Source: Parcubacteria group bacterium GW2011_GWA2_40_143 | GTDB taxonomy: Bacteria; Patescibacteriota; Minisyncoccia; UBA9983 | Assembly (NCBI GenBank): GCA_000996035.1 | Contig: LBYH01000005.1 | Coordinates: 1-39,125 of the forward strand | Direction: 5' to 3' | Length of the DNA: 39,125 nt | In this document: positions 1 to 39,125 of the stretch, one piece after another | Layout of the letters: every line of letters starts with the position of its first letter | How positions within the stretch are numbered: position 1 is the stretch's first letter | Position numbers and translations under genes: made by a program | The notes under the pieces: generated by a model | The model's input: the letters and a program-made list of their open reading frames with translations, nothing else | What the model was told of the DNA's origin: nothing | Databases searched by the model: none

Positions 1-483
1 ACTGGTATTCGGATAAAATTTCTTTAAAACCAAAGAAGGAACGAGAGAAAAAATGATTACGGCGGCCGCTATAAAATAAATTACGCTAAGAGCAAAAGAA
101 TTAAAAGCTCCTTGTTCCGCTTCCACAAAAAGACCTATTAAAAAAGTAAAAGTGAACAAAAAAGCCAAAATATAAAGAATAGCGGTAATAGCAAAATTAA
201 AAATTATTAATTGTTTCCAACCAAAATTTCCTTTTAAAAGCATCTTCTCCGCGCGATAGAGAGAAAATATGTAAATCAAAGAACTTAGCGCAGCAGGAAT
301 AAACAAGAATATGACCGATAAAAAATCTATGTCGAAAAAGATATCAATCTCCCAATAGCCAAAAGAATAATAATGGATTGCAAAAAGGGACAAGAAAAAT
401 AGAAATATCGCGCTCTTCCATCTTATTCGCGGTTTTTGCTCTAAAGTGTTGTTTATTTGATTCGCTAAAAATGATTCATTCAT
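1..483 (-). CDS. hypothetical multi-pass membrane protein, 3' truncated by window edge
   Basis: Reverse strand open from ATG at 483 to the window edge: MNESFLANQINNTLEQKPRIRWKSAIFLFFLSLFAIHYYSFGYWEIDIFFDIDFLSVIFLFIPAALSSLIYIFSLYR..., several hydrophobic segments. Not in the supplied ORF track, probably because it has no stop in the window. Confidence 0.55.
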   Translation of the reverse strand, partial: MNESFLANQINNTLEQKPRIRWKSAIFLFFLSLFAIHYYSFGYWEIDIFFDIDFLSVIFLFIPAALSSLIYIFSLYRAEKMLLKGNFGWKQLIIFNFAITAILYILAFLFTFTFLIGLFVEAEQGAFNSFALSVIYFIAAAVIIFSLVPSLVLKKFYPNTS

Positions 484-545
484 TTTTCTATATTTAGATT
501 TATTATACTCCTTCTATAGAAAAATGCAAACTTCGCAGCGCTACA

Positions 546-639
546 TTCAATAACTAATTGCAACACCTGTTTTCTCTAATAATACCTCAAGCGGAGTTTT
601 TCCGCCAAATCTTTTTCTTTGATGAGTATTTTTTGGAAT
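546..639 (-). pseudogene. possible C-terminal remnant of a DDE transposase (IS3/IS30/IS481-like)
   Basis: Reverse strand reads IPKNTHQRKRFGGKTPLEVLLEKTGVAISY*, resembling the R.H..LG.KTP.EV tail of DDE transposases; an in-frame stop lies just upstream (complement of 667-669) and no catalytic core is present. Confidence 0.4.
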
Positions 640-675
640 AGTTCCTAATGAACTAGGAACTAGGAACTATTTGAT

Positions 676-705
676 TTGACACATACTGCCAGTCTCTCTT
701 ATAAT
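676..705 (+). promoter_or_regulatory. sigma70-type promoter for groES-groEL
   Basis: TTGACA (676-681), 18 nt, TATAAT (700-705), upstream of groES. Confidence 0.6.
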
Positions 706-753
706 CCAAGACATTAAAGGCTAATCGCGCAAAGCGAATCTAATAAAAGCAAT

Positions 754-2741
<1,988 letters not shown>

Positions 2742-2764
2742 TAAACAACAAAGTAGTAAAAAAC

Positions 2765-2794
2765 AAAAACTTGGCTATTTATAGCCAAGTTTTT
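2765..2794 (+). terminator. Rho-independent terminator after groEL
   Basis: AAAAACTTGGCTA-TTT-ATAGCCAAGTTTTT hairpin followed by a T-rich tract. Confidence 0.8.
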
Positions 2795-2822
2795 GTTTAG
2801 CTTTAGATTGAGCATTGTAGTA

Positions 2823-2850
2823 TTGATTTTTATATTTGACATAGTATAAT
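2823..2850 (+). promoter_or_regulatory. promoter for RNase P RNA
   Basis: TTGATT (2823-2828), 16 nt, TATAAT (2845-2850), immediately before the rnpB P1 helix. Confidence 0.55.
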
Positions 2851-2858
2851 GAGTGTGG

Positions 2859-3221
2859 TTTTACATCGCGCGACTGCTCCGCTTATAGCGGGGAGGAAAG
2901 TCCGAACACGTCCGGCTTTAAGCCGGAGGACGGTAGCGGGTAACGCCCGTCTGCCTCGCTTATAGCGTGGCAAGGGATGCGAGCAGAGACGTTGGCTTAA
3001 GAGATTAAGCCAAAGCCCTTATGGGGTTAGCTCGGGCGGAAACGCTCGGGGTGAAACGGCTAAATTCCTACCTACGCGCAAGGCCGTATTCTGTCAGGTT
3101 TAAAGCTTGACAGAAAGTGCCGCTTGACCGCCGGAGTAATTCGGCGGCTAGATAAATAGTCGCGCTTTGCTTTTCGCCATTTGGCGAGGCAAAGACAGAA
3201 TTCGGCTTATAGATGTGAAAT
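2859..3221 (+). ncRNA. rnpB: RNase P RNA (bacterial type A-like)
   Basis: Conserved GAGGAAAGTCCGAACAC near the 5' end, GGGTGAAACGGCTAAATTCC in the middle, AGACAGAATTCGGCTTATAG near the 3' end; flanking TTACATC (2861-2867) and GATGTGA (3212-3218) can pair as P1. Confidence 0.93.
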
Positions 3222-3228
3222 CAAATAT

Positions 3229-3263
3229 CAAACAATCCTTCGCTTACGGCGAAGGATTGTTTG
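3229..3263 (+). terminator. strong hairpin after rnpB, probable terminator
   Basis: CAAACAATCCTTCGC-TTACG-GCGAAGGATTGTTTG, perfect 15-bp stem; only a weak U-tract follows. Confidence 0.55.
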
Positions 3264-3329
3264 TATAAATATCCATTTTTGTTTTATAATAAAGAAACAA
3301 ATAATTAACAGCTTATTAAAGTAAAAAAA

Positions 3330-5747
3330 ATGAATAATATTGAAAAAGAAACAGAAGCCGTAAAATTGTCGGATAAAAGTGAACTAAAGAAGAAAACACT
3401 TTCTTTTGAAAAAATTTCGTATTGGATTATCGGCGCGATTTTGTTTTTAATGCCTGTCTTTGTTTTTCCGAATTTTGTCGCTCCCGTTCATCCCATGAAG
3501 ACGACACTTTTTTTCGGGGGAGTTTTTGCCGCCGCCGCTTTTTGGCTTTTTGGCTTTTTTAAAAAAGGCTCAATCAAGTTTACCGGCAATGTTCTTTACT
3601 TCGTTTTCGGTTTAATGCTGGCGGTCTGGCTTGCTTCGTCTTTTTACTCATTAAACGCTGGCAATTCTTTTTTTGGCAAGATAAACAGCATAGAAACATT
3701 TTTCATGCTTTTGGCGATGGCGTTATATATGTTTCTTGTGTCAAATCATTTTAAGACGGAAAAAAGATTATTTAATTTTTTCTTGATTGTCTTTGTTTCC
3801 GCCGCCGTGGTTTTTATCTATCAAGCGGTTCACTTGCTTTTGGGTTTTGATCTTTTGCCTTTGGCTTATTTTAAACCAAAGGCGGCCAACCTTGTGGGTA
3901 AATGGAACGACTTTTCAATATTTTTTGGTTTGATTGGCGTATTATCTTTGGTATTTTTCCGGACATTTAAATCAAGCGCGATGGTCAAAACGATTCTTAT
4001 CGCCGCTTTGGCGACAACGGTCATCGTCCTTGTTTTTACAAACTTTCTTTTAAATTGGATTGTGCTTGGTTCCATCGCTCTGATTGTTTTAGTATATTCT
4101 TTATTTAAGAAAGATATTAAGAACAAGATTAAAACAATAAAAGTTCCGCTTTTGTTTATTGTTTTGGCTTTATTTTTTATACTCTTTAGAGGTATTTCCG
4201 GCGATATTTCCACGAGCGTCGGTCTTGGCACTTCCGAAGTGAGACCGGCTTTCTCTTCCACCATGAGCATTGCAAAAGGCGTTATCAAGGAGGGACCGGT
4301 TCGCGCCGCGCTCGGGAGCGGTCCGAATACTTTTTCAATTCTATGGGCTAGAATGAAGCCGCTTAGCGTGAATAACACCATCTTTTGGAACACGAATTTT
4401 CCTTCGGGGCTGGGGCACGCGCCAACACTCTTGGCCACAACCGGTATTTTGGGCGGACTTTCTCTCTTGTTTTTTGCCATTATGTTTTTAAAACAAGGAC
4501 TTTACGTGTTTAAGAGTGGGCGCGCTGACGGAGACTTTTTAACCGCTGTCGGTTGGGCGTCATTTTTGGGCGCGGCTTATCTTTGGATTATGATTGTGTT
4601 TTATACTCCAGGGATAGTTATCATGTCTTTGGCGTTTGCTTTAACCGGCATAATGATTTCCACTTTGTCCTTATTAAGAAACAGCAAAGAGAGGGAATTG
4701 TCTTTCGCGGGCAAGAAGATGGGCTTTATTTTTAGCGGGGTGATTTTGGTAATGATTATAGGCGCGGCGGCTCTCTTCTATATGCAAGCCTCTAAATTTT
4801 TGGCTCTTGGTTATTATGGAAAGGGGGTAAAAGCATTTAATATCAACGGCGATATTGGTGTCGCTGAGAATAATCTTAAAAAGGCGGTTTTTTTAGACGG
4901 AAATCAAGATGAGTATAGAAGATCTTTGGCGGAGCTTGGTTTGGTTAAAATTAACAGCGGTGTTTATAAGCCGGGAGAATCGGAAGAAGAAACGATAAAA
5001 TTTGGCGAAGCTCTAAACTATTCCATAGAAGTTGCCAAAATGGCGACAAAAGTTGATAGTTTAAGCGCTGAGAACTGGATGCAATTGGGCGGCGTGTATG
5101 AATTGGCCGCCAAGTATGGAATAGAGAATGCCGAGGAAATGGCGATGGTTTCTTATCAAGAAGCAGCTAAAGTTTCTCCTTTGAATCCCAATCCGTTTTA
5201 TTTGGCGGCAAGATTAAAGTTCTTGCTTGGTAAGAACAGCGAAGCCAAGGAATATTTAGATTACGCTCTTTCTCTAAAGCCGGATTTCGCTTCCGCGCTT
5301 TATCTCGCGGCGCAAATTCAAATTAAAGAAGGGAATACAAAAGAGGCCATTATGAAGATGATACAAGCGGCTGTTGCCGCGCCCGGAGATATCGGATTGC
5401 ATTTCCAGTTGGGCGTGCTTGCTTACCAAAATAAGGATATGGAAACGGCTCGTCTGGCTTTTGAAAAAGTAATTCTTCTCAATCCATTTTACGCCAATGC
5501 CAAGTATTTTCTCGGCTTGATATATGACGGACAGGGTTTAAACGAACAAGCTTTGGAGCAGTTTAAAGGAATACTTGAAACCAATCCCGGCAATAAAGAA
5601 GTGGAAAAGATAATTCAAAATATTTTGAGCGGCAAGGGCGCTTTGAGTGGTGTTGCCACGCTACAAGGCGTTAATCCTCCAATTTCCGATAAAACAGATG
5701 ACAAGTTAAAAGAACCGAACGAGATTGAAGATAAAAAATCCGAATAA
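3330..5747 (+). CDS. O-antigen ligase/polymerase-like membrane protein with C-terminal TPR repeats
   Basis: 805 aa; multiple TM segments, then TPR-like helices (AENWMQLGGVYELAAKYG..., FASALYLAAQIQIKEGNTKEAI..., YANAKYFLGLIYDGQGLNEQALEQFKGILETNP). Confidence 0.8.
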   Translation: MNNIEKETEAVKLSDKSELKKKTLSFEKISYWIIGAILFLMPVFVFPNFVAPVHPMKTTLFFGGVFAAAAFWLFGFFKKGSIKFTGNVLYFVFGLMLAVWLASSFYSLNAGNSFFGKINSIETFFMLLAMALYMFLVSNHFKTEKRLFNFFLIVFVSAAVVFIYQAVHLLLGFDLLPLAYFKPKAANLVGKWNDFSIFFGLIGVLSLVFFRTFKSSAMVKTILIAALATTVIVLVFTNFLLNWIVLGSIALIVLVYSLFKKDIKNKIKTIKVPLLFIVLALFFILFRGISGDISTSVGLGTSEVRPAFSSTMSIAKGVIKEGPVRAALGSGPNTFSILWARMKPLSVNNTIFWNTNFPSGLGHAPTLLATTGILGGLSLLFFAIMFLKQGLYVFKSGRADGDFLTAVGWASFLGAAYLWIMIVFYTPGIVIMSLAFALTGIMISTLSLLRNSKERELSFAGKKMGFIFSGVILVMIIGAAALFYMQASKFLALGYYGKGVKAFNINGDIGVAENNLKKAVFLDGNQDEYRRSLAELGLVKINSGVYKPGESEEETIKFGEALNYSIEVAKMATKVDSLSAENWMQLGGVYELAAKYGIENAEEMAMVSYQEAAKVSPLNPNPFYLAARLKFLLGKNSEAKEYLDYALSLKPDFASALYLAAQIQIKEGNTKEAIMKMIQAAVAAPGDIGLHFQLGVLAYQNKDMETARLAFEKVILLNPFYANAKYFLGLIYDGQGLNEQALEQFKGILETNPGNKEVEKIIQNILSGKGALSGVATLQGVNPPISDKTDDKLKEPNEIEDKKSE

Positions 5748-5749
5748 CC

Positions 5750-7429
5750 ATGGTAAAGAAGATTCTCAGGATTTTTAATTATGAACTTGGCGGCCTGCAC
5801 AAGGCCGCCTTGGTTTTGGCTTTCTCCTCTGTTATTTCGGCTTTTCTGGGTATCTTTAGAGACAGATTACTCGCCTCCAAATTTGGCGCTAGCGAATCTC
5901 TGGACATATATTACGCCGCTTTTAAAATTCCTGATCTTCTTTATATTGCACTTTTATCTTTGGTTTCCGTTACTGTTCTTATTCCGATATTTTTGGATAA
6001 AAATTACAAATCGCAAAAAGAAGCCGGCCGATTCTTAAATGGCATATTAACTTCTTTTTTGCTGGCTGTCGCCGCGCTTAGCGTGGCGGCTTTTTTTGCC
6101 ACTCCTTACTTTGTCGGTCTGGTGGCGCCAGGTTTTGGCGATGAGGCAAGCGCCAAATTGATTTTAGTCACCAAGGTGTTGCTTTTATCACCGCTTTTTT
6201 TAGGGCTTTCCAACCTTCTTTCAAGCGTAGTTCAATCTTACAATAAGTTTTTTATCTACGCCCTTAGTCCTGTTTTTTACAATGCTGGCATTATTTTCGG
6301 CATAGTCTTTTTTTCAGAAAAGTATGGATTGGTCGGGGTGGCCATGGGTGTGGCTTTTGGGGCATTTCTGCACCTTGCGGTTCAGTTGCCTACCGTTTTT
6401 AAATTGGGCTTTATCCCTATGGCGAGTCTTAAAATAAATCTCAAAGAAACTCTAATGGTGGCTAAAATGTCTTTGCCGCGCACCTTTGGATTGGGGCTTA
6501 ATCAAATCGCTTTAATTTTTATAACCGCCTTTGCTTCTTTTCTCGGCGCGGGCAGTATTGCCGTGTTTAATCTTTCTTTTAATTTGCAGTCGGTTCCTTT
6601 GGCGGTAATAGGAGTCAGCTACAGCGTAGCCGCTTTCCCCACTCTGGCAAAGTATTTTGTAAGAAATCAGAAAGAAGAATTCAACGCGCACGTGGTGGCG
6701 GCCGCGAGGCAGATCTTGTTTTGGTCGGCGCCGGTGTCCGCTCTGGTGATAGTGTTGCGCGCTCAAATAGTAAGAGTTATTCTGGGCGCCGGAGAATTTG
6801 GCTGGCGCGACACCAGACTTACCGCCGCCGCGTTGGCTATCTTTGCCGTTTCGGTTACGGCTCAAGCTGGTATCATTCTTTTTACAAGAGCTTTTTACGC
6901 CGCAGGCAAAACATGGAAACCGGTCGTAATCAATCTGGTATCCACTGTTTTTATAATTATCGCTTCTTTTTTTTCTTTAAAATTCTTCGGAGCCTTCGCT
7001 AGTCACGAGGCAGTCATAAAAGAAGCGTTGAGAGTCGGCGATGTGGCTTCATCCGGCGTGTTGGCTTTGCCGGCGGTATTTTCCATGGGAATGATTTTGA
7101 ACGTGTTTCTTTTGTTAATTATTTTTCAGAAAGAATTCGGCTCAATATGCCAATTGTTGGCAAAAACTTTTTTTCAGGTTGTTTTTTCTTCTTTCGCTTT
7201 AGCCACCGTGTCTTATCTCTCTCTTAATATTTTTGATGATATTTTTGATATAAACACTTTTATTGGAATATTTTCTCAAGGCGCTTTGGCGGCCGCTTTC
7301 GGTTTTGCCGCGTGGTATCTTGTTTTAAAGTTCATGAAAAGCAACGAACTTGAAGAAATTGCCAAATCTCTAAGACAAAAATTCTGGAAAACAAATGTCA
7401 TCGCTCCGGAACCGGACAGGATAGATTAA
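5750..7429 (+). CDS. murJ: lipid II flippase MurJ / MviN family
   Basis: 559 aa; N-terminus SSVISAFLGIFRDRLLASKFGASESLDIYYAAFKIPDLLY and a MATE/MviN-like multi-TM pattern. Confidence 0.9.
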   Translation: MVKKILRIFNYELGGLHKAALVLAFSSVISAFLGIFRDRLLASKFGASESLDIYYAAFKIPDLLYIALLSLVSVTVLIPIFLDKNYKSQKEAGRFLNGILTSFLLAVAALSVAAFFATPYFVGLVAPGFGDEASAKLILVTKVLLLSPLFLGLSNLLSSVVQSYNKFFIYALSPVFYNAGIIFGIVFFSEKYGLVGVAMGVAFGAFLHLAVQLPTVFKLGFIPMASLKINLKETLMVAKMSLPRTFGLGLNQIALIFITAFASFLGAGSIAVFNLSFNLQSVPLAVIGVSYSVAAFPTLAKYFVRNQKEEFNAHVVAAARQILFWSAPVSALVIVLRAQIVRVILGAGEFGWRDTRLTAAALAIFAVSVTAQAGIILFTRAFYAAGKTWKPVVINLVSTVFIIIASFFSLKFFGAFASHEAVIKEALRVGDVASSGVLALPAVFSMGMILNVFLLLIIFQKEFGSICQLLAKTFFQVVFSSFALATVSYLSLNIFDDIFDINTFIGIFSQGALAAAFGFAAWYLVLKFMKSNELEEIAKSLRQKFWKTNVIAPEPDRID

Positions 7430-7472
7430 TTCCAAGTGGAGTTTTATGGGCTATTCTGCTATTATTTAGCGC

Positions 7473-9263
7473 ATGAATAGCAGTAATATACGTAACTTTT
7501 CTATTATAGCCCATATTGATCACGGCAAGAGTACTCTTGCCGACAGGATTCTTGAGATAACCGGCTCGGTTGAAAAGAGAAAGATGAAAGAGCAATTGCT
7601 TGACTCAATGGAATTGGAAAGAGAAAGGGGAATAACGATTAAAATGCAACCGGTGAGAATGAAGTTTAAGGATCATGTTTTAAATCTAATAGACACACCC
7701 GGCCACATTGATTTTAATTACGAAGTTTCCAGAGCACTAAAGGCGGTGGAGGGTGCCGTTTTACTCGTTGATGCCACGCAAGGCGTGCAAGCGCAAACCA
7801 TCACAAACGTGGAAATGGCGAAATGTCTCGGCTTGGTGATAATACCTGTTTTAAACAAAATAGATCTGCCAACGGCGAGGATAGATGAAGTTAAAAAAGA
7901 AGTAATGGAATTTTTGGAATGCGGCGAAGAAGAAGTTTTGCAAGTTTCCGGCAAGACCGGCGCCGGCGTGGAAGAGCTCTTGAGCGAGATTGTAAAACGC
8001 GTTCCTCCGCCCAAAGAAGAAATATCAAGCGGAGCGAGAGCCATCGTGTTTGACTTTGAATATTCACTCCATCAGGGAATGATTGTGTACGTAAGAGTAA
8101 CCGATGGCGAGATAAAAAAAGGCGATCAGCTCAAGCTTTATCAAGCGGGAGAAATATTTTCAGTCGGTGAGATCGGTTTCTTTTCGCCGGAAAAAAAGCC
8201 GGCAGATTCTCTTTCCGCCGGCGAGATCGGTTATATCGTTACCGCCATAAAAAAGGCCAGCATTGGCACGGTGGGAGACACGGTGGTATCCGTTAAAGAG
8301 CCGCTGTCGCCGCTGGGCGGCTATATGCAGCCTAAACCCGTGGTATGGGCCAGCATCTATCCGGAATCGCAAGAAGATCTGGCGGAGTTCAGACGCTCGC
8401 TTGAGAGACTCAAACTCTCAGATAGCTCGCTCTCTTTTGAAGAAGAGCAAAGTGGATCAATGGGGCGGGGCTTTAGATGCGGCTTTTTGGGGATGCTTCA
8501 TTTGGAAATAGTGATAGAAAGACTTAAAAGAGAATTTAATCTTAATCTTGTGGTGGCAATGCCGACTATCACTTACAAGGTGTTACTCATGGACGACAAA
8601 GAAGTGGAAATTTATTCTCCTAATCTTTTTCCTGAAGAGAATCTTATTAAAAAAGTTTTTGAGCAGTGGGTTGATATGCAGATAATAATACCGCCGGACA
8701 GGCTCGGCGGCTTAATGCCGCTGCTTTACGAGCACGAGGCGGAAGTGGGCGAGATGGAGCAATTCGGCAAGAGCAGAAATATAATAAACGCTAAAATGCC
8801 GCTGAGAGAATTGATGAGAAACTTTTTTGACGAACTTAAAAGCGTTACATCCGGTTACGGTTCTTTAAGTTATAAAATATCGGGCATGAGGGAAGCGCCA
8901 AACGGCAGTATCGTGAAGCTGGATATTTACGTGGCGGAGGAGATAATTCCGGCTTTTTCAAAAATTGTGAGCAAAGCGCGGGTGGAAAAAGATGCCGAGG
9001 TGGCGGTGGAGAAACTTAAAGATCTCATACCAAGAGCGCTTTTTGCCATTAAGATTCAGGCCAAGGCGCTTGGCAGAATATTGGCTTCAAGATCTATCAC
9101 TCCGCTTAAAAAAGACGTTACCGGTTATTTGTACGGAGGAGATATAACCAGAAAAAAGAAACTCTGGGAAAAACAAAAAAGAGGCAAAGAAAAACTCAAA
9201 AAACTTGGCAAAGGCAACGTAAATATCCCCCAGGATGTGTTTGTGAAAATGATGCAGGGGTGA
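7473..9263 (+). CDS. lepA: elongation factor 4 (LepA)
   Basis: 596 aa; NIRNFSIIAHIDHGKSTLADRILE, DSMELERERGITIKMQPVRM, NLIDTPGHIDFNYEVSRAL, NKIDLP; C-terminus KKLWEKQKRGKEKLKKLGKGNVNIPQDVFVKMM. Confidence 0.98.
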   Translation: MNSSNIRNFSIIAHIDHGKSTLADRILEITGSVEKRKMKEQLLDSMELERERGITIKMQPVRMKFKDHVLNLIDTPGHIDFNYEVSRALKAVEGAVLLVDATQGVQAQTITNVEMAKCLGLVIIPVLNKIDLPTARIDEVKKEVMEFLECGEEEVLQVSGKTGAGVEELLSEIVKRVPPPKEEISSGARAIVFDFEYSLHQGMIVYVRVTDGEIKKGDQLKLYQAGEIFSVGEIGFFSPEKKPADSLSAGEIGYIVTAIKKASIGTVGDTVVSVKEPLSPLGGYMQPKPVVWASIYPESQEDLAEFRRSLERLKLSDSSLSFEEEQSGSMGRGFRCGFLGMLHLEIVIERLKREFNLNLVVAMPTITYKVLLMDDKEVEIYSPNLFPEENLIKKVFEQWVDMQIIIPPDRLGGLMPLLYEHEAEVGEMEQFGKSRNIINAKMPLRELMRNFFDELKSVTSGYGSLSYKISGMREAPNGSIVKLDIYVAEEIIPAFSKIVSKARVEKDAEVAVEKLKDLIPRALFAIKIQAKALGRILASRSITPLKKDVTGYLYGGDITRKKKLWEKQKRGKEKLKKLGKGNVNIPQDVFVKMMQG

Positions 9264-9274
9264 GTCGAGCAAAT

Positions 9275-9296
9275 GATACTGTTTCGTAATTCAAAG
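9275..9296 (+). repeat. dispersed 22-nt repeat (copy 1)
   Basis: GATACTGTTTCGTAATTCAAAG; 20/22 identical to 36995-37016 and to the reverse complement of 36876-36897. Confidence 0.7.
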
Positions 9297-9300
9297 ATTA

Positions 9301-9414
9301 CTAATAAAAGGCCGGCAATATGAGAGACATAATCATGCCAAGAGCGGCTATGATGCTGATGACTGTCCAAATGATTTGGTGTCTTCTTTTTTGGCGATGG
9401 GTTTTTCCTAACAT
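9301..9414 (-). CDS. small single-TM basic protein (37 aa)
   Basis: MLGKTHRQKRRHQIIWTVISIIAALGMIMSLILPAFY*; basic N-terminus plus one TM segment. Not in the supplied track because of its size. Confidence 0.5.
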   Translation of the reverse strand: MLGKTHRQKRRHQIIWTVISIIAALGMIMSLILPAFY

Positions 9415-9434
9415 ATTGGTATAATAATATTTAT

Positions 9435-9818
9435 ATGCTGGAATTTCAAGAAAAACAAAAAACCAGAAAACTTATATATTCAAATTGGAGCTTGATGATA
9501 CTTTCAATAGCTGCTGTTCTTATGTTTTTTTCTCTCGCTAAGATTTATGTAAAAAGCAGAGAAGCCAAAGCTAAAAACGAGGAAATAATAAATATTCTTG
9601 AAACGGCAAAAGAAAGGGGACTAAGCATAAAAGAAGGAATAGAGCGTCTTGAAGGAGAGTTTGGAGCGGAAAAGGAAATTCGCGACAGATTTGACGTGGC
9701 GAAACCGGGCGAGAAGGCGATTGTGATAATAAACAGATCGGAGGAAACTCCATCGCCGCCGGAAAAAAAGGAAAGCTTTATTCTTAAGCTCTGGCATGTT
9801 ATAAATATCTTTGATTAA
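9435..9818 (+). CDS. FtsB/DivIC-like septum formation initiator protein
   Basis: 127 aa; short N-terminus, one TM, coiled coil with hydrophobic heptads, E+R-rich tail; sits between lepA and murB. Confidence 0.6.
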   Translation: MLEFQEKQKTRKLIYSNWSLMILSIAAVLMFFSLAKIYVKSREAKAKNEEIINILETAKERGLSIKEGIERLEGEFGAEKEIRDRFDVAKPGEKAIVIINRSEETPSPPEKKESFILKLWHVINIFD

Positions 9819-9831
9819 GCTTTAGAAAAAA

Positions 9832-9902
9832 GCGGAATTGGTTTAGTGGTAGAATGCGACCTTCCCAAGGTTGAGACACGGGTTCGATTCCCGTATTCCG
9901 CA
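9832..9902 (+). tRNA. tRNA-Gly (CCC)
   Basis: GCGGAAT acceptor stem paired with ATTCCGC; anticodon loop TTCCCAA; T arm ACGGGTTCGATTCCCGT. Confidence 0.95.
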
Positions 9903-9933
9903 AAACTTTTATTTAAGACGATAATTTGTTATT

Positions 9934-10833
9934 ATGGGTGTCATGATAGACATTAAAGAGAATGAATCGCTTTCAAAACATACCACCTTTAAACTGGGCG
10001 GGCCGGCTCGGTATCTTGTAGCGGCCAAGACAAAAGAAGATATTATTGAGGCGGTAAATTTTGCCAAAGAGAAGGAACTGCCTTTCTATATACTTGGCGG
10101 TGGCAGTAATATTTTGATAAGAGACGAGGGATATAACGGCGTGATTATCAAACCGCAGATCGGGGGAGTAAGAATTGAAGAAGATAGAATTATTGCCGGC
10201 GCCGGCGCTTTGCTGAGTCAGGCCATGAACATGTCTATCCAAAGCGGCTTGGCCGGCTTGGAGTGGGCGGCAGGGGTGCCAGGCGCCACAGGCGGAGCCA
10301 TAAACGGTAATGCTGGCGCTTACGGCCAATCCATGTCCGATCTTGTTGAATCGGTTTTGGTTTTGGAAGAAGACTTAAATGGAAATTGGATTGAGAAAAA
10401 ATATAAAATGGAAGATTGTGGCTTTTTATACAGAAAAAGTTGCTTTAAAGACAAGGAGAATAAAAAATTTATTATAGAAACAGAGCTTAAATTGCGTAAG
10501 GGTAATAAAGAGGAAAGTATGGCCAAGATAAAAGACATCCTCACGCAAAGAAGAGAAAAAGTGCCGCCGCAGCCTTCCGCCGGATGCGTGTTTAAAAATA
10601 TAAAATCGCCGGACGGCAAGGAGCTTATTCGCGCCGTAGGCCCTCTTATACAAGAATGCGGACTTAAGGGTGTGAGAGTGGGTGGCGCGGAAGTGTCTCC
10701 CGTGCACGCCAATTATATAGTAAACGCCGATAACGCCACTTCGCAAGACGTGATTGATTTGATAAAAATTGTTCAGGAAAAGGTCAAAGAAAAATTCAAT
10801 ATGGATTTGGAGACGGAAATCGTCGTATTGTAG
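9934..10833 (+). CDS. murB: UDP-N-acetylmuramate dehydrogenase (MurB)
   Basis: 299 aa; HTTFKLGGPARYLV, YILGGGSNILIRDEGYNGVIIK, AGVPGATGGAINGNAGAYG, PSAGCVFKN. Start may be the ATG at 9943. Confidence 0.96.
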   Translation: MGVMIDIKENESLSKHTTFKLGGPARYLVAAKTKEDIIEAVNFAKEKELPFYILGGGSNILIRDEGYNGVIIKPQIGGVRIEEDRIIAGAGALLSQAMNMSIQSGLAGLEWAAGVPGATGGAINGNAGAYGQSMSDLVESVLVLEEDLNGNWIEKKYKMEDCGFLYRKSCFKDKENKKFIIETELKLRKGNKEESMAKIKDILTQRREKVPPQPSAGCVFKNIKSPDGKELIRAVGPLIQECGLKGVRVGGAEVSPVHANYIVNADNATSQDVIDLIKIVQEKVKEKFNMDLETEIVVL

Positions 10834-10876
10834 CGCGACTTGGTAAGCGATTTTAAATTATGTATAATAAAATACA

Positions 10877-11071
10877 ATGAAAAATAATTGGTTAAGCTTA
10901 ATACTCGGTTTATTTCTAATCATTTTTGCTTTTTTAGGTTTGCCTTCAAGCGTGAAGAATAAGATGCTTATCGGAGTTGGAACAGTCGTGGCGATCTTAT
11001 CTTTTAGGGAGATTGCCGGCAAAAAGGTTGCGATAAATATGCCGGAATCCAATACAGACGGTGCGAATTAA
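10877..11071 (+). CDS. small membrane protein, hypothetical
   Basis: 64 aa MKNNWLSLILGLFLIIFAFLGLPSSVKNKMLIGVGTVVAILSFREIAG..., two hydrophobic segments, consistent with operon spacing. Confidence 0.55.
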   Translation: MKNNWLSLILGLFLIIFAFLGLPSSVKNKMLIGVGTVVAILSFREIAGKKVAINMPESNTDGAN

Positions 11072-11083
11072 GCTTTTTTCAAA

Positions 11084-12265
11084 ATGATTAATAAAAAATT
11101 TATTTTAAATGTCCGAAAAAGAATAAAGGGCGGTTATTTTTTAATAGCTTTCTTTTTTGTTTTTATTATTTCAGTGGCGGCTTTTTTTTATTATGATTCA
11201 ATCTTTTGGGAGTATTCTTCCACAAAGGCGGTGGAGACGATAATTGATGGAGTTGAAGAAAAAAGAGTCCGTCACATTAAAACTCCGGAATCGGTTAAAG
11301 CCATTTACATGACGGCTTGCGTGGCGGGCACTCCAAGCATGAGAGAGAGATTGGTGGATCTCGCCGACAGTACTGAAATAAATTCCATTATCATAAATAT
11401 AAAAGACGAAACCGGCAGAATATCTTTTAACACGGACAACCCCTTGCTTAAAGATGCCGCCGTGGGAACGTGCAAAGTGGCCGATATGGCTGAATTTATA
11501 GAATATTTGCATGAGAAAAATATTTACACTATAGGCCGTATCGCTGTGTTTCAAGATCCGTATTTAGTGAAAAAAAATCCGGAACTGGCGGTAAAAGAAC
11601 GCGGTGGCGAAAAAGTGTGGCGTGACAGAAAAGGTTTAAGTTGGATAAGCGTTTGTTCCAAGGAATCTTGGGATTACACGATAGAGCTGGCCAAAGAGTC
11701 GGAGAAAATCGGTTTTGACGAACTTAATTTTGACTACATAAGATTTCCTTCGGATGGTGACATGAATAATATAAGCTATCCTTCCTGCGGGGCAGTGACT
11801 TTTTCCAAGCAAGACAGACTGGAAGATTTCTTCTTCTATCTTAATAAAGGATTGAGAGACTTAGGTATTCCCACTTCCGCCGATTTGTTTGGTATGGTTG
11901 CCACCAATAAAGATGATTTAAATATTGGCCAAGTGCTTGAGAGAGCGGAACCTTATTTTGATTTTATCGCGCCGATGGTTTACCCGTCGCATTATCCCGC
12001 CGGCTTTAAAAATCTTTCCGATCCGAACAAATATCCTTACGAGATAATCAAATATTCAATGGACGAAGCGGCGAGAAGGCTTGTCGCGGCTTCCAGCACA
12101 CCGCTCAAGCTTAGGCCGTGGCTTCAAGACTTTGACTATCCAGTTACGTACACGGCTGATATGGTGAGAGCGCAGATTAAGGCCACTTATGATGCCGGCT
12201 TAACTTCGTGGATGCTTTGGGATCCAAGCAATAAATACACGAGAGACGCCCTTGAAGCTCAATAA
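11084..12265 (+). CDS. putative glycoside hydrolase (DUF4015-like), membrane-anchored
   Basis: 393 aa; N-terminal TM; KAIYMTACVAGTPSMRERLVDL, IIINIKDETGRISF, ELNFDYIRFPSDG, FDFIAPMVYPSHYPAGF. Confidence 0.85.
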   Translation: MINKKFILNVRKRIKGGYFLIAFFFVFIISVAAFFYYDSIFWEYSSTKAVETIIDGVEEKRVRHIKTPESVKAIYMTACVAGTPSMRERLVDLADSTEINSIIINIKDETGRISFNTDNPLLKDAAVGTCKVADMAEFIEYLHEKNIYTIGRIAVFQDPYLVKKNPELAVKERGGEKVWRDRKGLSWISVCSKESWDYTIELAKESEKIGFDELNFDYIRFPSDGDMNNISYPSCGAVTFSKQDRLEDFFFYLNKGLRDLGIPTSADLFGMVATNKDDLNIGQVLERAEPYFDFIAPMVYPSHYPAGFKNLSDPNKYPYEIIKYSMDEAARRLVAASSTPLKLRPWLQDFDYPVTYTADMVRAQIKATYDAGLTSWMLWDPSNKYTRDALEAQ

Positions 12266-12327
12266 AAAACACCGAATTATCACAAGGCTTTATTTTTTAG
12301 ATGCTTTGGAGTATTATTTAAAAAACA

Positions 12328-12741
12328 ATGATGGAAAGCATAATGAAAAATAAAGACTTGATGGCGATGTTTAAAGAAAATAATGTTTCTTTCGCTTATC
12401 TTTTTGGTTCGCTGGTAAGTGGCAATTTTAATCAAGGTAGTGATGTTGATATCGCCGTGATGTTGCCGTTTGAAATGAAAAAAGAAGAAAGATTTGATTT
12501 GCGTCTTAAGTTTATGGGTGAGATTTCCAAAATATTAAAAAAGAAGGTTGATGTCGTGGTGTTAAACGACGTTAGTTCGTTGTATTTTAAATACATCATC
12601 ATAAAAGAAGGAAAGATTATTTATAAGGAAATTGATTTAAGCCCAGCCGAATTTGAAAGCAAAACGCTTGGCATATATTTTGACTTCAGGTCGTTTTTAG
12701 AAAATTACAACAAAGCTTATGTCAAAAGAAGCCTACAATAA
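12328..12741 (+). CDS. MNT-type nucleotidyltransferase domain protein
   Basis: 137 aa; FAYLFGSLVSGNFNQGSDVDIAVML matches the GSxxxG...SDxD core of minimal nucleotidyltransferases. Confidence 0.85.
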   Translation: MMESIMKNKDLMAMFKENNVSFAYLFGSLVSGNFNQGSDVDIAVMLPFEMKKEERFDLRLKFMGEISKILKKKVDVVVLNDVSSLYFKYIIIKEGKIIYKEIDLSPAEFESKTLGIYFDFRSFLENYNKAYVKRSLQ

Positions 12742-12835
12742 AATAATTTCCAAGTTGCAGAAGCGGAATAATCTGGATGATTTTGAGAATTTCAAAAAAG
12801 AGATAGTTAGATATGTAAATAAATATATAGCATAA
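12719..12835 (+). CDS. 38-aa ORF overlapping the MNT gene end
   Basis: MSKEAYNKIISKLQKRNNLDDFENFKKEIVRYVNKYIA*; overlaps the MNT gene by 23 nt in another frame; charged, helical composition. Confidence 0.35.
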   Translation: MSKEAYNKIISKLQKRNNLDDFENFKKEIVRYVNKYIA

Positions 12836-12841
12836 AAAAAC

Positions 12842-14788
12842 ATGCTCAAACTGGAAAACAACATAACCTATTTTGCCGAGACTAACTTTCGCAACGAGCG
12901 CAAGCGTTTTGGCATTAAGCGCAGAGATAGAACCAGACACATGTACGTGATAGGAAAGACGGGCGTGGGAAAAACTACTCTTCTTGAGAATATGGCTATC
13001 CAAGATATTCTAAATGGAGAGGGTGTTTGTATCGTTGATCCGCACGGCGATTTTGCCGAGAAGATGCTTAAATTCGTGCCGCAAGAACGCGTGGACGACG
13101 TGCTTTATTTTGCTCCGCACGATACCGACTGGCCTATAGCTTTTAATATGATGGAAAATGTTAATCCGGCTCAAAAGCATTTGGTGGCCAACGGCTTGCT
13201 CGGAGTGTTTAAAAAGATTTGGGGGCCGGAAGTATGGTCGGCCAGAATGGAATACATATTAAACAACACTATTTTGGCTCTTTTGGAATACCCAAATTCC
13301 ACTCTGCTTGGCATAAACAGAATGCTCTCGGATAAACATTACAGAGACGAGGTGGTGTCAAAGATTACGGATCCGGCGGTAAAATCTTTCTGGCTGGACG
13401 AGTTTGCCAAATACAGTGACAGGTTTATGACGGAAGCCGGCGCCGCCATCCAAAACAAAGTTGGCCAATTTATCTCCAATCCTCTCATAAGAAATATTAT
13501 CGGGCAAGTTAAGTCTTCTTTTGACATCAGAGATCTGATGGATCAAAAGAAAATTTTTATAGTTAATCTTTCAAAAGGCAGAATAGGAGAAGAAAATTCC
13601 CGTCTTATCGGCGCGATGCTTATTACGAAGATTTATTTGGCGGGCATGAGCAGGGTGGATGTGCCTGAGAGCGAAAGAGAAGATTTCTATCTGTATGTGG
13701 ACGAATTTCAAAACTTCGCCAATGAATCTTTCAAAGATATTTTATCCGAGGCCAGGAAATATCGTCTTAATCTTGTTTTGGCCCACCAGTACGTGGCTCA
13801 GATGGATGAAGGTGTGAGAGACGCGGTGATAGGCAACGTGGGCACGCTTATCACTTTCAGGGTGGGGGCGTTTGATGCCGAGCTGCTTGAGAAGGAATTC
13901 GCGCCTGAGTTTGACGTGCAAGACATAGTGGGTCTTGGTTTTGGCAGTATTTATCTTAAGCTTATGATAGACGGCATGGCTTCAAGGCCTTTTTCCGCCA
14001 ACACTTTACCGCCCATTAACTCAGAAAAAGAATCTCTTGAGGACAGGATTATAGAAGAATCAAGAAGCAAATATGCCAATGCCAAAGAAGAAGTGGAAGA
14101 AAAGATCACCCAATGGCACAGTCAGCTGGCTGAGGGCATGAGAGCGGAGAAAGCCGGCGGTTCGGCTTCCACCAGGAAGTCTCTGCCGCACACCGGACCC
14201 GCGGATGCCTCGCGTCCGCAGGTGTTTGAAGCTTCTTGTTCCGTCTGCGGCAAGAAGGTGTTCGTGCCCTTTGAGCCGGACGGCAAGAGGGCGATATATT
14301 GCAAAACGCACATGCCGGGAGCCGCCGCCGTTCAAGCGCCACAAAAGCATGAACCGTTAAGCGTAGGAAGCATAACATCAAAAGTAAAAGAACGCATTTC
14401 TTTGGGAGACAAAAAAAGTGTGAAAATAAATAACAAAGAAGAGAAGGTTGCTGAAAGTAAAATGCCGGAAAAAATATTGTCTCTTTCCGAGCTTAATACC
14501 AAGAAAAAAGTTAATCCCAAGCTTGATGAGCTCAGGAAGGTTTTAGATGAGGCCATGGCAGGGGATGAAAGCGAGGAAGATAACAGTATTCCGGCTCTTT
14601 ATGATGATTCGTTTACGGATGAGGAACTGATTGATGATGTCACGGAAGACTCTGCGAGAGAGGAAATATTGAAAAGTTTTAAAAAACCAATGATGGAAGA
14701 ATTAAAAATTCCGGATGATAAAGAAAGCATGGCAAAAAAGCCGGAGAAAAAGATTTTAAAGCCGGGCGATAAGATAACTTTTAATTAG
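12842..14788 (+). CDS. TraG/VirD4-like (type IV secretion/HerA-like) ATPase with C-terminal Cys-rich segment
   Basis: 648 aa; Walker A VIGKTGVGKTTLLENM, CIVDPHGDFAEKML, YLYVDEFQNFANESFKDILSEARKYRLNLVLAHQYVAQM; later CSVCGKKVFVPFEPDGKRAIYCKTHM. Confidence 0.88.
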   Translation: MLKLENNITYFAETNFRNERKRFGIKRRDRTRHMYVIGKTGVGKTTLLENMAIQDILNGEGVCIVDPHGDFAEKMLKFVPQERVDDVLYFAPHDTDWPIAFNMMENVNPAQKHLVANGLLGVFKKIWGPEVWSARMEYILNNTILALLEYPNSTLLGINRMLSDKHYRDEVVSKITDPAVKSFWLDEFAKYSDRFMTEAGAAIQNKVGQFISNPLIRNIIGQVKSSFDIRDLMDQKKIFIVNLSKGRIGEENSRLIGAMLITKIYLAGMSRVDVPESEREDFYLYVDEFQNFANESFKDILSEARKYRLNLVLAHQYVAQMDEGVRDAVIGNVGTLITFRVGAFDAELLEKEFAPEFDVQDIVGLGFGSIYLKLMIDGMASRPFSANTLPPINSEKESLEDRIIEESRSKYANAKEEVEEKITQWHSQLAEGMRAEKAGGSASTRKSLPHTGPADASRPQVFEASCSVCGKKVFVPFEPDGKRAIYCKTHMPGAAAVQAPQKHEPLSVGSITSKVKERISLGDKKSVKINNKEEKVAESKMPEKILSLSELNTKKKVNPKLDELRKVLDEAMAGDESEEDNSIPALYDDSFTDEELIDDVTEDSAREEILKSFKKPMMEELKIPDDKESMAKKPEKKILKPGDKITFN

Positions 14789-14804
14789 TTTTTTAAGTTT
14801 TTAA

Positions 14805-16244
14805 ATGAAATTTTTTATTAGGATTTTTATTTTTGCTTTTTTCGCGATTACGCCGTTTTACGCCGGCGCTTCTTTGGAGATTACGGAGATAATGTATGAT
14901 CTTAGCGGAACGGATACTAACAGGGAATGGATAGAAATTTATAATAATGGAGAGGAGAGCGTGGATGTTTCAACTTGGAAATTTTTTGAAGAAAATACGA
15001 ATCACAATCTAGTCGCGTCTCAAGGAGATACTGTTTTAGTAAAAGGGGAATATGCCGTTATTGCCGATAAGCCGGAGAAATTTTTAATTGATTGGCCGGA
15101 TTTTGCCGGCATTATCTTGGATAGTTCTTTTTCTCTAAAGAACACGGGAGAAACTTTGACTTTAAAAGATGCCGATTTAAATATCATTGATTCAGTAAGT
15201 TACACTTCCGATTGGGGAGCGGAAGGCGATGGTAATTCTCTTCAGAAAATAGGCGGGGAGTGGAAAGCGGCCGCGCCCACTCCGGGATCGGCGAATGAGG
15301 CATCAAGCGAAAACACTTCAGAGAATCCGCCGATAGAGGAGAGCGCGTCGCCAAGCCAAGAGCAGGATATTGATATTGTTACGCAGACGATTATTGCCAT
15401 GGAAGAAAAGATTTACGCTGATGCCGGCGCTGATAAAATCGCGGTTGTAGGCGCGGATACGGAATTTAGGGGCACGGCCTTAGGCTTTAAAAAAGAACCG
15501 CTTTCAAACGCCAGATACCTTTGGAGTTTTGGTGATATGGAATACCGCGAAGGGCAGAATGTAACCCATTTTTATAAATACCCGGGAGAGTACATTGCCG
15601 TTTTAGAGGTGTCTTCCGGTTCCAAATCCGCTTCCGACAAGATTGTGGTAAAGGTGGTGGAAAATAAAATAAAAGTGCTGGAAGCTGATGCCAAATTTGT
15701 AAAAATAAAAAATGATTCAAGTTTTGATATAAATATTTCAGGATGGTTTTTGCGAGGCAGCGGTAACACCTTTTTCTTTCCGCGTAATTCTTTTATAAAA
15801 AGCGGCGCGACTTTAGCCATTTCCTCCGAGCTTACCAAAGTGTTTGTAAACGAAACCTTTAGAACCATTGAGCTTTTGTATCCAAACGGATCTTTGGTTG
15901 ATTTTTATATCTTGCCGTATAAGACATTGGTTGTCGCTTCTTCCGACACCGTGGCCGCCGCGGTAAAAAGTTTAAACACAAATGAAATACCACGAAGTCA
16001 GACTCAACCAAAGGAGGCAATAAGCCAATCGGCGACCAGTAGTGTAGTATTGAAAGAAAAAAACGCCGGCGAAACTCTGCTTGAAACGGCGGAAGCCGCT
16101 TCAAGCAACATGGAAAACGACATTGTGCTTGCTGCCGAAGACGGTAAAGACGGAAATTTAGGCAAGTGGTTGGCTTTTGTCGTCTCTCTCGGCTTTTTTG
16201 GCGCGGCCGGTTTGTATTTCGTACGTCGTCATGGTGACGTTTAA
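14805..16244 (+). CDS. surface protein with lamin-tail (LTD) and PKD-like domains and C-terminal TM
   Basis: 479 aa; signal peptide; LEITEIMYDLSGTDTNREWIEIYNNGEESVDVSTWKF (LTD); YLWSFGDMEYREGQNVTHFYKYPGEYIAVLEV (PKD); terminal WLAFVVSLGFFGAAGLYFVRRHG. Confidence 0.85.
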   Translation: MKFFIRIFIFAFFAITPFYAGASLEITEIMYDLSGTDTNREWIEIYNNGEESVDVSTWKFFEENTNHNLVASQGDTVLVKGEYAVIADKPEKFLIDWPDFAGIILDSSFSLKNTGETLTLKDADLNIIDSVSYTSDWGAEGDGNSLQKIGGEWKAAAPTPGSANEASSENTSENPPIEESASPSQEQDIDIVTQTIIAMEEKIYADAGADKIAVVGADTEFRGTALGFKKEPLSNARYLWSFGDMEYREGQNVTHFYKYPGEYIAVLEVSSGSKSASDKIVVKVVENKIKVLEADAKFVKIKNDSSFDINISGWFLRGSGNTFFFPRNSFIKSGATLAISSELTKVFVNETFRTIELLYPNGSLVDFYILPYKTLVVASSDTVAAAVKSLNTNEIPRSQTQPKEAISQSATSSVVLKEKNAGETLLETAEAASSNMENDIVLAAEDGKDGNLGKWLAFVVSLGFFGAAGLYFVRRHGDV

Positions 16245-17309
16245 CATTTTCTCCACGGAAAATTCAGTTTTGATTTTTTCATGAAGATTGGCGGCCAGCG
16301 TGTCTCGCAAGTTTTTGTCATCAATCAATCTTTTAATAGCTTCAGTCAGCGCTTCCGGATTTTTGGGCGGTATCAAAAGACCGTCTTTTCCATCTTCTAT
16401 AATTTCCGGTATGCCGCCAACATTTGAGGCAATGACGGGCAAGCTGGCCAAACCCGCTTCTAAGATCACATAAGGCAAGCCTTCTTTAATTGATGGCAGC
16501 GCAAAAATATCAAAATTTTTAAGATATCGGGAAGCATCAGACATATTGCTGATGATGTTGAATTTTATGCTTGGTAAATTTTTTTGAGCTTCTCTCAGAT
16601 ATTTATGACCTTTATTTTTCGTAGATTCTCCTATGGTGCCGATAGTAAATTCTTCTTCGGTTCTCTCTAAAAAGTTATAATCATCGGGTGAGATACCATT
16701 ATGTATAACAACAAATTTTGCGGCCGGCGCGATTTTATTTTTCAGCGCTTCATTGTAATCGTTATGAGAGACACAGATAATTTTGTCGTAAAACAGGCAG
16801 GTGATTTTGCTGACCATTTTTATCAGGTGTATTTGCCACCCTGGTCTGCTTTCCAAAAATGCCCAACCGTGAACGGTAAAAATAGCGACAGGGCGCAAAA
16901 CGGATAAGTTTGTTTTGGAATCATTTCCCTTATGACCGTGATGGAAAAACAAATTTATCCGTTTTGCCGCTTTCTTGGCAAGAAAATAAATAAGGCTGGC
17001 AAATCCAACAATACCGCCAGCTTTGGAACTGGAAACATGTATAACATCCGGCTTTATTTTGAATAGAATTTTTAGAATTTCAAAAAAAGAAAAAATTTCT
17101 TTAAAAATATTTATGTCTCTTTGGAAAGATTTTATTTCAAAGTAGGGCAAGCCGGCCGATATTATTTTATCCGCCATCACACCTTTGTCGCCGCCGGCAA
17201 CAATCGGTTCAAAATGGTTTTTCGGCAGATTTATCGCCAGATCGTAAACATATTTCTGAGCGCCACCCCAGACAGATTTGGTGATTATATATAAGACTTT
17301 TTTCTTCAT
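16158..17309 (-). CDS. glycosyltransferase family 4
   Basis: 383 aa; TKSVWGGAQKYVYDLAINLP, VIHNGISPDDY, DIFALPSIKEGLPYVILEAGLASLPVIASNVGGIPEII. Confidence 0.9.
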   Translation of the reverse strand: MKKKVLYIITKSVWGGAQKYVYDLAINLPKNHFEPIVAGGDKGVMADKIISAGLPYFEIKSFQRDINIFKEIFSFFEILKILFKIKPDVIHVSSSKAGGIVGFASLIYFLAKKAAKRINLFFHHGHKGNDSKTNLSVLRPVAIFTVHGWAFLESRPGWQIHLIKMVSKITCLFYDKIICVSHNDYNEALKNKIAPAAKFVVIHNGISPDDYNFLERTEEEFTIGTIGESTKNKGHKYLREAQKNLPSIKFNIISNMSDASRYLKNFDIFALPSIKEGLPYVILEAGLASLPVIASNVGGIPEIIEDGKDGLLIPPKNPEALTEAIKRLIDDKNLRDTLAANLHEKIKTEFSVEKMLNVTMTTYEIQTGRAKKAERDDKSQPLA

Positions 17310-17377
17310 TTTTTATTTAAAATCGACAAAAGCTTGTCTTTTAGCCGTTTTTGTAGTATTTTAACACTAACATATTT

Positions 17378-18544
17378 ATGAAAGTTTCTAAAGGAGACAA
17401 GAAAAAAATCCTTATTTTTTCACTTGCTTACTCGCCATTTGTGGGCGGAGCGGAGCTGGCGGTACAAGAGATTACCGATAGAATCGGCGAGTTTGAATAC
17501 GATCTTATTACGAAGAAGTTTGATCCCCATCTGCCGTCTTTTGAGAAAATTGGCAATGTGAACGTGCACAGAATAAGATCACCCAAACTGCTTTTTCCAT
17601 TTCTGGCTTATTTGAGAGGTAAAGTGATGCATAAAGAAAAAAAATATTCCATGGTTTGGTCTATTATGGCCAATCGAGCCGGATATGCCGCTTTGTTTTT
17701 TAAAAGAAAATTTCCGGAAGTGAAATTTTTGCTTACTTTGCAAGAGGGCGATACTCTTGATCACCCCAGAAAAAGAGCGGGGTTGTTGTGGATTTTTGTC
17801 GGACGATTGTTTAAAAAGATTTTTACCGAGGCGGATTGCGTTCAGGTTATCTCCGGTTATCTTGCCAGATGGGCGAAGAATATGAGGGTAAGCGGTGGCA
17901 AAATAATTATTGTGCCAAACGGTGTTGATATGGAAAAATTCAAATTTTCCGAAAGAGGAAAAAAGACGGATGATGCCGTTGTGATAACCACATCAAGATT
18001 GGTGCGAAAAAATGGTTTGGATATTCTGATAAAGGCGATAGCTGAGATAAGTAGAAGCGGAAGCGGCATGAAAATAAAATGTTTAATATTGGGCAATGGA
18101 CCGGAGGAGAGAAATTTAAAGGATTTGGCCAAAAGTCTTAGTGTAAAAGACAAAGTTGAATTTTTGGGGCATGTTGACCCCGCTCTTTTGCCGGGATACC
18201 TGGGTATGGCGGATATCTTTGTGAGGCCGTCAAGGAGCGAGGGTTTAGGCAGTTCGTTTTTGGAAGCCATGTCTGTTGGTTTGCCGGTAATAGGCACGAG
18301 AGTGGGCGGCATAGTGGACTTTATTAAAGACCCTTCGGAAGTTGGCGCCGATATGGCTACCGGGGTTTTTGCCGAATCGGAGAATCCTTCCAATGTGGCC
18401 GATAAAATCAAGATGCTTGTAAGAAATAAAGATCTGGCCGACAGTATTTCCAGAAACGGCAGGTGGCTTATAACTCAAAATTATTCTTGGGATATTGTGG
18501 CTGATAAAATGCGGGCAATTTTCAGTAAAATATGTCATAATTAA
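17378..18544 (+). CDS. glycosyltransferase family 4
   Basis: 388 aa; AYSPFVGGAELAVQEI, IIIVPNGVDMEKF, DIFVRPSRSEGLGSSFLEAMSVGLPVIGTRVGG. Confidence 0.92.
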   Translation: MKVSKGDKKKILIFSLAYSPFVGGAELAVQEITDRIGEFEYDLITKKFDPHLPSFEKIGNVNVHRIRSPKLLFPFLAYLRGKVMHKEKKYSMVWSIMANRAGYAALFFKRKFPEVKFLLTLQEGDTLDHPRKRAGLLWIFVGRLFKKIFTEADCVQVISGYLARWAKNMRVSGGKIIIVPNGVDMEKFKFSERGKKTDDAVVITTSRLVRKNGLDILIKAIAEISRSGSGMKIKCLILGNGPEERNLKDLAKSLSVKDKVEFLGHVDPALLPGYLGMADIFVRPSRSEGLGSSFLEAMSVGLPVIGTRVGGIVDFIKDPSEVGADMATGVFAESENPSNVADKIKMLVRNKDLADSISRNGRWLITQNYSWDIVADKMRAIFSKICHN

Positions 18545-18549
18545 AAAAT

Positions 18550-19224
18550 ATGGGTTTTGATAAAAAAGATTTTTATCGTTCTTTAATCGCCGGCGGGGCG
18601 ATTGCTGTTTTAAGCATACCGATTTTCAGAAACTTGGGAATGTTGGGCGGATTTTCAAAATACAATTTATTTTTATTGGTGATGATGGCGTTTTTTTGGT
18701 CGGTGTTTATCGCTCTCTCAATGGCGCTTGTCAATTATGTTGTTTACAGAATCACTTTTTTAAAGTGGCCTGTAATTTTTGAGATAAGCAAATACGGCAC
18801 GATAGGCTTGCTCAATACTTTTCTGTCAGCCGCCATTTTTAATTTTCTTATTATGATGACAGGCGTGGAAAAAGGTTTGACCGTTGACGCTTTCGTGGCC
18901 GTCTCCTTCGCCATTACCACTTCACACAGCTTTCTTTGGAATAAACTATGGACTTTTAATACCAAGGGGTCGGGCAATCACAAAAAAGAATATTCCGCCT
19001 TTTTTACCATAACCGGCCTCGTGTCTTTGCTTAACATATTTCTAATGCATATCTTGATAAACACCATTGGTTCGCCGGAATTTTTAAACGAAAGAATCTG
19101 GACTAATTTGGCTTTTGCCATGTTGGTGCCGGTATCTTTCCTTGGCAATTTTTTCGGCTATAAATTTTTTGTTTTTAAAACCGAAACGGCCGCGGCTAAA
19201 AATGCCGTTATGGAAACAATATAA
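18550..19224 (+). CDS. GtrA-like membrane protein
   Basis: 224 aa; ISKYGTIGLLNTFLSAAIFNFLIM...ITTSHSFLWNKLWTF...FLGNFFGYKFFVFK. Confidence 0.85.
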   Translation: MGFDKKDFYRSLIAGGAIAVLSIPIFRNLGMLGGFSKYNLFLLVMMAFFWSVFIALSMALVNYVVYRITFLKWPVIFEISKYGTIGLLNTFLSAAIFNFLIMMTGVEKGLTVDAFVAVSFAITTSHSFLWNKLWTFNTKGSGNHKKEYSAFFTITGLVSLLNIFLMHILINTIGSPEFLNERIWTNLAFAMLVPVSFLGNFFGYKFFVFKTETAAAKNAVMETI

Positions 19225-20252
19225 TGCGGATGAAGAAAAAAATTTTAATCTGCAGCGGTTTGTATCCGCCGGACGTTGGCGGGCCGGCCAAGTATGCCAA
19301 AAATCTTGAACAAGAATTTCTAAAAATAGGATATGGCGTTAAAGTGTTGGCTTACGGAGTGGAAAAAAAAATGCCAATCGGCATAAGGCATTTTTGGTAT
19401 TTCTTTAGAATAATTTTAGCTTTATCAAAGACGAATCTTATAATAGGTCTGGATATTCTTTCAACCGGCTTCCCGATGGTTTTAGCCGGTAAAATTTTAG
19501 GTAAAAAAACAATCTTGCGAGTCGGCGGCGACTTTCTTTGGGAGACTTACGTGGAATCAACCGGCAATCTTATCAAACTGGAAGATTTTTATAATAAAAA
19601 GCCGCAGCTATCAATTAAGTTCAAGATTATCGCTCTATTTCAAAAGTTCGCGATCAAAAACGCTTCCGCGTTAGCCTTTAACACCAAATGGCAAAAAGAA
19701 TTTTTTGAAAAAGTTTATAATCTTGACGCGAGGAAAAATTTTGTGATTGATAATTTTTATCCAGAAAAAATAGTTAATTCTGAAAATGAAGACAAACCTA
19801 AGGAGAAGAATTTTCTTTTTGCCGGTCGCAAAATTAAATTCAAAAACCTTAAAATATTAGAGAAGGTTTTTGAAGAATTGAAAACAGAGGGCGTTAAGGC
19901 AAAGCTGGAGGTTATAGATAATCTTTCCGCCGAAGAACTAAAGGAGAAAATAAAAAGTTCTTACGCGTTGATAACCGTATCAATTTCCGATTTTGCGCCA
20001 AATTTTATAATAGAGGGTGTTGGCGCCAATAAACCTTTTATTTTAACTGAAAATTGCGGCTTAACGAAAAGACTCAATGGGCTCGGTGTTTTTATTGATA
20101 CTTCCGGTGCCGATAATATAAAGAAGGCGGTTTTGAATTTGCTAGACGATGATGTTTATAAAAACTATAAAAAAAGACTCGCCGATTTTAATTTTACTCA
20201 CTCGTGGCAAGAAATTGCTCAAGAGTTTTTAGTTATTTATAAAAGCTTATGA
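19224..20252 (+). CDS. glycosyltransferase
   Basis: 342 aa; SGLYPPDVGGPAKYAKNLEQEF; start/stop overlap with the GtrA gene (TAATG). Confidence 0.8.
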   Translation: MRMKKKILICSGLYPPDVGGPAKYAKNLEQEFLKIGYGVKVLAYGVEKKMPIGIRHFWYFFRIILALSKTNLIIGLDILSTGFPMVLAGKILGKKTILRVGGDFLWETYVESTGNLIKLEDFYNKKPQLSIKFKIIALFQKFAIKNASALAFNTKWQKEFFEKVYNLDARKNFVIDNFYPEKIVNSENEDKPKEKNFLFAGRKIKFKNLKILEKVFEELKTEGVKAKLEVIDNLSAEELKEKIKSSYALITVSISDFAPNFIIEGVGANKPFILTENCGLTKRLNGLGVFIDTSGADNIKKAVLNLLDDDVYKNYKKRLADFNFTHSWQEIAQEFLVIYKSL

Positions 20253-21421
20253 AGATTTTAAATTTAAGTTTAGACAAAGCGGCGCTTGATAAAAATTCTT
20301 CTCTGGCGAGGAGAATAATTGAGTATGGTGGCATGACAGATAAATACACTATGGTGGTGCCGATCGGCAATGAGAGTGTTTTAAAGATATCTGATAAAGT
20401 AAATATCTATGGCGTTGGCGGAAGAAACAAAATTACGCGCTTGTTAAAGCTTTATTTTTTCGCCAAAAATATTTTAAAATCGGAGAAGTATGATGTTATC
20501 ACCACGCAGGATGTTTACTATCTCGGTTTCGTGGCGGTGCGTTTGGCTAAAAAATTCAACATCGGACTTGAAGCGCAAGTTCACGGCTGGGAAAAATTTG
20601 TTGGTATTCGCAAGATGCTTGCCGGAAGAACGCTAAAGCGCGCCGATTCCGTAAGAGTGGTAAGCAGCAGACTTAAAAAACAGATAATAAAAGATTTTGG
20701 CGTAGCGGAAGAAAAAATAACCGTGGCGCCGATATTTGTAAATCTAAAAACTAAAATCTTAAATCTAAAATCTGAAAAATTTAAAAAAGACAAGTTTATT
20801 TTTTTAACGGTCGGACGATTAGTGCCGGTTAAAAATATCGGTTTACAAATAAAGGCGATGGCTAAAGTAGTTGAAAGTCAAAAGTTGAAAGTGAAAAGTG
20901 GAAAAATTGAACTTTGGATAATTGGCGATGGCCCGGAAAAATCAAATCTCAAATCTAAAATCTCAAGTCTCAAATTAGAAAACAACGTGAAGTTATTTGG
21001 TTGGCAAAACAATCCGGAGGAATTTTATTCCCAAGCTGATGCCTTTTTGCTCACTTCAAACAGCGAAGGTTGGGGAATGGTGGCGGTGGAAGCGGCGACT
21101 CACGGTTTGCCGATAATAATGACGGATGTCGGTCTTGCCGGTGAGGTTATAAAGAATGGCGAAAGCGGCATAGTGATACCGGTAGGGAATCAGGCTAAGC
21201 TGGAAGAAGTGATGATTAAAATCATTGGTGATGAAGATTTGCGGAGAAGACTGGCGGAAGGCGCCATTTCAGCCATAGAAAAAATGCCAAGCAAAGAGGA
21301 AACACTGGCTTTATACAAAAAAAGTTTGGAAAAGGCGATGAAAAGTATTGAAATAATTACACAAGGAAAAGGGAAGTTTATTTCGGACGACTTTTCCGCT
21401 ATGTCAGGGAGGGAGAAATGA
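20249..21421 (+). CDS. glycosyltransferase family 4
   Basis: 390 aa; FLTVGRLVPVKNIGLQIKAM, AFLLTSNSEGWGMVAVEAATHGLPIIMTDVG; contains heptamer-repeat segments and ends inside the 82-bp repeat. Confidence 0.9.
   Translation: MKILNLSLDKAALDKNSSLARRIIEYGGMTDKYTMVVPIGNESVLKISDKVNIYGVGGRNKITRLLKLYFFAKNILKSEKYDVITTQDVYYLGFVAVRLAKKFNIGLEAQVHGWEKFVGIRKMLAGRTLKRADSVRVVSSRLKKQIIKDFGVAEEKITVAPIFVNLKTKILNLKSEKFKKDKFIFLTVGRLVPVKNIGLQIKAMAKVVESQKLKVKSGKIELWIIGDGPEKSNLKSKISSLKLENNVKLFGWQNNPEEFYSQADAFLLTSNSEGWGMVAVEAATHGLPIIMTDVGLAGEVIKNGESGIVIPVGNQAKLEEVMIKIIGDEDLRRRLAEGAISAIEKMPSKEETLALYKKSLEKAMKSIEIITQGKGKFISDDFSAMSGREK
20745..20779 (+). repeat. heptanucleotide array within GT ORF
   Basis: TAAAAAC TAAAATC TTAAATC TAAAATC TGAAAAA. 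Confidence 0.7.
20869..20903 (+). repeat. heptanucleotide array within GT ORF
   Basis: AGTTGAA AGTCAAA AGTTGAA AGTGAAA AGTGGAA. Confidence 0.7.
20942..20976 (+). repeat. heptanucleotide array within GT ORF
   Basis: TCAAATC TCAAATC TAAAATC TCAAGTC TCAAATT. Confidence 0.7.
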
Positions 21422-21440
21422 ATTTCCCTTTTTCTTGTGT
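21359..21440 (+). repeat. 82-bp palindromic repeat element, copy A
   Basis: ACACAAGGAAAAGGGAA...TTCCCTTTTTCTTGTGT terminal inverted arms; 77/82 identical to 22926-23007. Confidence 0.85.
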
Positions 21441-21514
21441 TGGGTGTTTTCTTTCATTTATTCTTGTTTTTTGTTAGAATTTAGAAGCTAACTTTATTCA
21501 AAGTATCAATAATA

Positions 21515-22879
21515 ATGATTTTTAAACGAAGCTTTTTAATTTTTGGTTTAATTTTTATCGCTATTTTTGTCGTTTCTGCCGGCAGGGGTGTTTTTGCCGA
21601 GGATCTTGGTCAAGAAGCCGTTAATAACAGAAAAGCTCAGCTGGAAAAAGAGCTTGAATATCTTGAAGCACAAATAGACGGTTATGGATCGCTTATCCAA
21701 TCCAAACAAAAAGAATCAGCCAGCTTGCAAAGAGATATAGATGTTTTTAACGCCAAAATACAAAAGACTAAACTTGAGATTCAAAAGTTGGACATCACTA
21801 TCGCGAACGCTTCATCTGGCATTTCTAAGCGAAACTCAGAAATAGATTTCTTGCAAGAAAAGGCTGACAGAGTTAAAGAATCTCTTGCCGAACTTGTAAG
21901 AAAGAATAACGAAATGGATGATGTTACCGTGGTAGAAATGATTTTGGGAAATGAAGTTGTTTCTGATTTTTTTGTAATTACAGATTCTTTCGCTTCGGTG
22001 CAAAAATCAATTCACGTATCTCTTGAGGATATACGTGATACTAACGATAAGCTTGGCAAAGAGATAGATAATCTGGAGAAAGAAAAGGCGGAAAAAAATC
22101 GTCTGAAAATGGCTCAAGAGATGAACAGAAAGAGTCTGGCGGCCAGCGAGGCGGAAAAAAAGGAAATGCTCAACGTTACCAAGGGGCTGGAAAAAAATTA
22201 CGCGAAAATTCTTGAAGATAAACACAGAGAGGCCGCCAAGATACGAAGCGCTTTGTTTGCCTTAAGAGACACGGCCGCCATTCCGTTTGGGGAGGCGTAT
22301 GGCTACGCTTTGGAAGCGCAGAAAAAAACGGGAGTGAGGCCGGCGTTTTTACTGGCGATTCTTACTCAAGAATCTAATCTGGGAGAAAATACCGGTCAAT
22401 GCCTTGTTACTGATTTTAAAACAGGAGATGGTGTTGGTAAGAATACCGGCAGAGTATTTAAAGGCATTATGAAGCCAAGCAGAGATGTTACGCCTTTTCT
22501 TGACCTTGCCAACCGCTTGAGTTTTGATCCTAAAACAAAACCGGTATCTTGCCCGCAAACGGGAGGATACGGCGGCGCTATGGGGCCATCGCAATTTATA
22601 CCTTCAACATGGAATATATACGAGAAAAAAATCAGCGCCGCTACTGGCGTGGTGATACCCGATCCTTGGATTCCGCGAGACGCTTTTTTCGCCTCGGCCA
22701 TATATTTGGCTGATCTTGGGGCGGGGAAAGGCACTTACAATGCCGAACACGAAGCGGCGGCCAGGTATTACGCGGGAGGGGGTTGGTATAAGGCGTCGGG
22801 CCAAGGTTATGGCACAAGTGTTTTAAGACACGCTCAAAACATTCAAGAGAATATGATTGATCCGCTTAATCTCTATTAA
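21515..22879 (+). CDS. secreted coiled-coil protein with lytic murein transglycosylase-like C-terminal domain
   Basis: 454 aa; signal peptide, long coiled coil, then RPAFLLAILTQESNLGENTGQ...GYGGAMGPSQFIPSTWNIYEKKI...YNAEHEAAARYYAGGGWYKASGQGYGTSVLRHAQNIQ. Confidence 0.85.
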   Translation: MIFKRSFLIFGLIFIAIFVVSAGRGVFAEDLGQEAVNNRKAQLEKELEYLEAQIDGYGSLIQSKQKESASLQRDIDVFNAKIQKTKLEIQKLDITIANASSGISKRNSEIDFLQEKADRVKESLAELVRKNNEMDDVTVVEMILGNEVVSDFFVITDSFASVQKSIHVSLEDIRDTNDKLGKEIDNLEKEKAEKNRLKMAQEMNRKSLAASEAEKKEMLNVTKGLEKNYAKILEDKHREAAKIRSALFALRDTAAIPFGEAYGYALEAQKKTGVRPAFLLAILTQESNLGENTGQCLVTDFKTGDGVGKNTGRVFKGIMKPSRDVTPFLDLANRLSFDPKTKPVSCPQTGGYGGAMGPSQFIPSTWNIYEKKISAATGVVIPDPWIPRDAFFASAIYLADLGAGKGTYNAEHEAAARYYAGGGWYKASGQGYGTSVLRHAQNIQENMIDPLNLY

Positions 22880-22925
22880 AATCCAATGATGAGAGCCGAG
22901 CAAATTCAAATGTCAGCTATATCTA

Positions 22926-23007
22926 ACACAATGAAAAGGGAAGTTTATTTCGGACGACTTTCCCGTTATGTCCGGGAGGGAGAAATGAATTTCCCTTTTC
23001 CTTGTGT
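22926..23007 (+). repeat. 82-bp palindromic repeat element, copy B
   Basis: ACACAATGAAAAGGGAA...TTCCCTTTTCCTTGTGT; 77/82 identical to copy A, identical length. Confidence 0.85.
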
Positions 23008-23039
23008 AATTGTCCCAACTTTTCTCTTTTAAGTGTCAT

Positions 23040-23771
23040 CTAAAGCGCTTCCATCGCTTTAAAAATCTTATCCAATCCGCCTTCCATAATTCTTTCTATG
23101 TCGTGAAAGGACTTACCGACGCGATGGTCGGTGATCCTGTCTTGTAAAAAGTTGTAAGTCCTTATTTTTTCCGAACGGTCTTGCGTGCCGATTTGTTGTT
23201 TTCTGGCATCAGCCATTTCGCCGTGAGCTTGGCTCTTTTGAGCTTCACTGATTTTTGAGGCCAGAATCATCATGGCTTTTTCTCTGTTTCTTTGCTGGGA
23301 TCTCTCGCTAGTGCATTTGACCACTAAGCCGGTCGGTCGGTGGGTGATTCGGACAGCAGTTTCCACCTTATTGACATTTTGCCCTCCCGCTCCGCCGGAA
23401 CGAGTAAAAGCGATTTCCAAATCCTGAGGTTTGATTATCATTTTTTCTGTTTCCCTTATCGGCAAAACCGCCACGGATGCGGTGGAAGTATGCACTCTGC
23501 CCGATTTTTCCGTCGCTGGCACTCTTTGAACGCGATGGACTCCGCTTTCTTGTTTTAATTTATCATAAACTCCTTCTCCGGATAATTCTATGACGACTTC
23601 TTTGTATCCGCCCAAGTCATTTCTTGATTCGTCTAAAATAGAGGCAGTCCAGCCTTCTCTTGAGGCGAATTTTGTATACATATTGGCCAAGTCGCCGGCA
23701 AAAATAGCCGCCTCGTTTCCGCCAACGCCGGCGCGGATTTCAAGAATAATATTTTGGGGAGATGAGTTCAT
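23040..23771 (-). CDS. prfA: peptide chain release factor 1, N-terminal domain missing
   Basis: 243 aa; [78 protein letters not shown] (GGQ). Starts at the core domain. Confidence 0.92.
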
Positions 23772-23772
23772 T

Positions 23773-23799
23773 ATGAATTTCCCTTTTCCTTGTGTAATT
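23773..23799 (+). repeat. half copy C of the 82-bp element
   Basis: ATGAATTTCCCTTTTCCTTGTGTAATT, identical over 27 nt to 22985-23011. Confidence 0.8.
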
Positions 23800-23807
23800 A
23801 AAAGTTT

Positions 23808-24029
23808 TTACTTTTTTGCGGCTGTTTTCGCCTTGGCTTGTCTGGCCTTAAATTTCTCCACGCGACCGGCGGTATCTATAATCTTCTTTTGGCCGGTGTA
23901 GAAAGGATGACAGGCGCTGCAAATTTCAACGCTTATTTTTTCTTTGGTTGAACCGGTTTTAAGCTCATTGCCGCATGAGCATTTGATAACCGATTCGGTA
24001 AAATATTTTGGATGTGTGTCTTTTTTCAT
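23808..24029 (-). CDS. rpmE: 50S ribosomal protein L31
   Basis: [73 protein letters not shown]; CxC and CxxCHPFYTG motifs. Shorter start chosen over the 97-aa track ORF. Confidence 0.95.
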
Positions 24030-24074
24030 ATTAAACACGATAGCACAAGCCGAAAATAAGGTCAAATTTTCGAA

Positions 24075-24116
24075 ATGCACCAAGGTTAAACCCTGGTGCA
24101 TGGTGCCTGTGGATAA
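24075..24116. repeat. palindrome plus DnaA-box-like motif (locus 1)
   Basis: ATGCACCAAGGTTAAACCCTGGTGCAT (24075-24101) followed by TGTGGATAA (24108-24116). Confidence 0.65.
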
Positions 24117-24192
24117 CTTTATTAGACAAAGCCGTCAACAATCTGTTACAATTCAAACATACAGATTAATTATAAATTATAAAATAAAAAAA

Positions 24193-25941
24193 ATGCAAAA
24201 TATGAAAAAGTTTCTATTGTCCGTATTTGCTTTGTTTTTCGTTTTAAGCGCAGTGTACAGCGTTACGAATATGGCAAACGCGGGGTTCCTTGATTTTTTG
24301 TTTGGAAGTGATGGTTCGCGCTCGGTAGCCGCCTCATCTTCAACAGGAAGCGGAGAATATAAATTAAAAATAAGGCTAAGTTATTCCGGTAAATCCGGCA
24401 CGGTAACGAGTGATGACGGGACTGTATCTTGCAGCAAGAAGTGCACTCTATACTATTCCAATGGAGAAACCATAACTTTAAGCGTTACGGCAAACAGTGG
24501 CTATTCTTTCAGCAAATGGAGCGGCAGCGGCTGCGAAGGCACGGGGACATGTCAAGTGGAAATGAGTAAAAGCAGAAGCGTTAAAGCTGTCTTTAAAAAA
24601 GATAAAAGCAGCAGTGCAACGACTGACGATGGCAAAGTGAGATTGACGGTTGAAAGAGCGTCTTCAGAATACGGCGGTTCCGTGGATATATCCGCGAAAT
24701 ATACCTCAACCGGAGGCAGAGAATATATGGGTGAAGAGGAATATTTTACCGGAACTTGCCAACTCACAGATACTACAAAAAGCTCAGAGTCTTGCGTCAA
24801 TGAACTAAGTACGTCGGATTCTAATGTTTGGCTTACTCCTATTTCTTCCGAAGGCGCTATTTTCAGCAAATGGAGCGGTTGCGATAATACAAGTGACGAA
24901 AAATGTTATTTGAGCGTCAGTGGTAAATCAACAACGGTTAAAGTTTATTTTAAAGCCGCCACAGCCACCGTTGAAAAGAAAATTACAATCTACTCATATA
25001 CTGACGGCAGTTCTTCTTCCGGCGCCGGCGGTAAGGTTGAGGTGAAAAAGGATGGAGTAAGCAAGGGCACTTGCTCTAGTAAATGCTCGACCGAGTATGC
25101 CGAGGATACCGAACTTAAGCTTACCGCCACTGCCAATGAAGGATATAATTTTGAAAAGTGGGGTGACAGTTGTTCAGGCAGCAGTAGTGAGTGTAGTGTA
25201 ACACTCAGTGGTGACAAGACGGTAAAAGCTTACTTTACGAAAATTTCCGATTCAACAACGACTCCAGGCAGTACAGTTTCCAATGTCACCATGAGGGTTA
25301 GCGGAGCAAAAACAACGGATTCTAATAATGAAACGTATGGTATTAACAAAGGAGATGATCTGACTGTATTCTGGGATGCTCAATATGTTAGCGAGTGTAC
25401 TTTGTATGGAGGTTATGATGGTTATGTCGCTCAAAGTATTATAACCGATAATGCAAGCGATGATAAAAACACGGCAGTAGGATTTATTAGCGGAGAAAAA
25501 ACACTTGATGATATTAAAAAGGATGCGGAATTCAGTCTTTTGTGCGGAAGTATTGGCGAAAAAAGTGTTGGTTATGATTTTAAAGTTACGGTTATTGCTG
25601 ATACAACAGGAACACAAGCAACAAGCAATAGTTCGGCCACTAATATTACTTCCACTTCAGCGACATTAAATGGCACTGTTAATCCGGCAGGAGGAGAGAT
25701 TACTTATGAATTCAAATACGGCGTTGGTTCGGATTATTCTAAGTTTACGAAAACAGGTGGCAAAACAGTTTCCGGTTCAGGAGAACAATCAGTAAGCGTT
25801 GATATCACTGGACTTACCGCTGGGACAACTTACAATTATTACATTTCGGCTTATGATTCAACAACAAGAGAATATCTCGAAAAAAATACAGATGCAAACC
25901 ATAAAGACAACTGGCAAAGTTTTACGACGGGTAACCAGTGA
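24193..25941 (+). CDS. secreted protein with InlB/Listeria-Bacteroides-type repeats and a fibronectin-III-like C-terminus
   Basis: Signal peptide MKKFLLSVFALFFVLSAVYSVTNMANA; GYSFSKWSGSGCEGTGTCQVEMSKSRSVKAVF, AIFSKWSGCDNTSDEKCYLSVSGKSTTVKVYF, GYNFEKWGDSCSGSSSECSVTLSGDKTVKAYF; TSATLNGTVNPAGGEITYEFKYG. Track start at 23944 judged too long. Confidence 0.85.
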   Translation: MQNMKKFLLSVFALFFVLSAVYSVTNMANAGFLDFLFGSDGSRSVAASSSTGSGEYKLKIRLSYSGKSGTVTSDDGTVSCSKKCTLYYSNGETITLSVTANSGYSFSKWSGSGCEGTGTCQVEMSKSRSVKAVFKKDKSSSATTDDGKVRLTVERASSEYGGSVDISAKYTSTGGREYMGEEEYFTGTCQLTDTTKSSESCVNELSTSDSNVWLTPISSEGAIFSKWSGCDNTSDEKCYLSVSGKSTTVKVYFKAATATVEKKITIYSYTDGSSSSGAGGKVEVKKDGVSKGTCSSKCSTEYAEDTELKLTATANEGYNFEKWGDSCSGSSSECSVTLSGDKTVKAYFTKISDSTTTPGSTVSNVTMRVSGAKTTDSNNETYGINKGDDLTVFWDAQYVSECTLYGGYDGYVAQSIITDNASDDKNTAVGFISGEKTLDDIKKDAEFSLLCGSIGEKSVGYDFKVTVIADTTGTQATSNSSATNITSTSATLNGTVNPAGGEITYEFKYGVGSDYSKFTKTGGKTVSGSGEQSVSVDITGLTAGTTYNYYISAYDSTTREYLEKNTDANHKDNWQSFTTGNQ

Positions 25942-26001
25942 TAAAACTATACATAGCCGCTGCCACCTATATTAAAGTAGATGTCAGATAGCATAAAAAT
26001 C

Positions 26002-26040
26002 ACAAAAACACCCAAGGACGCGCCGCGGGTGTTTTTGTTT
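26002..26040 (+). terminator. Rho-independent terminator
   Basis: CAAAAACACCC ... GGGTGTTTTTG with a T-rich tail. Confidence 0.75.
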
Positions 26041-26061
26041 GACTGCCTTTCCTAAGCTTAT

Positions 26062-26099
26062 CCAAGGACAGTCCTTGGTGTTTTTTCACCTGTGGATAA
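26062..26099. repeat. palindrome plus DnaA-box-like motif (locus 2)
   Basis: CCAAGGACAGTCCTTGG (26062-26078), T-run, then TGTGGATAA (26091-26099). Confidence 0.65.
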
Positions 26100-26189
26100 C
26101 TTGTGTTACTATTTTTTATTTAAGTGGTATACTAAAATAAATATTTTATAAGCAAAGACCGCTCGGAGGTTTTTTAAAATTTTAATTTT

Positions 26190-28871
26190 ATGTTCAAAAA
26201 AATTTTTAGTATCGCTCTTCTCTCCATCGCCGCCATTTTTGGCGTCTTCAATCTTACTCCAAACGTCTCAGCTGAAGAATTGCCGGAGGTGGGCATAAAA
26301 GAAGTAGAGGTGAAAATTGGCGACAAAGAAATTATAATTTTTGCCACACTTTTTAACAGTAGCGACAGTTTGACTACCACCCCTTTTACTTATCTGGCAA
26401 TGCTAAAGAGCATAAACCACTTCATTCCCTCATCCGATCCTGACCTTGATTTGCCGGCGCTTATCGTCTCAGCCGTGGAGGGAGAAGAATACACGATTCT
26501 TAATCCGCTTGAAGAAAAAAGGGCTTCGTATCTTATACCGATAAGTCCGGATTTGCCGCAAGATAATTATGACTTGTCTCTCAACCTTATCTTAAAAGAC
26601 GGTCGTTCCGTAGGTTATTATTATGATGTGCTTAGAGATTACGGCGCAAACGAGAAAAGCAACAAAACTTCATACACAGAAGGCTTTTTAGCTTTTAATC
26701 AAGAAAGTTGCGGCGTGGCGAGAGCGGATGGATTAATCTTTCCGGCAAACGAAGGACCTGTTTTTAAGCCGCTTGAAAGACCTGTGGCCAATTGTAAGGT
26801 AAGAAACATCGGCGACAAAGATTTAACGGTGTATCCCGTGGTAATTTGGAAAGAGTTTTTTGTGTACGGCAGACCGTCCAGCGGGCAGAGGTATTACGAG
26901 AAGCTTGAACAGCCTATTTTCATAAGAGCCGGAGAAACCAAAAATGTGGAAGTTTTGCTGCCGGACGAAGAAGTTCCTCAGGTTTATCAGGCGCTTGTCA
27001 GTTTTGAAGATGCCGGTGGCAATAAAAAATCTTTTGATATGTTCTTTAGATGGACCATAAAAGGGGAGTCCGGCAGAGTCAACGCCGTAAGCCTTGTGGA
27101 TGCGCCGAAAGAGAGTTACACCAAAGGAGAAACTCTTGCTCTTTCGGTGGATTATTACGGGTCGGTTGATCTATATTGGCGAGATTTGGAAGAGAATATT
27201 TCTCAAACTGCCAATTTTAATCTTACCGCTATCGTAAAAGATAAAAACGGCGAAATCTGCGGCCAAAAAACCGTAAAGCTTCCGACCATAGAAGATGGCG
27301 GTCTTAAAAACGAAGTGGTTGATGTCGCGCTTAGCAAGGATTGCAATGGGGTCTCTTACAGTGTTTCTCTTATTTCGGAAGACGGCAATGTGGTGGCGCA
27401 AGAAGAGGATATTTTGCCTGTTAGAAAAAACATTGCCGGAAATCTTATGCCATATTTTTATCTTCTAACGGTTCTAATGGCCTTTATTATTTTTGTCATG
27501 GTTTTTGCGATTCGTAAAAAGAAAAAATCAATAACTGGTGTTTATTTGCTTGCTTTTGTTTTCGCGGCGACTTGTTTTTTTGGTATTTTCAGCGAAACGG
27601 AAGCGGCAACAACTAAACCCTATACCGGCGTGCCTTCTCCGAGTGGTTATAGTGGCGAAGCCTTTACCGCAAATGACACAAACAATGGAGAATCTTCCGA
27701 TAAACTTTATTCGTACTACACCGGTGGCAACAATGAAGTAAAAATAAAAGATGTTTATGCTTACTTTGACGATTATTTTGCCTATACTAATGAAGTTCCT
27801 TATGTGCACTTTGATTACGGATCCGGTTATGGCGGTTCGTGTTCAAACTCAGCTTTATACATAAGAGTTAAAATGGAGTTGGTTGTGGGAAATTCAACTT
27901 ACAAGCTTGATATAAAAAAGAGATCAAGTTCCGACGGTTATGATGGTAAATATATTAAAGAGATAATTGGTTCGGCAATGAGTGACAGGAATCTCAATCT
28001 TGAAATAAATCCGGATAATTTTGCCAATATTTATGACAGTAATGGCAAACTCAAAGATAATGCCAATCTGATTATATACGTCACTGCCGTAAGCCGACAC
28101 GCTCAAGACAGTACCACGCCGGAAGGTTCTTACTACAAAAGCACATTTACTACTCCGACGAATAAAACGCAGTATAGTTCCAGGAGTGATGCTTTAGACG
28201 CCAGCGATGACATGAAGATAACCATACCACTTTCAAGCTTACCAAACCCGAGCGTAACTTTAGACGCCAACCCGACTGAAGTGGACTATGGCGGAAGTTC
28301 CAAATTGACGTGGACAACGAAAGATGTTGATTCGTGCGCAGAGTTCAACACAAATAATGATTCGCAATTTAGCGGATCAATTACCGTTATGAGCTCAGGC
28401 TCAGAAACTATTTACAATATCACAAAAGACAATACTTATACTCTTCAATGCGATAAGTATCTTGGCTCGGCTGTTGGTAAAAAGAATTATTTAGATACGG
28501 CGAGCGTGAGTGTAAAACCCAATCCTTCCTGCACTGCCAGTCCGAGTTCAACAACGACAGGCAGTAACGTAACATTCTCATCAGCCGTGACGGGGGGAAC
28601 ATCGCCCTATACTTATTCTTGGTCGGGAACGGATATTTCAGGAACAAATACCGGTTCAACCCTTACCAAATCGTATTCAACCATTGGAACAAAAAGCGCC
28701 ACAATCAAGGTTACGGACAAAAACAACAAAATCGGAGAGGGTACTTGTACGGTGAGTATTAGCTCTCCAGATCAATGCGATTCTGCGAACAACTCTTGTG
28801 TAAGCGGTTCTTGGTCTGATCTTACCGACACATCAACGAAATATAAATGGAAATGCGGAAGTTTGATATAA
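26190..28871 (+). CDS. large surface protein with Ig/PKD-like domains, 5' part of a split gene
   Basis: 893 aa; signal peptide, internal TM pair (NLMPYFYLLTVLMAFIIFVMVFAIRKKKKSITGVYLLAFVFAATCFFGIF), PKD-like SCTASPSSTTTGSNVTFSSAVTGGTSPYTYSWSG; terminates in a 25-bp tandem duplication. Confidence 0.8.
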   Translation: MFKKIFSIALLSIAAIFGVFNLTPNVSAEELPEVGIKEVEVKIGDKEIIIFATLFNSSDSLTTTPFTYLAMLKSINHFIPSSDPDLDLPALIVSAVEGEEYTILNPLEEKRASYLIPISPDLPQDNYDLSLNLILKDGRSVGYYYDVLRDYGANEKSNKTSYTEGFLAFNQESCGVARADGLIFPANEGPVFKPLERPVANCKVRNIGDKDLTVYPVVIWKEFFVYGRPSSGQRYYEKLEQPIFIRAGETKNVEVLLPDEEVPQVYQALVSFEDAGGNKKSFDMFFRWTIKGESGRVNAVSLVDAPKESYTKGETLALSVDYYGSVDLYWRDLEENISQTANFNLTAIVKDKNGEICGQKTVKLPTIEDGGLKNEVVDVALSKDCNGVSYSVSLISEDGNVVAQEEDILPVRKNIAGNLMPYFYLLTVLMAFIIFVMVFAIRKKKKSITGVYLLAFVFAATCFFGIFSETEAATTKPYTGVPSPSGYSGEAFTANDTNNGESSDKLYSYYTGGNNEVKIKDVYAYFDDYFAYTNEVPYVHFDYGSGYGGSCSNSALYIRVKMELVVGNSTYKLDIKKRSSSDGYDGKYIKEIIGSAMSDRNLNLEINPDNFANIYDSNGKLKDNANLIIYVTAVSRHAQDSTTPEGSYYKSTFTTPTNKTQYSSRSDALDASDDMKITIPLSSLPNPSVTLDANPTEVDYGGSSKLTWTTKDVDSCAEFNTNNDSQFSGSITVMSSGSETIYNITKDNTYTLQCDKYLGSAVGKKNYLDTASVSVKPNPSCTASPSSTTTGSNVTFSSAVTGGTSPYTYSWSGTDISGTNTGSTLTKSYSTIGTKSATIKVTDKNNKIGEGTCTVSISSPDQCDSANNSCVSGSWSDLTDTSTKYKWKCGSLI

Positions 28872-29048
28872 ATGGAAATGCGGAAGTTTGAGTTGCGAGG
28901 CAAGTATTACAACCACGCCCTCAGATCAATGCGATTATGCGAACAACTCTTGTGTAAGCGGTTCTTGGTCTGATCTTACCGACACATCAACGAAATATAA
29001 ATGGAAATGCGGAAGTTTGAGTTGCGAGGCGAGTATTACAACCACGCC
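28770..29048 (+). repeat. two near-identical coding repeats (43-aa period)
   Basis: DQCD[S/Y]ANNSCVSGSWSDLTDTSTKYKWKCGSLSCEASITTTP; two 125-nt units differ at two positions once the 25-bp duplication is removed. Confidence 0.9.
28841..28890 (+). repeat. exact 25-bp tandem duplication
   Basis: ATATAAATGGAAATGCGGAAGTTTG twice head-to-tail; the second copy creates TTG ATA TAA in frame. Confidence 0.95.
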
Positions 29049-30984
29049 ACTTGAGCCTCCAACAGGTCTTACCGGATCGGCCGGAGCTTGTGGCGGTAAT
29101 ATAAACTTGTCGTGGAATTCCGTTACGGGCGCGACGAGCTATACTCTTTACAGAAGCGGTTATGAATTTAGTGGAATTAACGGAACATCATATGCTGATT
29201 CCGGTTTGGGGACCGATATGAGTCATGAATATAAAGTGAAAGCATGCGATAGTAGCGGCGTATGTTCCCCTTATTCTCCGTCCATATCCGTAACTTCTTC
29301 CGGCGAGTGCCCATCCGATGCGTATTCATTGACATTCAGGACTAAAGGAAACGGTTCGGGATACGCCAAGTTTTATGATTGGCGAGATTATTGGCAAGAC
29401 GGTTCATTTTATGATTGGGTACTTATGGGCGATAATCTATCAGAGTTGACCGATGGCGAGCAGGCGACCATAGGAAAAGATTATAAATTCAAATTGACGG
29501 CTATGCCTGCCGCGGATTCTTATTTCGGCGGCTGGTCCGGTTGCGATGATAGCAGTGGCGATGAGTGTTTCCTTAATGAAAATACATCCGGAACAAGTAA
29601 AACGGTAACGGCCGATTTTAAGAAGGAAGGCGGCCCGGTTTCCTGCGATCCGACGGTAAAATTTGGTCCAAATAGTGATATCATGACATCAGGCAATACG
29701 AGAAATATTTATTGGTATTCGGCTTATGCCGATTCGTGCGTTCCATCCGGCGGAGGCAAAGATACAAATTGGGCAAATTCAAGCATAGGAACGAGCGGAT
29801 CTTATAGTGTTACGGAAATAAAAACAAGCGAGGGAATCTCAAGAACTTACAATATAACTTGCTATAACAGTTCAGGCGGAAGTTCTTCCGGATCAGCGAC
29901 GATAACTGTTAGTGACAGTAAGAATTCTCCGTATTTTGCATTTGACGCGTTTCCTAATCCGGTTACTTCCGGCCAATCAACGAATCTTTATTGGATTGGG
30001 ACGAATTGTCTTAGTTCTAGAGTTAGTTTATTTTCACCAACCGATTCCTCGGTGGGAGAATTATATAATACCAGTTCGTATATAGCTACGTTGAAGGGAT
30101 GGTACGGTTCAATAGCCGATAACGGCGGTTATTACTCGTGGGGGTTAAGCTCTTCCAACACCGGAGACCATGCCACAAGTGATCTTTCCAGCGATACCAC
30201 ATACGTTTTGCGTTGCGAGACGCTAGAAGGAACTAATTCTTACGCATACCAGTATCTTACGGTGGAAGCCGGCGTTAATTCTTGCGGTCCGTCAAACGTT
30301 CCGCCGGAAGTTTCTTTAGTCTGCGATCCGGTTTCTTGCGAAGGGTACTATGGTTCGGTGGCGGGGCAGGATGGTTCATTGAAAGTTACTTACGCCGCGA
30401 CCGACGTGGATGACAATATAGACAGTTGTGAATTTGAAGTTGATGGTAATCTTGAATCATCTTCTTGCAACGATAATTATTACCCGACATCCGTTTTGAG
30501 CGCTGGGACACATACGGTAGCCATGACGGCAACTGATAAAGATGGCGAAGCCGCGGTTGGATCAAAAACCGTTGAAATTTTAGAGCGAAAGACAGTTGTA
30601 TTTGAATTTTACCCTCCGACGGACGACCCTCCGACGGACGACCCTCCGACGGACGACCCTCCGACGGAATTATATGCCACCATTATAGACGTTATAGACG
30701 GCTTGTCGGTCAATTCTACTTCTGTCACTATGATGGTCTCTGGCACATGCGAAAATATCTCGCTTTCAACTTCAGCGATAGTGCCTTCAATCCTAGGCGC
30801 GGAAGTTAAGCTAACCAAAAATAATGATGGAACTTACAATATAACCGTAAAATCAATACCCGGAATAACGGCAACGGGAACATATAACATTACCGTAAAA
30901 GGCACTGGCACGAATTGCGCAGAGACCACCGTGTATATTCCCTTAAACGTGAAAAACATAACCACTAGATGGGAAGAAGTTTAA
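28888..30984 (+). CDS. 3' part of split large surface protein (FN3-like, InlB-like, Ig-like segments)
   Basis: 698 aa, no plausible signal peptide; begins MSCEASITTTPSDQCDYANNSCV, which continues the upstream protein; PPTGLTGSAGACGGNINLSWNSVTGATSYTLYRSG (FN3-like), YFGGWSGCDDSSGDECFL. Confidence 0.8.
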   Translation: MSCEASITTTPSDQCDYANNSCVSGSWSDLTDTSTKYKWKCGSLSCEASITTTPLEPPTGLTGSAGACGGNINLSWNSVTGATSYTLYRSGYEFSGINGTSYADSGLGTDMSHEYKVKACDSSGVCSPYSPSISVTSSGECPSDAYSLTFRTKGNGSGYAKFYDWRDYWQDGSFYDWVLMGDNLSELTDGEQATIGKDYKFKLTAMPAADSYFGGWSGCDDSSGDECFLNENTSGTSKTVTADFKKEGGPVSCDPTVKFGPNSDIMTSGNTRNIYWYSAYADSCVPSGGGKDTNWANSSIGTSGSYSVTEIKTSEGISRTYNITCYNSSGGSSSGSATITVSDSKNSPYFAFDAFPNPVTSGQSTNLYWIGTNCLSSRVSLFSPTDSSVGELYNTSSYIATLKGWYGSIADNGGYYSWGLSSSNTGDHATSDLSSDTTYVLRCETLEGTNSYAYQYLTVEAGVNSCGPSNVPPEVSLVCDPVSCEGYYGSVAGQDGSLKVTYAATDVDDNIDSCEFEVDGNLESSSCNDNYYPTSVLSAGTHTVAMTATDKDGEAAVGSKTVEILERKTVVFEFYPPTDDPPTDDPPTDDPPTELYATIIDVIDGLSVNSTSVTMMVSGTCENISLSTSAIVPSILGAEVKLTKNNDGTYNITVKSIPGITATGTYNITVKGTGTNCAETTVYIPLNVKNITTRWEEV
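30612..30667 (+). repeat. 15-bp minisatellite encoding (PPTDD)n
   Basis: CCCTCCGACGGACGA repeated about 3.7 times, encoding PPTDDPPTDDPPTDDPPTE. Confidence 0.95.
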
Positions 30985-31000
30985 AAGGAAAAAGTTAAAA

Positions 31001-32890
31001 TTGCAGTATACTGGCGCGCGTAAAATAAAGGTGAAAGAAAAGATAAAAAAAAATTCAATCGCAATTATCATCTGCATTTTTTTCGCTTTAATCTGCTTTT
31101 TCTCAGTCTCCTGGTTCAATTTTTTAGACTTGAAATATAGTGGCGATTCAATAACTAGCGATGAGGTGCCTCACATTACTAGCGGTTTTTATTATTTGAA
31201 AACAGGAAGATATTTCTTGAATCCGGAACATCCGCCGCTTGTAAAAGACGTTTCTGCTATTTTGCCTCTTTTTGCGCTAAATCCGTCGTTTCCAAAAGTA
31301 TCATTTGAATATCAGTCGCCAAAAAATGAAGAAGAAAAAACGGAACTTTTTTTCAAAAAAAATATTTTTCCCCGCGATTTGGAGATCACAAATTATCATT
31401 GGGACAACCGTATGCTTATTTTCAATCCCAAAAACAACCCTGACCTTATTATTCTTTTGGCCAGATTGGGAGTCATTTTATTTAATTCGGCGATACTGTT
31501 TGTTTTATATCTTCTTCTTAAGAGATACTGGGGCAAAAAAACCGCCGCTTTATGTTTGCTTTTTCTGGCAATACCGCAATTCAATATTGCTCACGGCAGT
31601 TTGGTAACAACCGATTTCGCCGCTGCCGTTCTTCAAATGTGCGCGCTGGCTTCTTTTGGTGTTTTTTTGAAATTATTCAACTGCGCATCCAAGAAAAAGA
31701 CGCTTTCGTGGTTTTTTCTTTCTTCTCTTTTGTTTACCCTCGCTTTTGCCGCCAAATTTTCTTCATTGATTTTAATCCCAGTTTCTTTCATTGGCGGGCT
31801 CATTTTCATTTTAGCCGTTAAAAAATTTAATTTCAAAAATCTGCTGGTTTACTTGTCTTCGTTCGCCATCCTTATCGCTCTCTCTTTTTCTTTAATTATT
31901 TTTTATTATTCTTTCCATGTGAAAAATATGGACACAGAAGGAATAAACTCTCAACTTGACGCCAATTATCCGAAAAAATTTCCGCCTGCCGTAAAAGTTT
32001 TTCTTAATCAAATGGCGGAAGGCAACAGGTTTGAAAAAGCCGTATCGGTTTACGCCATTGGAACATTTATGACTATAAACAGAATCGACAGCTCCGGACA
32101 ATCAACGTATTTTTTGGGTAAAATATACGGATCGGAAGGAGCCGGATTGTTGTATTTCCATATTCTTTATTTTACCAAGCTGCCTTTGCCTTTTCATGTT
32201 TTAACACTGTTGTCTTTGGTATTATTTTTTCTTTTATTGGGTAAAAATGTTTTTAAAAAAGAATTTTGGCAAAAAATTTCCGTTTTGGATTTTCTTCTTT
32301 TTGTTTTTGTCGCCGTTTATTCTTACAAATCAATATTCAGCAATCTCAATATAGGTTTAAGACATTTTATGCCCGTCATTTTCGCCGTTTCTTTATTGAC
32401 AGCGCACGGAACAGTTGTTTTTTGGAATGAGAAAATTTTTAAAAAAATAAAAATGGCTCATCTAGCTTTCGCCTTGTTAATAATAGCGTTTATTTCAACG
32501 ATAATTTCATTTCCGCATTACTTAAGCTACTACAATATACTGGCTGGCGGAACAAACAATGGATACAAAATAGCCACTGATTCCAATTACGACTGGGGAC
32601 AAGATATAAAGCGACTGGGGAAATTTGTTCGCGATAACAATGTTGATAAAATCTATGTCCACCTTTTTAGCGCCAATAAATTGGACTATTATTTAAACAA
32701 CAAGCACCAATGGTTTGATCTTAAGTATAATGAATTGCCACCCTCCGGTTCTTATTTAGCTGTTTCAGCGCAGGAACTTCAAAATAATATTTACGATCGA
32801 GATTTGCCTGAAAATAAAAAGTATTCTCAATTAAAAAACAATCTCGTAGCCAGAGTTGGCAAGTCTATTTTTATTTTTAAAATTCCTTAA
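31001..32890 (+). CDS. GT39/ArnT-PMT-like membrane glycosyltransferase
   Basis: 629 aa; SDEVPHITSGFYYLKTGRYFLNPEHPPLVKD (acidic loop-1 motif and HPPL), about 10 TM segments. TTG start in track; GTG at 31031 is an alternative. Confidence 0.82.
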   Translation: MQYTGARKIKVKEKIKKNSIAIIICIFFALICFFSVSWFNFLDLKYSGDSITSDEVPHITSGFYYLKTGRYFLNPEHPPLVKDVSAILPLFALNPSFPKVSFEYQSPKNEEEKTELFFKKNIFPRDLEITNYHWDNRMLIFNPKNNPDLIILLARLGVILFNSAILFVLYLLLKRYWGKKTAALCLLFLAIPQFNIAHGSLVTTDFAAAVLQMCALASFGVFLKLFNCASKKKTLSWFFLSSLLFTLAFAAKFSSLILIPVSFIGGLIFILAVKKFNFKNLLVYLSSFAILIALSFSLIIFYYSFHVKNMDTEGINSQLDANYPKKFPPAVKVFLNQMAEGNRFEKAVSVYAIGTFMTINRIDSSGQSTYFLGKIYGSEGAGLLYFHILYFTKLPLPFHVLTLLSLVLFFLLLGKNVFKKEFWQKISVLDFLLFVFVAVYSYKSIFSNLNIGLRHFMPVIFAVSLLTAHGTVVFWNEKIFKKIKMAHLAFALLIIAFISTIISFPHYLSYYNILAGGTNNGYKIATDSNYDWGQDIKRLGKFVRDNNVDKIYVHLFSANKLDYYLNNKHQWFDLKYNELPPSGSYLAVSAQELQNNIYDRDLPENKKYSQLKNNLVARVGKSIFIFKIP

Positions 32891-32902
32891 TCACTTAACC
32901 AA

Positions 32903-33646
32903 ATGGAGCAAAAAAAACAAAAAATATCAATCGCCGTACCGGTTTACAACGAAGAGGTGATAATAAGCCGGACAATTGCGACTTTGTGCGATTTTTGCGA
33001 AAAAAATCTTAAAAATTACGATTGGAAAATAATTATCGCTGATAATAACTCCGGCGACCGCACGGCGGAAATGGCGAAAAAATTGGAAAAAGAGTCCGCT
33101 GGAAAAATTATTTACAAATTTATTCCGCAAAAAGGCAAAGGTTTGGCCATTAGGGAAAGCTGGAAAAGTTTTGAAGCCGATTTTTATATTTTTATGGATG
33201 CCGACCTCGCAACCGCTTTGTCCGCTTTGCCCGTTCTTATAAAAGAATTGGAAAACGGCAACAACTTGGTCATTGGTTCTCGCTTTATCAAAGGCTCATC
33301 AGCCAAAAGAATGCTGGCCAGAAAAATTACTTCCAAAGTTTTTAGTATTCTTACCCGCTTGACGTTTGACCTCAAAATAAAAGATTATCCGTGCGGCTTC
33401 AAAGGCGCCGATAAAAATGTTATAAATAAAATATTGCCTTTGGTTGAAAACAACACTTTCTTTTTTGATACCGAGCTGGTTATTCGTTCAGCCGCGGGCG
33501 GAATGAAAATAAGAGAAATACCGATTGTCTGGCGGGACCGAGATAAAACCGCAAGCAAAAGCCGAGTTAGTATCTCAAAAGTGACAAAAGAATATCTGCT
33601 TGAATTATTAAAATTAAAAAATGACTTGAAAACAAAAAATGGTTAG
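32903..33646 (+). CDS. glycosyltransferase family 2 (dolichyl/polyprenyl-phosphate sugar synthase-like)
   Basis: 247 aa; ISIAVPVYNEEVIISRTIATL, IIADNNSGDRTAEMA, FYIFMDADLATAL, DYPCGFKGADK. Confidence 0.9.
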   Translation: MEQKKQKISIAVPVYNEEVIISRTIATLCDFCEKNLKNYDWKIIIADNNSGDRTAEMAKKLEKESAGKIIYKFIPQKGKGLAIRESWKSFEADFYIFMDADLATALSALPVLIKELENGNNLVIGSRFIKGSSAKRMLARKITSKVFSILTRLTFDLKIKDYPCGFKGADKNVINKILPLVENNTFFFDTELVIRSAAGGMKIREIPIVWRDRDKTASKSRVSISKVTKEYLLELLKLKNDLKTKNG

Positions 33647-35105
33647 CATTTTCAAAAAACTTTTTTCCAAAAAAAGAAATATCCTTATTTTTTACAGCGT
33701 TATCGTTCTAGCTTTTTCTTATTTTTCTTATTTCAAAAATTACGATTACCCGCCTGCTGTTTTTTGGGACGAAAATTACCATATCGCTTCCGCTCAAAAA
33801 TATCTGACGGGAGTAATGTTTATGGAAACGCACCCGCCGCTTGGGAAATTAGTTATCGCTCTAGGCGAATATTTAATTCACCCCAATGATGCCATCAATA
33901 AAAGCGAGTTCACCAAAACAGATTACATAAAGGATTTTCCTGCCGGATATTCTTTTGCCGGTGTCCGATTTTTTTCCGCATTGTTCGCTTGGCTTTCGGC
34001 TATCGTCTTTTTCTACATATTTTATTTTATTTCCAAAAACCCCCACACTTCCCTTATTTTTTCTTCCTTTTACATATTTGAAAATGCCTTGATCACTCAC
34101 TCCCGCGCCGCCATGCTGGAAGGCAGCCATTTGTTTTTTATTCTCTTAGCCATTCTTTATTTTGTTTATTTGGTCCAAAAACCATCAAGAAAAACTTTAC
34201 TCAATTATCTTATTTTGGGAATTTTGGTCGGCTTGACCATATCCATTAAAGCCACCGGCGCGATAACCGTTTTTCTGTTTCCTTTCCTTTTTGTTTGGGA
34301 CTGGAAATATCAAGGTTTAACCTTGATATTAAGGAAAGGCTTGTTTTTTGCCGTTGGTTCTATAACTATTTTTTCTTTGGTTTGGTACATACATTTTTCT
34401 TTAGGTAAAACAGTGGCGGATGATAAGTTTTACAAAGCTTCGGAAGAATACAAAGAAATTATGACCAAAGGCCTTACTTCCGACCCGAAATATTTTCCGA
34501 CAATGCTGAAAGACAACTTTGCTTATATGGCCAACTACAATAAAGGTGTGCCTAAGCTTGATGTCTGCAAACCGGACGAAAACGGCAGTTATCCACTTGC
34601 ATGGCTTGTCGGTGACAAGAGCATTAACTATCGCTGGGAGAAAAGCGGCGATGGTGTCAGATATATGTACTTGCAAGTTAATCCTATAACTTGGTTTTTG
34701 AGTTTGGCTGGAATAATTTTGTCTCTTATTCTGATAATCGGCCGTGTTGTCTTTAAAACTCCAATTAAAAACAAAAATCTGTTTTACTTGATAACTACTT
34801 TTGCGACTCTTTATGTAATCTATATGGCGATAATGCTCCATATAGAACGAGTGATGTATTTATACCATTATTTTATCCCACTCATATTTTCTTTTGTTTT
34901 GGCATTCCTGATCTTTAATTATATTTTTGAAGGAAAAATCGCTAACAAATCTAAAAAACTTTACATCAGCCTAATCATAATGGTTGTTATAATCGCCGGA
35001 ACTTATAAATTCTTCAGCCCGCTTTCCTACTACCAGCCTCTCACGACCGAACAATTTGAAAAACGGATCTGGTTTGACTTCTGGAAATTGAAACCGATAG
35101 AATAG
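33639..35105 (+). CDS. phospholipid carrier-dependent glycosyltransferase (PMT-like)
   Basis: 488 aa; PPAVFWDENYHIASAQKYLTGVMFMETHPPLGKLVIALGEYL; multi-TM; overlaps the GT2 gene by 8 nt. Confidence 0.88.
   Translation: MVSIFKKLFSKKRNILIFYSVIVLAFSYFSYFKNYDYPPAVFWDENYHIASAQKYLTGVMFMETHPPLGKLVIALGEYLIHPNDAINKSEFTKTDYIKDFPAGYSFAGVRFFSALFAWLSAIVFFYIFYFISKNPHTSLIFSSFYIFENALITHSRAAMLEGSHLFFILLAILYFVYLVQKPSRKTLLNYLILGILVGLTISIKATGAITVFLFPFLFVWDWKYQGLTLILRKGLFFAVGSITIFSLVWYIHFSLGKTVADDKFYKASEEYKEIMTKGLTSDPKYFPTMLKDNFAYMANYNKGVPKLDVCKPDENGSYPLAWLVGDKSINYRWEKSGDGVRYMYLQVNPITWFLSLAGIILSLILIIGRVVFKTPIKNKNLFYLITTFATLYVIYMAIMLHIERVMYLYHYFIPLIFSFVLAFLIFNYIFEGKIANKSKKLYISLIIMVVIIAGTYKFFSPLSYYQPLTTEQFEKRIWFDFWKLKPIE
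34306..34330. repeat. 25-bp perfect palindrome inside coding sequence
   Basis: AATATCAAGGTTTAACCTTGATATT; shares the core of the intergenic palindrome at 39005-39047. Confidence 0.8.
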
Positions 35106-35147
35106 TCCCTTCGCGTCTCTTTGCCGGCTCAAAGCTTTAGGTTGATG

Positions 35148-35175
35148 TTGCAAAAAAAAAGTTTTTTGCTATAAT
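35148..35175 (+). promoter_or_regulatory. putative promoter for rpsB-tsf
   Basis: TTGCAA (35148-35153), 16 nt, TATAAT (35170-35175). Confidence 0.5.
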
Positions 35176-35182
35176 ACTTTTT

Positions 35183-35950
35183 ATGTTAGAAACAAAAGAA
35201 AATCCGGTAGATCAAAAGGTTTTGGAGGAGATGTACGCCAAAGGCATGCACCTTGGTTATTCCCCAACCAGCCGGCATCCGCAGATGAGCAAATACCTAT
35301 TTGGCACCAGAAGCGGATTGGAGATTTTTGACCTTGAGAAGACGGTTGATTGTTTAAGCGTTGCCAAAGAATTCGTAAAAAAACTTGGCAAAGAAAAAAA
35401 GACAATGCTTTTTGCGGGCACTAAAAAAGAAGCCATGGCTTTTTCTGAAAAGGCGGCTGTTGAAATAGGTATGCCGTATATAAGAGAAAGGTGGCTTGGT
35501 GGCACTCTTACCAATTTTAGCGAGATTAAGAAAAGAATAAACCATCTTATTGATTTGAAGAAAAAAATGGCTTCCGGCGAACTTGATAAGTATACCAAGA
35601 AAGAAAAATCCCAAACAGACAAGAAAATTAAAAAACTTGATAGATATTTGGGCGGTATGGAAGGTTTGGAGAGAATGCCGTCAGTTATAATAGTGGTTGA
35701 TCCGAAGCATGAGAAGATTGGCGTGGATGAAGCCGTTTGCATGGGCATACCGGTGGTTGCCATAATAAGCAGCGATTGCGATCCGCGCGATATAAATTAT
35801 CCGGTGCCGGCTAACGACAGCTCTTCCACCAGTATAGAATATTTTATTTCAGAAATTGTTAAAGCCTATAAAGAGGGTCTTGCCGCCGCCCAAGAGGCAG
35901 CGACTTTGTCTCCTCAAGTAGCAGAAAAGGCAGCGGAAATTAAAAATTAG
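35183..35950 (+). CDS. rpsB: 30S ribosomal protein S2
   Basis: 255 aa; MHLGYSPTSRHPQMSKYLFGTRSGLEIFDLEKT, RWLGGTLTNFSEIKKRI, PSVIIVVDPKHEKIGVDEAVCMGIPVVAIISSDCDP. Confidence 0.97.
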   Translation: MLETKENPVDQKVLEEMYAKGMHLGYSPTSRHPQMSKYLFGTRSGLEIFDLEKTVDCLSVAKEFVKKLGKEKKTMLFAGTKKEAMAFSEKAAVEIGMPYIRERWLGGTLTNFSEIKKRINHLIDLKKKMASGELDKYTKKEKSQTDKKIKKLDRYLGGMEGLERMPSVIIVVDPKHEKIGVDEAVCMGIPVVAIISSDCDPRDINYPVPANDSSSTSIEYFISEIVKAYKEGLAAAQEAATLSPQVAEKAAEIKN

Positions 35951-35965
35951 ACTCTTGAGACTTCT

Positions 35966-36418
35966 ATGATTACGTCACAACAAATAAAAGAGTTAAGAGA
36001 TAAAACAGATGTTTCCGTGATGGCTTGCAAGAAAGCTTTGGAAGAGGCCGGTGGCGATATGGAAAAAGCTTTGGAAGTTTTGAGAAGAGAAAGCGCCAAA
36101 GTGGCTGAGAAAAAATCAGACAGAGAACTGGGCGCCGGCATAGTGGAAGCCTACATACACGGGAATAGACAAATGGGCGCTATTGTAAAGCTCAAGAGCG
36201 AATCAGACTTTGTGTCTAAAAATGAAGGTTTTGCCACTCTTGCCAAGGATCTTGCCATGCATGTAGCCGCCGCGAATCCCGAAAACAAAGAAACATTTCT
36301 TAGTCAGCCTTACATAAAAAATCCGGAAATTACGGTGAGTGACTATATAAAAGAGCATATCCAAAAATTCGGGGAAAACATAGAGGTGGTGGAATTTTCC
36401 AGACTTAGTTTGTTTTAA
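35966..36418 (+). CDS. tsf: elongation factor Ts (short form)
   Basis: 150 aa; IKELRDKTDVSVMACKKALEEAGGDMEKALEVLRRES, EAYIHGNRQMGAIVKLKSESDFVSKNEGF. Confidence 0.95.
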   Translation: MITSQQIKELRDKTDVSVMACKKALEEAGGDMEKALEVLRRESAKVAEKKSDRELGAGIVEAYIHGNRQMGAIVKLKSESDFVSKNEGFATLAKDLAMHVAAANPENKETFLSQPYIKNPEITVSDYIKEHIQKFGENIEVVEFSRLSLF

Positions 36419-36451
36419 ATACCGGCTTGCTTCGCGGAGAGCGAAGAAATT

Positions 36452-36871
36452 ATGTCTTTAGATATTTTATTTTACATAACAGCCGCTTCGGCGCTAGGTT
36501 TGATGCTTATATTCGCAAGCGACCTGACTATTCTAAGAAGAGCTCTTTCCGGCAGAGAAATAACGGAAAAGATCTCGGAATCAAAACCTGTTTTCCACGG
36601 CGCTTATATTTTGTTGTATCTCCCTATGGCAAGATTCGCTAAAGCGGTTGTGATGCCTAAAGTTTTCAGAGAGATTGAAATTGTCATATCCAAAACAAGA
36701 TTGCTCTTTCTCAGGGCGGAAAGATTTTTGCTTGGATTAACGCATTACGTGAGAGGGAAGAGAAAGATAAATGATAACGGAGCCGGCGCTCATCCTTATT
36801 GGGATAGTTTAAACGGCAATAAAAAAAATACGGACGGCGACGAGGAAGAAAAAAGTGGTAAAGATGTGTAA
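36452..36871 (+). CDS. conserved-looking hypothetical protein with N-terminal TM
   Basis: 139 aa MSLDILFYITAASALGLMLIFASDLTILRRALSG...; charged C-terminus; colinear with tsf. Confidence 0.65.
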   Translation: MSLDILFYITAASALGLMLIFASDLTILRRALSGREITEKISESKPVFHGAYILLYLPMARFAKAVVMPKVFREIEIVISKTRLLFLRAERFLLGLTHYVRGKRKINDNGAGAHPYWDSLNGNKKNTDGDEEEKSGKDV

Positions 36872-36875
36872 AGTT

Positions 36876-37016
36876 CTTTGAATTACGAAATAGTATTATT
36901 TGCTCAGCTCGCATAATTTTCTACGAAAATTTGCTCTACTCATCCGCTTTTATTAGAAAGATTAAAGTAGCGGGTTCCGTAAGGCGTCGCAAACAATACT
37001 ATTTCGTAATTCAAAG
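36876..37016. repeat. inverted-repeat-bounded cassette
   Basis: CTTTGAATTACGAAATAGTATT (36876-36897) and AATACTATTTCGTAATTCAAAG (36995-37016), perfect 22-bp inverted repeat. Confidence 0.85.
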
Positions 37017-37031
37017 CAGGAGTGCTTACTT

Positions 37032-37054
37032 GCCACCTTAGCTCAGCGGTAGAG
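37032..37054 (+). pseudogene. 5' fragment duplicate of tRNA-Thr
   Basis: GCCACCTTAGCTCAGCGGTAGAG identical to the first 23 nt of the tRNA at 37112; the rest of the cloverleaf is absent. Confidence 0.85.
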
Positions 37055-37111
37055 GCCTTAGGCCGTTTGTTTATGCGCTAGGATGGTATAAAATGGAAGA
37101 GTGGTAATTTT

Positions 37112-37183
37112 GCCACCTTAGCTCAGCGGTAGAGCAACGCTTTTGTAAAGCGAAGGTCCCCGGTTCAAATCCGGGAGGTGGCT
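37112..37183 (+). tRNA. tRNA-Thr (TGT)
   Basis: GCCACCT...AGGTGGC acceptor; D arm GCTCAGCGGTAGAGC; anticodon loop TTTGTAA; T arm CCCGGTTCAAATCCGGG. Confidence 0.95.
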
Positions 37184-37187
37184 CAAA

Positions 37188-38942
37188 ATGATGACATCGT
37201 CGCAAATTCGCCAAAAATTTCTTAGGTTCTTTGAGGAAAGAGGGCATACTATAATACCCAGCGCTTCTTTGGTGCCAAACGAGGCGGATCCGACAGTGCT
37301 TTTTACCACGGCTGGAATGCATCCTTTAGTGCCGTATTTTCTTGGTGAGAAACACCCCGGGGGCAAAAGAGTCGTCAGTTCTCAAAAGTGCGTCCGCACC
37401 GCGGACATATCAGAGGTGGGAGATGCGAGTCATTTAACTTTTTTTGAAATGCTCGGTAACTGGTCTTTTGGCGATTATTTTAAAAAAGAGGCGATAGAGT
37501 GGAGTTGGGAATTTCTTACTGATAAACAATGGCTAGGGCTTGATAAAAATCGTCTAGCTGTTTCCGTATTCGCCGGAGACGCTGACGCGCCTTTTGACGA
37601 AGAAGCCTTTAATCTTTGGAAGAGATTTGGAGTGCCGGAAAAGAAGATATCCAAATTGCCGAAGAAAAATAATTGGTGGGGGCCGGCCGGAACATCGGGG
37701 CCGTGCGGACCGGATACGGAAATTTTTTATTGGACGGGAGATCCGGATAAAATACCGGAAACATTTAATGATGATAATAACTTGTGGGTGGAAATCTGGA
37801 ATAACGTTTTTATGGAATATAATAAAACCGATGAGGGCAACTTTGAGCCGCTCAAGCAGAAAAACGTGGACACCGGCATGGGGCTAGAGAGAATTATCAT
37901 GATATTGCAAGATAAAGATAATGTATATGAGACGGACCTTTTCCAACCGATAGTTGATAAAGTCAAAAGTCAAAAGTCAAAAGTCAAAATTGAAGAAAAA
38001 TCTATCAGAGTAATTGCCGACCACATAAAGGCCAGTGTCTTCATAATCGCCGACGATGTGGAGCCCTCCAATACCGGCAGAGGATACGTTTTAAGAAGAC
38101 TCATAAGGCGAGCGGTAAGACACGGAAAATTGCTGGGGATTGGAGAAAACTTTTTGGCAAAAGTTGCCGGATCTGTTTTTGAAATTTATAAAGAATCTTA
38201 TCCGGAACTTAAACAAAGTAAAGAAAAAATTTTGGATGAAATAAAAAAAGAAGAAGAAAGATTTACCAAAACTCTCAACCACGGATTAAAAGAGTTTGGT
38301 AAGATAGCAAAAAATAAAATTATCTCTGGCAGGGATGCCTTTATTCTCTTTTCCACTTATGGGTTTCCTGTAGAGATTACTCAGGATATGGCTAAAGAAA
38401 AAGGGATTGATGTAGACATAGAAAGCTTTGATAAGGAGCTTAAAGAACATCAAGAGCTTTCCAAAACCGCTTCGGTTGGCATGTTTAAGGGCGGTCTCTC
38501 TTCTGCCGGAGCGCGAACAGCCAAACTCCACACAGCCACGCATCTTCTTCACGCGGCTTTAAGAAAAGTTTTGGGAGACCATGTTTCTCAGAAAGGCAGC
38601 AATATCACGGAAGAGAGATTGCGTTTTGATTTTTCTCATCCGGAAAAGCTTACGGAAGAGCAGAAGCGGGAACTGGAAGATCTGGTAAACGAGAAAATAA
38701 AAGAAGACCTGTCCGTCATTTGCGAAGAGATGGAATTGAACGAAGCCAAAAACTCTGGCGCCATAGGCATCTTTGGAAGCAAATATGGCGATAAGGTGAA
38801 GGTGTATTCGGTTGGCGATTTCTCTAAAGAAATTTGCGGCGGCCCTCATGCCAAAACTACCGGCGAGCTTGGGAGATTTAAAATTGTCAAAGAAGAAGCT
38901 GCTTCCGCCGGTGTCCGCCGAATCAAAGCAATATTGGAGTAA
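37188..38942 (+). CDS. alaS: alanyl-tRNA synthetase, lacking the C-Ala domain
   Basis: 584 aa; QIRQKFLRFFEERGHTIIPSASLVP, TTAGMHPLVPYFLG, GPCGPDTEIFY, NTGRGYVLRRLIRRAVRHG, TATHLLHAALRKVLG, EICGGPHAKTTGELGRFKIVKEEAASAGVRRIKAILE. Confidence 0.97.
   Translation: MMTSSQIRQKFLRFFEERGHTIIPSASLVPNEADPTVLFTTAGMHPLVPYFLGEKHPGGKRVVSSQKCVRTADISEVGDASHLTFFEMLGNWSFGDYFKKEAIEWSWEFLTDKQWLGLDKNRLAVSVFAGDADAPFDEEAFNLWKRFGVPEKKISKLPKKNNWWGPAGTSGPCGPDTEIFYWTGDPDKIPETFNDDNNLWVEIWNNVFMEYNKTDEGNFEPLKQKNVDTGMGLERIIMILQDKDNVYETDLFQPIVDKVKSQKSKVKIEEKSIRVIADHIKASVFIIADDVEPSNTGRGYVLRRLIRRAVRHGKLLGIGENFLAKVAGSVFEIYKESYPELKQSKEKILDEIKKEEERFTKTLNHGLKEFGKIAKNKIISGRDAFILFSTYGFPVEITQDMAKEKGIDVDIESFDKELKEHQELSKTASVGMFKGGLSSAGARTAKLHTATHLLHAALRKVLGDHVSQKGSNITEERLRFDFSHPEKLTEEQKRELEDLVNEKIKEDLSVICEEMELNEAKNSGAIGIFGSKYGDKVKVYSVGDFSKEICGGPHAKTTGELGRFKIVKEEAASAGVRRIKAILE
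37961..37988 (+). repeat. heptanucleotide array in alaS
   Basis: AGTCAAA x4, encoding part of DKVKSQKSKVKIEEK. Confidence 0.85.
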
Positions 38943-38944
38943 TA

Positions 38945-38977
38945 ACCCACTTGGAGACTGAGTCTCCAAGTGGGTTA
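38945..38977 (+). terminator. perfect 16-bp hairpin after alaS (terminator or REP-like)
   Basis: AACCCACTTGGAGACT-G-AGTCTCCAAGTGGGTT; no strong T-run follows. Confidence 0.55.
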
Positions 38978-39004
38978 GATCATAAAACCGGAAGCCATTT
39001 TATT

Positions 39005-39057
39005 TTTTACTCCAATGTCAAGGTTGAACCTTGACATTGGAGTAAAAGTTATCCACA
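39005..39057. repeat. 43-bp perfect palindrome plus DnaA-box-like motif (locus 3)
   Basis: TTTTACTCCAATGTCAAGGTT-G-AACCTTGACATTGGAGTAAAA (39005-39047), then TTATCCACA (39049-39057). Confidence 0.8.
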
Positions 39058-39125
39058 CCTTTCATTTCTTTTATTTTTTCCTATGTTTAAATAATCTTAA
39101 TGTGTCTGAAAGAAATATCGTCGCA

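Follow-up and report, generated by a model that had tools for sequence, protein, structure and literature searches.

The window, by which we mean the whole stretch of 39,125 nucleotides analysed (contig LBYH01000005.1 of Parcubacteria group bacterium GW2011_GWA2_40_143), contains two consecutive long open reading frames, ORF1 and ORF2, which lie at the coordinates originally predicted (Table 1). Where the first gives way to the second, the 25-mer ATATAAATGGAAATGCGGAAGTTTG occurs twice in exact direct tandem (TRF score 102, 100% match), and the duplication claimed there is thereby confirmed; a dinucleotide-shuffled sequence gave no match to the 25-mer. A third, non-tandem copy is found at 28995-29019. 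The unit length of 25 is one more than a multiple of three, in keeping with the +1 frame of ORF2 with respect to ORF1 (28888 − 26190 = 2698, again 1 mod 3). The duplication thus shifts the frame, which causes ORF1 to terminate early, and removal of one copy restores the frame, as had been stated. No other lesion was found in the 893 + 698 codons of the two ORFs. At the edges of the duplication the match extends just one further base (A), which amounts to almost no microhomology. A hairpin-driven duplication was considered and rejected, since no inverted repeat reaching 10 bp is present in the region 28700-29080.

Table 1. Features of the split gene and of its repeats
Feature	Position	Strand	Basis
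ORF1 (893 aa), 5′ part of the split gene; encodes a signal peptide, a presumed extracellular N-module, a hairpin of transmembrane segments (aa ~415-470) and an Ig/PKD-like region, and stops early	26190..28871	+	
Copy 1 of the 129-bp (43-codon) unit, with the extra 25 bp	28768..28920	+	repeat alignment
First copy of the 25-bp duplication	28841..28865	+	exact match
Second copy of the 25-bp duplication; creates TAA (28869-28871) in the ORF1 frame	28866..28890	+	exact match
ORF2 (698 aa), 3′ piece of the gene: apparent TTG start inside the repeat unit; C-terminal module ending WEEV	28888..30984	+	
Second 129-bp unit (copy 2), uninterrupted and in frame; includes the 25-mer at 28995-29019	28922..29049	+	repeat alignment
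In-frame 15-bp × 3.9 tandem repeat, Asp/Pro/Thr-rich linker, same gene	30611..30668	+	

The 25-bp duplication sits within unit 1 of a larger, two-copy tandem repeat with a period of 129 bp plus the 25. The 129-bp unit corresponds to 43 codons and is in frame, the extra 25 bp being present in unit 1 only. Positions 28768-28866 match 28922-29020 at 98 of 99 sites, and positions 28866-28919 match 28995-29048 at 53 of 54, the two copies thus differing at two sites. The longest exact pair is 83 bp and would be 93 bp without the 25-bp duplication; no other long repeat of this kind is present in the contig. Unit 2 is uninterrupted in a single frame and, except for one residue, reads as unit 1 does when the latter is followed across the two frames (DQCDSANNSCVSGSWSDLTDTSTKYKWKCGSL in ORF1, SCEASITTTP in ORF2). 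The original prediction correctly saw the joined sequence agree with a second repeat unit. It left out the 129-bp tandem repeat around it, and that repeat is the chief clue to how the duplication arose.

The part of the protein encoded by ORF1 includes an N-module (aa ~28-410) followed by two hydrophobic segments (415-444 and 446-470) with RKKKK between them, a layout also present in relatives. After this hairpin come domains of Ig/PKD-like type (PKD_4 at 20.9 bits, under the cut-off) and then, in ORF2, the C-terminal module. Searches of Pfam gave no match above threshold, only sub-threshold PKD, Ig and HYR, and no NCBIfam family was matched. From these sequence features we infer that the product would be a membrane-anchored surface protein with two parts outside. 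At 27430-27605 (ORF1 aa ~415-470), in the middle of the protein, a transmembrane segment is followed by a basic stretch and by another segment resembling a signal peptide; this arrangement is conserved in relatives, and looks like either a hairpin anchor or two surface proteins fused together. In this genome the N-module and the C-terminal module each occur only once.

The comparison set comprised the window's own genome as the only member of its genus, and 11 genomes of the family. Within the family, contig QZIU01000024.1 (G009:C8; L031/L115) of Candidatus Parcubacteria bacterium isolate SURF_57 carries one uninterrupted ORF of 1640 aa that matches both pieces: residues 3-866 of ORF1 align to its residues 11-912 (E = 2e-137), residues 40-450 of ORF2 to its residues 1113-1497 (E = 6e-45), and the C-termini align as well (WEEV in the window, WEEF in SURF_57). 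This is an intact orthologue of the type that the original prediction had proposed to seek in related genomes. The two proteins share the N-module, the transmembrane hairpin, the Ig-like chain and the C-terminal module at about 33% identity, although that of SURF_57 is uninterrupted and its ORF contains no exact tandem repeat with units of at least 9 bp, nor a 25-bp or 129-bp tandem repeat. The neighbourhoods presumably have rpsB, tsf, alaS, glycosyltransferases and prfA in common, these genes having been named by reading translations. A paralogue of 1705 aa adjoins the 1640-aa ORF of SURF_57, and carries the mid-protein hydrophobic layout twice. The C-terminal module (30655-30984 in the window, 10523-10900 in L031) ends in WEEV, WEEF or WWEY, is common to the window gene and both long SURF_57 paralogues, and is possibly an anchoring or sorting module.

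The orthologue in GW2011_GWA2_43_13 (L114; 764 aa) runs off the contig end inside the gene, and ORF2 finds no match in that genome. Like this one, the other N-module relatives are ORFs that are long or left open: one of 1066 aa in another genome (G001) and one of 308 aa at a contig end in GW2011_GWA2_38_13b. In distant relatives the N-module was found in shorter ORFs, several of them of ~700-950 aa. A shorter natural protein is therefore not impossible, though these distant short ORFs have different architectures. When the genome contigs were scanned with ORF1 alone no relatives were found, while a scan with a four-sequence alignment recovered three named relatives; phages gave no match.

That ORF1 and ORF2 are one gene of ~4.8 kb, ORF2 being the continuation of ORF1, is well supported. 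Besides the frame arithmetic, unit 1 read across both ORFs gives the same unit as the intact unit 2, ORF2 lacks a signal peptide, and in the relative a single ORF covers both pieces. Two natural separate genes, with TTG 28888 as the start of the second, would account for the length of both ORFs and for a GGAAG stretch immediately upstream of that codon. However, only about one base separates GGAAG from the TTG, and ORF2 would begin in the middle of a repeat unit; since the break falls there, its apparent start is an internal Leu codon. Hydropathy analysis of ORF2 revealed no signal peptide, hydrophobic start or transmembrane segment, the maximum Kyte-Doolittle value over its first 60 residues being 0.08 versus 2.17 for ORF1. 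Together with the single ORF of SURF_57, this makes two natural genes highly improbable, and that reading was rejected. The original claim that one surface-protein gene has been split in two therefore stands.

As to the cause, an assembly artefact, a recent inactivating mutation and phase variation had all been put forward; the first fits best and the second comes next, while the third fares poorly. The 25-bp duplication is probably a local error made when short reads were put together by a de Bruijn assembler: its path through the two nearly identical 129-bp units may have been joined at a 25-bp overlap that was then kept twice, in which case the living cells would carry a single copy. Exact 99-bp overlaps between contig ends (C1-C22 and C21-C24) and a 237-base run of N in one sampled contig (C11) indicate that the genome was assembled in this way, with k=100 and scaffolding, as by IDBA-UD or a similar program. 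The duplication lies within a repeat that short k-mers collapse (the 83-bp exact pair). Moreover, it is the sole exact tandem duplication of at least 15 bp with a unit not divisible by three in the genome sample scanned (~319 kb, less than half of the genome). In the curated genomes of Borg elements, in-frame tandem repeats in ORFs are enriched in extracellular proteins, and every tandem repeat inside ORFs has a unit length divisible by three (PMC9879509). The 129-bp and 15-bp repeats of the window resemble them in being young, exact or near-exact, and within ORFs; the 25-bp unit differs in not being divisible by three. Its being a lone out-of-frame duplication, and one that falls where the contig has its single long tandem repeat, makes an assembly error the best explanation, supported also by the clean remaining codons, the lack of a second gene copy and the intact ORF in the relative. 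The contig name style of the relative ("contig-100_...") is that of IDBA-UD. Thousands of similar genomes from an aquifer were assembled with this program (mink 40, maxk 100, step 20) in a study, not necessarily the source of the window, that also describes scaffolding errors (PMC5079060). Local errors are suspected to be prominent in IDBA-UD assemblies, with duplicate sequence left at overlapping joins and wrong repeat numbers; 13 were found in one 1.13-Mb CPR genome, one of them in a repeat-bearing gene (Chen et al. 2020; PMC7111523). In such errors a coding gene is broken where a short sequence is duplicated or a local repeat is miscounted. The window gene, too, is broken by a short duplication at a local repeat, but in the published overlap cases Ns mark the join and in the window they do not.

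Several observations run counter to an assembly error. The 83-bp and 93-bp repeats are both shorter than 99 bp, and the last assembly round, at k=100, should have been able to resolve them; the join contains no N; the sampled stretches hold no second such duplication; and the surface-protein genes of the family carry young tandem repeats (the 15-mer in the window gene, 30-mers in the SURF_57 relative), so real local duplications do occur. Within the sampled 319 kb or so, there was no sign of duplication artefacts running through the assembly as a whole. A real and recent duplication of 25 bp, arising by polymerase slippage or template switching and inactivating or truncating the surface protein in the strain sampled or in a fraction of it, is accordingly a less likely but substantial alternative: the repeat could have been resolved at k=100, no N marks the join, and under half of the genome was scanned. 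The gene is repeat-prone, as its 129-bp duplication and 15-bp × 3.9 repeat attest; the copies are exact, and hence young; and no further damage is seen in either ORF, which fits an event of very recent date. However, slippage between the 129-bp units would alter the length in steps of 129 bp, not by an extra 25, and the edges show a single base of microhomology, for which reasons an assembly error is preferred over slippage. In addition, with no second gene copy in the genome the loss would be complete, and other out-of-frame duplications were lacking from the sample. If real, the duplication would be only an ordinary recent gene-breaking mutation.

Phase variation, in which the full-length surface protein would be toggled as one 25-bp copy is reversibly gained and lost, is improbable. 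The unit length is not a multiple of three and lies within the coding frame, the encoded product is a surface protein, and two tandem copies could in principle recombine or slip to one. A non-multiple-of-three repeat within a surface-protein gene is indeed what phase-variable slipped-strand surface genes have. Such genes, however, typically contain many short units or homopolymers and show observed variation, whereas the window gene has just two copies of a long unit, and this repeat is not conserved at the orthologous place in the sole full-length relative. A literature search yielded no work on phase-variable surface proteins in Patescibacteria. Phase variation thus appears unlikely, with nothing beyond frame arithmetic to favour it. 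It is equally doubtful that the duplication is real in part of the population and acts as an on/off switch for the sole copy of a giant surface protein, perhaps one for host attachment; if real and mixed in the reads, it would be a first hint of phase variation in a Parcubacteria-type group. The main value of the case is as a warning: two spurious protein records arise from the split gene, one of them with an artificial start, and it would distort any survey of surface proteins from uncultured bacteria.

Other repeated sequences were seen elsewhere in the window. An intergenic repeat element around GGGAGGGAGAAATGAATTTCCC is present at 21366-21432 and 22933-23000, 1567 bp apart, with part of it again at 23773-23799; two more inexact copies were located in the genome (G000:C2:45922-45943 and C7:10995-11016), and the element has no match in Rfam. 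At 37030-37054, 80 bp upstream of the tRNA-Thr gene (37112-37184), the 5′ end of that gene is repeated over 25 bp; the copy looks like a tRNA remnant. Finally, the end of the window (about 38980-39125) has about 144 bp, in part self-complementary, in common with the end of contig G000:C10, both copies facing outward in the same way, and this common sequence is likely a repeat element.
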